Assembly (NCBI GenBank): GCA_023078555.1
Contig: CM041202.1
Span: forward strand, 62,001-126,000
Length of the DNA: 64,000 nucleotides
Direction: 5' to 3'
From: Ulva prolifera
Taxonomy: Eukaryota; Chlorophyta; Ulvophyceae; Ulvales; Ulvaceae
The notes below the pieces were generated by a model. That model was not told where the DNA came from. It worked only from the letters and a program-made list of their open reading frames with translations, and did no database searches. The translations under genes were made by a program, and so were the position numbers. This document shows, piece after piece, positions 1-64,000 of the stretch (its first letter is position 1; the number at the start of each line of letters is the position of its first letter).

Positions 1-2799
1 AACACAAGGCTTGTGTACCCAGTACAGACAGACACCTTGCCCATGAGCAGATAAACAAGAAGCTCATGCTCTCGGAGTTTCTTGAACTCATAATATCAAT
101 GAGATATGCCCAACGCGTGCACGGCTACTGATACGTACACAGCTTTGGCATGTACCTTGGTTTACAAATGATGTAGTGTCGCAATCTAGTGGCATAGCGG
201 CCATATCACTGGATTGCCACATATAATTATGTACACAATCACCACACTGTCATATTGTACAAAATCACCATTGATTATTATACTAGCTTCCACCTCCCTC
301 ATACCAATCTCCACATCAAATACCAGGGAGCTGCGGATCCAAATCAATCTCCACAACAAATTAATTGTGGAAGTTATAACTTGATAATTTGATTATTGAA
401 CTGCTTCTTTCACGCGACTTCACACCACTAGAAAAATGGCGACACGGTGAATCAGAGAGCTGACGTAGTGTTTATGGAGGAGCAGTTGGAGTGCCTTCGG
501 AGATTGGGTGGAGGGCTGACGTAGGTTGCACGGACTATCGGGGCGATGCTGCGGAGGTGGGGCGGAGGTAGGTAGCATGGTCCCGGGCCGGTTCCCGTCT
601 AATGCAAACAGTCCGTCTTCGAATGCCCATTACTCGGGCGGCTTCATCGCTTCACCGTCAGGTGGGATGCGGTTTCTTCGGATGGTAAACTGCACAGAAA
701 CATGGTCAATCCTTGCGAAGTAGTCACTACGCTACTGGCCACTCAAGATACATGCACGCGCAGATTCATGCATGCCGCGCCGCGCCCGAGTGGCCATTCA
801 GCGAATGGCCACTCTGGGGCCATGCAAGTGCAGATTCATGCATGCCACGCCGCGCCCGAGTGGCCATTCAGCGAATGGCCACTCCAGCCATAGTCTACCT
901 TGCACATGCCCCATCTGTATGCACTCCACGATGGATGCCCTCGGCATAGCTATAGGATCGCACCACCCCAATTTCATCCGATTGAGCTTGACTTCACAAA
1001 CCCATGGCCAGCCCAGTGAACTTGCACGTGAACGCGTGTTCTTGCCGGCAGATGCTGACGACTTGTGACCTGCAAAAGCACCCGGTCAATAACCGACAAA
1101 ATGAAGGGCACCACGACGGTCCAGATCGAGCAGCAGAGAAGCAGCAGCAAACATGCGCCATGTAATATTACTACTTCTGTACATGTGCAATTTGAGAATT
1201 GAAGTTTGTCTAAGGCACGGAGTTGAACGGACATGACCTCGGACAGCCGCTCTACAAGCAAGGTGAACATGCTTCATGCAATCAGGCGCCATCGCACATC
1301 CGAAGCGATAGCGTAGCAGAAGATGGCATACGAAGTAGTTCCAAAGTGGTAGAAGGCACCATCTCGAACAGAACAATGTGTGCGCCTCGACGATAGGCAC
1401 AACAGCTGCGTCTTCGACGCCTTTGCAAGGTGGTAATGTTCACGACGGCGCTGTCAGACATATACTCAAGTCATACCTTGTATCATTCTTCAAGTGAGCA
1501 TGTCGGAAGTTGCGCAGGGGCAATGACGCCTGCGACTGTTGCTTGCTAACAAGGAGACGCCAGCCCAGTAGTGAAAGAACCGCTTACGATTCACTCCACA
1601 TGATACAGCAATACCCACAGCCTGAGATTAAATGATTCTTCAGGCGCCCTAGTCTTCAAGCTACGTTGCAATGAACATGTCGGTGCGCCCGCACAAGCAG
1701 TACACGTACGACATCGACCTGATGTCATCGCTGTAGCACTCCAAGGCCTTGCGACAGCACAGTTGATTGATCATACATTTGTACGCATGATGCAATGTGT
1801 AGAACTTAACAGCTCACACATGGAGATCGTGCCTGGACTGGCGAGCGTTCTCGCCGCACGGCGCATGCACGCATGCATGCATAAACAGCATGGCCGTGTG
1901 TGTGGCGTTTGTGGACCCACCAATGCACGCAACGCTGACAGTCCCAGGTCTCCACTACACAGACCTCACGGTGCCTTCTGGCGCTAGCATGAACCCCACA
2001 TGATTGACGACACCGAAAGCAGAGCAGCAATGGCGGTATATATGAACCATGTACGTTCTAGTGTTACAACTGGATATCCATATGCAGTAATATCAATATT
2101 CACATGCAAGACAAGTGGCAATAAATTGTAGTATATGCAATGCTGCTGTGCTACCTCGAAGCAGATTGCTGTTCACACCCTTTTAGCATATATGCTGAGA
2201 CATGCCTTATAATACCTATAGCTATAGCTAGCAGCAAATGTACACAGCATCGCCATGACACAGTTGGACCGTGTCAGTCAGTGGAGAAAGTTGTATGCAT
2301 GCTGTCAACCTTTACTGCCCTCAGCCGCTGCATGGCCATCTCAGTGGCTGCTTGACACTGTCCTTTCCATAATGATCGCAAGGCCTGGGTGTTGCCGCCG
2401 TTGTAGCTAGAACGCAGTTGAGACTTCACCTATCAACTCTCTGCATCCAAAGTCTGTACTGCAGCCACAGGGGCGATGCTGTGCCTATAGTACTGCGTTC
2501 TGAATTTAAAGGAAGCTATGCCATTCTGTGAGTATCGGCCACCTCAAGTCAGGAGGCGCTCCGCCAGGCAAACTCGTCTTTGGCCACTCATGATCAAGTT
2601 GTCGGTGTCTGGGATGTTGCAACATCTGTACATGTACAGATGTGCACCATGGACGTGCATGCGTGTTTGTGCGGGTGAGCAGGGTGTGCACATGGCCTCC
2701 CCCCTCTCTGCTGGCAGAGGCGTATAGTGTGCCGGTGGCTATGTAGCTGCATAATACACCAGTAATAGCTCAGCAATGCATTGTGATGTCAGCAACACC
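1..2799. other. Gene-poor stretch
   Basis: No reading frame here has the length, composition or motif content of a gene; open frames are short and overlap on both strands. The only clear structure is the 70-bp duplication at 761-884. The TGCATGCA-type word that recurs through the window is present, for example near 1865-1880. Confidence 0.5.
761..884. repeat. 70-bp tandem duplication containing a perfect hairpin
   Basis: Two copies begin at 761 and 831. Each holds the same 27-base inverted repeat, 12-base arms around a 3-base loop (788-814 and 858-884; the arm reads gagtggccattc). The copies differ by few bases, so the duplication is fairly recent. No coding function is evident. Confidence 0.85.
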
Positions 2800-2814
2800 G
2801 CGTCCTCTACCCCC

Positions 2815-3225
2815 GCACGCGGTGCAGAGGGTGTGACAGCAATGCTGTCCATCGCAGCCATAGCACAGCGGCACTTGGTGTTTCTGTGCTGTTGTGGCCT
2901 CTGCCCCCGCACGCGGTGCAGAGGGTGTGACAGCAATGCTGTCCATCGCAGCCACAGCACAGCGGCACTTGGTGTTTCTGTGCTGTTGTGGCCTCTGCCC
3001 CCGCACGCGGTGCAGAGGGTGTGACAGCAATGCTGTCCATCGCAGCCACAGCACAGCGGCACTTGGTGTTTCTGTGCTGTTGTGGCCTCTGCCCTCGCAC
3101 GCGGTGCAGAGCCTCTGACGGGGTGGAAGTGATGCTGCCCATCACAGCCGCAGCAGATTGAAATTGGCATCGGGTGTTTCTGTGTTGTGCCCTCTGCCCC
3201 CTCGCGCATTGCAGAGGGGGTGATG
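2815..3225. repeat. 94-bp minisatellite, about four copies plus a diverged one
   Basis: The marker ggtgcagagg recurs at 2821, 2915, 3009 and 3103, an exact 94-base period. A diverged copy follows near 3211. Each unit contains nested inverted repeats: cctctgc with gcagagg, a gacagcaatgctgtc palindrome, and a cacagcacag arm facing ctgtgctgttgtg. Open frames on both strands through this block only translate the repeat and are not counted as genes. Confidence 0.9.
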
Positions 3226-3239
3226 ATGATGCTACACGC

Positions 3240-5650
3240 ATCAGCCGCCTGGTCGATGTGCACATGTGCGTCCAGGGCATTGTGCGTGGCGATGAAGACG
3301 TATCACATCCATGGTTATAGCAACATCCACTGGGGCATTGACACCGCCCAACTCGATGGTACGGGGCTGCAGGCCCCTTGCATCAGTCGGGCCTACTGGG
3401 ACCACAACCAGCCGCATCTACACAGAGCAGCTGCTTGTTGCTGCATTTTCAAAAGACTACGTAATGTCCATTGGGCTTTGCAATTGTGTCCAAGAATTCC
3501 AGCTGATACCAGACAGTGTACGTACAACGCTACCTGGACGAGCTTGGTGATGCGGCCTCCCAGTGCTCACCGAGTCCTCAGCTACACTCGCAGACCATAT
3601 TGGTGTTTGTGTTACCCTCTCGGCTATCCTGAAGCTAAACTGGCGACGAGTCAGCAGCCATTACCCGCTCGACAACAGTTGGTCCTCTGATGGGGCGCCA
3701 TCCGTGCAGGCTCACTGAACAAAGGGCCGAGTCTGGATCACATGGATGTTACAGGACTACCTGCAATATCATCATGACCAGGCCGTCCAAGCGTGTCCTC
3801 GTGCGCTGCTCACGCCTGTACATGTTCTCCCGCGCGTGAGTGATCCCCGCCACCATGGCCATGGCGTCGCGAAGCAGACTTGTATACGGAGTGACCAATG
3901 ATTATGCCAAGCCTCGCACGTTACTGCGGATGCCTCTTCTGTCGAGCCGGGCGCCTGGGTGTCCACATGCAGATGCAAAGCCTCACACTGTGTCATGCCT
4001 GCCATAGCTACGAGTCACTTGCAAGTTGATCATCAAAGCAATTGCGTGTCGACCACGATCTATGTTCAGTAGGGCAGGCAGAGCATCGCGGTGCTCAAGT
4101 GTCGTGCTTGGGTAGCTTGTCCAAGTTCGTGTTGGCGGAACGTGCTCGTTGTGTTTTGTGGCGTTAACTAATTACCTTCCGTTGAGCGGATTCCAATTAT
4201 TCAAAGTCCTCAGCACTTCCGGCACCTCGCATCCGATGACATCGGAAAGCTGTGGAGAGGTGACGGAGAGGTAACGGGCTTTCGAAATCTGTCGGACGAT
4301 ATCCGGATCCGTCTCGTAATGTTGCCATTCTCCTAGTGCACGGTGCCCTTGAGGCTACGCTCGGTTGCATCATAAATGCGCATGTACAAGCACTTGTTGC
4401 GTGATGGGCGCACATACTTCATACTGTGTGATGATGCAGACATACGAACGGACTGTGTGTTGTGAGATAGCACCTCACGTTGACGCAGGCCGGTGGTCAC
4501 AATGCATGTGACTCATGCATTGAGTCATGACATACAGTCACACACATGTACCTGTCAACACTTGTACAAGCTAAAATATATATAAAAAAAAATACTACCA
4601 ACTCCTCGTGCTACACAACGATCACAAGGTCACAATCCCACAAGATACATACACGTGGCGCTTGCGCCGCACACACGTGTATAGTTACACACTCTACTGA
4701 ATTTCACAAAGTCATCTTATAAAGGTCGTGCACGTAATCATGCACGCGAACACAAATGACCTCAGCTTATGAGGCCGCCTGTGCGACAAGTTACAACCAT
4801 CCTCTAGATCAGGCAATAGCACGCGCCGCGGAGATGCGTTGCGCTTGCGCGCCGTCAGACTCAGCGGTGCACGTCAAAATGTACACAGGCATGGACAGTT
4901 TAGTCCCGGCGCCCACCTAGTTACACTCTATGGCGGCTATTTCAAGATGTTGCACATTATCGCGCACAATCTCGGGATGAGATCCAGCTTAATAAAGAAA
5001 TTTCAGGCTGTCGATCTTTGGCTCGCCCCACGCCACGCCCGCTCATGGGGCTGCATCGTGCGCAGCCTCCCTCAGAGATCCGCATACACAACGCACTGCG
5101 CACAGAACACTGTCAAACACTCACGCATTCCAGCGTGTCACCACAAGTCACTGGGGATCCCTCACTTATTGGGGATTCCATCAGATGACTGCGTAGGGTG
5201 CGCAGCATCTTGGCGAGGCCAGCCATAGCAGGGGGTAGTCCTGGGCGCATCACAAGCAGTATTTACACTGCGCGCTTGCTGGGTCCGACACAGTTCTCAC
5301 TGGTTCGGATGGGGCGCTTCTATTGAGCATTTCTTCCACTTTGTCGTGCGTACACGCATCTAATCTCTGTTTATTGTTGCCGTATAGGTTCTTGTGCTTG
5401 GCCGTAAGCCCACGCTTCCACTGTCAATCATTCCAAGGTACTTCACTCAAAGACCAGGGACCTTGCGTCCTAGACACTGTGTGATGTAATGCTTTATTAG
5501 AGATGCTTATAATTTGTGACAGCCGGTAGTCTTGCCAAGGATTCACCGACTCCGCAGAGTTGGTGATATATAGAAATAATTCTGTGAAGTGGCATACCTC
5601 TTGACAATGGCTGCCTGTGTGTCATTGATTTGTATACAACAATAACTGCG
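3240..5650. other. Gene-poor stretch
   Basis: I find no supported gene. Frame 2 around 3311-3710 is unusually protein-like but is interrupted by a stop at about 3550 and matches no family I know. An A/T-rich run lies near 4575-4595. Confidence 0.4.
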
Positions 5651-5724
5651 CCTGGTGCCTCAGTGTAGTCGCAAACGTGCTGCTGAAGAAGCGTTTGTCA
5701 CAATGCATGAGCCTGCGGGCAGCA

Positions 5725-5752
5725 GGGGGGGGGGGGGGGGGGGGGGGGGGGG
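5725..5752. repeat. Homopolymer run of 28 G
   Basis: Uninterrupted G from 5725 to 5752. It makes artificial poly-Gly and poly-Pro frames on the two strands. Its exact length may reflect sequencing or assembly. It lies upstream of the Copia primer-binding site and could fall inside that element's long terminal repeat, but the left end of the repeat was not found. Confidence 0.9.
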
Positions 5753-6064
5753 TGACAGGTGCATCCATGTACGATCGGTCTGCGGATCAGGTGCAGGGGT
5801 AAGCCGCCTGCGGGATTGTCCCGGTGTAGCAAGGGAGATCCTGCGAGGGTCTCCCGCCGTGCACTTGACTGTTCAGTGTGCATATAAGGATGTGCACACT
5901 GTGATCTGTAACCATTCTTCTTACTGTTTCACGGTATTAGCACTCTCCTCTTAGCATCTCTCGATTCTACTTCTGTGCGCATCAGGTTTGAGATGCTGGC
6001 TGTCCTGACATGACTTGTACTAAGACTGCGCGTCTGACCTGACAAACTGTAGCAGTTTCTAACA

Positions 6065-6075
6065 TGGTATCGGTG
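6065..6075 (+). other. Putative tRNA primer-binding site of a Copia-type LTR retrotransposon
   Basis: The sequence tggtatcggtg directly follows a segment ending in CA. TGGTATC is the usual start of a site complementary to the 3' end of initiator tRNA-Met, and long terminal repeats usually end in CA. A gag-like frame begins about 300 bases downstream, at the expected leader distance. The upstream boundary of the repeat was not located, and no second repeat copy is visible, so this is the 5' part of a broken element. Confidence 0.5.
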
Positions 6076-6369
6076 AATGTGAGCGTTTATGTCGGTTATG
6101 GTCTTGTTCATGAAGCCGTTGGCAAAAAGCTGTGCGCAGACACGGCAGACATTCCACTCTTCTGCCGGCGCTCAGACCGCGGTCACAAGCGCAGGCATCA
6201 TCAAGCTTTCTCGTGGCATATTGTTGTTAGATACAATTCGAAAAGCTTGTTTCAATGATCAGCGATGGGAAAAGCGAATGCGTTCGCTTGTTTTCTCAAC
6301 ATGTCGGCTTGCGAGGCACAAATCGGTTAGTTGCTGCGCGCAACAAAGAATCGTCTATCCTACTGCAGG

Positions 6370-7215
6370 ATGTCCAATCTCGATCGTTCTAATATCAGCT
6401 CTCCTCGCGAGGAAAGGCAAGACAAGGCTGATCAGCAGCCACTAGTCGACAGAGACGCTGACCAGCAGCTCCCTGACGGAGAACAGCCCGCGGGCATGTT
6501 ACTTTGTGGCGGACGAGTCATCCGACCACGGCACACCAAACCGGGCAGAGTAGTCAGCAGGTGCCCTTTTCCTCTCATGTACATGTAGTGAACGATGCTG
6601 GTCACGCTGAGTCTCTCATCACACTCGAAACGTTGACCGAAGCGCTGCGAGCATCTCGGGGACGTAGCGAGCCTGATTTGACGAAAGGGAAACTGCCTGA
6701 GTGGAATCATAAGACCGAAAGCTTCGTTGCGTACAAGAAGAAAGTCTTTTTGTGGTTAGGCCAATTCGAACTGGATCATTTGTTGCAGCACGCACCGTCT
6801 GCGGACGAACAGCGTGTCCATGCTAGGGCGAGGGAGGACACATGTCCTTCTGTCTTTGCCTGACACGGATAGGACTACTGTCTATCGCATGTCACACCTG
6901 TGTGAAGCATGGGCCTATTTAACTGCAAAGTATAGGCCTAGCACCGAAGCCGAAATCCACAGACTGTGGAGTCGGTTTAATTCCTTATCACAGAATAATA
7001 GAGACGTTGGGTCTTACTTTGGTGATGTGATGAGTGTTTACACTCAACTGGAGGCACTAGGTACCGATGTGGGCCAACGATGGCTCCGTTTGAAACTGTT
7101 AGAAGTGGGGGAGGAGTTCAACGCTGTGCGCTGCGAAGTTCTCCACTCTTCCCCACACGTAATCATATCACGTTTGACTGAGCATGCCGATTTGCTCAAG
7201 CAACAACGGCTGTAG
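6370..7215 (+). pseudogene. gag: Broken Copia-type gag (UBN2-like) fragment
   Basis: A frame starting with ATG at 6370 shifts near 6500-6590 into a second frame (to about 6840). It shifts again into a third frame that ends at a TAG at 7213-7215. The last part carries the hallmark gag/UBN2 pattern: an AWxYLTxKY segment, then RLWSRFNSLSQ with a glycine- and aspartate-containing turn, then a helix ending VYTQLEALG. Gag of Copia elements forms the capsid-like particle. Here it lacks the zinc-knuckle region and any pol domains, and base composition jumps to GC-rich at about 7217, where an unrelated LINE begins. I infer that the LINE entered or replaced the 3' part of this element. Two frameshifts mean it is dead. 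Confidence 0.7.
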
Positions 7216-7216
7216 G

Positions 7217-9943
7217 CTAGGTCTGGGACGCCCGCGGGCAAACCAGGCCATGGCTGGCGCAAGCAGCCCCGTGGTGATGGTCATGTGGTCGCCGCTCTCG
7301 CGGCAGGCCATGCTCCTCGCGAGGAGACCAGGAAAGCGGCGGCAGCGCGGTGCCGCGACTACGCCCTTGGGCTGCCCGTGGAGATGTGGGAGGACACGTC
7401 GCCCGGCCACTGGCCCGGGAGACGCAAAGCTGGCCGCAAAGCAGATGAGCTGCAGGCGCAACACATCGACAGATGCTTGCGCATCAAGCGCTCCATTCAC
7501 AAAGCTGGCCGCGGATTGCAGGATAGCAAGCCCGCAGATGCGCGGTCCCCGAAGGTCCAAGCCGGTCTGCGCGCATTGTTCCCGCCAGCAGATCCGCCGG
7601 CTCCTCTGGAGCCGAACCCGGATGTCCCCGCTATGTGCCTGACACGGGAGGCGCTGGTGGCGGCGGTGGCCGCCGTGAGCGCACACCATCGAGGGTACCG
7701 GTTCGCGGCAGTCGGACGGTGGCACGCGGCCGATCGCGGTGGGGGAGACCTGGTACCGGTTCGCGGCAGTGTGCGCCCTGCACGAGTACGGCCGCGGCAT
7801 CGGAGAGATCCTGGTGCCACTGCAGGTCGGCGTTGGTACGCGGGGCGGGACCAAGACAGTCGTGCACGGCCTGTCTTCTGCTCTCGCCGAGGGCGCTTCG
7901 GTGTTCTCGGTCGACATGAAGAACGCCTTCAACTGCATCGACCGCGCGGCCATGTTCGCTGCCGTGAAGGAGCGTGCCCCGGCGCTCCTGCCCTTCACGC
8001 AATGGGCGTACGGCGCCGGGACCCCGCTGCACATCGCGGGCGCTCCGGAGGACGTCGGGCCGGTCCTCTGCCAACGTGGCGTCCGCCAAGGTGACCCCCT
8101 GGGCCCCCTCCTGTTTGCGTTGACCCTGCAGCCTGTCCGGGAGCGCGTCGACGCGTCAGGCGCCGGCGTTCCTGTGGTGGCGTACCTGGACGACATCAGC
8201 ATCGCGGGCGACCTCGCGGCTGGAGCTGCCGTGTTCCGGCGGCTGTGCGTGGAAGCAGACGGCGTGCGCAGCATCGGGCTGGAGGTGAACCAGCCCAAAT
8301 GCGGCGTCCACAGCGCCGACGCCGAGGCGGTGGCCGCTGTGGCCGCAGAGCTCGGCATTCGGGATCTGCACGAGGGCTTCAAGGCAGTCGGCACGCCGCT
8401 GGGCACCCCGGAGTACGTCGCCGAGGCGCTGGATGCGCGGGCATGCGAGGTTGAGGGCCTCGTCGAGACCCTCGTGCGCATCCCGCTCTCCTGCAGGCGC
8501 AGTTCCTCTTGCTGCATGTGTCCCTGAGTGTGGGCATGACGCACCTGATGCGGACGGTGCCGTATGCCGTGCTCGAGCCGCACATGCGCAGAGCGGAGGC
8601 CGCTGTGTGGCGCGGTGCCGCCGCAATCCTGTGCCTGCCGCCTGAGGTTGCGGAGGCAGCTGCCGCGTCTGACAAATCGGCCACTGACGCTGAGACGTGG
8701 CGGCATTCTTACCGGCTGAAGTCCCCTGTCAGGCATGGCGGGTTCGGACTGACGATGCTGGTGGACAGCGTCGCTGACGCGGCTTTCCTGTCGGGGGCCG
8801 GCATGGCCGATCGCAGCCTCGCCGGCTGCCCGGACCTGCTCCGCCCCCTCCGCGGCCACAGCCGTGGCAGTCTGTTGCAGCGCTGGCAAGGCTTGTTCGA
8901 CGAGCTGCATGAGCTGCTAGGGTGGGAGGCGGATGCCCATGACCTACCGGACGAGTTCGTCTTGGGCAAGCTGCTGGCGGCCCAGCGTGAGGTGGGGCGC
9001 GCGGTCGTGGACCATGCGGCCTCACTCCTGCTACAGGGCATCGACCTCGACACGCCGGCCGGCAGGCGGGAAGCGGCGTGGCTCAGGAGCGCGTCGGGGG
9101 GGGCCTGCAGGCGCCTTCCTCTCCGCTCTGCCGGGCGGCGTTCTCACCCTGGGCGACGACATGTTTGTCCTGGCGGTGTGGCACCGCCTGCGATTCCGCG
9201 TCCCGACGGACGTCCCCCCCCCCTCCGTGCAAATGCAGTGCAGGTGTTGCCGCCGAACCAGACCACGCCATGGTCTGCAAGAAGGTGGTAAAGGAGACCC
9301 AGATGCGCCATGATAACCTGGCTCGTGCCTTGCGCCTGGTCGCCACTTACGCCGGACTGCAGTCTGCCCTGGAGCCGCTCTACCGTGCCCTCGTGAGGGG
9401 CGCGGGTGTTGAGCTGAATCGCCGCGGGGACATCGTCGTGGTCATGCCGCGCCTGGAGATGGCGGCCGTGGACGTCGTTGTCACACATGCGCCGGCGGCC
9501 TCATACGAGGCCGCTGCGGCGCGGGAGACGGGTGCAACGGCGGAGCGGGCGGAGGACAGGAAGCGGGACCGCTTCCGGCGGGACGTGCCTGACCATGCCG
9601 CGTTCCGGTTTGTTTCGTTTGCAGTGGAATCGTGTGGCTTCATGGGCAAGGCTGCCGTGAGGTTCGTCAGTCAGTTGGGGGATGTGGCCGCTGCCAGTGG
9701 GCGCAAATCCAAAGGCGCGTTTGTCCAGTGGGCGCTGCGGGTGCTGTCGGTGTCACTGCAGCGTGGCAATGCGGATATGTATCGGAAGTCTGGGCTTGTC
9801 ATCTCTCGGGAGCAGGGGTTGATCCTGCCGGACTGAGTTGTGAGTGCGGTTGTCGTGTGCGTGTGTGTGTGAGTGTATGTTGATGTTGATGCGGATGAGA
9901 TTCGGTTTCAGTGTATGTTTTCTCCCGTTCAATCTTTTGTAAA
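7217..9943 (+). mobile_element. Non-LTR retrotransposon (LINE) with restriction-like endonuclease, copy 1
   Basis: This GC-rich block encodes a reverse transcriptase followed by a C-terminal nuclease. It ends in a GT-rich 3' untranslated region and the tail ctcttttgtaa-like sequence near 9934-9942. The same 3' end recurs in three truncated copies in this window (11.6, 45.7 and 63.5 kb), which fixes the 3' boundary. The 5' boundary is uncertain: composition changes at about 7217, right after the Copia gag remnant, and I found no target-site duplication. Compared with the other copies it lacks 27 bases just before the stop codon, so it is a distinct subfamily or carries a deletion. Confidence 0.85.
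7285..9836 (+). pseudogene. Reverse transcriptase / restriction-like endonuclease polyprotein, frameshifted
   Basis: Coding signal passes through four frame segments: about 7285-7690, 7690-8505, 8509-9100 and 9100-9836. The reverse transcriptase shows motif A (VDMKNAFNCIDR, near 7910), motif B (GVRQGDPLGPLLFAL, near 8080), the catalytic YLDD (near 8183) and motif D (NQPKCG). The last segment has a Cys/His cluster, then RxGD, an AxDVVVTH strand, a KRDRF element and a VES strand. It ends VLSVSLQRGNADMYRKSG, the pattern of the restriction-like nuclease in R2/NeSL-type and algal LINEs. These enzymes nick target DNA and prime cDNA synthesis there. At least three frameshifts make this copy inactive. 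A 19-base exact repeat (near 7694 and 7750) lies at the first frameshift and may mark its cause. Confidence 0.85.
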
Positions 9944-9952
9944 TATACTGCA

Positions 9953-10145
9953 GATACAGGCCGTGCAATGGTGACGGAATGTGAGCAACATGGCGAGACA
10001 ATAGTAAAAAGTGCTCCAGGCCTCATCGCGTTGTGCACGCCAACACTCAAGCTGGTCCCCCTGATGGGATGATGGCTGCGGCTGGGAGGCGAAGGTGTTA
10101 GCAACGTAGACGGAAAGGATATCGCAGCCATGTGGCCACCGGTTC
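9953..10145. other. Junction between LINE copy 1 and the tyrosine-recombinase element
   Basis: About 190 bases follow the LINE tail before recognisable RNase H coding begins. The segment could be the reverse transcriptase end of the DIRS-like element, but I see no palm motifs in it, so the upstream part of that element is missing or unrecognisable. Confidence 0.4.
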
Positions 10146-10891
10146 ATGAGCGCACACCTCGAGCATCTGAATGGTAGGCCGATGCATGCGGCCGCACCCG
10201 TGCTAGAACTGAATGCAGACACTGCTTTGGCAAGGAAAATACTTGCGAGTGTAGCCAACCACCTAGTCTTGGCGTGCGATGGAAGCGAGACGGCGTTCGG
10301 GGGGTTCCTGACCGGGCAGAGAGAGTGGGCCATGGTAGCAGACATGAGCGCAGAGGAGAGACATGCTGGACTGTCCAGCACGCTACGGGAGGTGCGGGGC
10401 TTCAGAGTAGCCACGCAATGGTTGGCTGCACGCGGCAAGCTGAAATGGGGCCAGCAGGTCTAGATATGGGCTGATTCACAAGCAGCGTACGCGTGCTGGG
10501 TGCGCATGCAAGATTTTTGAGGAGGTTTGTGGGCTGCACGTGCGGGCAGGGGAGGCTAGCGTCCATTTGTTGTTGTGGGGTGTCGCAAGAGCATGTAGCG
10601 CTACGAATCGCGGCTGCCCTGTCGAAATGGGAGGATAAAACAGATCGGCGCTTCTCGAAGCGCATGGCACAGGAGGAGTTGTTTCTGCAAATGGGAACGC
10701 CAGAAGTCGATTGCCTGGCCTGTGCGCAGGCGCACATGTGCGAAGTGTACTTTGAAATGTACGATGGGCAGTGTGTAGCAGTGGACGGCATGGCGCAAAA
10801 GTTGGATGTGTGGCCCCGCCGGGCTGGTCAGCAAAAAACCAGGATGCTCGACACCCGATGTTGTGGCTGTTCCCGCCGGTGTCCATTCTAG
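10146..10891 (+). pseudogene. RNase H region of DIRS-like retroelement, broken
   Basis: The frame from 10146 contains the RNase H pattern of DIRS elements: a CDGSETAFGGFL strand (first catalytic Asp), then LSSTLREVRGF (catalytic Glu in the SSxxRE motif) and, after an in-frame TAG at 10461, IWADSQAAYACW (the DxQAA motif). The signal then moves to another frame (10493-10891). There an ALSKWED segment and a segment around EVDCLA match the region that follows RNase H in these elements. RNase H removes the RNA strand after reverse transcription. One nonsense codon and at least one frameshift show it is inactive. Confidence 0.7.
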
Positions 10892-11586
10892 TGAATGTGT
10901 TGCGGAAGGTGGAAGCGAGCGCTGGTAATAGTGGTACTACCGTGGCGAGTGTCATCGGACATCAGCACAGTGCTGAAGAGACTGCCGGTCGTGCATCGAA
11001 AGCAGCTGACGGGACCGCACAGTGATGGTTCAGCCCACTAGCCAGGTGCCGTTGCATACGGCTGCAAGTGGATGGAAGGTGCCCATGCAGGAATTCCATG
11101 TCCAATGGCCTGGGGCATGATGGGTGTAAGGATGTAGGTTTAATACAATTGGCACACAAACATCTGTTGGCAACTACCTCACACTTCGCGAACAATGCAT
11201 ATGCATTGTCCCTGGCCTGCGGTGGCAACCGCATATTCCCCTACAAGAGAGCCATAATTATAAGCACATCATTACCACCACAACGGCGCTGCTAAGCTAG
11301 ATGACGTCCTGGATCCAAATACATGTGGGCCACAGTCAGTGCTCAACCCAACTAGCTGCATGATAGCGGGCACAAAGCCACCAGCGTCTCGCTCATGTTG
11401 GATGCGGCCGCGGCGCAGACCGTGCACAGTGTACACCTGAGGCCCCGCGCCACGCAGAGCAGCGGTAGCAATGCGATCAAAACGAATAGCAAATCCGGAC
11501 GCTGTACACGTCACCCTGAGAGAGGTTCGCTGCGGATTCACAGAAGCATACCTACAGAAAATTGCCTGCCCCTCGGGCTCGCTGTA

Positions 11587-11597
11587 GCGACGCTGGT
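11587..11597. repeat. Target-site duplication of LINE copy 2 (partner 11850-11860)
   Basis: The 11 bases gcgacgctggt occur on both sides of the inserted LINE tail. The duplicated bases belong to the recombinase coding sequence. Confidence 0.9.
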
Positions 11598-11849
11598 GTT
11601 GTTACAAAAGAGTGAACGGGAAAAAACAAACACTGAAACCGAATCTCATCCGAATCAACATCAACATACACTCACACACACACGAACACTACAACCGCAC
11701 TCACAACTCAGTCCGGCAGGATCGCGTCCTCCAGGCCCGCATCATACCGCAACCCCTGCTCCCGAGAGATGACAAGCCCAGACTTCCGATACATATCCGC
11801 ATTGCCACGCTGCAATGACACCGACAACACCCGCAGCACCCACTGGACT
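11598..11849 (-). mobile_element. LINE copy 2, 5'-truncated 252-bp tail
   Basis: Read on the minus strand this is the last part of the endonuclease frame (VLSVSLQRGNADMYRKSG onward), its stop, the GT-rich untranslated region and the ctcttttgtaa tail, matching LINE copy 1. It keeps the 27 bases before the stop that copy 1 lacks. It is flanked by exact 11-bp direct repeats, gcgacgctggt, at 11587-11597 and 11850-11860. Truncation at the 5' end plus a target-site duplication is the product of target-primed reverse transcription. Confidence 0.92.
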
Positions 11850-13128
11850 GCGACGCTGGTTGAACAAATGCTGCAAGCGCCTGACCGCACATAAATTTGC
11901 TTTAGCGATGAGCTCGGTAGACACCCCTACGGATATAGGCCGCAGCCGCTTCGCATTCTTCAGCTCGACAAGAGTGAGCACTATGCCGCTCGGCAGCTCT
12001 GCAGCGCCTGACTCCTCACGCCACAAGCTGAGAACAGGGGAACTGTCAACTGGACGGGCACCCTGAGCATAAATGTGGTGCCAACCTAGCCGCAACAGAT
12101 CCGCACCGCGCCGGCCGCTGTGCCACAGCAGAGCTACTTGAGCAGTGTCGCGCGCGCAACGCAACCGTTCTAGAACAGAGTGTTGCGCAACCGCTGCGGT
12201 CTGGCAGGCATCTAATTGGTGCAACAACTATCCCATGACACCTATGGTCACCGGCACGGCGCTGCGCACGCGCACGCCGTTCGCGCGCTGGCGCCGCTCG
12301 GCCATCTCAATGTGGTTGCGCACCAGGCTGCTAGCAGCGAGATTTCCTCTGCGGGCTAACTCATCCCATGCCTCGCTGCGGCCGATCTTGCAGAAGCACA
12401 TGCTGAGGTTTGACAGCAGCTGCCTGAACGTGGCCACGTCCATGGAGGCAGTGAGCGCAGCACCGTCCTGCCCCGTGCGCTGAGACACCACGTTGCGGAG
12501 GTAAACCAACAGCGGCTCGGGCGTCCATGTGGCCCACTGGCTGGCGGCATGGGTGCGCCATTGTAGCAGAATGTCGCTGAGTTTTTTCTGCGCCCGATCA
12601 ATGTTCGTCACAGTGCGGGCACTGCGCAGTAGCAGCCGTTCGTCGGCAATGTGGCCGTGTACGGCGCCGGAGAGCGCTGCTTCCTGCTCGGCCTGGGTCA
12701 GCCCGCACGGAGCCACTGCCTTGCGGAGATCAGGCTTCGACCGCCCGAAATGCCGCAGTGACAGGTGCTTCACACGCACACTGTGTGCTTCAAAAGTTGC
12801 CAAACATGAGCCCCTTGGAGCCTACCAGCGAGGCTCGTGCATTGTATTGCACATTCATATTTGCAAGAGTTTATTTGATCAACTTCAAAGCTCGAGCCAC
12901 AAAGGCTGAACAAGGCTGACAATAGTGCCACATGTGGCGCTACATATACACACACAAGGACATGCAGCCAAACACAAGATCGGTCTAGCAGCATCAACCA
13001 TTGGGCCATGTCCGACGCAGAGCCTGTGCGCGATACAAGGCTCATCATGCATGTGTTTTTGCAGAGGCTCAACCGCCTTCACCACTCATGTCCTCTCTCG
13101 CCCTGTGCCAGGGCCACTTTCAAGCCCC

Positions 13129-14711
13129 CTATGCTCCATACATTCCTTCAGGACTATCGGGACCTAGGGACACGACGGCACCATCTGGCTGTGTAGGCTC
13201 CAACACTGGCTCGGGACCGTTGCAGCAGGTCGCGCCAGCAAGGCAGGGTGCAGCCGCTGCGTCTTTCAGCATGATGCATGCGCCGCTGCAGCAGATCGGC
13301 AGGTCTGCGCTGCAGCACACGTCGACCGGGTTTGGCTCCGGCATCGGCTCGGGCATCGGCTTGGGCTGAACGGGCTCCTGGCACAAAAAGATGCTCAACC
13401 TCCTGGAGCCCCTCATTGCAGGGCATCAACCCCACCTGAATGCACGGTGGCGCTCCAACCAGACCCCACGTCATGTAGGTTTGATCTTCTGTGCCGCACA
13501 CGTTGCCCTCGGAGCACTCGAGCCTGATGACGTCATCGACCTGGACGAAGCAGCATTGCTCGCCGGTCGCACCGCACCGCTCGCAGATGCCATCCGGGGA
13601 GCCCTCGCCGAATGCGCAGAGGTTGTCCTCGTCGCAGCCTTTTTTATCGAAGGGGGTGTTGAAGCCGCGGCAGCAGGGCTCGCCCATGGCGCCGCAGGGG
13701 GGAGGGGGTGGGGCCTTCGAGTCGACGCAGATCGAGAGGTCGAACTCGTTGGACGCCGCTTCGAGGCCGTCGTCGCACGTGCCATCCTCTGCAGTTGCAG
13801 GAATGGTGGTGAGTTAGCATGTACTGTCATCGCGACGAGTCAGTAGATTCAATGACGCTGATGGCACACGACTCAAAGATGAACAGAAAATGTGTTGCCT
13901 GTTACAAGGGGCCGCAGCTGAGGCAAGAACGTTTTGGTCATTTCCCACGGCAGCCCTCTGAAGTAACAGCGTACAAACGATGTTGACAGGCAGAAGCGTG
14001 AGATAGCAGTGTCGTTGGCACTGTCTCCTACAGTGCCTGAGCAGCAGCTGCAGTCACTTGTGCACACCACATAGGTCCACATCACCATCAACGGGAAACG
14101 TTCCCACCAACATAACATGATGACATGCTGCTATGCCACCGATGACACTGCGGCCACAAAGGCTGCAGTGACACAGTTGCAGTGGCACAGCTGCTCTACC
14201 TGCCTGCTCGCCCTGGTCCTTGCCACACAGCTGCAGAGGCACAGCTGCAGAGGCATTGTTGCAGGTGGGGGCAGCGGAGGCGGCATGGGGAGGCGAGTGC
14301 GGGGGCTGTGCTGTGCTGCGTGCTGTGAATGGTGGAAGCGGTCCTCTGGCGCGTTATAATAGTGGAGGGAGGGCGCTGGGATGCTGCGTGCTGCTGGCGT
14401 GTGTGCTGTGCGCCACGCGCCATCGTGGTCTCGGTGCTGTGTGCCCATGCGCAGCGCTGGGATGCCGCACCACTGGGGATTTCGCCGTGGGCGCCGCACT
14501 CGCGGCAGATGCCGAAGCTGCCAAGGTTCTGCATGTTGCCGCCGCACGCGAGGCCGTCGTCGCACGTCAGGCCGCCGGCACTGCCGAAGCAGCAACTCTC
14601 ATTAAGCGAGCCGCACTGGGAGGGGTCTCCGAGGAACGCTCTCGCCGGCATGGCGGCGACGGTGAGTGTGGCCACCGCGAGCGCAGCCGCGAGGCTGCAT
14701 GGCCTCACCAT
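13129..14711 (-). pseudogene. Inverted, damaged copy of the cysteine-rich/PEP secreted protein gene
   Basis: Exon 1 (14711-14471) starts with ATG, encodes a signal peptide (positively charged start, then an Ala/Val/Leu-rich core ending ARA-F) and one module with CGSLNESCCFG and GICRECG. A 682-bp intron (14470-13789) has GT-AG borders in phase 1. Exon 2 (from 13788) continues with CGAMGEPCCRG and CERCGATGEQCC, then lacks roughly 100 residues present in the intact paralogue at 21.1-23.9 kb. A T5 run at 13385-13389 shifts the frame; the following frame still encodes PEP repeats and CCSADLPICCSG. The first and second exon modules of the intact gene appear merged here. The 5' flank also matches the intact gene (CCTCCCCACCCCCGCTCCCTG block), so a genomic segment was duplicated in inverse orientation. 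A single-base sequencing error is the alternative for the frameshift, but the internal deletion remains. Confidence 0.8.
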
Positions 14712-15920
14712 TGCAGGAGGGCTCTTCCAGTGATTAGTGTGCATACAGGGAGCGGGGGTGGGGAGGCTGCAGGTTCAGTGTTGAGTCATCGATTCACATG
14801 GAACAATTTTGAATAACGCCGTCTGGTATCTGGACGACGGTCCCGGAGAGTTGGCAAGGCGACCCGATGATGCCACGGCGGCGCAGTGAGGGGCACACAT
14901 CTCTCGGAGGTGCACGGGGCAGGGATTCTGTGATGTGTCGAGGAAGAAGGGTAATAAGAACGGTATGGGTCGGGTGGGGTGCGGGAGGCCGCTGCGCTGA
15001 CACCAGGTATTGCCTGGAATGCCCAGAGCGTTGAAGCCTCCTTGGCGAAAGTGTTCAGCTGGGCACAGAACTGAAGACTTGGATGAGTGAGCAAGCCGAG
15101 GCTTGCTTTGGCGGAGACCAGGTGCGTGCTCCGGGCCGATGGCGTGCTCCCCGGCCTCCCCGGCCGATCGCGCACGTTTCGTAGTGGGTGCTGTGTCACG
15201 TGCATCTCGTTAAGACTGCCGAAGGGATACACGTAGTCGGGCTGCACGAAGATGCTCAGAGCACGTCATTTCTATACTATTGAATAGTATTCAACGACAC
15301 TCTCTGCTTTCCGAGGGTCCTGTACCATGCAGACAGCCCCACCAGGTACTGTAATCATGCACGCAGAAGCACCACACATAAGCATGGACGATCTATATAT
15401 CTGTGCAGATGTGTGTAAGGGACAAGGCAGGTAGTAGCACCACGGCAGTTGACAAGAACAGACACCCAACTGCCACTCGTGGACGCAGGCACAGCTGCTC
15501 GGTTGCTACCAACCGTTCGTCCCAACCGTACAGATCTGCATGCAGTGCTGGTGGATCTATTTGAGGTAGCCGAGAGTGTGCCCATTCTGGAGCCTGGTCT
15601 GTGGGCAACAGACCGAATGTTGTTGATTTGAACAGTCACACCAGCACAGCAGCTGTGCCAGATTCCATTATGCATGCACATACAGGCCCATCTGTCTGCT
15701 TCAAATGGATACAGTTGATGGTTTGCCTTGCAGTAGCATCTAGCTGAAGGGCGCTGTACCTGCACATGTCAAGGCACCGCACCCCACAGCTGGACAGCGA
15801 CGAGATGCTTCTAATTTGCCGACCTGAACTTCGATACTGTCTGGAAGGTTGAGCACTGCACTGCGTTTGGGCGTTGTGTCGGCCTGCGCAGCCAGCATGC
15901 TGCCCGGACACTTACCGCTG
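14712..15920. other. Intergenic stretch
   Basis: No supported gene. The first 60 bases are the conserved 5' flank of the pseudogene to the left. A 153-codon minus frame (15247-14786) is open but has no recognisable feature. Confidence 0.4.
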
Positions 15921-15924
15921 TGTC

Positions 15925-16195
15925 TGCAACGCACAGCGCTACAGGTCGAGGATTCGCCGCGCAAGGCCATTGTCCGAAAACAGTTGACTTGACAATGCGG
16001 GTGCGCAGTGTGCAAAGGGAGAGTATCCAGTTCATGAACTGTCAAGGAGCACAGCTGCGAGCCGAAGCGGGGTTTCTTGCAAGTGGTCTTCCTTCAGGCC
16101 CTGCGGAACGTTCTCCACTTCAGAATAGCATCGAGCTTCATGTGTCTTTGTCTTGTTCGGGCTGCGGCCGGTCTGCCTTCATGCGACATTGCCGA
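15925..16195 (+). pseudogene. Unknown coding fragment A, paralogous to the fragment at 19.3-19.5 kb
   Basis: One frame reads KRGFLQVVFLQALRNVLHF followed by LCLVRAAAGLP and DIADE. The minus strand at 19540-19255 encodes a matching series (KRGPLQLLYLQALRNVLRF, LCLVRAAARLP, DIAD). Upstream, both also share a QVEDS segment, separated by a short stretch with stops that may be an intron. The conservation is at protein and nucleotide level, so this is an old coding repeat. I do not recognise the family. Stops and lack of a full frame suggest a remnant. Confidence 0.4.
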
Positions 16196-16199
16196 TGAA

Positions 16200-19100
16200 G
16201 TCCGATCCATATGCTCTGCTCGAGCCATCCAACCTGAGGTCAGCTGAGACGTTGAACTTCCACGCGTGTAGAGCTTACCATTAATGAATGAGTGAATTTA
16301 CGAGCGACTGTATGCGACGAGCGTGGACGGTCCGTTATGTACGAGAGCTGTCTCCGCGACGCAAAGCTTGTCTCTCTGATGAAGCGGTCGCATGCATTGA
16401 AGGCCAGCCGATTACGGCATGGAGCGCTCATAAGCAGGCATCGTCGGCACGATCAAAGCCCAGCCCCGCAGCCATCAGCATCTTCATCTCATCGTCACGA
16501 CGTACATGAGCATGTGCAGTAGACGTGTGGAAGGGCGGCTTGAGGTCATGGTGTGCACCTCAGTGACGTGGCTGCTCCACCACACGGTCCAGACCTGCCA
16601 TGAAAGTGGTGTCGGTGAGGACGCTACTCCAAAACACAGAGAAATCGCATCTGCTTGCTTATGTGGCCCAACGTGATCTGCAGTCAACCGGTGCAAGGCC
16701 ATACTCTGTACATCATAGTTATATAGGTCAGATCATCACCCAAACACAATGTGGGGAGCTGGAGTTCTGGCCAACCTTGACCTCAGAGGACCCAGCTCTC
16801 ATGGCAATCCCAGTGGTATAGTAGCATAGCCTCTGAGACCCTTCCCCACCTCCACCGCCCCCACCTCGGCCGGGCTCTACTGAGTCTGCGCCCTGATTGC
16901 GCTGCCACGGGGCCTCGATGACCTCCCGAAACTGGTCCATGGCATGACATTCCAGAAACGAAATGTAACCTAGGTAAAGCTGTAGTAAATGCACCCCCCC
17001 CCCCCCCCCCCCCCTCTCAACACACAGACAGCAACAGCGAAGGGAGCAGGCCGGAAAGAGCCGTTCAGGGCTACGGCCCAGAGCCTGTGCGGGCATGCTA
17101 GCTAGCGGCGCTACATTGCTACATTGCGGTCACCGTGACTCCGTTCCCCGCAAATGCAGTCTGCTGCTTACGTAACCACAGTATACAAATCAGCACATGC
17201 GCCACAGAGACTGTGTTCCCTGTGTAAAGTCCAGTAAATCCAAATTTACTGAGCCGTATCCTTTTGGATATTCAAGTTGACAACTCCGAGCGAACGGGAC
17301 CACATATGTGTGCTAGGAAACTGGATACTGCAACGGGTGTGCTATTGTCGGAGCATGCGTCTCTGCTTGCTACGCTGATATGATGCTATTGTTCATCACG
17401 CTGCTGCCTTTGCTCACAACCAGGATGACGTGTGCCGTGTACACATACTGTAAGCAGTTTGCTGCGCCGGTTGCGTGTGCTGGCCCGGTCCTGCAAATCT
17501 GCTGAATACGGTAGGATCGATCCTCTCCATAGAGTTGTCATGCAGTTCGTGATGCATTAGACCTTGCAGTTTTGAAGGGGCTGACCCGTCCATGCAGTGG
17601 CAGTATCGATCAATTACGATTGCTTGCGACTCTGAGAGGTTAGGCCTAGGAGGTAGATCGAGCGTGCTGCTGCGCCTCAGCCCTCCGCCTGATGGTCACT
17701 GAAGACTTTGATAAATGATCAGCGAACATGCCATGAATGCACCTGCAACTGTGGTACACATGGACCACCTGGGGGGACTGCTAAATTCTAGCATGCGCGC
17801 GCTGGCGTGGAGGTTAACGTTGTGGCCACTTTGCTGTGCACAGAAGCCGTGGACAGGTCTGCAATGTGCCAGCATCCACTTAAGATGGTGCTGTCAACGG
17901 TGGCATTGATGTGGATTGGTGCGTTGCCCTGGTGCCCCTACCAGCTCTGCCCCGGTGCCCCTACCAGCTCTGCCATGGTGTTGTATGTTCGGGAGGACTG
18001 CTTCCAACCGCACGTTCTGCAATGCAGATGCAGGACCGGCGCCTCGATTCCAGTAGTCAGTGGCAGGAATGTTGAAGTCACAGGGAATTGAATGCAATGT
18101 GCGCGTGTGTGCTCCTGTGCATAGATGCAAACATCCAGAAGTATCAGTCCATGTACTGCAAGGACACAGCCGCAGAGGCAGGTGACTGAGGCTGCGTCCT
18201 TCATGCCATGGGAATCTGCAGTGTGTTTTGACAAGGTCATCTCTACTGCCTCTATCTTTTGCTGCATTTGAAGACCACCAACAAATTGTGCCAGTGTCTG
18301 TCATGCTCGTTGCCCATCACTGTCAGGGGAAAACAATGGAAATTATATCACAGCTATGGCATTGTGTACTGGAGCAGAAGGGATTGCCAGCGAGTATCAG
18401 CAGTAACAGCACAGATACATGATGTCAGTCAATCTCGGGTTACACCAGGTGCCATTGCAGGCAAGGACTGCAAGGCGGCAGTGCACCAGACACTCTGTAG
18501 GAATCAGGAGCAGACGAAATTATAACCAGCACAGCATTTGTGTGTTACAACACAGCGTTTGTGTATTTGGTCTGTTGCCTCAGGCAACTTGCCTGTCAAC
18601 CAATATTGGGTGACCGTGTCCATCACACCTCACGAGGCTTTGTGGCATCGGGGCGATCAAGCAGGGCCCGCTGAAGCTACTGCAATGTTACATCGTTCGA
18701 GCTCGTGACTGTTCCAGCCGTCGAAGTGTCATCGGTCGTGGACACACGCAGCTGGCGCATTATGTGAGGCATGTACATCTTCTGAGCTCAGCGTCCGCGG
18801 AAGCTGGCAAGAGTTCAGTAGAAACGCAGCATAGAAAATATCCGGTTCCAGAGCTGCATCTTTTGTCTTGATTAGATGCCGAGACGATTTGCACCGCGCA
18901 GCGATGCATCTGCGCAGAGCGTTGGCTGGAAGGCACGAGGCGCGGGACGATTAGGCAGCACTTCATACCAACTTGCCCGCAAGATGTGCTATCAAACGTG
19001 TTTTGCGCTCGTGTACGTGATGGTGTAGAGATCTCTCGCATGCGACCTGTGCGCGGCTAGGTTTTCCGTGGCGACGAGTGCCGTGATGATGCATTTGCCG

Positions 19101-19250
19101 CCGGTCTTCATTGCGAGGCATGGGACGCTGACAAGGAATGTATCGCGTGTGCAGCGCATGCACCCATTCGTAATGGGTGGAACCTCGTGCCCGAGATTGC
19201 AAGACACGTGGAAGCTGATCATCTCGGGTTGCATGTCGAAACACGCACGG
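16200..19250. other. Intergenic stretch with simple repeats
   Basis: No supported gene. It holds a run of 21 C (16994-17014), a 23-bp direct duplication at about 17929-17975 (ggtgcccctaccagctctgc), a dispersed-repeat copy near 18151-18186 on the minus strand, and half of a dispersed pair at 17248-17305 (partner 30248-30301). Confidence 0.45.
16994..17014. repeat. Homopolymer run of 21 C
   Basis: Uninterrupted C. It creates a poly-Gly frame on the minus strand that I do not count as a gene. Confidence 0.9.
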
Positions 19251-19254
19251 CAAA

Positions 19255-19540
19255 GAATGGCATCCGCAATGTCGAATAAAGGCAGTCTTGCCGCAGCCCG
19301 AACAAGGCAAAGTCACCACCTGTTGAAAGAAATTATTTTGAAGCGCAGGACGTTCCGGAGAGCTTGAAGGTACAGCAGCTGCAAGGGACCCCGCTTCAGC
19401 GTGTAGGTGTGCTCCCCCAACTTTCACGGACAGCATCCCGTGCCGTCGCAAATTTCACCACATTGTCAGACACCGTCTTCTTGGAGAAAATTCCTGTGCA
19501 GCGAATCCTCGACCTGCGCTGCTGCATGTCGCACCCACAG
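19255..19540 (-). pseudogene. Unknown coding fragment B, paralogous to fragment A
   Basis: Minus-strand counterpart of the 15.9-16.2 kb fragment. After the shared block, a stop intervenes and the frame then continues downstream (19234-18992) through a segment with MQPEMISFHVSC and CMRCTRD that looks coding but has no partner in fragment A. The function is unknown. Orientation opposite to A gives a 3.3-kb inverted pair. Confidence 0.4.
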
Positions 19541-21135
19541 CGGTGACAGTCCGGGTGCACAACGCCGGCTGTAGCACACGCCTGCACGACACTCAAACGC
19601 AGCAACAAACCAGGTCAAAAGCCTGCTACATACATCAGTTCGGATGAAGGTGAATCGTTGCTGCTGTTGAGCTGTGGCATGCGCGATGCCTTGCCATGTG
19701 CAGGCATAGGGCACAGCTGGATACACAGGCAGGTGCTCCTGAGGTGCTACCTGCATCTCCGGCTGTGTCCATGTAACACAGGCAGATGTGTCTGTATGTG
19801 CATGCAGATGGGCATGTGGCACAGCTGCAGTGGCTTACAGAGCCAGTCAAATGCATTCCCATGAACATCCTGCATGTTGCCAACAGACCTGGCCACTCCA
19901 GGGTCCTTCATGAGCACAAGCTCATGCTTGTCTCACTCAGTCTCCAGATCCTAGGCATCCAGATTTTTCTTCAGAAGTGCTGGCTACCAGTTGTTGCAGC
20001 TGTGCACATTCGAATATGCAGGCTCTTAGCGGTGCCAGCAAGGCAAATGCTGGCAACCAATTACGCCACATACTTCTTGTTTCTGAGAGGCTACTGCTCA
20101 AGCCTTTGTCAAGATTCTCTTTCTACAGGTCACATCCGTTGCATGTGCCTGTGCTGTCCTGGCACATCCGCCTCCGCGGACGGAAGGCACACGTTTCAGG
20201 CTTGAGCATCGTGACCGGACGGGCGTATCGCGTGTAGTTGCGTTGCTCCGTGCGCTAGTTGTGCACGAACGTGCTGCCGTGTTCGCGTGGGACGTCGACC
20301 TCGTTCGCACCGTATTACCTGAGGCCTGCATGCACATACCCCGCATCATGTGTCCACAGAGTCGATCAGATCATGCACCTGCGCGTCCGCGTAATTGTGA
20401 AGCGCGTTGCATCTTTGCGCGGGCCTGAACTGAGCAGGCTTGGCTAGCAGCTAGATCAGCAGCTGTAGCCAAACAGCTGCCCTGTCTGTGCCAAGTGGCA
20501 GGCAAAGATGTAGCCTCAAGCTCTGCATGCTCAGCTTCACAAATGTGTAGGTTCTGCATACTTGTCTGTGCTGCTTACTGCAGGCATCATGCATACAGTG
20601 GGCAGTGGGAGTCCCTACAGTCCCTACAGGGATGGGTGTCCTAGGATGGCATCCAGATTTTTCAACAACTTCTGCTTGCAACCTCGTCAATGAAAGGAAT
20701 GAAAGGCTCGATGTTGTCAAGGAGCATGCACCTGGTGTCCGCCAAAGCAGACGCGCCATCAGGGAAGAAATTGGGGGGAAACAAAACACAGAATGCTGTG
20801 GTCCGATCGATGAAAAATGCTGCTTGAAGATGCGGTGAGGCAACACAACAAAGCAACAAAACACAGCGAGCCTCAGCTGGCGTGCTCATCCATATCTCTG
20901 ATCCTGTACCCATCTGTAATGCTCTGCCCAAGGTGGCCATCAGATCTTCAGATCTTCCCATGCCCCTGGTCTTGTGTCTTGTCGGCCTCTCTGCCCCACC
21001 AAATCAAGACCATCCATCCGGGCGAGCCGTGAGCTCTTTGCCCTGTGTGCTTTCGAAAGATGCATGCCCCTGTGCCCCACCAACCTCCCCACCCCCGCTC
21101 CCTGCATGCAGCATCAGCTGCCGAGCCCTCCTGCG
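19541..21135. other. Intergenic stretch and 5' flank of the 21.1-kb gene
   Basis: No supported gene. A minus frame at 20961-20662 is open for 99 codons and looks protein-like but is unrecognised. The block at about 21085-21135 (CCTCCCCACCCCCGCTCCCTG and GAGCCCTCCTGC just before the ATG) is conserved upstream of the inverted pseudogene at 14.7 kb, so it is likely 5' untranslated region or core promoter. Confidence 0.4.
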
Positions 21136-23873
21136 ATGGTGAAGCCATGCACCCTGGCGGCTGCGCTCGCGGCGGCCACGCTCGCGCTCGCCGCCGCGCC
21201 GGCAAACGCGTGGTTCGTCAACCCCTTCAAGTGCGGCCGCGAGGCCGACAAGCCCTGCTGCGTGACCATCAAGAAGAGCGCCACCCCCTCATGCTCGGAG
21301 GGCCTCGTGTGCAAGGCGGCGCTCTGCCGCAAGTGTGGCATCGAGGGCGCCCCTCTCTGTGATGGTGCGCCACCTGACCCGCTCCTTCCGCCCGAATCAC
21401 CAGACACGTTTCCCACGTAAACTCATGCATGCCCTCCGCGACATAGGCCTCGACGGAAGGTTTGGCTGGATTGCAGACCTGCACATGTGGCTGCAGCAGC
21501 CACTGGCCCGGTGAACCGCGAGAAATGCCTCGAGGAATGTGTACAGGGGTGCAACCTCAGCCTGTCCGAATCCCACACACAGTGCCCTGTCCGCCTCGCC
21601 CGCACCGCACCCAGACCCACATGAGCGAGGCGCCTCTACTTGCGTTGACGCGGCCAGCGTTTGCATGACTGGCCAGCGCTGCAGGTGAGATTCCGTGCCT
21701 AGAGGGCTTTGTGCTGGAGGGCGGCAAGTGCGTGCCGGTCGTGGACGATGACGGCTGCGGCTCGCTCGACGAGCTCTGCTGCTTCGGCGACCGCGGCCTG
21801 ACGTGCGACGACGGCCTCGCGTGCGACGGCAACGTGCAGGGCCTGCTTGGCCCCGGCATCTGCCGCGAGTGTGGCGCTGTCGATGAGATCCCCTGTGGTG
21901 CGCCCCCGCCCCCCTCCCCCCCACCCTCATCAGTGTTGGGTCGTCCGGCCCGATCATACTTTGTGGACATCAGCCCTAAATTTTTTGCAATGAGGCCTAT
22001 TTGTTTCTCCTCTGCTGCCGCCAATTGCACCACTGCAGTTGCACCATTGCAGCTGTGTGATAAGGACAACAACAGGCCCCCTCCTCTGCTGCCACCAGCT
22101 GCACGTCTGCAGCAGGGTGACAAGGACCACTGTGGCACAGGTGTCTCACCGCAGCTGTGTAGATAGAGCTTCACTGTTGCCATAGCAGTATGGCAGGATT
22201 GGTGGGAGTTTTCACATGCTGATGGTGATGTGTGCACAAGTGGTGTGCACAAGTGACTGCGACTACTACTCAGCCTTTGTAGAAGCCGTTTTTTTTTTTT
22301 TTTTTTTTTTTTTTAGTAGCCCTTCTATAGTAGCCCTTGTGCGTGAGGCTTGAGGCTACGGTCCGCATGCATCAAGCGCCTGCTGGGGCAAGCGACAAAC
22401 GCTCTTGTGTCTCATTTCTCGTCCCTCGACTGGATTGTGTGTCACTTTTGCTTCAGCGGAGTTGCAACAGCAGGTGCTGACTCACTGTGCTGTGCTGACA
22501 CAGCATGCTGACTCACCACCCTCCCCGCTGCAGAGGACGGCACCTGCGACCCCGGCCTCGAGGCGGTCTCCAACGAGTTCGACCTCTCCATCTGCGTCGA
22601 CCCGGAGGCCCCCCCTCCCCCCCCCTGCGGCGCCACCGGCGAGCCCTGCTGCCGCGGCCTCAACATCCCCTTCGACAACTCCGGCTGCGACGAGGACAAC
22701 CTCTGCGCGTTCGTCGAGGGCTCCCCCGACGGCATCTGCGAGCGCTGCGGCGCGAGCGGTGAGCAGTGTTGCGTCGTCCAGAACGATGACATCCTGACCC
22801 TTGAGTGTTCCGAGGGCAACGTGTGCGGCACCGACGACGGCACGTGCGAGCCGTGCGGCGAGCTGCGGCAGCCGTGCTGCCAGAGCGGCCCCTTCGGCGG
22901 CGAGCTCTCATGCGACTTCGGCTTCATCTGTAACGCGCGGCAGGAGTGCGAGTTCGAGGCGATCGTCGAGGGCCAGGCCCCGATCGATGATGACGTGCTG
23001 CTGGAGGAGGATGCGGATGATGCGGAGATCCCGGTCGATGACGGGGACCGGGAGGAGGAAGAGGAGGAGGAGGTGCCGGAGGAGCCGGACTGTGGAGATG
23101 AGGGCGAGATCTGCTGCGGGGCGGCGAACTGTAACCTGCACAGCCTGGCGTGCGTGGACACCGAGTCGAGCACGCTGTGCACACCGTGCGGCGCGGTCGG
23201 CCTGCCGCGATGCACGGAGGAGGGGGTGATGCCCTGCAATGAGGGGCTCGAGGAGGTTGACTTCTTCTGCCAGGAGCCTGCTGAGCCCGAGCCGAAGCCT
23301 GAGCCCGAGCCGATGCCCGAGCCGGAGCCGGTGCCGGAGCCGGAGCCGACCCCGGTGGCTGAGTGCTGCTCCGCCGATCTGCCGATCTGCTGCAGCGGGA
23401 GGTGCATCACGCTGGAGGACGCGGCCGCGGCATCGTGCCTCGTCGGCGCGACTTGCTGCGATGAGCCCGAGCCAGTGCCGGAGCCGGAGGGGGACGGCAA
23501 GGACGATGGGGAGATCGCGATCGTGGACGAGGAGTCTGTTGAGGTGGTGGAGTCCGGGTCAGATGACCCCGACCCGGAGCCGATGCCCGAGCCGACGCCC
23601 GACCCGAAGCCGGAGCCCGAGCCGGTCCCGGAGCCGGTGCCTGAGCCCGAGGAGCCCAAGCCGGAGCCCACAGAAGGCGATGGGAAGGAGCCTACCGGCA
23701 ACCCTGTGGACGTCGATATCCAAATGGGCTCTGCCACCGCTGGCATGCGGCCACCGGGCGCGCCGCCGGTGGACACCAGCGACCAGGAGACCGTGAGGGA
23801 AGAGGAGGCGGTCGAAATCAGCGATGGCGCCAACCAGGTCTCCCGTGTCCGAGTTTCCGAGTCGACCGTTTAG
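21136..23873 (+). CDS. Secreted cysteine-rich protein with Pro-Glu (PEP) rods, three exons
   Basis: Exons 21136-21364, 21685-21897 and 22534-23873 join in frame to 593 residues; both introns (320 and 636 bp) are GT-AG and phase 1. The start is the ATG of a signal peptide (MVKPC, then an Ala/Leu core ending ANA-W). About ten Cys-rich units follow, with patterns such as CGSLDELCCFG, CRECG, CGATGEPCCRG, CERCG and CCSADLPICCSG. They are interrupted by an acidic linker, a first rod of EPEPMPEP repeats and a second rod. The C-terminus contains SATAGxRPP and a final VSRVRVSEST, shared with the protein at 36.3 kb. Secretion and a wall, matrix or scale role are inferred from signal peptide, disulphide-type cysteines and extended rods; I know no named family. 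Exon 2 is a single Cys module bounded by phase-1 introns. A damaged inverted paralogue lies at 13.1-14.7 kb. Confidence 0.8.
22289..22314. repeat. Run of 26 T in intron 2
   Basis: Uninterrupted T inside the second intron of the cysteine-rich gene, on the coding strand. It lies about 220 bases before the acceptor, too far to serve as the usual pyrimidine tract. Its complement could be the poly(A) tail of an inserted retrocopy, but no body was identified. Confidence 0.85.
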
Positions 23874-26839
23874 ATGAGGTTTGCTCAACGTACGAAGCGT
23901 CTTCAGAGCACCTGAGCTGAGGAGGCATGCGAGCTGTGCCGCCCATCTCGTTGTGTGACCGGTGCTGCAAATCTGCAGTGGGAGCTGGGCCGCAGCTGGG
24001 CTGTGCACATCTCCTGCGGGTGTGTTGCTGTGTGCAGACCTGCGTGTCTTTTTCTATACAACCACTGTGTGGCAAGGCGCAGGAGGCGATGTGACGGCTG
24101 TGTGAATTCTGGAACTGCCTGGGGCACCTCCATCCTGCGGCTCTTCATTTCATTGCCTCTAGCGTGAGGGGTGATGGGATTGCTCTGCTCGGGAGTTCCT
24201 GTTCGCAGGCAGCGTGATGTACGCATGGGTCGCGCCGTGGGGGTGGCCGTAGATGCTTCGGCGAGGCTCCTGTACATGTCGGAGTGCCGCCGGGGTGGAT
24301 ACTGTGGGCAGGCTGCAGGCCTAGTCTGAGATAGCTGTTGGTGCCTGCGGATGGGTGGGGGGGGTGCGGCCGCAAGGCTGCTGTAGCGGTGCTAGTAGCC
24401 ACGTGCGGACGCGCTGTAGTGAGCGCATCAACGGGCTTCTGCTGTTCTGGCTGGGTGCCTGGCTCAGGTTGTAGCAGGCGTGGTGTGCTTCACACACACC
24501 ATGCACGCTTACAATCCACACTGTAGATGGCTAGACCAGGCTTAGATGGACATTTTTTAGGCTGCTGTTGCTGCCAGTGCGGGGCTAGCCCTTTTCATTA
24601 TATGCGGGAGCATGCGCCGTGCCTGGCGCCGCCTGTCTCGAATGTAAACGACTGATTGTTGTACTTTGAGATGGTGGCATGCTGCCTGGGATATGCAACG
24701 GTGCTTGAACTTGGCAGTCAGGGACCCTCATGTTTTCCCTGACGGTTGTACCCCACGCCACCCTTGCTGGCACGCAGTCTCGACAAGACTCCAAGCACGA
24801 GCATCAGGACAACAGCAGGAACACGACAAAACCTTTTCCTTCATTCTAGGCCAATCTGAGCTGGGTCTACAGCTAAAATGCGTGAAGGTACAATGTCACC
24901 TTGGCCTTGGAAATGCATTGCTTTAACGCAATCGTGGACCTGTCGTGGACCTGTCCATCGATGCCTGCTACGGCTGCAGCACATGCATTGGTGTGAGAGC
25001 TGAAGGACGTGTCACACAATTGCCAGATACTCGAGCTACGTGTGTTGATGAGACAACTCGCCATTCATATTACACGAGCAAGCAGATGCATAGAATCTGC
25101 GGAACGACGTGGTGCCTCGCAGTGAATCTGTGTATGCATGCATGCATTTGAGCAGCGTGCTGCGCAAATGGCGACGCTGGGCGTCATGCATGTCCGCATA
25201 AGGCACCGTGGATGAAGTCAGAGCAAAGGATGGACCGAGGAAATGCTGTGAGAAGATTGCATAATCGCTCGTGCTTGCAGCACACATACTGCACGCATAA
25301 CGCACGCCACGAGCTGTTTCGGAAAAGACGGCCATCTCGAGCACGTGTCCCGGAACGATGTACAACACACAAAACTGATATCTCGGAGACCTTTTGGCCG
25401 ACAGCATGGCAGCCGCACATCGACAAGATTTCGCGACATCATCGATGTAGCGAAGCCAATTTTTTTACTTCCTCTGCCGTGTTCATGTGGTGTTATGTGC
25501 GTACTATCCACCACGCAAACTTCTATGTTTTTAGTGCATCGCGTTAATTTCAACTGCTAGAGCTCTACTAGTAGCCTTCAAAGTAGCCTGCAGAACGAGT
25601 TTGGGGACGGTTGGGGAAGAATGTCGAGGTTTGGGGAACAATACGCGGATTTGGGGCTACTCCCCACGGGAACAGCCCAAATCGGCGACTTTGGGCTATT
25701 CTCCCCAAACCTCCGAGATGAATCAGCCATTCTGTTCACTTAACCTAAATAATACTTACGGTGTTCCCCAATCGATCAAAATCGTCGTCGATTTCGCGCG
25801 CCCTCACTGGGACCACTTCGTAGCGGGAGTGCATGACCCCCTGCCTGCAGGCTGGTCAAATTGACGGCCAGCTTATCAAGCATAAGCTAATAGCAATCGT
25901 TACGCAAACAGTAGAAGTCTCATTGAAACAGCAGGGATCTGTGTTGTCAGGAGAGAGAGAGAGCCTGCTCGATGCAGGGATGTGGTCATCATGTAGCCAG
26001 GTCTTCCTGCTCACCAATGCTTCGTCACAAGAGGAGCTGACTGCTTGACATCCACCAAGACGCTGTTTAGCATCTATGGCAATCTGAATGTCACGTTCGG
26101 TCGATTCCATGTCGTCCATAGCCTATCTGAGATTGCTAGTGCAGCTACTGTCGGCGAGCTCCTGACGGGCTTACTTTGCCCTCCTTGCGCAAGTCAGTTG
26201 CCCAAAAACTGCGCTGATGGGCGTTTCCATGTAGATGTGGCCATGAAATGAAAATTCCATATGCCACGGCGTGTTTGCGCCGTACTGGCACAGAGTTGGT
26301 GTGAAGCGTGCGGTATGCGTCGATCAACTTGGTGACCAAGGAACACACAATCAGCTGCCACAATTACGTGATTATGATATCACAGGCGGGGCGTGCACCA
26401 GCGTCGCCTGCATTGCACGATTGAGCTCTGCGCAAAGTTGAAGACCGTACCGGGATCGTAGTCATGTTCAGTTTCGCTGTATCGGATGCGATCCCATGTA
26501 TACAGTGTAATATTTAACATTAATGCATGATTCGCTACCTAAGTCGAGGCTCTAATGGCGTCCGCACAAGACGTCGACGTGAGGCACTCTCGACAGCTCA
26601 AATACACGATTTCCAAGCCAACACCCAGTATGTCCATACATCTACAGAACCTCGTGGCATGCAGTGAAACTAGACGCAGATGACATTCGCTCATAACCAC
26701 TTAGCCCGTCTGCGCGCTGCCTCACATCTTCTCTTCCTGCCTGTGCGACACTCGATCACAGCCATACGTCTCCCACATACAGCTTCCATCATATCCTACA
26801 CCTGACATATCACCAACACCCATGACCAGTGCACCAACT
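23874..26839. other. Intergenic stretch
   Basis: This holds the 3' flank of the cysteine-rich gene, then about 2.9 kb without a supported gene. The foldback at 25626-25713 is the only clear structure. A minus frame starting MDDMESTERDIQIAIDAKQ near 26119 is open for 87 codons but unrecognised. Confidence 0.4.
25626..25713. repeat. Small foldback element with TTGGGG motifs
   Basis: The 12-base arm gaggtttgggga (25626-25637) faces its exact complement at 25702-25713. An inner pair, atttggggct and agcccaaat, lies between them. Four TTGGGG-type runs occur on the plus strand from 25601 to 25657. This could be a miniature element or a structured DNA site. Confidence 0.5.
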
Positions 26840-29210
26840 TCACGTCAAAAACTCCAGTGTCAAACCTGCACGAGCAGCCACCGCCTTCTGCAGCACATCC
26901 TTTGTGCTGTGCACCAAATATGCATCCTTCAGCTTGACAGCTCGCAGGTTCTGCAGCTGTGGCAGGCCCCCCGCAAGCGCGGCCCCCCCAGCCTCCGCCA
27001 GCCCCATGCACCGCAGCTCCAGCGTCTCGAGCGCCGCCATCCCACACACCGCCCGCATGAACGGCGCCGCAATGAACCCGACCCCGTCGTTCCCGTGGGA
27101 CGAGATGTCCACCATGAGATGCATGACCCCTGTAGCCACTGCCAGGTGTGGCGTAAGGTGCTTCAGGCTCGACCCGAGAACCCCCCGGACATACAGCCTC
27201 TCCAGTTGCGGCAGCGCCGTGACCGCCGACAGCAGCTGATCGAGGTACCCCGCGGCAAGGTCCGCATCCGCACGCTGGAATAGCGGAGCCTGTCCGGCGG
27301 CAGCGGCAGGCGGCTGCGCCGACACCGTGACGCTCTTCGCCGAGGAGAGGAATTGCACGCACTGTGGGTGGAAGCACGCGCCGGGGATCTTCTGCAGCAG
27401 TATAACCGGGTGGAACGCGGCTGCGGCTGCTGCGGCGGAGCTCGAACCAGCGGTGGCTACAGGTCCGGCAGTGGTAGATGTAGCCGTGCGGGTGGCGGGG
27501 GTGTGGTTCGCGGGACCGAGCGGGCGCGCACGGCCACGCTGCTGCGCAAGTGAGCCATTAACGGTGCCGGGGGTTGAGGCCTGTCTGGGGGCAGAGGTGG
27601 GCGTGGCTGTGGTGGAGAGGGCAGCCTGCAGGAGGTGCTGCATGATGCCATCGCTGACGCGCTCCTGTACCTGCACTGGGTGTGTGCCTTGGTGCAGGGT
27701 GAAAAGGTGCCGTTGGGGGGGCGTGAGCGACCACGTGGCGCTGCAGTGTGGGCGGGTGTCGTCACTGGCGCAAGCCGAGAATGCTGTACATCAGGCTATT
27801 CATTATCAAACCGACAGATTTCGATTGCATTCCGGGTGAAGGAGCAGGGGCGCCGTGCGTGACCATGCGGCGCTGCAGTGGGGCTGCGACAGCTCATCAC
27901 GAAGGCTGATCACATGGGAAGTTCACCGCTGTGTATTCATGGACCTCCCGAGTCAGGATCTTTGGACCAGAGTCCGGTCTGATGCCGCAAGCTGGAAGCC
28001 GGTGCATGTTACACTCATATACGATTTCCCCCAACCAAGGGCTGTATTTGCGAATATGCAAACGCTGTTACCTCGGAGATGCATATCACTGGATAATACC
28101 ATCAACAAGGCCTTGAGTAAACATAGAGTTTCCAGTCGAGCAAGAAGTGTTACCTCTGTTTTCTGCGTGGCATCTTCACTACCAAGTTCGACATGGAAAT
28201 TCCTGAAAACAGCAGCACGAAACAATACAGTGTACGCTTGACAATAAAAAACAGCGCTCAAGCTGTGGGCGCACCTTCTCCAGCCACACACGAGGGTTCG
28301 AGCTCGCGTACACCTCAAGCTCACGCCCTGGAGGCATCGGCAACTCGAACGAAGTGCGATCTTCCTCTCCGCCGGCAGCTGCATTGCCTTCGCCTTCACT
28401 CGGTGCCGCGAAATCACCGCAGCCATCGATCAAGGTCCCCTCGCGGTGTTCCCCCTGGATGGATGTTGCCGTGGGTATCGACTGTTTTACAAGGACGCAC
28501 GCAGAGGGAACGGCCGCGCTGTCGCGGGCGCACATGTCGCCCAGCAGCTCATTGATGCAATATTGCAACACAGCGCATGCAGTGCACTTGTACCGCGCGC
28601 TTGAGGACTGATCAGGAGAGACAGGTGTCGCCACCAGCACCGCACAGAGATCACGTAAAGTGCGTACAGTGGCTGCAGGGGCTGCTCAGGTGGTTAGCCC
28701 CTTTGCATGTGTGGGTCCGGCCATCCGCACCTTGGCAATATCCCAAGAGCCTGAGTCAGGATATAGTTTCTGAACCTTTAGGTTCAGCTAGGCGTACTTG
28801 ACACAGAAGCAAATCGCAGGCCAGGGCATGGACGGCACCTGTCCAGAGGCTGAAGACTGGCCGGGGGCGGAGCTGCGGTCGGCTACGGGAGCCGCTGCCT
28901 GCCCCGGGGTGGGTTCAGTGTGAGGTGCAGGGGCAGCCGGTTGCAGCTGTATGATTACAGACCCATCGGGGCGGCCTGCTGCGCCACCGGTGGCGTGGGC
29001 GCTGCCGCTCTGACGCGGGGTCCGTTCGAGCTCTACGGCAAAGGCGCCGCGTGAGGTGGAGCTGTGAGAGATGGAGCTCTGGCGGCTGGTGTTGCCTGCC
29101 GAGAGCTTGGAGCAGGTCTGGCCGTGCTTGGGTGGTGCGGCCACGGCGGCTTTGTTGTTGGCTCCACCATCACTGTCTTTCTGCGACGAACCTGCACTGA
29201 CAGGAAGCAT
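26840..29210 (-). CDS. Leucine-rich-repeat (ribonuclease-inhibitor-like) protein, three exons
   Basis: Proposed exons are 29210-28839, 28607-28314 and 27670-26840, with GT-AG introns of 231 and 643 bp, both phase 0, joining to about 498 residues. The first ATG in frame (29210) was taken as start; an upstream exon is possible. The N-terminal 120 residues are Ser/Ala/Pro-rich and probably disordered. The middle exon has a Cys pair (YKCTACAVLQYC) and an acidic stretch. The last exon carries irregular leucine-rich repeats (LPQLERLYVRG, MAALETLELRCMGLAEAGG, LPQLQNLRAVKLKDA), typical of the RNI-like class whose horseshoe binds protein partners. No enzyme domain and no membrane segment are visible. 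Partner and pathway cannot be inferred. Splice sites are predicted only from frame and consensus. Confidence 0.6.
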
Positions 29211-31475
29211 TTGGCTGTCGGGCTGGACCACACGCCAAGGTTCTGAACATCTGGGTCTGACACCTGGATGGCAGCCCAGAGGAAGCTGTGGTACGGATAC
29301 CACTACTTCTAACAACACCGGTAACCCACACCGCCTGCCCCGCTCGCGTTGTGCTGTGTGCTGTGTGCTTGCAATACATAGCTGCCTGCGGGGTGGTGCA
29401 TTGGGTGGGTCTTCGCATTGAGCATTGGCCTTATCCTCACATTTTTGGGGTAGTTCTCGTACTACACTACCCCTCTACTTCTCGTAACAGTAGAACGTAC
29501 GTTCTACATGCATTTGCAGCCTGTGCACTGGCGGAGTGTACGCGAGGCGCTGCGTCTCGGCATGGCCATCATGCGGGGCGGGGCGAGGTGACTTCCTTGG
29601 CACACATAGGGTGTCCTATGCAAAAGCAAGATGTGCTTTTCTGGGTTCGCACGCCAGACCTGTCAAGGCCTTTGATGCCTCTGGTCCATGGACCTTTGGG
29701 ACCATGCGCCGAAGGAACGAACAACTTGCCCCGCCCCCCTCCGCACATGTACACATGCATGCAGCTCATGTGACCACGGCCGCCTCCTATCTCAATGAAT
29801 GCCCTGCAAGGTGCTCACATGTGCCACCAAATTTGAATCCCTCACAACATTGTTTGAGTATGCCGTCCAGGAACTGGTGCCAAATATTCGGATTTGATTT
29901 ATGTGATCGGCCAGGCGACCCAATGCTGGCTCACACGTGCCACGCAGCCATTGGTAATGTATGCATGGGGTGGCCACAGGGAGCCGCACCCGTCCCACCC
30001 GAGGGGCGCTTCCAACGGAACATCTTCAGACGCCCCGCCCATGACGCCATGCATGGCTGGGGGCGCGCCACGTCGCCGGGCGGCTGCTGCTCTGCTTCAG
30101 CACGTGGCGGAAACGTATACTGATTAACTGCGCGATGCACGCACACCGAGTTCGCCTTGGACACTTCCCAGATGGTCTGGTTGTCGATCATGACATCTGC
30201 TGCCTGCATGCTCATGCTCCGCAGTTCAGTAATGTCTGTCTAAATGTACTGAGCCGTATCCTGGAAAGGACATTGCCAGTTTTGATTGTACGGGACCACA
30301 TGCCGAAAGGGGAAACCACCTGGAAACCCCTCAGTGTGTGAACGCTGTATTTTTGTGAGCTCATGCGGGCTGAGGTATTGCCCAACTTTGCCCCCTGGTA
30401 CCACGTTTTGGGAAATCGCTCCATGTGGAGGACCCGTGCATGCGTTGCAGTACCATGCAGGTTGTCCGTTGCTCCATGCACACGATGGCACGCCCTTCGC
30501 ATACGCATCTCCGGGTCTACTGGCATAGTATAGTACATTGTACGAAACTGTGTGTGATGCATGGAGAAAGTCGGAGAGACCAGTGGCAACGCCGCGGAAG
30601 CACGCGCAAGCACGGCAAAGCCGCAGGCGGCCACGGGACACAATCGTTAATTAACGATTGTTATAACCTGCCAATGCCGCAGGCGCGGCGACTCGGAGGC
30701 TCCCGTGCACAGCAGGACAGCCACACCCCGTCCTCGGGCCGACCAAAGACACATCACCCACACACCCACACCCCCTTTGCAGCCGTCTAGAGACGAGTTC
30801 TGTGTGCTGCCGGTGATGGCTGACATGACTGGCACGTGCATGGTGTCCATGCATTCGTGCCCTGCTACTGCAGCCACAAGGGGCATCCTTACCTAAAGAA
30901 CCTATTTCACTGGCGCCTCGGGAAGCTAGGCTAGCAGGTTGCGTGTACTCTGCACCTGTGCGTCCCACAAGGCCTTCGTGAGCTGAAGTCGCGCGTCACC
31001 TGATGCCGTATCGTATATGTCACCTGATGCCTATAGGCATCAGGTGAAATGTTGTGAAACACTTCGTATACGAAGTGTTTCACAACATAGAGACCCAACC
31101 CAGCAGCGCAGAAACATACATTGTCTCGATCGATCATTATGCTGTGGCAGCGCCAGGTCTGAAATAGATCCAGGGAGTCTGCGGCTAGGTAGACGCAAGT
31201 GCATGATCGCAGAGTGCCGCGTGTGCCTGGCACCTACAGAGCATGCGCGGCCGCCGCGCCTCATTCGGGAGCAGTCAGCTGATCGCCAATCCGAAACCTA
31301 ATAGAGCACCACACAAGGAGCTTGAGGTCTACTGTGCAAGCCTGCGCGCGAACATGTGGACAGGCGACCATTCCTGAAGCCCTCACACACTTTCTCGCCA
31401 AGCGCGAACGCGCACAAATACCGCAGCAGTGACCACACCGGCCCAGATCAGCAGCTTCACCAGCTGCCAGCTATT
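29211..31475. other. Intergenic stretch
   Basis: No supported gene. It carries one copy of a dispersed repeat (29901-29929), one of another (30248-30301), a 22-bp perfect palindrome (30640-30661, core cgttaattaacg) and the twin palindromes at 31020-31088. The segment AADSLDL on the minus strand at 31185-31165 resembles a BTB continuation but does not join the fragment at 31.5 kb in phase. Confidence 0.4.
31020..31088. repeat. Twin perfect palindromes (28 bp and 40 bp)
   Basis: Positions 31020-31047 form a perfect 28-bp palindrome (half-site tcacctgatgccta). Positions 31049-31088 form a perfect 40-bp palindrome (half-site atgttgtgaaacacttcgta). One base separates them. Partial extra copies of the first half-site lie just upstream (near 30998). 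Confidence 0.95.
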
Positions 31476-31814
31476 TTAGAGCACACTGGAGCGGAGTGGA
31501 ATGATGTGCTTGCTGCAGAGGCTGCGTACCACGAGGACGTTCGCTAGCTGTTGCGCGGACAGGGAAGAGGTGCTGCTGGGCTCTGCTGCTGCCGCAGTCC
31601 ACGCCCGCACTGCCTCGACAGATATTGGTAGTTTTGCAGAGCAGCCGTCGCTGGTGGAGGCCTGGATGTCGGATAAGAGGGTGCTGCGAGCGACCACATC
31701 TTTCGAGAGCACCAGCGCGTCAGCGTTCCTCAGCAAGCGGATGCTCCCATCCTCAACAATAACGTAGGCAGCAGATGTATCGCCTGCCGTGGCCGTGTCG
31801 GTGCTTGCTGCCAT
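31476..31814 (-). CDS. BTB/Skp1-like domain fragment
   Basis: From the ATG at 31814 the minus frame encodes 112 residues. After a Thr/Ala-rich start, the segments VIVEDGSIRLLRNADALVLSKDV, SDGCSAKLPISVEAVRAW and LSAQQLANVLV follow the order of a BTB/Skp1 fold: opening strand and helix, central strand with a proline, then the helix pair ending in a Leu-rich motif. Such domains link substrates to cullin E3 ligases or mediate dimerisation. The fold should continue with an AADYLDL-type helix. That motif appears at 31185 in the same strand, but none of the GT-AG joins I tried keeps the phase, so the gene is either spliced in a way I could not resolve or broken. The frame extends upstream to 32225 without an ATG-supported reason. 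Confidence 0.4.
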   Translation of the reverse strand: MAASTDTATAGDTSAAYVIVEDGSIRLLRNADALVLSKDVVARSTLLSDIQASTSDGCSAKLPISVEAVRAWTAAAAEPSSTSSLSAQQLANVLVVRSLCSKHIIPLRSSVL

Positions 31815-33314
31815 GCTCGTGCTAGTTCGAAGGATGCAGCAGTCAGCAGGTCGGGGTCGGAACGCAGCGCTCCACCGCTGACGATCGGCAACACCCGATG
31901 TATTCAAAGACGATATCCTCAAATTTAAAAAGGCAGAGCAGATGCCATCCACAGCCCAGCATACTGTCCAAGGACCGTTCTGAATTGCCAACGCTGCAGT
32001 GGCGGGAGGTGCGGCGGGACACCGCGGTGTGAGCCTGCGATTGGGGGTAGCTGGCCATGGCAGCTTGTGATGCCAGCACGGGAACGATGCAGTGTTTTGC
32101 TTGCACCCTCCCACACTGTCCGGACAGCATATGGCTGCAGATTTCCGCAGTGAAGTAGTCAGACAGAAAAGAAATGGGCAGAATCCCCATGGCACTGCAG
32201 TCGACTGATGCATCAGATTAATCACTGCCGATGGACAACAGGATTCCCAAGCATCCGTTCAGGGCCCCGCGCAGTGGGCACCCGGTGACCAGCATTCAAC
32301 TCAATTGTGTCACTCCCCAACGCTGCTTCCTTCCGGCCTCGAGCCTGTACAGGTGACGTCACCTCATCATGAGAGCCTGGAGTGCAAAGTACTGTACGTG
32401 AACGAGCCCGTGGACCCGCACGTGGACCCAGCACCAACGCGCACATGTGCAAGCATTCATGCATGCATGAATCTGGCTGCGGCGGCGTTGAGGGCGTGGT
32501 GTCGCAGCGTTCCTAGAGGCTCCTTCTTCCAAACTCCGACTGAGTCAGGACGGCGTGCCATCAGACCGGTCGGCGGCACGCACCCACGCATGGGTGTACT
32601 GTAGTGCCACTGACTGTATGCTGCAGCATGATGCGCAATATCTGGGGTCCGGGTCCGGGCACCCCCACGTATGCAGGCACGTGGGGAGCAGGCGAAGCCT
32701 CGTTTTACACCAGGTGCAGGGGACAGGGTTGCAGAAGTGGGGGTGACACTGTCAAGGCATGTGTCTTGTCGAAGGCGAAGGCATGCAACATGCGTGCCCA
32801 GCAGTAGATGATCAGTATCTTGCGCCCTGCGCTCACTGTACACAATGCATGGCTTGGATGCGTGAGCGGAGAGGCCTTGGCTAGAGCGACGAGGGGCACG
32901 TGGCTGCAGTTCTGTGCGCAAATGGGTGCCCTGTATACATCATGCATGTGCTCAATGCACGTGTGCTTAGAATGGAATTCCGTGTTCCTGTGGGGGCACG
33001 GCCGGTGGAGGTGCTGGGCCCTGCACAGACCAGATGCAGACGGTGTGCATGCGCTGGTGATGTGAGCTGTACATGTGTTGTGCAACAAGTGCATGGGCGC
33101 AGCAGCAGTCTCGCGTTCAGGTGGATGCACACAACGTGTGGCAAACCTGTCGGATTGAAGATTCAAGGATCACGTCGGAGAGGCAGAGAGCACGACCGGT
33201 AAGAGTGCGAAAACAAAAAAACAAAAAAACAAAGATTGCGCATAGTAATTAATAATCTTAAGAGCAGGAATACAGCACACGTTAGTCGCGATGGCCACTC
33301 CACCCAGTACAGCA

Positions 33315-33352
33315 CTCCACACGGATCCGTGTGGAGAGCTCTTCGAAGAGCT
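33315..33352. repeat. Twin palindromes (22 bp and 16 bp)
   Basis: Positions 33315-33336 (half-site ctccacacgga) and 33337-33352 (half-site agctcttc) are two perfect palindromes that abut exactly. An outer imperfect pair with cagtac and gtactg flanks them. Confidence 0.9.
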
Positions 33353-36054
33353 GATGGGAGGGTGCTCCGGAAGCGCATGAGGCGGAGTACTGGGCTGGAC
33401 TATTTTGGGGGCCATGGCAGACTGGAGTGGGTGTATGGGGTGGATGCTAGCAACTGTGATGCCGTTTCACTGTGGGTGGTGAACACGGGTTGTGCTGTGC
33501 AGCCTGCCTCGACGCATTGGTGCCTGTCACACTGACTGGTATCTTGGGGCCTGGGCGCTTGGGAACTGCGGCGACATTCTGGGCTGGCGCAAGCTCGTGG
33601 TGCTGCTGTGTGGAGTTGGATTTTGCTTCTCTTTGACTGTGGGGTGTGTTTGTCTGCAGTGCAATCTGCCTCTCTGACTCCGGCCTTGCGGTGCTGCTTG
33701 CATCACAGAGTGCCATGTATCATGACCAGGAGGATCAGCAACTACCTGCTGTTGTTCCAGGAGAATGAGAAGCCTGCAGCTGCTGCTGAGAGTACAAATC
33801 CATGAGCTACAGCCAAAAGGCTAGGTACGAGTTCAGCATGTTTCCGAGCCTGCTGCCGTCTGAGCTGCAGCCAACTGTCTGATGACACACTTGCGTTAGA
33901 TCTGCACTACTTTCAGGCACATCAAGTCACAGCCCCAGGTAGATCCCCAAGGGATCGAGTACTGTGTGTCTGTGTCTCTGTTTTGTTAAACGAAGACTGG
34001 CAGGGACATAAAATGACGAATGCACACAATGCAGTCCCGCGCTGTCATTAACACTCTAGCTCTATCGGCCAGCAGACCATCGGTTCCAAAGGAAACACAG
34101 CTCTTTTCTGCGGTGCGCTCAGCGATCGCATGCATCAGCGGCCAGAGGCCCTCAGGTCAGCTCAGCAGTTGCGGCAAAGCATCAACAGACATCTTACAAG
34201 CCCTGAGTACAGCCAGGATTAAGCTATTCGTACAGTTGATAGATGAAAAGCACCGCTGGTACAGTTTGGAAAACACGAATTGTACCTGTACGACAGCGAC
34301 GACGCGAATCTTTTTCGAGCTGCACGCTGCAGCTTCCGACGACTCTTCTCAGCAGAATTTATGGCTTTAAATCGTTCGTGTGTGCAGCTAGGTGTTCTTG
34401 CCGCTGTGTCCGAGGTCCTGCTCGCCTTCTGTACAGAACCGTTTGACCGCAGCGGGAAGGTCAATTCAATGCATGCAGGTAAGCTACCGATCATTCATAT
34501 GTTAGATAGCATATATAGTAACGTTCAAGCGCTGTGATATGCCGGTGGTGTGCGCGGCGGACATCGTGGCCGTGCCTGTCGGGACAGCCTCCTTGCAGGT
34601 GCAGGTGAAGTGCGCATGCACGTAACTGCGCAAGCCATGCCGTGAACAACTCTGGATGCATATTCGCAAGTGCTGCATGGCCTCCGTGGAGTGCACAGAG
34701 GCTAGAAGGTTGACGAGCGAGGATTCGGGCAGGCCGTGCTGAATTACCTGGGCTTCGAGATGATGGAGCGCCTGACTGCGAGGTATGACCGTAGCTGACC
34801 GGAGGTCGCCGGCATCCGCAGTTGCGCGCGCCGCGCAAAGAGCCTTTCCATGCCTGGGAGCCCGCATGCATTGTGTGCACATCGTGGCTACACGGGCTAC
34901 ATTCAGGAAGATTCGTCAACGCGGCCTGCCGTGAATTCACGAGCTTCCGCTCGGGAGATGACGAACCGGCGCTGGGAAGTGCGATGCCAGTGCCGCATTC
35001 GCTGGGCTCCAGCGCGGAATCTTGGTCCGCATGGCCGTGCATAAAAGCAGTCCGGGGCCAGGGGGATGCGTAGCTGGTGCAAGGTACACACAACACCACG
35101 ATTCTCAAAAACGACTCTCAATTGCGCGCGATTGCAGTTCTGGAAGGTCGAGAAGTCTTGCGAGTTCTAGCGATCGTACAAGCGTACTGAAGACCAGCGC
35201 ATATACACATCAAGAGAACGATCGCCATACAGCCAGTGCGTTCTAGATCTGTTGAATGAAACGAATCGAACTTGTTGTATGCTTGCGTGACTTTGCAATG
35301 TTCTGGGATCTCAGCAGGATCGCGTGCCTAGTAGCAGGCGCCTGCTGGATCCTCGACCTCCGTGCTGGTGAGCAGCTGCCCTTCCTTGCGCGTGGCATTA
35401 TGACATCATGCATGCGCTCACGCGTGTGAGCTTGCGAATATTCGTATCATATGACGTGAACCTGTGAGCGGGAGCTGCAACCAGCGCGCCGGCACCGCAC
35501 CACCTTCCAGCTCTGATGAGTTCTCAACATTCATCTGTGCGACGCAGTGGGTTGGCATCTTGCCACATGATGTAGCTCTCGCGTTTCTGACATATACACA
35601 CTGTTCCACAGCCTGAGATTGTACATGATGGAGTAAATTATACTTCTGTATACTGATATCATCTGGGTCCTGGTGGCCAGCAGTGGCGCCTGTGTGATCA
35701 TGAGATGTGCTGTGGCAGGACTACGTCAACATGGCCTGCACCACAAATCCACAGCCCGGGCCCTGCCTGGCAGGCCACAGTGAACTACCTCTGCACAGAT
35801 CAGGAGGTGCACCCAGATCTGGTGGTGCCACTCCTGACCCTCACTTCCAGCTCTGCAGGTTGACTCACATTACTGACTTGACACTATAACACATTAACTT
35901 CAGGATTAGATCTACTCCATTCCTCATTTGCACATGCATCCAGCACAACTGGTAGCCACTGCCCACCATCCCTGGTACTGGTACTGCCAAATTCATCTGG
36001 TAGTAGCACAATCACAACCATGCACCATGCGTAGCTGTGCCAGCCCTGGCGTGC

Positions 36055-36106
36055 AGAGGGATATTGATGTGTGCATTCTCAAGCGTGCACACATCAATAT
36101 CCCTCT
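36055..36106. repeat. Perfect inverted repeat, 21-base arms, 10-base loop
   Basis: Arms at 36055-36075 and 36086-36106 are exact complements (arm starts agagggatattgatg). They lie about 210 bases upstream of the ATG at 36318 and could affect that gene's promoter or 5' untranslated region, but this is inference. Confidence 0.9.
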
Positions 36107-36317
36107 TGACCTCTTGACGCTGCTTGTGCTCGTACCATCTCATCAGCCACCCCTGGACAGTATGCTGCTTTACACACCACCAGGCACGGCATGCATACCC
36201 ACCATATGCCCACCATAGCCATACATCTCAGTTCCCAGGACAAGCAGCTCAGCGCAGAGGCACATACAGGTACCAAGCTGGAAACATCCAATCACTCTGC
36301 AAGCATCACCCTGCAGC

Positions 36318-37199
36318 ATGCCTCGTCTCGGAGTAGCAGCGCTAATCCTCAGCCTGGGAGCTCTCTCCTCCCAGGGGGCGTCCGCACAGCTGGGTCGCCG
36401 CGGCATCGCTAGCTGCGGCACCCTCGGTGCCATCTGCTGCGGCGCCGACGCACCCAGCCCCTGCGGCCCGGGCCTCGAATGCCCCTCGGGCGGCATCGTC
36501 CGCAACATCTGCGTCAATCCCCCACGCCGCCTCGCGCCGGTGGAGGTCGGCGTGACTGTGATCGATGAGCAGGGGCCGCCGGCCGGTGGCCCCGGCGAAG
36601 GCGTGGTGCGCGACGAGGTGGTTGAGGTGGTTGAGGATGCGCCGGAGGTGCCTGAGCCGGAGGAGCCGGAGGAGCCGGTGCGGCCCGCGCGGCGGCCTCG
36701 CGCCCCTGAGCCCGAGCCCGAGCCGACCCCGGAGCCGACGCCTGAGCCTGAGCCGATGCCTGAGCCGGTGCCGGAGCCAGAGGAGGAGCCGGAGGAAGTA
36801 CCTGAGGATGACGATGAAGAGCGTGATGTGGACCGGGATGTTCAGTTCTCCTCGGCAACGGCTGGCGAGCGCCCGGCTGATGATGACGAGCCCGAGCCGA
36901 TGCCGGAGCCGATGCCAGAGCCCGTGCCGGAGCCAAAGCCCGAGCCGGAGCCGGTCCCCGAGCCGGTGCCGGAGCCAGAGGCGCCGAAGGAGGAGCCAGA
37001 GGAGGATGACGGAGAGGAGGAGGAGCGGGAGGTGGACCGTGATGTGCAGTTTGTTTCCGCGACAGCTGGCGAGCGCCCTCCCCCCTCGTCCCGTGCGTCC
37101 TTCGAGGACACCGAAGTGGAGACAACCCGTGAGGAGAGGACTGTCGATGATGGCACAACAAACGTGTCTGCCGTGCGCGTCACGGCCACCAGCGCTTAA
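36318..37199 (+). CDS. Secreted PEP-rod protein with one cysteine module and two SATAG motifs
   Basis: A single-exon frame of 293 residues from the ATG at 36318. Residues 1-24 form a signal peptide ending GASA-Q. One Cys module follows (CGTLGAICCGADAPSPCGPGLEC), the same pattern as the modules at 21.1-23.9 kb. Then come an acidic Val/Glu linker and two Pro-Glu rods (PEPEPMPEP-type). Each rod is followed by VDRDVQF-SATAGERP; the second copy is followed by a Glu/Thr-rich tail ending in SAVRVTATSA. Rod plus SATAG therefore occurs as a duplicated block. The C-terminal part aligns with the end of the 21.1-kb protein. A secreted surface or matrix role is inferred; the family is unknown to me. Opposite-strand frames through the rods are artefacts of the repeat. 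Confidence 0.8.
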   Translation: MPRLGVAALILSLGALSSQGASAQLGRRGIASCGTLGAICCGADAPSPCGPGLECPSGGIVRNICVNPPRRLAPVEVGVTVIDEQGPPAGGPGEGVVRDEVVEVVEDAPEVPEPEEPEEPVRPARRPRAPEPEPEPTPEPTPEPEPMPEPVPEPEEEPEEVPEDDDEERDVDRDVQFSSATAGERPADDDEPEPMPEPMPEPVPEPKPEPEPVPEPVPEPEAPKEEPEEDDGEEEEREVDRDVQFVSATAGERPPPSSRASFEDTEVETTREERTVDDGTTNVSAVRVTATSA

Positions 37200-37977
37200 G
37201 CGGCCTTTCCGTGGCTAGAGGTGGCCATGTAGCAGCAGGAAGGGCGTGAGCGGGTCTGCGGCCACCGATGTGCAGATGTATGGCTAGCTTCGTGATTGCT
37301 GCCGTTTTTCAGATCAATGTGCGGTGGCGTGTGTGCGTCTGATGTACGTGGAATCAGCTGGAGTTGTGGCCATGGTGCACGCGGGTTCAGCCTGGCGTGC
37401 TTTTCCGTTGACGGACTTTTCAAACTTGACGCAGTATCAGTGGAGGCTGCCTGCGGGTTCACATGATTCATGTAGGTGCACCTGCGGGCATCAGCAGTGT
37501 TTGTGGTCTGCCGCGGCCTTGCCGGCGGCTCTATAGATAGTCATGGACTGACGAACTCTGGTTCGTGCAAAGCCTGGGCTTCAGGCAAGTGTTATGCCAC
37601 GATGTGTATGGACTACTTGCCGATGTGAGCTCAGGGTGCGCTTGAATCGCCATCAGCTGTGTGGGGGGACCGTGCCGCGTGGCGGCGGCTGGCCAGTATC
37701 AGGGCTGCACCTGGTTTTGTCAGCGTACACACTGTGGTGGCACAGCTGCCGTGGAAGTGCTGGTGCAGGCTGGTGCACCTTGACTGTGAAGAAAAAAAAA
37801 AAGAGACGTGGCAGCACTGCATAGCAAGGGTCATATTTCCCGGACAACTTTCTTGAAATTGAAACACTCTGCCCGCAGCACACGATACTCGGTCTGATGG
37901 TGCAGCAGACGCAGCACGTCGGGACCGACCGTCAGTTTTGGGAATTGTAAGCCAGAGAGTGAAACGGCACGCGCAGC

Positions 37978-38067
37978 GAGAGATGTAGATCATCGCAGAT
38001 TTTCTGACTGACCATGCATGCTAATGAGAGATGTAGATCATCGCAGATTTTCTGACTGACCATGCAT
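37978..38067. repeat. 42-bp direct repeat, period 48
   Basis: The unit gagagatgtagatcatcgca and the 22 bases after it occur at 37978-38019 and again at 38026-38067 without a mismatch, separated by gctaat. Confidence 0.9.
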
Positions 38068-38793
38068 TCCTCCTCCTCATGCATTCCGGAGGGAGGCCTC
38101 CCTTCTTGTTTTGGTGGATTATTGTAGCACAGGTGCAACCTGCCTCTCCGAGCGTGGCGACACCGCCACCATGCTGCTGTCGTACCCTACACAGAAATCC
38201 CAAATCATACCCGCCACCCCTGCGCAGCCTTGAACCAGCGTTCCCAAGGACACACACAAACCATGACAGCACAAGGACACAGAATATGCTACAATAATCC
38301 CGGCAACGCCGCACGGCCGCGCACATAACCCTGCCCGCGACCGCGGCGGTCAAACACATCGCCGTGGATCCCCTGCTCCTGCCGGGCACCAACACTGTCC
38401 ACGGCGCCCCAGGCTGTACAACTGTTCCCACAGAGGTAACCATAGAGTCAGCGCAGACCGTTCAGAAGCCAACGGCACCATATAGCTTCCGCAAATTCAT
38501 CGGTGGAGGGCAGAAACGCTGGAGAAATGGAACTGGAGGAATGGAACTGTTACATTGCGTGGACAGATGCAGCACAAGGGCCCCCCCCGCCCCTGTTAGC
38601 CTGGAGTACACTTTGATAATTCACACAGTGCAGCTTCGATCGAGGCATGCATCTTGTCAGGACGGCAACAGAACCAATCGTCCGACGACCTTTCTCCGAG
38701 CCCCGCGTTGGGTGCTTGTCGGCATGCATTTCAGATGTTGTGTGACAGGTAGATAGGTAAGCAGGCCGGGTAGGCACCACGGCCTGCAATGCG

Positions 38794-38824
<31 letters not shown>
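38794..38824. repeat. Homopolymer run of 31 C
   Basis: Uninterrupted C. It produces a poly-Gly frame on the minus strand that is not counted as coding. Confidence 0.9.
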
Positions 38825-38825
<1 letters not shown>

Positions 38826-39725
38826 CTTTGTTGTGGGATCTTGCGCATGTGTGTTGCACAGTACCACCTGCTAGTAGCAGCGGAGGAGGTACAGTGATCT
38901 GATAATGAGCTAGCATGCAATGATGATCATGATCATGATTCATGACTGTGTCAGTCGGCACAGGCGCCGTCAGCCGGCAGCCTTATGCCTCTGTGGGTTT
39001 TAGCTCTCTGGATAGAGGCAGCGCTGCTGCAGGTGTCCACGCCAGCATCTCATGCATGCATGTTGCCGCGCAGCTGCACTTGGGTTTCCGCATCCACTGA
39101 CTTCACTCAGCACAGGCACAACTTGAAGCCTCAATCATATACATAGCCACTTGCAAATGTGCGATTGCAATGTGTGTGTTACCTGTGCCCCTGTCTGTAA
39201 TCTGTATTTTTTTGCTATTGGCAGACATTTGGCTGGAACTTGGAGATTTCATTGCAAATTCAGAAGTCAGGTTGTATGTATGGCTTGTTTCATCTGTATG
39301 TTGTATCTGATCTGATGTGGATTAATTAGCAGCTAATAGCATGGAGCCATGACTAGCTGGCTGAGCCATCTTGCTCAGCAGCACGCATTGCCTGGATGCA
39401 TAATGTGCATGTTGCAGGGCTTCTGCCTGAGGATTCCAGAAGATGCTGGAAGGATGCTATGCATGTGTGCACAAACGCAGTGTGAAGCTCTGCATTACAT
39501 GTGCACATGTACACTATCTGAGTCAGCCAGATGTTGTCTGAGGCTTTTGGTATGGTGAGATTTTGTTGTTGCTATGGTGAAAGCCGGTCGCTCTTTGGCT
39601 TGATATATTTGTTTGCTTTGCCATACAATGGCCCTATATGTGTGACTTGGTAAATCTGAGTCAGCGGTCACACAAATGTGGCACACCACTGGTGACACCA
39701 GTGATATGACTTCTTTCGTGATGCT

Positions 39726-39963
39726 GCTGCCCGCCTATCCACCTTTATCCTTGTAACACACACCACTGGTGACAGCAGTGATGTGGCTGCAGTGCGCAGT
39801 TGCATGGGGTACCCCGGTGTTGCTCTGTGTCACAAGGACAAAGCGAGAGAGGCAATTGTTGATGACCACGAAACATCAACACACATCGATATGGCGCCCT
39901 CATGATATCAGAAGGTGCGGTGCTACCTGCCCCGCTGGCTTCAAGTTTGTGCCTGTAACACAC
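39726..39963. repeat. Cluster of three copies of a dispersed CTTTGTCCTTGTAACACAG repeat
   Basis: Copies at 39726-39760 (+), 39826-39855 (-) and 39921-39963 (+). The first two are inverted relative to each other around a 65-base centre, and the first and third are both followed by an accagtgatgtggctgc-type sequence. Other copies in the window: 14192-14230 (+), 18151-18186 (-), 19745-19780 (+), 44248-44280 (+) and 44723-44759 (+). The consensus is roughly ctacctgcctcgctttgtcc followed by ttgtaacacag. The class of element is unknown. Confidence 0.6.
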
Positions 39964-41334
39964 CAGTGATGTGGCTGCTGTATACGAGGCACTGATCATG
40001 AACCTTGCACGTCGCGATGTGCAAGGATCCAGCAATATATCAATATAGCAAAATAAATGTGGTTTGCCGCCGTGTGACAGCAGAATGGAGCCATGGCGCA
40101 CCTCATCTGGCATGCCACGAGGACTCTGTGAAGGTAGAAGAAATGTTGGCCGGACGTGCACATGTGCATGTGTCTGTACATTGCATACATCAGGGAGGCC
40201 TGTCTTTCAAAGTGCATGCAAGATCGCAAACAACCATATGCATTGGCCCCTGATGAACCCACTGGACATTTAAATTTGTCAGTGGGTCAAAGTCTGCGAG
40301 TGACAAGGTTATGGCATGGATATCTATAGTAGCTACCTAGTTATCTGGCTAGATCTTACACATAGCTGCTCGCAGGCCGGGCCTTGTTTGGATGATAGGA
40401 TAGGAATTCCTAACCACTCCGGCCACTGGCAAGCCTGCAGGGTGGTATGCAACAGCTCCCTAGGGGATTCAGCAGATTCCAAACAAGTCACTCGCAGTCT
40501 CAATTGAGACTTGAGACTTGCAAGGTACTCTGTAGGCCAGAAACAAGCGCGGGAGACCCTCTGGAGTTTGGGATGACTCCGTCGGACCCCCCCCTGGGCC
40601 TTGCAACACCAATTGCGCCTGAGAGCTCTAGAGAGCCTGATGCCTAAGCAACACCACAAACTACTCTGGCATTCATCCATGCATGGATACAGGCACGTCA
40701 TGATGTACTAGTAAAGCCAATCCCTAAATTACTGCCCCTTTGACAGCACGCCATGCGGGCAAGGTGGTCTTGGTGGGACTCACTGCCGTGTGACAGCTGT
40801 CCCAGCACACCGGCCAAGTGGCCTGGGTGCCGGAGCGCTCGACGCGACCCCCCTACATATCCTCTCGCGAGCCTTTAGCTAGGGGCGTCGCAGCTTTGGT
40901 GAAAGGCGGATATGCCTATACTCGGGACAGCCTGGCACAGCTCCAATGTGCCGTTGCATGTGCTGTGGCTTGAGGGCACTTCGGCATTGGCGTTCTGCGT
41001 GCCACGCAGTGGTGGCGGTGCAGCTGGGCTAATGTGGCGCTCAGGGGCGGCCATGTATTTTTGGCGGGTGTTTGTTTTGGGCCGCGTTGGAAGTTGGATG
41101 CCCCCAGGTGTTATGTGCGGTCGGTTGCGGCCGGGTGAACTGGGTTGGGCCGTCTCGGGCGCTTTCAGCGCCGCGGGGCTGCTCTGTGCATATGCTTGGG
41201 GCTTCTAGTGACTTAGGCTCAGTGTAATCGGGCGCATGAGCAGGGGTGAGTGGGTGTTGAGGAGTGTGTGCGTTCGCATGCACACGCTGCCGTGGAGTAC
41301 TCCACTATGGCACGGGTCACAGTGGAGCACGGCA

Positions 41335-41419
41335 CGGACACACGGCAAAGCCGTCCGTGGCCTCTGTGCTGAGCAGGCTGCTGAGCACCGAGGCCGCGGA
41401 CGGCTTTGCCGTGTGTCCG
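41335..41419. repeat. Near-perfect 85-bp hairpin
   Basis: The 42-base arms 41335-41376 and 41378-41419 are complementary with three mismatches and a single spacer base. The arm contains cacggcaaagccgtccg. No open frame explains it. A small-RNA precursor or a miniature foldback element are both possible. Confidence 0.9.
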
Positions 41420-42614
41420 CGTCCACTGCATCATGTCCAACCAAGTTGCAGATAGCAATTGACGGCAGCAGTGTCCTTGTACACATCCCCGGCGGTGCTA
41501 TATACCTATATATAGGTATACCTGCGTGTGCCTTCCGAACGTCGGCAAGGAAGAAGCACTTCGAATTCTTCCTTGCAATTGTTACTGTGGCAATCCAGTG
41601 ATATGGCCGCTACACCATGGCCACAGGATTGCCACAGTATCACACCACCATGTCACCCACGCCACTCGAGGATCCTGCGTACCCTCATGCATGATCATGA
41701 TGTGACCGATGTGATCACATCATACACCGCCACCTGGACAAATGAACCCGCCATGTCCTCTGTATGAGCGTTCGCACAGTTTCACTATTGCAGTGATTGC
41801 GATTTTTTTTCTGTGCAACAAAAAGTGCACTCAGGCTGTATACCGTACTTAATTAATTAAATGCATGGACAAGTAACGCGTCACACTGGGTTTTCTAGGT
41901 ACTCAGCTAGGTATACTTAATCATGATTGTTTATGGCGACAGACCCAACAAAGATTGGAAGTTTAAGACCTAGTCACCATGTAACACTTTACACCCCATG
42001 TAACGCTGGCGTAGGTGTCCCTGCTTTTAATTTAGTACGGTCCGTACAGCACGTACAGCACGTGCTGAATTGTGTGTGGGCTGTGTCTTCAAGGGAACAG
42101 CCTGCGCAGGCCTGTGCTTGTGCTCCAGCATGCACATGCCTCATGACCAGCAGGGCCGGTGGGTGCCCGCAAAGCAAAGTAAAGGAAAGCAACTGCAGAC
42201 GTGTCGGCTGATGACATAAATATGACTAGGCTTAAGCAGCGCTCATCAGTAGGCATGTACATGCTGTCCACTGAAGCGGAGAAATCATTGATATCATCAT
42301 GAAGATATCAAATGACAGTCGTGTTCCTGCCAGCAGTGCATTGATATCATGCATTTGACTCGGAAACTCATGGCTGTGACTGCAGGGAGCGAAACCTCAG
42401 CAGGAGGGGAGGACACCGCAGCCGCAACTACTAGTAGTAAGAGATATATATCATCCATGTACTGTGGCAAGTCAGCTGCTAGCCGCTAGCAGCTGATGCA
42501 GGTGACTCAATTGGCACTGGCCATCAATGCAGTTGACATGTTTAGGATCAATGAAAGCTTTAGTGTGCTGTCCATTGTGGCCACAACGCCAGCAATTGAA
42601 TAGAATGTGGTGGC

Positions 42615-43324
42615 TAGGGATGGCACAAAGGCGAGGTCGAGGACCTCGTTCTAGTCCGAGGTCAATGAACTCGGTACGAGTCTCGTACCGAGGCCGAGGT
42701 GAAAAAATGCCCCACCTCGGATGGGGTCTAGGTCCCGTTATGTCGAACACTGCTTAAAGTCTCAGACGCACTGCTAGACACTAATCGGAGACCACATATT
42801 GCGGACACAGGTGCACAAGCCCAGGGCATGAACAAACTATAATTAAATTACTCACATTGATTACCACTGGCGAGCCTACAATTGAATTAAACAATTGCCC
42901 GGCATGGATGGTGTGTGTGGCACAGTACAGAAATGCATCTGTGGTGGAATTCTTAAGCCTGTGGTGAGGAGGTTTTAGTAGCGGACATGGAGGCACTTGC
43001 ACATGAGGATGCACAGAGGGAGGTGGAATCAATTGAATGACTATTGTAAGGTTTTTATATCTACTGTATTGTATTGCAATGCTATATATCGATTGACTCA
43101 GCGTAATGCTGCTTTGTACATGCGTGCACACCTGATCCGAGGTGAATTAGTGCAATCCGAGGTGAATCGTACGAGTCCGAGGTCAAATCGTACGAGTCCG
43201 AGGTCAAATCGTACGAGTCCTAGGTCAACTCGTACGATTCCTAGGTCACCTCGGTTGATCTCGTGCCACCTAGACCTCGGCACGAGACGAGATGGACACC
43301 CACCTCGGCTCTGTGCCATCCCTA
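42615..43324. mobile_element. Non-autonomous hAT-like DNA transposon, 710 bp
   Basis: The left end tagggatggcacaaaggcga and the right end are inverted repeats over about 22 bases with few mismatches (tagggatggcac exact). The element is flanked by an exact 8-bp direct repeat, gtggtggc, at 42607-42614 and 43325-43332; 8-bp duplications are typical of hAT. Both subterminal regions carry many tccgaggtc motifs, including a 21-bp tandem repeat near 43146-43250 on the right and a perfect ctcggtacgag hairpin on the left. Such arrays are usually transposase-binding sites. There is no transposase frame inside, so movement would need an enzyme supplied elsewhere. Confidence 0.85.
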
Positions 43325-44372
43325 GTGGTGGCCATGAGGAACAGCAGATTTAGGCTTGCATTTTGGCGGGCTGATTGTGCAGAATGAAATTCTGCTCGTG
43401 AGAGAGGTTTGAGGATGTTCCTTGTGAACGTTAACAATTGTGCCCTTAATGAGTAACCACAAGTTGACACTTTTTTCCGCTGATGAACTTCCATTGTGGG
43501 AACATTTACTGGCTAGCAGTGTCAACAAGGCAATGTTTCAGGATTAGGTCTCTGACTCCACTTGTGAACTTGGCAACAACCTCTAGAACTATCAATGGAA
43601 GTATGTTCACAGTAATGCATGCTCTGCATGCTATCATATGATTCAAATACATGTATGCGCCAGTACTAGTATAGCAGTTCATATGCTCCGCTGACATGCA
43701 AGCTTTGCATGTTTTGCTGCAACCAGGGCAGCCCACCATGATTCATATGGCATCACCCTGATGGCCAGACAGTACCCCCGATGAAAGCGGATTCAGTGCC
43801 AAGACACTGGTGCTCATGCATGTGCATGGTCACACACATGCACATGCATAGCACATGCATAGCAACATCATGCACATGCATGAGAACCGGGGCTCTGGGG
43901 CGGGCTGGGGGACAGTGTGGGAGTGTGGGTGGGTGGGCAGGTGTGATTGTGGGTGCGGGTATGTGTTACGAGTGAAGCTGCTACTCAAGTCAATACGGTA
44001 GCACTTTATAGGCATCCAATCCTTATCAGTTGACAATTAACCCTCTGGGGCCCCGCAGGGTTGGCGCTTTTCGTTCAGCAGTATGGGGGTTTGTGCGTGG
44101 GTTTACTAGTATGGCTGCGGCCAGGGCGGGTGCTGACGGGTGTGGTTGCGCATGCATGGGTGTGTTGGTATGTGGTACGTGTTGCTGGTTGCGTGGGTGT
44201 GCGGTTCCCCTGCCAGTGGTTGTTGCCCGCAGTGCACTGCTAGCATGCTACCTGCCTGCCTCGCTTTGCCCTTGTGCCACATGTGTAAATCATTCTCTAT
44301 GCCTTGCTGCTGGAAGAGGCTGCGAGGCCTTGTGCTATTATATCACATGGTGACGGCTACACAGTTGGCCAC

Positions 44373-44392
44373 GGGGGGGGGGGGGGGGGGGG
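44373..44392. repeat. Homopolymer run of 20 G
   Basis: Uninterrupted G next to TG-rich sequence; no coding meaning. Confidence 0.9.
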
Positions 44393-44518
44393 TTTGGGGC
44401 TAGGGAGGCCCCCGGAAATCGGGCGGCCATGATGGGCGGCCTCAGGCAGAGGTGTTTTGGGCGTGGCCCTGTCGTACGGCGGAGGGCGCTGTGGTGTTGG
44501 CGGTTGTGTTGCTGTGTG

Positions 44519-44594
44519 TCGGCCGTGGGGTCTGTGTGTGCGTGTATGGGTGTGTGTCGGCCGTGGGGTCTGTGTGTGCGTGTATGGGTGTGTG
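44519..44594. repeat. 38-bp tandem duplication, TG-rich
   Basis: The unit beginning tcggccgtggggtctgtgtg occurs at 44519 and 44557, exactly 38 bases apart, within a longer TG-rich tract. Confidence 0.85.
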
Positions 44595-45479
44595 GGTGTG
44601 TGCTTCTTGGCGGTCTGCGGATCTGTGTCGTTTGCTGCGCCGGTGACGGGTTTTCTCGGCGTGGTGGGTGTCGCGTGCGTGGGTGGCTGGGTGTTTGCTT
44701 CGTCTCTTTGCTGCTTTCGCGGTGCTGCCCGCCTTGCTGCCTTTGTCCTTGTAACACAGTTGGCCATCGCATCACCGATAGACCCCCAATCACATCGCGG
44801 CGTGACGGCCGGGGAGACTCAGGTTTTCCTTTCTTTCAACTCTTCATCATGATCTTGTCCATGGCAGAGCCGCGACTAGCACTCCGGTGTCGCGAGTGAT
44901 ATGCCATCAGGCTGCAGCCATGGCCCGGCTTGCAGTCGGGCAAGAGTGCAGCATGGATTCGGATGTGCCTCGATTGGGGCAAGTGCAGCATGTGCGGCAA
45001 TGGTGGCCCAGATCTTGTGCCAGTGATCTGGAGGATCCGGGCTCCTGAATGCATGCATGCAGAAGAAGTGGACGTGCCCACTGACAGTGGAGACCTAGGG
45101 GCCATCGCTGCATGCATGCGATCGATCGCTTCGCGCAGCATGCTGCTTGCCGGAGTGGATGTGGAAACTTGCACCGCAATTGCAACGTACATGAATTTCC
45201 TCTGCACATACGTATACCTTCCAGAGAAGACAAAGGTGCAGCATGAGCACTACTGCTAACACAGTTTCCTTTGCTGTGTTTGCCTATGCACTACAGATTT
45301 GTAGGTACAGCATTACACCTTGCTGAATTTGCCTATGCACATGCCCAATCGCTCTTCTGTACTGCACTACTACAAGCACGAGTTGTACTGCTGCCAATCG
45401 AGGATGCTGAGATACATGCTGAGATACATGAATGCACATGTGCTTTCATGTTTCACTCAGCCCACCAAGTCATGTAGAT

Positions 45480-45557
45480 GATCTGACCCGGATATGCTGT
45501 CTTGACAGCATATCCGGGTCAGATCAGGTCCACTAATTCCAAGATCTTGGAATTAGT
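45480..45557. repeat. Twin palindromes (21-base-arm hairpin and 26-bp palindrome)
   Basis: Positions 45480-45500 and 45505-45525 are exact complements around a cttg loop (arm begins gatctgacccggatatg). Six bases on, 45532-45557 is a perfect 26-bp palindrome (half-site actaattccaaga). Confidence 0.95.
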
Positions 45558-45663
45558 CGTATTGAGCTACACTGCCAGTGGTGTACACTTCGCGCCCAAT
45601 AGTAAATGCAGTGAAGGTTGCTGTGAAGGTCCGTCGCCGGGAGCGGCAAGATAATCTGTAGCT

Positions 45664-45809
45664 CACGTTTTTACAAAAGAGTGAACGGGAGAAAACAAAC
45701 ACTGAAACCGAATCTCATCCGAATCAACTGCAACATACACTCACACACACACGAACACTACAACCGCACTCACAACTCAGTCCGGCAGGATCGCGTCCTC
45801 CAGGCCCGC
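45664..45809 (-). mobile_element. LINE copy 3, 5'-truncated 146-bp tail with 15-bp target duplication
   Basis: Minus-strand copy of the LINE 3' end: the last codons, stop, GT-rich untranslated region and ctcttttgtaa tail. It is flanked by exact 15-bp direct repeats, agataatctgtagct, at 45649-45663 and 45810-45824. It matches copy 2 rather than copy 1 in keeping the bases before the stop codon. Confidence 0.95.
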
Positions 45810-45824
45810 AGATAATCTGTAGCT

Positions 45825-48800
45825 ATTCCTGATCCTCCGAAACCACGTCGGAGCTCCGCTGGGCTCCGAAACAAAATTTCAAGCGTCTTCGCGTGGTGAC
45901 GCCTGAAGATTGCTTCGTGAGCTGATCTTGTCACGGTTTTGCAGCCAAACTCGGGGTGTCAGAAGCACGCATGCCGCGTGCGTCAGGCGGCGCACCTCAC
46001 CACACCGTGGTGACCGTGCGGCACCTCACGAGAGCATTGCTGACAGGTGTTACAAAAATGGATCGCAGTTTCGCACGCCGAAAACTGGCAGGTGAACGCT
46101 TTCAATTTGTTGCACCGAGCGCACAGCCACTGTCTGCAAAAAAATGGTGCAGCACACACATGTTCGGGGGTGATAGCACACGCAAAACGTCATATATATC
46201 TATAGTCACGTACGCCACCGTGACGTGGCCACAGTGCAGTCGCGTAGTCGCTGCAGCTGCAGTTGGTATGCAAGGACTGAGGCTCAGATTAGAACAGGAG
46301 ATCACTCGAGGTATATGTGAAGTGCTGATCGGGCGTTTTCTGGACGACCTGCATGCGTCCATATGTTGGCTGTTTGCCCTTGAGGCCACCAAATTTCACA
46401 GCACAACCTCATCGGAAATGCCCTTGGGGGTGCTTCAGGGGCGGCCTGGAAATTACACTCAGCTGAGAATCGGAATCGTCATTTTTGGGACTGTTTTGGA
46501 GGTGCACTGCACCATACATGGATCACGCCAGCCAAGCAATTCACACATGCAACTCTCAGAAAGGCTTACAACTTGAAGAGCCAGAAAAGCCACTGAGCTG
46601 ATGCACCTTGGGGGGATCAAGGTGGCCCTCCCTGCACCCCGTCTGATCAGCTACACTGAAGTTGATCATGAACAGGCCAATTTTGCCTGCAATCTAGAGT
46701 GGTGGCAGGCCTGCTTGTGCCCATTTGTTCTTCTGTGTTCATGCATGAACCCGCCGACAATCCGATCCTTCAATTTAGAACTGTTTCGGCAACTAAGACT
46801 CGGATCGATCAATGATTTCTTTAAATCATGCATGGCCCGCGCCACATACATATCATATCACCGTGAGCTTCACAGGCGGTCAGCTTTCACAGAAATGGGC
46901 ACTTCCAAATTTTGAAAACACTGCATATCACTGAAACCGCAAAGCATATGCCAAACCGAATAGCTCAGTTCACATCTTTGATACCCAAATGTGCTTTCTG
47001 TGTGGGCCATTCCGGGGTGAAGATGGCGGTCACACTGTTCAGCTTTTTTGTTGCGGTGGTCGTGCGGCTGACTGCAGCCCACATGTACATGACTGCGGAG
47101 CACACTGTGGCCCACCTGGGCTGCACCTCCAGGTTCACTGCAACAATTCAGCTCCCCTAACCTCTTTGGTAACATGTAAAGTCTGTAGATATAGGTTGCG
47201 GATAGCTTCCAGTGTGACACGGGCAGTCGGAATTGAGGAATTGAGTGCGGTATGCCACAGGTTGCTCGAGTGCCTGTATTCGTAGGACGGTCCCCCGGCT
47301 GCCAGTGTGCATGAGGCTCTACTCCACAGCGTGCAAGCATTAATATTCTGTAGGCCACCTGAGACACCCTCTGTTTCACTACACCGTTCGTCTTTCAGTT
47401 ACTCGATGTGCTAACATTGTAGCCCATGCATGCCCACAGAAGTGCTTCCATACCTGCGCTGCGCTGTGCGTGGCTCGGGTAGGCCCGTCATGTTTCGATA
47501 TGTTCATACTGCATTGTGCATGAAGTGCCGGTTTGTGCATGTGCTGACCCGCATGTAGCTACACTGCATGCATGCGTCGACTGCACCTGGCACTGAGCTG
47601 CTCATGATATGGTGCGCTATCAACCACAGTGACGTAGCAAGGGCGCTGTTCATAATGAGTGCGCTATCACTGTGACCATGCGTGAATATGGAGTGTGGAC
47701 ACAAAACAGCCCGACGATCCGGCCCGGCCAACGTTAACGGGACGAATTCCAAGTATCATGATTCATGACAGGCGCGCGTGGCCGCGCCTGACTTCACCCA
47801 GGCTGCAGCGCCGTGGGGTCCCATGGGGGTACGCATGCGCAGCTTTCAAATCGGGATACGTAAGATCATGCACGCAGTCGGTACAAGGGCACGTTGACGT
47901 AACCGACTGATCCTGGCACATTGTCCTGATACAGCCGCCGTTGCTGCGGTGCTCCAGCCGGCCGGATCGAGTGTCAGCATGGATTGAAACGCTACCAGCT
48001 GCAGCGCTAGCACATATTTCATGTATTATATTTCATGTTACAAATAAGTTGGGTAAGATGCTTGCAAACAGTTGCTGCTCCAGCTCATGTGTCATCAGGC
48101 ATTGTAGAGGACACCCCGAAGTAGGCTGCGACTCAGAGACTTATGGCAATTTCCATTAATTCTTCAATCAATCAAGTGGCAACTTGGTTACTTGAAGGGC
48201 ATGCACGTCACGCATGCATACTCCTACAAGGCTAGGCGGCGCGGAAATGTGTGCAGCAAACATGCGGCGTGTACATCAGTCTAAAGATAACCCAATGTTG
48301 ACTACAGTGACTGAAGTCCAAGCCCCATCTGCTGATCTGATCAGCAGTCAATCTGACGGTGCACCGTCAGATTGAGTCAGACCGACCCTTCATCCACAGC
48401 AATTGCGTTCACGATCACGCGCACCGAGCCCACGCGCCCCTTCCCAAGCTCCTGGCGAGCCTGATACTGCGTGACAATCTAGGGCTTCATTGACATTGCA
48501 TGCGTAGGTGCAGCCGGCCAGGGCGCGTGGAAGTGGCTGAGAACGGGCGGGGCAGGTAACATGCATGCGTTTTTAACATGCGTACACAGCGAGCCGTGCG
48601 CGACGCAAGCGTGAAGCTTGCGAGAGGGTGCGAACTTGCAGCACGTGCCGGATGTTCGCAGGCGGGGGAGCTCGCAATCGCGGGCATTTTTCGCGCGCTG
48701 TTCACATGCTGCACCTCTTAAATGCGAGAGACGCACTCAATTGCGGCACGCAAGGAAACACGCTGCATAAAAACGACTGCACCGCTCCTCCGCTCCACGA

Positions 48801-50713
48801 TAGACCTGTATCGACACGTGAGGGACAGATTGCCGGAGCTGACCCTTTGAAGATTCTATCAGCGGACACTACAGGTTCAACAGACACTCGAAGGTGGACC
48901 AGCAGCGCACTAGTTGCTTCGTACCAGGGCTCGTGTCAGCCAGTATACACGACTCTCTCCAAGCAAGGCGTAGCCTTCTGGACCTGTCTCTTTTCTGGTA
49001 TGTCGCCCGCACTCCTCAGCTGCAACATATGTCTCGCATGATGTGGCTCGCCGCGAGCACCGCCTGAACCGCGCCATGGCCGCCCGGATGCCATCCACAG
49101 GCGACAGTTGCTAGCAGTTGCGTGAAACACAATGATCAGTAGTGTGGTCAACACCATTGCAAATGCGGCTTGACCATCACAGATTGTAGTGGCGCGATGT
49201 GCTCTATCTCCGAGATAGACGCAGCCGTGGAACCATCCAGAGCTGTCACCGCAGTGGCACTGCCATTACATGATCCCCAGGCACTACTAAAATAGCTTTA
49301 ATCTCCATAACAAATCACTTGCAGCCTGCTATACGCCCTGAGGTGGAGGTTGGCACAGGCAGCGAATCGCAACCGATGTCTGTTGCAATTGCGTTGACTT
49401 TGATGAGTCGGCGACAGTGAGCTCACAACGTGGTTGTTCGTGGCGAAAGCTATCTGTTACTGACGTATTTTATAGCCCTTTCTGTTGCTGCTGACTATGT
49501 CCAACACGAGCGGCGCTGTCTTGAGCTCGAGGCAGCCCAGTACTGCACCGCTGTTTTTGATTCACAGCGCCCTGGACACATCAATTGGCACATGGAGTAC
49601 ATGTTCTCGTGATTCTGATTCACATACCGATTTGCGCAGCCTGCGGTGCTTTTGTAGCAACCTTGTCCATGCGAGTGTGTCGAAATCGATCGATACCATG
49701 ATCCACGCATTGCGATATCACATGTGGTGAACCAAGCAAGCTGCAGGGCATGCCGCTACATGTCGATACCAGCTGCCATGCTGACGTTGCTCTCTGTTCT
49801 GTCGTCGATGCAGAGGACATCGATTCACGAACCACTGAAGGCAACTGACGTCGCGCCGCGCTCGACCGAGGCTGCGCTGCTGACTCAGCAGGTAGGCGCC
49901 TCGGGCAACGGTCACATTCGATCGGTCGCCGTCAGTCAGCACCTCATGATGCGTCATTACAGAATACTCTTTATGTGCTCTGCTGAGGCTGGTCGTGGCG
50001 ACGGCCGTGGCATCGGGCGCCGCAATGAATTATGAGCAAACTTAGCGTGGGCATAGTCACCGGTCAACTACTAAATACCTGTGCCTTGGCCGTGACTGGG
50101 TCTGCTGGCCTACAAGGATATGAGGCATGCCGCCAGGAACCGATGTAGGGGAGCTTGTGCCCAGTTGGGAAACTCATGGCCTGTTACACTTGAATTCCAA
50201 AACCTGTCATTTCTGCAAGTGTCGCTGCCAGTGGTCCCGATAGCTGACCCATAGCTCCTAGAGACTTGCCAGGCAGAGGATACAAGTGTGCAAACCAGTG
50301 CTTTACAGGCAAGATCTGGACACTTTGCCCTGCCGCTGTCAAAGACTAGGCTGCTTTCAAAGATGACTCTCCGAGAAACTCTGGACGGACATCTGATCAC
50401 TGACCACACGTGCAATGCATGAAAGCCACCACAACAGGCCAAACAAGGCCAGGCTGTACCAGCAGCTTCACTGCGATCCTTGGTGCAGATACCAGACATA
50501 CAAGCATCCAACACATGCACCCAACAGTTCGCATCCAAGTGTTCTCAGCTTGTGCAGCCTGCCCTGGCATCACTGCTACTGCTGATCCAAAGCAAAAGTA
50601 GATCAGTGTCCTTGTGTGCAACATGCCGGTCAATTGCAGTCCACTGACGTGTTCCACTGACACAGCGTTCATGTGTGCAGTTGCCTCCCCCCAGTGTCAA
50701 CCCATCAGCCGTG
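45825..50713. other. Intergenic stretch
   Basis: No supported gene over 4.9 kb. The longest frame, ending at 46576 after about 200 codons, has no ATG near its 5' end and no recognisable motif. Cys/His-rich codons near 46989-47240 (CFLCG, DCGAHCG, CKVCRYR) hint at a zinc-binding fragment but cannot be assigned. The only clear structure is the palindrome pair at 48329-48374. Confidence 0.4.
48329..48374. repeat. Twin palindromes (19 bp and 26 bp)
   Basis: Positions 48329-48347 are an 8-base-arm hairpin (ctgctgat and atcagcag around ctg). Positions 48349-48374 are a perfect 26-bp palindrome (half-site caatctgacggtg). One base separates them. Confidence 0.9.
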
Positions 50714-51562
50714 ATGTCTTCCACATGGTCAACACCGAAGGCCCTCGTCATGGCGCTCGCCTTGTCAGCGGCCCCCACCATCATCTCCGCCACCAGGACG
50801 GCCCCGAACGTCGCGAGAGCAACCGCGACCGTCTCGACCGGCCCTGACGGCACCGTCGCCACGTCTGACATCTACGAGCGCGGCACCGGCCGCGCCAGCG
50901 TCGGCGGCAGCGTGAACGGGGAGCCCGTAGAATTCAATGCGGAGCCCGTCCCTGAGTCTGAGGAAGAGACCCCGCCGGTTCCCCCCCCGCGGTCCCCCCG
51001 GCCTGCACCGGCCCCGGCCCCGGCGCCGACCCCAGCCCCCGCCCCGGCTCCGTCGCCATCCCCGGCCCCGGCCCCGGCCCCTGCGCGCGCAAGCAGGGGC
51101 AGGTCCCGGCGCCCACGTGACGAGTCCAGGGCGGAGCCGATGCCAGACGCAATGCCGGACCCGGAGCCGATGCCGGAGCCGATGCCAGAGCCGATGCCAG
51201 AGGAACCGGAGGAGCCAGAGGAGGAGCCAGAGGAGGAGCCAGAGGAGGAGCCAGAGGAGGAGCCAGTGGAGGAGCCAGAGGAGGAGCCAGAGGAGGAGCC
51301 AGAGGAGGAGCCAGAGGAGATGCCACAGCCGCCGCCGGCGCAGCCGGGGCCATCCGCGAACATCACCGGAACCGTCACGGACCGCGGCGTGGCAGTGCGG
51401 ATCACGGCCCAGGACGTTGGGGGCTCCGACGCCCCCGTGCAGTTCAACGAAGACATCGACTCGGCCGGGGATGTCGACACAGTGACCGACGGTGACAGCC
51501 AGACGGTGTCCACCGGCACCGACTCGACCTCGCTCAACTCGACGGTCAGCTTTGGCCGCTAG
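50714..51562 (+). CDS. Secreted Pro-Ala / Pro-Glu rod protein
   Basis: A single-exon frame of 282 residues from the ATG at 50714, chosen because it opens a signal peptide (KALVMALALSAAPTIISA core). A Thr/Gly/Val-rich N-terminal region follows. Then come a Pro-Ala rod of PAPAPAP type, a basic spacer (RGRSRRPRDESR), a PEPMPEP segment and a long EEPEEEPEEE repeat encoded by a gaggagccagag minisatellite (51201-51321). The C-terminal 70 residues are Thr/Ser/Asp-rich with two N-glycosylation sequons (NIT, NST). It shares rod architecture with the proteins at 21.1 and 36.3 kb, and VQF followed by a Ser-Ala-Gly stretch, but it lacks Cys modules and a clear SATAG motif. A cell-surface or matrix role is inferred. 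Frames of up to 290 codons on the other strand are repeat shadows. Confidence 0.7.
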   Translation: MSSTWSTPKALVMALALSAAPTIISATRTAPNVARATATVSTGPDGTVATSDIYERGTGRASVGGSVNGEPVEFNAEPVPESEEETPPVPPPRSPRPAPAPAPAPTPAPAPAPSPSPAPAPAPARASRGRSRRPRDESRAEPMPDAMPDPEPMPEPMPEPMPEEPEEPEEEPEEEPEEEPEEEPVEEPEEEPEEEPEEEPEEMPQPPPAQPGPSANITGTVTDRGVAVRITAQDVGGSDAPVQFNEDIDSAGDVDTVTDGDSQTVSTGTDSTSLNSTVSFGR

Positions 51563-53409
51563 GCGGGCGCTTGCAGGCGTACGTGTGTGGGTGTTTGCTT
51601 GCTTGAAGCGGCCGCGTCGCGCTGTTGGGCCGGCCACATGTATCTGCCCGGTATTGTGCCGCCCGGTGATGCCAGACTGTCGGCCATGTAGCTGCCCCAG
51701 TATCAGGGTGTTGAGGGTGCACCCAATGCGACCCCGTGGAGCAGCAGCTCGTGATCATCGAGTGCTGCTGCGCCGCACGGAAAAGGACATGCACCGCAAT
51801 CTGGCACTCCCGGCCTCTGTTTCTGTTCATCTCGACCCAGTGGTCAAGTCCTCTAAGGTGCATATTCAGTGGTGGTGATGAGGCAAGTCTTTACATGAAT
51901 CAGCCTCCGGCTCAGCTTCAGGGGGCAGTAGTGATCTTCAGTAGGTAAACGCCCTTGTGCTCAGTCGATATCGCCAAGGTGTTTCAGCGTTGGGTGTTTG
52001 CTTGCTTGGCTAGCCCGTTTTCTCTTTTCATAGGTAGGTCCTCGATCCCTCTGCGCCAGGTTTCTTTTGTAACATCGCAGTGCCATGAGCATATTCGGCA
52101 GAGTGAGTCTCGCTGGATTTGAAGCAGGGGCAGTTGGATGGGCATACTACCCACAGACTGGAACTGCTGCGACCGCGTCTGAACTCTGCCATGTATGGTG
52201 TCACCGCTGTGCATAAGACGTCGCTGAGCTCCTCCCATGTGCGCATGACGTTCACCGATTACTCCAAACGTGGCAGCCAGTATCTGTGTGGCCTGACAGG
52301 TGGCTTGGCCGGGGCTTTGCGTGGGCGCTCTCACTGCTGCACAGCACAGACCGCGGACGGTCAACGCCTCAGCAGGGTGCACATGCAACACACGCAACCT
52401 GGGGGGGTTCACCTTGCAGTGAGAATGGGCGACCCTCTCAGGGCATGCAGGCCTGCTCCACGCCAGATCGTGCCTGGAGGGACCTGCGGTGGCAGCGGCG
52501 AGCCGGAGTGAGTGCCAGACTGCACCCGCAAATGTTTTTGTATAGTACATGGATGGACAACCCATCGTGAGTCATAACTCCACCGTTGTGTGCTTTTCAC
52601 ACCAGTCATTAATTATTTCAGAGCTCCGCGTTCGGCCCTGTCGACTCCACATGCGTGCTACATCATGATGCCACTTACGAGTGTGTCATTGTTGTGAGGA
52701 CAGTGCCAGTACTTGGACGCAGCACATGTACAGACCTGAAGCTGTGGACTCCTCGGAGGAGTCTCGGAGGACTCTGGAGTCTGGTGGGGGCTGGAGAGTT
52801 GTCGCAAAACACTATGAGTTGAACATCGGAATGCGATGCATGCTGTGGCACAAGCCCTCCGTGAGTATGCACGGCAGCTCAGCGACAGATGGTTTGTGCC
52901 TGTCTCGAAGCGTCACAGCATGCACCAGTGATAACGACGACGGCAGCCACACCTCAAAACCCTTCAACTGTCAAGTGCGCAGGACAGTGACATGCATACG
53001 ATGGTGCACATGCATCGCTGTGTGTCTGTTGCTGCACCCAGTTTCGATTTCCGGACACAAGGCTGACAGATGTGCTCCGGATGGTGTGGCCTGATGGTGT
53101 GGCCGAAGACCTCACACATCCGCCATTTTCCAGCTGTACGCCTCGACCCAGCATGTCGGCACAGTATCAGTGGAGATGTTGGAGGGCTCCTCTCATGGTG
53201 AAATGCACGGTAACAAAACACGGATATAGCTCTTACAGAGTCCGGCAGCCCCGGCAGCCCCGGGCGCGCCATGATGCCGCACTCACATGGCCACTTACAC
53301 GACCATAACACACACCAACAGCGCGTCCACATCAGCACCACAATAACTAGACCTGGTCACATTCATTTGGCACTGGAGAAACTCCACCTTGGCGAGCGAA
53401 CAGTCCTAC
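51563..53409. other. Intergenic stretch
   Basis: No supported gene. Frames on both strands at 52.0-52.55 kb overlap and have no recognisable features. A ttcttttgtaac sequence near 52064 resembles the LINE tail, but no target duplication surrounds it. Confidence 0.4.
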
Positions 53410-54849
53410 TCACGCATCATCACTGTCACTGTAAAGAGCTTCACATGTATAGGTACCATCACTTTTTACTATACAAAGTTCCTGCCTCAGGACAAACGCG
53501 TGGACTGGCATCGGGCCTGTGATGCCCTGACAGCTGTCCAGAACATACAGCATGTACAGCACATCTATGTGGGCTTGGCTGGCTGACCTCGAGCTCTCAT
53601 TCAAGCCTTCAGTACTAGTGAGGCAAATCCATGCAGTGATTGGCACACACCAGCCCCCAGCACAGACCAGCGCCCACTGCCAGTCTGACAACGGCTTGCA
53701 GTCCTCACCGAACGCCGGCAGCGATCCAAAACCACCGGTGAGGGCGAACGCAGCCATTCCTGGCGCCCACGAGGGACAGACGAACCCCACATACAACGCC
53801 ACGGCCAAAGCACAGATAAAAGGAATCTTCACAAGAAAAGACACCAGCCTAATAAGGTTTGCGACACAATCCAGCACACAGCGGCCCGGCGGCCATGTGG
53901 CCCACCATTCGAATTCCAACGACAGCGTGCCTGCAACATATGTATGCCACATCACGCTGAGACATGTCTGTGCGCTGCGTTTACGAGCAGCCGCTCGCAG
54001 CCCGGGAGGGAGGGGTTTGCCGCGCTTGCAATGCGTGGCGCCGACGTACGGCTGCAGCGCTGGGGGGACCGCATCTGGCCCCTCCCTCCGCCGCGCAGCC
54101 CGTGTCTGCTGCACGACCAGCTCATAGTGTAACGGCTTCTGCATCCTATCCCTTGCAGTGGGGTGGCGCCTCCGATGGTCCGCTCTCGTGGGCGAGCTGG
54201 AACCGAATGCATAGACGGGGGGCAGAGGCCTTTGTGAGGTGCCCTCAGGTACCAGTTCGTCCCGTAAAATTGTGGCAAGAGAAGGGTAGAGTGAGTGCAC
54301 ACATGTCGGGTGCGAATGTCGTCGCGAATTAGACTGTGGCAGATCAGTAGCCACGTCAAAGTGGCATAGCAGCCGCGCCCGCACGTCCGGCCCCGCCCTG
54401 TCAGTATACAGCAACAACGCGAGTGCTCTCGTGTGCTCTGCCACATCTGACCGCACCATCTTCCAGTAGGCCAGCATAAACGGGACGCTGAACAGAAACA
54501 CGAGCAGAGTAGCCCTGGCGCCGGCTGGCAGGCCCCCACGCGGGCACTGCAGCGGCTTCACCCAGCCGTACATGCATATGCATAGCAGTGCGCCCAGTGC
54601 AGCTGCCAAGAAGATGGTGCAGAGAGCCTTGCACGGGGACGCCATTCCTTGCGGCACCCAGCGGCACCGCCTCGCGGCGGCGGTGACGCAGAGGGGCAGG
54701 GGGGCGCCGGAGGGCCAGTGGGTGGCGTCGACGTACGGCTCCAGCGCCGCCGCGACCGCCCCGATGCCGTGGCGCGAGCGCGCCGCGCCGGTCTGCGTGC
54801 GCAGCTCCTGCAGGCCGCTGGGCTCAGCAGCGGGTTGCGCGCCCGCCAT
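53410..54849 (-). CDS. Two-module membrane protein, founding member of a local family
   Basis: A frame of 479 residues from the ATG at 54849. Module 1 starts with LQELRTQTG and the core ALEPYVDATHWPSGAPLPLC. Two likely membrane segments follow, one around residues 75-95 (CTIFLAAALGALLCICMYGW) and one around 110-130. Module 2 starts near MQKPLHYELVVQQ and repeats the core as ALQPYVGATHCKRGKPLPP. It then has membrane segments near LIRLVSFLVKIPFICALAVA and WALVCAGGWCVPITAWICL and ends with VLYMLYVLDSC, GITG, PVHAF and SDGTYTC. The signature ALxPYVxATHxxxGxPLP is in both modules, so the protein arose by internal duplication or fusion of two genes. The stretch between modules is low in features and could be a frame-keeping intron or an intergenic spacer. 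I know no such family. Confidence 0.6.
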   Translation of the reverse strand: MAGAQPAAEPSGLQELRTQTGAARSRHGIGAVAAALEPYVDATHWPSGAPLPLCVTAAARRCRWVPQGMASPCKALCTIFLAAALGALLCICMYGWVKPLQCPRGGLPAGARATLLVFLFSVPFMLAYWKMVRSDVAEHTRALALLLYTDRAGPDVRARLLCHFDVATDLPQSNSRRHSHPTCVHSLYPSLATILRDELVPEGTSQRPLPPVYAFGSSSPTRADHRRRHPTARDRMQKPLHYELVVQQTRAARRREGPDAVPPALQPYVGATHCKRGKPLPPGLRAAARKRSAQTCLSVMWHTYVAGTLSLEFEWWATWPPGRCVLDCVANLIRLVSFLVKIPFICALAVALYVGFVCPSWAPGMAAFALTGGFGSLPAFGEDCKPLSDWQWALVCAGGWCVPITAWICLTSTEGLNESSRSASQAHIDVLYMLYVLDSCQGITGPMPVHAFVLRQELCIVKSDGTYTCEALYSDSDDA

Positions 54850-56891
54850 GCAGGGTCTTCACAGTACGCAACGCTGCTGTCTGCTGGTCGCTGCCGTGAG
54901 GGTCGCGGGCGGCGCTGGCGGGAGGAGGCCTAGGGGGGGGAGGGTGCGGCTGGCTCGGTGTACATCTGTAGACGGGCGTGCTCAGCGCTGCGGCTGCAGC
55001 CACCGCAGGGGGTTCGTAGGTTCAGTCACCGTGGCCCGGCTTGGTCGCACACGCCCCCTGCGCATGCATGAGACGGATGGGAGTCCCTCGTCATAGGACA
55101 TAATTCAGGCATTACTGCTCTTTGGCTCACGTAGGGCTGGAGCACCCAACCAGCAGTCAGACTGGTTTCCACCTGAGGCATGGACAAGGTACTATCGTGA
55201 ATCAGGCATCAGTGATTGGCAGAGCAGCAGCCGCTGCGGAAATGTAGCTCAAGAGTGAGGCATATATGACGTAGCTACTAGTAGGAGCTAGTACACGTGG
55301 TGCTGTGAACGCAGGGGCCGTGCGGCAGGGCTCTGCTCCAGGTCACGCGGCGCACAGCGGACATGGCGACGGTGGCATCGCACTTGTTCGAGCGAAATGA
55401 AGTCCCATCAGTATGACAGCGTACCTTTTGAATTAAATCAGAAGGGTGTGAGCACTTGCCGCATGCTGTTCTTCGTTACCTGACGATTCGGGACCTTGGA
55501 TATCGCACGGATAGAGGCTATCGAACACGCCAGGGCATGAAACGAGGACAATACATGCTCACTCAAGATATCGCCTCTATGGCCACGGACATTGACTCCT
55601 GAGCCCCTCGTTAGCGTTGGAAATGGAACGTCTCTTGAGCTCAGCGGACCTGGACGTATATCTGCCGCAAAGCTTGGGCCACGCGTTAAGTCATCAGAAG
55701 ACAACCAGGAGAGCAGAAGTACAAGCTGTATGTGGCTAAGCGACCGTGTGTCGCTGATGCCCTGCAGCTGGTGGAAACGCAGGCCGGCAGGTCATACCGC
55801 CTGTAGCCACAACAGCCTGTAGAGCGCGTACGGAAGGAAGCAGATCGCAGGTGCACCGTGTAGGGTGCAGGCGCAAGAGTTGCCAGTATACACGCTACAT
55901 CGCATCACTTGGGTGCATTGTGCAACATTTACATCCGCCACATGCCGTCGTGCTCGAGCTCTGCCGTCTGGACGCGGCCCCGCGAGCAGTGTTGGCTGCG
56001 AATGCACCGCTTCGTCTGCCAACACGCATTGGCATTCATTCTTACATCAAATATCCTTCATCGGCGCTTATTGTGCACGGCTATGCCGGGAAGTCGCAGC
56101 TGTCCGGTGCCAGAAAGGCCACGTCTTTTGGGCTCCAACGACGGCCATGGACGCCGAAAATATGCCAGTTTTCGCCAGCTTCTGGACTGAAGCGAATTTG
56201 TCTCCAAATTTTGGACCGTTATGACGCCGCATCCGGTGTGGCGATTGCATCGAACGACCCTGCCGTTTCAGTTGCTGTAGCCGAGTATCATCGCTTTGGA
56301 AAGGGAAGGCCGTAGAGAATGGCTCAGTGTATATCAATCATTCGAGGACACAACTTCCGGAGCCTCAGCGAGTGGCGAATAATGCAGAGGCTGCAGCTCG
56401 GATCTGTGTCTCATCATTCTGCATGCTGGCATGCAGACGAGCTCGATCTCACGAAGAGAGCACGCGTACGCAGATAGCTGCCGAACGCTCTGTCCAGTTT
56501 CTGGTCTGGCGGTATGTACTGAAAGCTTCTACGGGCACAGTCAACAGCTGCTGAGCAGCTGCGCCGCTCGGATTTTGCTATGCCTTTCTCCTGTTCGCAA
56601 TCAGCCGTGGGACGAGCTGTGTTGGGTCAATTTTCAGTCACGTAGCCACTCACGCTCTCTCTCCTTGGTCTGCTCGGCACTATGGGGGACCGACGTCACG
56701 GCTGTGCATCTGGGCTGAAGGCTCTCCCACTCGCACCCTCATATGATAATATTAGGATTTGTGGCATAAAAGCAGCTGAAGATGTTCAGCTCGTCCCGGC
56801 GGTATATATGCTGCACCTGAGACTCTCAGGTAGTTACATCGGATGGGCGGACCTCTCACACAGGCGAGGCAGCCGGGGGCACTCCGACCAG
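54850..56891. other. Intergenic stretch
   Basis: No supported gene. A plus frame at 55851-56315 and a minus frame at 55704-55438 are open but show no motif. The first 100 bases probably hold the promoter and 5' untranslated region of the minus-strand gene ending at 53410. Confidence 0.4.
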
Positions 56892-57527
56892 TCACCTGAC
56901 GTCGTGGTGAGGGGGCATCCGGCACGAGTGCGTCCCATCGCTGAGAACCGTGTACACAGACCCATTCAGCAGAAAAACGTGCACTGGTGAGGCCCCGGTG
57001 ATGCCCTCACAGCTGTCTTGGACGTAGAGCATGTACAACACGTTGAGGTGATCCCGTCGCTTCGGCGAATCTCTCGAGGCCAGCCCATAGATTTTGAGGG
57101 CAACGCATGCGATTTGAGGCAGCCCCCAGGTCCCTAGGCTCACGAGCGCCCATTGCCCCTGACTCATCGGCCTGCAGGCGATTCCACCGTATGACGGTGG
57201 CGTTGGGTCTGTGCCTGCGAAGATGAACTGGAACACCCCGTAAACGTAGAAGATCATCGCTGAGCTGCCGAAAATAACGACCCAAAGAAACCGGAGGAAA
57301 CCCCCGAGGGCCTTTAGGGAGTGCAAGATGCAGGCACATGTGGAGTAGCTGCGTGGCCGGTTCCGCTCGGCCGCAGCAGCAGCTGCAAGCAGCCACGGTG
57401 GGAGAGGGCTCCCGTCCTTGAAGTGTGTGGCGCCAACGTATGGCTGCAGCGCGGGGGGAACCGCGCCCTGCGCCGCCCCGCCCTGCGCCTGCTGCAGGAT
57501 GAGCTCATACTGTAACGGCTGGTGCAT
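56892..57527 (-). CDS. Single-module membrane protein, paralogue of module 2
   Basis: A frame of 211 residues from the ATG at 57527. It begins MHQPLQYELILQQ, matching the start of module 2 in the 53.4-kb protein, followed by the core ALQPYVGATHFKDGSPLPPWL. Likely membrane segments lie near FLRFLWVVIFGSSAMIFYVY and WALVSLGTWGLPQIACVAL. The C-terminus has NVLYMLYVQDSCEGITG, PVHVFLL, a VY pair and SDGTHSC, clearly conserved with module 2. No module 1 is found upstream. Similar sequence continues upstream of the ATG in both genes, which suggests that the region before module 2 is either coding or a shared regulatory or intron sequence. Function is unknown; a membrane location is inferred from hydrophobic segments. 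Confidence 0.6.
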   Translation of the reverse strand: MHQPLQYELILQQAQGGAAQGAVPPALQPYVGATHFKDGSPLPPWLLAAAAAAERNRPRSYSTCACILHSLKALGGFLRFLWVVIFGSSAMIFYVYGVFQFIFAGTDPTPPSYGGIACRPMSQGQWALVSLGTWGLPQIACVALKIYGLASRDSPKRRDHLNVLYMLYVQDSCEGITGASPVHVFLLNGSVYTVLSDGTHSCRMPPHHDVR

Positions 57528-59380
57528 CTCTGCTGTTGCGACAGGATGGCGCCCACAGAACGCCAGCTGTGTCGGGGAGCTTTTGTGCTTGAAGACCCAG
57601 CACCTAAGAACTGACTGATCAATGTGCCCTTCTGAAAACGGCAGACATCAGCAGGAGAGAATGATGTGCCCTAGGTTCAGCTGCGGTGGTGGAGGAGTCC
57701 CAAGCTGGTGTCAATAGTAGCTGCTCAGATGTACGTGGTTGGGACAAAGAGGTTGCGGAAAGGTGCTGCTAGAGCTGTATCAGAAGATCCAGCGGAGCTT
57801 GTGCTATCGATGGTGCACAGTCCAAGCCGCGAGGGTCTGGCTAGAGCTATGTCGACAATGACAATTGAGCCACGCAAGTCCAAAGCATGCCACCTGCACA
57901 GCACTGCGGTGTCACGGCAATCAACGTGATTCGGGTGCTTGAGTTGAAAGTTCGAGCGGCTTTGGTCACGTGGATGCTTCCAGCTACACTTCCTGTCCAT
58001 CTGACTGTGGAGCAACGATGAGGCCGACGAGCCTAAAGTGCTTTGCCTTGCAAGGTTATTTGACTTGACGGGAAAAGTAGTGTAGGCTCTGATGATGAAT
58101 CCACAATGAGATGTGACAGAGCAATGATGGGGAGTGCGGTGCCTCGGAGTAGCCTTTGCACAGGCATGTGTTCGGCAGGACAGCCAGCAGCTCGAAGCAC
58201 GAATTACCTTTATGAGCGTGTCAGCATAACAGATTGGTGACTTTACGAAATACGCAATTTCTCTCTCAATATGTACGCTGCGAGATGCTCCGCACTGTAC
58301 ATGTGGCACGTTTCACGGCAGCTGTGTCTAAACGTGAGCATGGGAACTTTCAATTACACGCAGGCATCTCGAATAAGCTCTCTTCGTTGCCTAGCGGCGT
58401 TCATGAGGCGCATATACCTGCATCTTGACCGCGATCGCAAAGAGCGCCAGCTCAGCGTGGACACAGCGCTAGCTCAACGTTGACACACTGTTGACACTGC
58501 TCTCCAGAAGGGAAGGCCCCGCACAACGTCGACACACACTAACCAAGCCACCCTGCACTTGCAAGCGTACTTGTAGAAGCGTGTCACGTCATGCGGCAGG
58601 CGATATGAGTTTAAGACCCACACACACGGACACGCTACGTATACCATGGCCACCGATACGCTGCCGCATCGTTTCACTCCCGGACTTCAAACATCAAGGA
58701 AGTAGTTTGTCTCGAAGTCATAAGACGTGATCTGCAATTTGCGGACGAAGGTGCGCACTGTGATCGACGTTGCGAGCGTGTTCGCTGCTGACTGTTCGAT
58801 TCAGCTGGTCTGCGGCCCTGCGCTCGTCACTGGTATGAGCTCCGGCTGCTAGCACGAAAAATGGTGACGGGGATTATACAACGCAACGTGACATGCCCTG
58901 CGACCCAAGGGAAGGCGCCGACAGCCTGCACCGGACAGCATCTCGGCTTCCATATCTTGCTGACCATGGATTTAGATTGAATCATCTGTCACTGATACAC
59001 AGTAGAAGATTCAGACTATATTCATGACCTTTGTACTCGAGACCCCTTCCAACAACGACGAGGGTCATACGAGTAACCCGCGACAAGCCGCGACATCCCG
59101 AATGTCGCGTGTGCTTTCCGCCGGTCGCATGGAAAGTAGCAAGGTCAGCAAGACGCGGTGTGAGGCCAGCTCACAGGAAGCAAGGCGGCATGCACCGCAC
59201 ATAAGCCGCCTCAGCACATATCTCCGAGACACGCTGATTTGCTCACAGCAAAATCTGAAATTCTGTGCGAAAAAGAATTAGTCACAGCTGTGTGATTCCT
59301 AGGCCTGGCACATGCCTCGGTCTTTCTACGACGCGGTGCCATGCGGTTCTGAAACGGGCTTGTCCGACGACATCTCGCCA

Positions 59381-59520
59381 CCAGGGCTCTACAAGCCGGT
59401 TTTTCTTTTTCGGGGTAAACCGAAGCCATACCCATTTTTTTGTCGGGCTAGCCCCGAAAAGCACCCTGCTGGATATCGGGTTGCCCGCCGACCTCCTCAG
59501 GTTCTATCGGGGGTGTCAAA
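59381..59520 (+). repeat. Dispersed repeat starting cagggctctaca, copy A
   Basis: The sequence begins cagggctctacaagccggtt and continues with tttcggggtaaaccg and gccccgaaaagcacc. A related, inverted copy lies at 60325-60110 (cagggctctacatcccgatc, then ggtttcccgacg and tgcttttcgg). Shared parts are the first 12 bases and several downstream blocks in the same order. A CAGGG terminus would fit hAT-type or other DNA transposons, but I could not find the other end or a target duplication. Confidence 0.45.
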
Positions 59521-60109
59521 AACAATTTTCAGATGCCCTTGCAATTGGCTGCCATGAACGCCACGACGATGAGCAAACGCGCGCTTGAATCAAGATTAAT
59601 TTTGTAGCGCTCATACATTGCATTATCACGAGCCTTTTCGAGCCCATGGCCAGCGGCAAGGATCTGTGCTTCGGCTGCGCGCGTGTGATTGTGTGAGTTC
59701 TGATGCTTCCTGAAGTCGTTCCCGTCCTTGAACCTGTGTAGTTTCCCTTTGGAGCTTCCCTTACAAGACTCACAAATAGAACAGGTCTAACAGTGAGCTT
59801 TATTGACCGGGCCTTGATACACACTCCATGGATACTCAAGCTGGCATTCGCGAATTTTCTGTTCAGACAATCGTGGCATATCGCCTGAGCGTTCCGCAGC
59901 CATCTTCTTCGAACAACTGGCGTCGTTGCTGCCCTGGTCGGCTGATGCAGGAGTTTCGGCCGTGCGCCTACGCTTCGGCCCTTGACCAGTGAACCCGAAC
60001 GAAAGCAAGGTCATTGTCGCAATGCGCAAGCAGCAAGCAACCTGGTTGCGACTCACCTGACTCATCAGATGAATGCTCTGTCATTGCAATGTACATCCGG
60101 TGCCTTCAG

Positions 60110-60325
60110 GCCCGACAGGATTTCGGGATCCCGACAAGCTGTCGGCATTGGTCGGGGTATCCCGAAAAGCACCGTTGGCGGCCGTCGGGCACCCCCGCCC
60201 CCCCCCCCCCCCCCCTGGCTTCTCGGGGGAAACCGAGACTCGCTTCGCTCGCCGTCGGTTTTTTTTGCCTTTTCCCAATTTTTCGTCGGGAAACCGATCG
60301 GGATGTAGAGCCCTGCTCGCCACTC
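60110..60325 (-). repeat. Dispersed repeat starting cagggctctaca, copy B
   Basis: Inverted relative to copy A at 59.4 kb and interrupted by a C18 run at 60198-60215. The copies are well diverged. Confidence 0.45.
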
Positions 60326-62210
60326 GCCGGCCACCTGGCGGCCCGGGGTGCGGTGGCGGAGGCATGCTGCAGGCGTACATATACATGCAGACGAGGTGGC
60401 AGTGGAGGAAGCTTCCTAGTGGCGGTGGAAGAGGCACGACGACGTGCCGACCGTGATCTGCCTGACGTCAGGGTACCCTGTGGTGCCGCAGTGTTCATAG
60501 GGTTATGAGCGTGCTGTGCTGTGGAGGCATCAGTGAATCTCACGCACTTCAGGGTGGCTCTGTTTTGTGTTGAAGTATGCACCCAAGCGTATGGGGTTCG
60601 AGGACGAGGGCGATGGCTGCCTGCGCCTATCGCGGGTACAAGTAGCGGTGGCTGGATTGTGTTGACTCAAACGCTCGGAGCGTTTAACGCCCAGAACGCC
60701 CGCCAAGTTGGAGGTTGGCTGCCCCGCGGCGTATGCGGCGGGGACATCCGAGAGCCTGCCGCTGCAAGGCATATGTGCATGCATGTACGGGGTGGATTTA
60801 GAACATCTGCAGGCACAGTGCTAAGCCTGGCTAGTAGCTATAGCACCGGCGGTGCAGCACAGAAGCAACGCTGCTCAACGCTGGCAGCAAACGCTGACAC
60901 AAACGGGAATCGATTTGCGGCTTCTGTGCCCATCAAGACAGCCACACACACTCCGGATCCACGCTTGCGCAGCCACACACACTCCAAGACACACGCACAC
61001 GCCCCGCACACATGCACAGGGACCGATCGGTTGGTGGTAGAGTGTGTGCGGGAACTCCTGACTCGAGTACCTGCGCAGCTGTGCTGGTGAGCGCCGAAGG
61101 CATCCACCGGTTGACTTCGCGGTGTCTGCGCGAATTTGCAGCCTCTGTGACCTTGAAGTGGCATGTGCAGCTACAGGCTTCGCCCTTTTCACAGCTGTTG
61201 TGCTTGAGGCGGTCGCAGTATTAATCAGGCCTGCCACGGTGCTGCTCACCCTTGCAGCAGATGCGCATGGCCATCAGGTTGGCGAGCCTGTGGTGCAGAG
61301 CAGCGTTGAGAGTCTCTGTAGGTATTACAGTAAGCGTTGCAGCGTTTCGAGGGCTGCCACCCAGAAATTAGATCGGAATATTCGTAACTGTTACATGTGA
61401 TTGGGCCCGACGACCGAACCCTGGTGCGGAATGGTTGGGCCCCTTGCGACAGGTAGGCCGGCATGTGCACAACAGTACGCAAGATTCAAGACTTTTTACG
61501 AACATCACACAGCGCGTCCAAAAACGCTCAAATGGGCGGCAAGCAATCATGATGGCGGCGTGCTCTGAAGTATACTGAGCAGAACAGCAGATTGATGGAT
61601 GATGTTGATGCCGATGTCATGAAGCGTGCGATCACGTAGACTATCTTCAGATGTGCGTGGATAATTCGTGAACGGCACCCTCGTGGGTATTGGACTCGGC
61701 TTCAAGCCGACCGCACAACGAGGTATTCATATGCAGCCAGCGGCCTGCCTCCCGCACTCGGTCCTGGTCCACCAAGCGTGCGACTGTGCACGATGAATTA
61801 CCCACCCAGATTTTCAGGAAAACTGCGCATGCATGGCGCCTTGAAATTACACTGCCAGCCCAGCATATGCTCCATTGCTGCCCGCACGCTAACGCGCTAA
61901 GCTCCGCGTCGCCATTTGTCTGTTCACAATGACCTCATGGTGCTCAGGGGAAATAGAGCCTGTCCGCACCGAGCACCGCCTACCCTAGATGCTACTGCAG
62001 CTACCACCTTTCCAAACCTCCTACCGGGGGAGCAGCAAAGCAAACGCCCACCTACGGAAAATGTTGTACACTATGCGGTCATGAAGGCATCCACTACATA
62101 TATATAGGGGATATATAGGGGATGTGTACATACGTAGCACCTGCGTGGCGAGGCCTGTAACTCCCTGTGCAAACCCATTCACTCACCCACGACGTCGCAC
62201 ATGCAGACCA

Positions 62211-62771
62211 TCAGGCTGTGATGGTTGCGAGAGGAAACAGTGTATCAAGATCTGGGTGCTGTCTCCTGAAATTCCCTGGCACACACCCGACAGCAAAGTC
62301 AAAGTTCCGAAGCAGCTGCCCCCGCACGTTGGGCCCCGCCTTGTCCAGGTACAGCACCACTGTGAGCGCTCGTGTGTGTGCCATCACATCTGAGAGCACC
62401 ATCGCCCAGTACATCAGTGCAAACGGGGTGCAGAACATGAGCACAAGCAGCGCATTCCTCGCGCCTGTCAACAGGCCCCCGCGGGGGCACTGCAGCGCAT
62501 CCACCCAGCCGTACACGCTGCCGCATGCCGTTGCCCCGAACGTCGCTGCCAGGAAGATGTAGATGAGCGCAATGCGCAGTGACGCCATGGCTTTGGGGAG
62601 CCGGCGGCACCGCCTCGCGGCCGCGGTGATGCAGAGGGGCAGGGGGGCGCCGGAGGGCCAGTGGGTGGCGTCGACGTACGGCTCCAGCGCCGGCGCGACC
62701 GCCCCGATGCCGTGGCGTGAGCGCGCCGCGGCCGTCTGCCTGCGCAGCTCCTGCAGGCCGCTGCTGTGCAT
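62211..62771 (-). CDS. Single-module membrane protein, paralogue of module 1
   Basis: From the ATG at 62771 the frame encodes 186 residues. SGLQELRRQTAAARSRHGIG and the core ALEPYVDATHWPSGAPLPLC are almost identical to module 1 of the 53.4-kb protein. Likely membrane segments near ALIYIFLAATFGATACGSVYGW and NALLVLMFCTPFALMYW follow at the same places, as does the downstream LYLDKAGPNVRGQLL block. By eye the DNA of this part (about 62600-62765) is nearly the same as 54658-54835, so duplication or gene conversion is recent. After GQLLRNFDF the similarity ends and the frame stops 25 codons later. Either an intron begins there, or module 2 was lost. Function is unknown. Confidence 0.6.
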   Translation of the reverse strand: MHSSGLQELRRQTAAARSRHGIGAVAPALEPYVDATHWPSGAPLPLCITAAARRCRRLPKAMASLRIALIYIFLAATFGATACGSVYGWVDALQCPRGGLLTGARNALLVLMFCTPFALMYWAMVLSDVMAHTRALTVVLYLDKAGPNVRGQLLRNFDFAVGCVPGNFRRQHPDLDTLFPLATITA

Positions 62772-63130
62772 GGGGAGGGTGTGCCGGGCGCAGTTTGTAC
62801 CTGGCTCTAGGCCTCCCAAATTCGTGCTTGAGTCCGAGCTGACTAATCAATTACAAGGGATGGGCTGATAGCTGCAGGGTGCTGCGAAGGAGGCAGGGGG
62901 GCCGGTGGATGCTCAAGGCGTTGGGGGGTGGGTGCTGGAGATAGTTGTGCTGGCTTGGAGCGCTTCAGCTTGGATTCAGTCCGCTGCAGCTTCGGGCACC
63001 GTGTCGGCTGGTGAATGCAGGCCCAGCAGCGCGGCGTGTGCGGCCAAGCTCCAGCGCAGGTCTGCAAGAGTTCCGTGCGGTCAGGCGGTGTGTGGGTCAG
63101 TGTGGGGGCGCTTTGCAGCAAATTTGGAAT

Positions 63131-63165
63131 TCTTGCATATGATCGGGCCCGGCGACCCAACACTG
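63131..63165 (+). repeat. Dispersed repeat with core GATCGGGCCCGGCGACCCAA
   Basis: The core atatgatcgggcccggcgac followed by ccaacactgg is preceded by an A/T-rich segment. Related copies are at 21931-21960 (-, inside intron 2 of the 21.1-kb gene), 29901-29929 (+) and 61394-61425 (+). All share the order A/T-rich block, GATCGGGCC-like, CGACCCAA-like, CTGG. The class is unknown. Confidence 0.6.
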
Positions 63166-63284
63166 GTGGTCGCATGGGGCACACAACTGCAGTGGACTAG
63201 GCCCAACTCCAGCTGTATTCCAGAGGTATGTGCAGTACACATCATGGCATGAACGTGGTGCAGCCTTGCAGGCCTCAGTGTGTC

Positions 63285-63347
63285 GGCAGCACTGTTACTG
63301 TGAGAGAGTTGCAGGGCCTGCAAGTCTCTCACAGCAGCAGTGCTGCC
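63285..63347. repeat. Near-perfect 63-bp hairpin
   Basis: The 29-base arms 63285-63313 and 63319-63347 pair with three mismatches around a 5-base loop (arm begins ggcagcactgttactg). No coding frame explains it. A small-RNA precursor or a foldback element would fit. Confidence 0.85.
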
Positions 63348-63512
63348 AAGCACTAAGGCCGGGTCAGTCGAGTCGGAAGACACTGATCATCTCCACGAAA
63401 GTATGCCATACTTCCAGTGGAAGACATGGCGTTGTCACTCGGCACAGCTAGCAAGGCCCGACACTGCTCCACTGTGGTGTGTTGCCGGCGATGCTGCCTG
63501 CCACCCTGAATG

Positions 63513-63562
63513 CTTTGGTATATAGGAGGTCTCTTTTGTAAAACTTTGGTATATAGGAGGTC
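63513..63562 (+). mobile_element. LINE copy 4: about 12-bp tail between exact 19-bp direct repeats
   Basis: The 19 bases ctttggtatataggaggtc occur at 63513-63531 and again at 63544-63562. The 12 bases between them, tcttttgtaaaa, equal the 3' tail of LINE copies 2 and 3 (ctcttttgtaa plus a variable end). The simplest reading is an extremely 5'-truncated insertion with its target-site duplication. A chance tandem duplication is the alternative. Confidence 0.65.
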
Positions 63563-64000
63563 GCATGGTATGGAGCGTCATTGTTTCGTCAAGGCAGAGC
63601 CCTCTGCTGCATGTCCGACCTGACAGAGACGCGCACTGGAGGCATCAGCCAGCCTTGAGATGAGGGACGCACTTGAGCAAGAAAGATGCTATGGATCAAT
63701 CTGAGACCTGATGCATTGATTCATCCCGTAAGATGAGAACCCACGTCGCGTCGCTGATCATCATCATCGCTGGGCACGCTCGGGTTGAGAACACCCGATC
63801 CGCGTCACCACCCGACATAGCACTTCAGTCACTCACGCTCATGGAGAGGCATCACTGTGAGCGCAGAGTCTTGGGACGATTCTTGCGCTCCCTACGTATT
63901 CCGCACTTGCAATTGGCGTACCGTTGGATCCTGTGGCTGACGCGCATACCTGCGCAGTCACCAACAGTGACACGTTGATCCAATTCGTGCATCCAGGCGA

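What the first reader, a model, noticed from the sequence alone, without database searches (positions are those of the whole stretch)
10146..12803. DIRS/Kangaroo-like retroelement with recombinase opposite the RNase H, whose frame is restored by removing a LINE
Seen: RNase H motifs on plus and tyrosine recombinase boxes I and II on minus. The recombinase is cut by a 252-bp LINE tail with an 11-bp duplication; removing 263 bases joins NQRR and YSEPEG in one frame. Established: Kangaroo of Volvox is, to my memory, the known case of an inverted recombinase. The order of events is clear: recombinase element first, LINE later.
Basis: partly seen in the sequence, partly recalled or inferred. Interest (0 to 1): 0.7.

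Follow-up and report, generated by a model that had tools for sequence, protein, structure and literature searches.

The report
Broken jumping gene with backward recombinase
The window holds an old, broken copy of a retrotransposon whose DNA-cutting recombinase is written backwards relative to its copying enzyme; better copies in the same algal genome confirm the layout, and recent copies seem to have kept the recombinase while their copying enzyme is broken or missing.

Summary
Window 9981-12781 is a truncated, decayed copy of a tyrosine-recombinase (YR) retrotransposon: pol remnant (RNase H and a downstream domain) on plus, YR on minus, converging. A 252-bp LINE 3' tail (11598-11849) with an exact 11-bp duplication cuts the YR; copies without it confirm that the element came first. 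The YR also has a TAG and a frame change, so the LINE is not its only lesion.

In this green-lineage genome 52 YR loci were merged from two hit lists; 21 have an RNase H hit within 3 kb, 19 of them convergent on opposite strands. Complete copies (6.0-6.7 kb) have split direct repeats and no fixed target duplication: PAT-like. The internal repeats lie outside the YR, unlike published Kangaroo (between MT and YR) and like the inverted-YR PAT element of Daphnia.

Unexpected: none of 11 intact-YR elements has a detected intact RT. Five recent family-1 copies share two RT stops, yet their YR is constrained (dN/dS 0.17) and their RNase H region is not (0.90); a second family is pol-less. RT in trans is likeliest; YR-only DNA mobility is not excluded.

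The parts
9981..12781 (.). truncated copy of the family-1 YR retrotransposon (pol on +, YR on -)
   Evidence: blastn to L014 7015-4534 at 80-82%
10143..11117 (+). pol remnant: RNase H and downstream (putative MT) domain; TAG in frame and frame changes
   Evidence: matches to P0002 in three main pieces; TAG at codon 119 of the reference frame
11295..12776 (-). tyrosine recombinase pseudogene (boxes I and II), interrupted
   Evidence: tblastn with L011 YR, 80% and 70% aa identity; the intact L011 YR hits a PHROG integrase family at E 3.7e-7
12228..12230 (-). in-frame TAG stop in the YR
11598..11849 (-). 252-bp LINE 3' tail inserted in the YR
11587..11597 (.). target-site duplication, copy 1 (11 bp)
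11850..11860 (.). target-site duplication, copy 2 (11 bp)
7679..9950 (+). longer LINE copy (RVT_1 in the ORF 7679-8524) whose 3' end lies next to the truncated end of the element
   Evidence: Pfam RVT_1 E 4e-10; shared 3' tail

Best explanation
The window holds a dead fragment of a PAT-like YR retrotransposon, with inverted YR, of a green-lineage alga. Shown: RT-RNase H-(putative MT) are read one way and the YR the other, tail to tail; complete copies carry split direct repeats whose outer ends (B2, A1), if joined, give the internal B1A2 sequence, and show no fixed target duplication. Inferred from these features and the known YR-retroelement model: the RNA is copied to DNA, terminal and internal repeats allow a full-length circle, and the YR inserts the circle by recombination at the B/A junction. 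This copy lost its ends, gained a stop and frame changes, and received a LINE 3' tail in its YR; the LINE came after the element, but its order relative to the other lesions is not known. The recent copies in this genome have a defective or absent RT and a preserved YR; most likely they borrowed RT from another element.
For: Convergent layout in 19 of 21 YR loci with an RNase H hit within 3 kb. Both split repeats (A and B pairs) in L011, L009 and L013; of the 5 loci self-compared, L012 and L016 showed one of the two pairs and L014 none. B1 and A2 abut in L009. No duplication of fixed length at the ends in 3 of 3 copies with both ends in hand (L009, L011, L013). 0 inverted repeat pairs of 25 nt or more in L011 2000-9800. 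YR: R222, H361, R364, Y396 in 5 of 6 aligned rows that reach all four sites, L014 having R364H; PHROG integrase families at E 3.7e-7, 2.7e-5 and 2.7e-5 for families 1, 2 and 3. RT: RVT_1 E 6.9e-7, exactly at the cut-off, and Ty3 RT E 1.4e-5 for the family-2 RT. RT and RNase H in one frame in L052, with two stops inside. LINE order. Constraint on YR against pol among five recent copies.
Against: Pfam does not reach its cut-off for the YR (Phage_integrase E 0.24) or the RNase H (RT_RNaseH_2 E 0.19); PDB gives nothing for the YR profile; the AlphaFold job did not finish. The domain after RNase H is called MT only by position and recalled motif. The circle is inferred, not observed. RT in trans is inferred: the one RT frame open over the whole query (C5:7731000, 722 aa) is in a copy whose own YR has a TAG and whose RNase H lies 24 kb away.
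Confidence: 0.85

Rival explanations
1. A true Kangaroo element (Volvox type).
For: Inverted YR, split direct repeats, green-lineage host.
Against: Internal repeats lie between the YR start and the outer terminal repeat, not between MT and YR (against PMC4157794). PMC4157794 infers that inverted YR arose more than once, so layout alone does not prove kinship.
Confidence: 0.25
2. The recent copies move as DNA by the YR alone, like Cryptons: a retrotransposon lineage turned into a YR transposon.
For: RT stops TGA161 and TAG232 are shared by 6 of 7 family-1 copies with an RT segment in hand, the five recent ones included, and those five also lack about 150 bp between RT and RNase H. YR dN/dS 0.17 against 0.90 for RNase H-MT; private changes 12 syn/6 non against 19/55, Fisher p 0.0018. 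Family 2a: 5 intact YRs, no RT or RNase H of their own found, YR dN/dS 0.15.
Against: Family-2a leader and YR are 97.7% identical to those of a pol-bearing copy (L046) and the match ends with the YR stop codon: this points to template switching or conversion with pol-bearing elements, which would also keep the YR intact. In family 1 the noncoding leader is also unusually uniform (0.2% against 1.4-2.6% beyond the YR) and synonymous divergence in YR is about half that in pol. An open RT frame exists.
Confidence: 0.2
3. Chance overlay: an unrelated recombinase fragment next to an unrelated RNase H fragment.
For: Nothing beyond the degraded state of the window copy.
Against: Same order and strands in many copies and several families.
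Confidence: 0.01

Closest known systems
Inverted-YR PAT element of Daphnia pulex (PMC4157794, Figure 1G as described in its text)
   Same: Split direct repeats, inverted YR, internal repeats upstream of the 3' terminal repeat.
   Different: Different host group; no sequence comparison was possible; recent copies here lack a working RT.
Kangaroo (Volvox carteri)
   Same: Inverted YR, split direct repeats, green alga.
   Different: Published position of the internal repeats differs; sequences not available for comparison.
Toc3 and Pat1-like elements
   Same: PAT-type split direct repeats, RT-RNase H and YR.
   Different: Toc3 differs from Kangaroo by the direction of its YR (PMC4157794), so its YR is not inverted as here.
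Crypton
   Same: The pol-less family 2a encodes an intact YR and no other recognised gene.
   Different: Long split direct repeats and a decayed pol tail (E 8e-6 to 5e-7 in L040, L041, L045; 5e-5 and 1.4e-4 in L039, L042; single-locus searches) mark it as a retroelement derivative; Cryptons have no long direct repeats (PMC3212892, passage).

Membership tests
PAT-like YR retrotransposons | split direct repeats A1...B1A2...B2 | tested here: met
   L009: A 129 bp and B 249 bp, each 100% identical in its two copies, B1 and A2 abutting; L011 100%; L013 97-99%. L012 and L016 showed one pair each, L014 none. Not found in the truncated window copy.
PAT-like YR retrotransposons | tyrosine recombinase with R-H-R-Y | tested here: met
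   in intact copies; Pfam below cut-off. The four-residue signature is recalled. The window copy is a pseudogene.
PAT-like YR retrotransposons | DIRS-type RT-RNase H | tested here: met
   family-2 RT is at the RVT_1 cut-off; RT and RNase H in one frame in L052, with two stops; family-1 RT segments match the family-2 RT at 32-42%. That it is of DIRS type rather than another Ty3-like type is by linkage to the YR; a tree was not possible.
PAT-like YR retrotransposons | methyltransferase (MT) domain | tested here: inconclusive
   conserved domain after RNase H but no Pfam, NCBIfam or credible PDB match.
Kangaroo | inverted YR | tested here: met
   19 of 21
Kangaroo | internal repeats between MT and YR | tested here: not met
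   definition from PMC4157794
Kangaroo | sequence kinship to Volvox Kangaroo | not testable with these tools
   no Kangaroo sequence found on hand; paper PMC1462361 not held
DIRS1-like | inverted terminal repeats and internal complementary regions | tested here: not met
   0 inverted repeat pairs of 25 nt or more in L011 2000-9800
Crypton | YR without RT, no long direct repeats | tested here: not met
   RT/RNase H segments and long split direct repeats in family 1; family 2a lacks pol but has the repeats

The most novel reading that the evidence does not exclude
In this alga several PAT-like lineages have gone from retrotransposon to recombinase-only mobility: the RT is dead or deleted, the split repeats are kept, and the YR alone is under selection and drives spread as circular DNA. 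It would be a transition from YR retrotransposon to Crypton-like DNA transposon caught in one genome; PMC4157794 (section 6) states the reverse direction, Cryptons contributing to the origin of YR retrotransposons, as what is thought.
Probability: 0.17. Interest if true: 0.75.

Novelty: new variant of a known kind. Interest (0 to 1): 0.5.

Why it matters
In the papers that I read, inverted-YR retrotransposons are described from Volvox and Daphnia. This genome adds several families with that layout, in the repeat arrangement described for Daphnia rather than for the green-algal Kangaroo. The contrast between a preserved YR and a decayed pol in recent copies makes the question of whether a YR element can shed its RT and go on moving directly testable.

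Tried and rejected
Relatives outside the genome: viral contigs with the family-1 YR, the YR alignment and the family-2 RT, genome contigs with the family-2 YR, phages with a piece of the window YR and with the RT: no match. Organism: no RuBisCO large subunit match in the assembly; a chlorophyll a/b protein (L056) matches green-lineage LHC proteins, so a green-lineage alga; not named further. The top PDB hit there, 9vfj, scores high because two domains add up; a Euglena paper using those subunit names was seen in a search listing only, and I do not take it as evidence for Euglena.

Considered and dropped: a two-component system in which pol-bearing copies supply RT and pol-less copies supply YR. 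The TAGs in the two pol-bearing family-2 YRs are at different codons, so they look like private decay. Considered and dropped: a genetic code with TAG as sense; the window RNase H TAG stands where L011 has Q, and other stops are TGA and TAA. The 7-bp overlap of repeats in L011 is not seen in L009, where B1 and A2 abut. The family-2 YR tree puts pol-bearing copies among pol-less ones but the nodes in question have supports of 37-64, so no order of pol loss is claimed.

Results against, or limits: RNase H-MT dN/dS between recent and older copies is lower (L019 0.18, L016 0.33, window 0.38, L017 0.51, L014 0.67, L015 0.80), so pol was constrained earlier; RT among the recent copies is 0.51, not clearly neutral; one of five recent YRs (L013) has a stop; pairs are not independent. 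L017 shows none of the stops in the 916-nt RT segment, while one search counts 3 TAG over its longer match; its YR and RNase H are broken. In one search only 79 of 140 candidates were scored, so an intact RT could be missed, and several open frames at 21-28% identity (up to 1717 aa) were not examined; I take them for other retroelements. In L013 the flanks share 3 nt (aaa) and the left flank of L011 ends in the same 5 bases as B2; I take both for chance.

Full report
What is in the window. Between 9981 and 12781 lies one truncated copy of a repeated element of the same genome (window = G000:C7:62001-126000; genome 88.9 Mb in 44 contigs). It aligns collinearly with L014 (7015 to 4534) at 80-82%. 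On plus it carries the remains of a pol gene (10143-11117, three main pieces). On minus it carries a tyrosine recombinase (YR) pseudogene, 12776-11295, at 80% and 70% amino-acid identity to an intact YR. The two converge. The copy ends near the YR start on one side and beside a LINE on the other; no match to the terminal repeats or to the RT queries was found in the window.

The LINE. GCGACGCTGGT stands at 11587-11597 and 11850-11860, with 252 bp between. This insert is the 3' tail of a LINE; a longer copy with an RVT_1 domain lies at 7679-9950 (E 4e-10) and a third tail at 45667-45810 (97%). In 6 of 6 loci compared and in L010 the match passes from window 11850 to 11595 without the insert, and the intact protein of L011 reads straight through. 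But the YR also has a TAG at 12228-12230 and a frame change near its end; whether these came before or after the LINE is not known.

The element in better copies. I fetched 14 stretches of up to 10 kb and worked mainly with 11 family-1 loci (L009-L019). L011 has a 404-aa YR (P0001) on plus, and RNase H plus a downstream domain (P0002, 342 aa) on minus, with RT further upstream on minus. Four full-length family-1 YRs with no stop were found; two more (C5:9757614, C8:5995603) are open over residues 28-404 only. R222, H361, R364 and Y396 line up in 5 of 6 rows from families 1, 2 and 3 that reach all four sites; L014 has R364H. The YRs match PHROG integrase families at E 3.7e-7, 2.7e-5 and 2.7e-5 (families 1, 2, 3), but Pfam Phage_integrase only at 0.24. 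RT is recognised in family 2 (L055: RVT_1 E 6.9e-7, exactly at the cut-off; Ty3 RT E 1.4e-5). The RNase H acidic pattern (D, E, D, D) was read by eye in L052 and L011; the motif is recalled and Pfam gives no support above cut-off. The name MT for the last domain rests on position and is not tested.

Repeats and insertion. In L009 a terminal 129 bp (A1) recurs inside (A2) and the other terminal 249 bp (B2) recurs just before A2 (B1), at 100% identity, B1 and A2 abutting; L011 (100%) and L013 (97-99%) are alike. Of the other loci self-compared, L012 and L016 show one of the two pairs and L014 none. Complete copies span about 6.0 kb (L013), 6.4 kb (L009) and 6.7 kb (L011). Joining the outer ends B2 and A1 would give the internal B1A2 sequence. 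In the 3 of 3 copies with both flanks in hand no duplication of fixed length is visible. No inverted repeats of 25 nt or more were found in L011. This is the PAT-type arrangement. Seen in the direction of RT, the internal repeats lie beyond the YR start, towards the 3' terminal repeat. PMC4157794 (passages, sections 6 and 19 read) says that Kangaroo has them between MT and YR, and that a Daphnia pulex PAT element has an inverted YR with internal repeats upstream of the 3' terminal repeat. Our layout is the second.

Is the opposite orientation general? Merging the YR hits gives 52 loci, many of them fragments. Of these 21 have an RNase H hit within 3 kb: 19 on the opposite strand and downstream of the YR; 2 on the same strand (C7:3785248, in my reading a fragment beside another element; C8:1253931, a 30-aa remnant); 31 have none. 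Hit lists are lower bounds by the tool's own note, and copies within a family are not independent. Families include the window family, a second at about 36% aa identity, and a third at 54-55% to the second.

RT dead, YR alive in family 1. Of the 7 family-1 copies with an RT segment in hand, 6 share a TGA at codon 161 and a TAG at codon 232 of the reference frame; L017 shows neither, though its longer RT match counts 3 TAG. The five recent copies (L009-L013) also lack about 150 bp between RT and RNase H that L014, L017 and the window keep. Yet 4 of 5 have an open YR. Among these five, dN/dS is 0.17 for YR, 0.90 for RNase H-MT and 0.51 for RT (10 pairs each, not independent). Private changes are 12 synonymous and 6 nonsynonymous plus one stop in YR, 19 and 55 in RNase H-MT, 16.5 and 26.5 plus one stop in RT (Fisher p 0.0018 for YR against RNase H-MT and 0.05 against RT). 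Divergence is 0.2% in the leader, 0.6% in YR, and steps up after the YR stop to 2.5%, then 1.4-2.6% further on, with 0.3% in the last 96 bases compared.

Family 2 repeats the theme. L039, L040, L041, L042 and L045 have an intact 398-aa YR and no RT or RNase H hit of their own; the RT hit within 6 kb of L045 (C5:395600-397235) lies outside its B1-B2 span, beside the RNase H of the neighbouring copy L052, and is itself broken. B1 and B2 pairs 5.5-6.2 kb apart are listed for 5 of 5. Only L040 was read to near its far end, with some 0.5 kb unread; for the other four the lack of pol rests on the genome searches and the first 1.5 kb. Their YR dN/dS is 0.15 (5 copies, two of them identical). A decayed tail of pol follows the YR in 5 of 5 (E 8e-6 in L040 and L041, 5e-7 in L045, 5e-5 in L039, 1.4e-4 in L042, each searched against one locus), so they come from pol-bearing elements. 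L043 (family 3) has an intact YR, a 50% match to the pol C-terminal domain, and another open frame directly upstream where RT would be expected. In all, 11 YR loci are full length with no stop (4 family 1, 5 family 2a, 2 family 3); none has an intact RT of its own detected. In one search only 79 of 140 candidates were scored.

Interpretation. The ordinary explanation is RT supplied in trans by another element, with the YR kept because it acts on its own DNA, or because YR segments are exchanged with pol-bearing copies. The sharp edge at the YR stop in both families and the near identity of pol-less and pol-bearing YRs in family 2 (97.7% in DNA over leader and YR) favour exchange. The bolder reading, DNA-only spread by the YR, is not excluded: only one RT frame of this kind open over the whole query was found, in an interrupted element.

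Novelty. Full-text searches for Kangaroo, DIRS, split direct repeats, inverted YR, non-autonomous DIRS, Crypton origin, TOC1 and YR-only listed no paper whose title or abstract start describes RT-dead, YR-constrained PAT elements, and I saw none in the passages that I read of PMC4157794, PMC3212892, PMC6681497, PMC3266345 and PMC8226300; the other listed papers were not opened, and the library lacks most subscription papers, the Kangaroo paper included. PMC8226300 (passage) reports PAT-like DIRS elements across Chlamydomonas relatives, and PMC3266345 (passage) states that PAT elements can have recombinases in inverted orientation, so the kind itself is known.

Noticed in passing
window 6763-7215 and 7679-8524: A copia-type gag domain match (Retrotran_gag_2, E 6.6e-6, 26.1 bits against a cut-off of 27) stands upstream of the LINE RT; it may be part of the LINE or a separate fragment.
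   Followed up: no
window 13196-14769 and 23485-21081: An inverted duplicate region in five matched pieces, 72-84% identical.
   Followed up: no
window 2804-3223: Tandem repeat with a unit near 94 bp.
   Followed up: no
window 54349-54820 and 62292-62763: Direct repeat of 472 bp at 79% identity.
   Followed up: no
L011 7155-7771; L040 joined to L054, 5660-6231: Both YR families carry a long internal array of direct repeats (11- to 23-bp units in L011; about 97-bp spacing in L040+L054) in the non-YR half.
   Followed up: partly
genome G000, B repeat of family 1: 41 matches to the B repeat (40 of 43 candidates scored), more than the coding copies account for, suggesting non-coding derivatives or solo repeats.
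   Followed up: no
L040 and L046 near 2667 of L040: The 97.7% match between a pol-bearing and a pol-less copy ends with the YR stop codon.
   Followed up: partly
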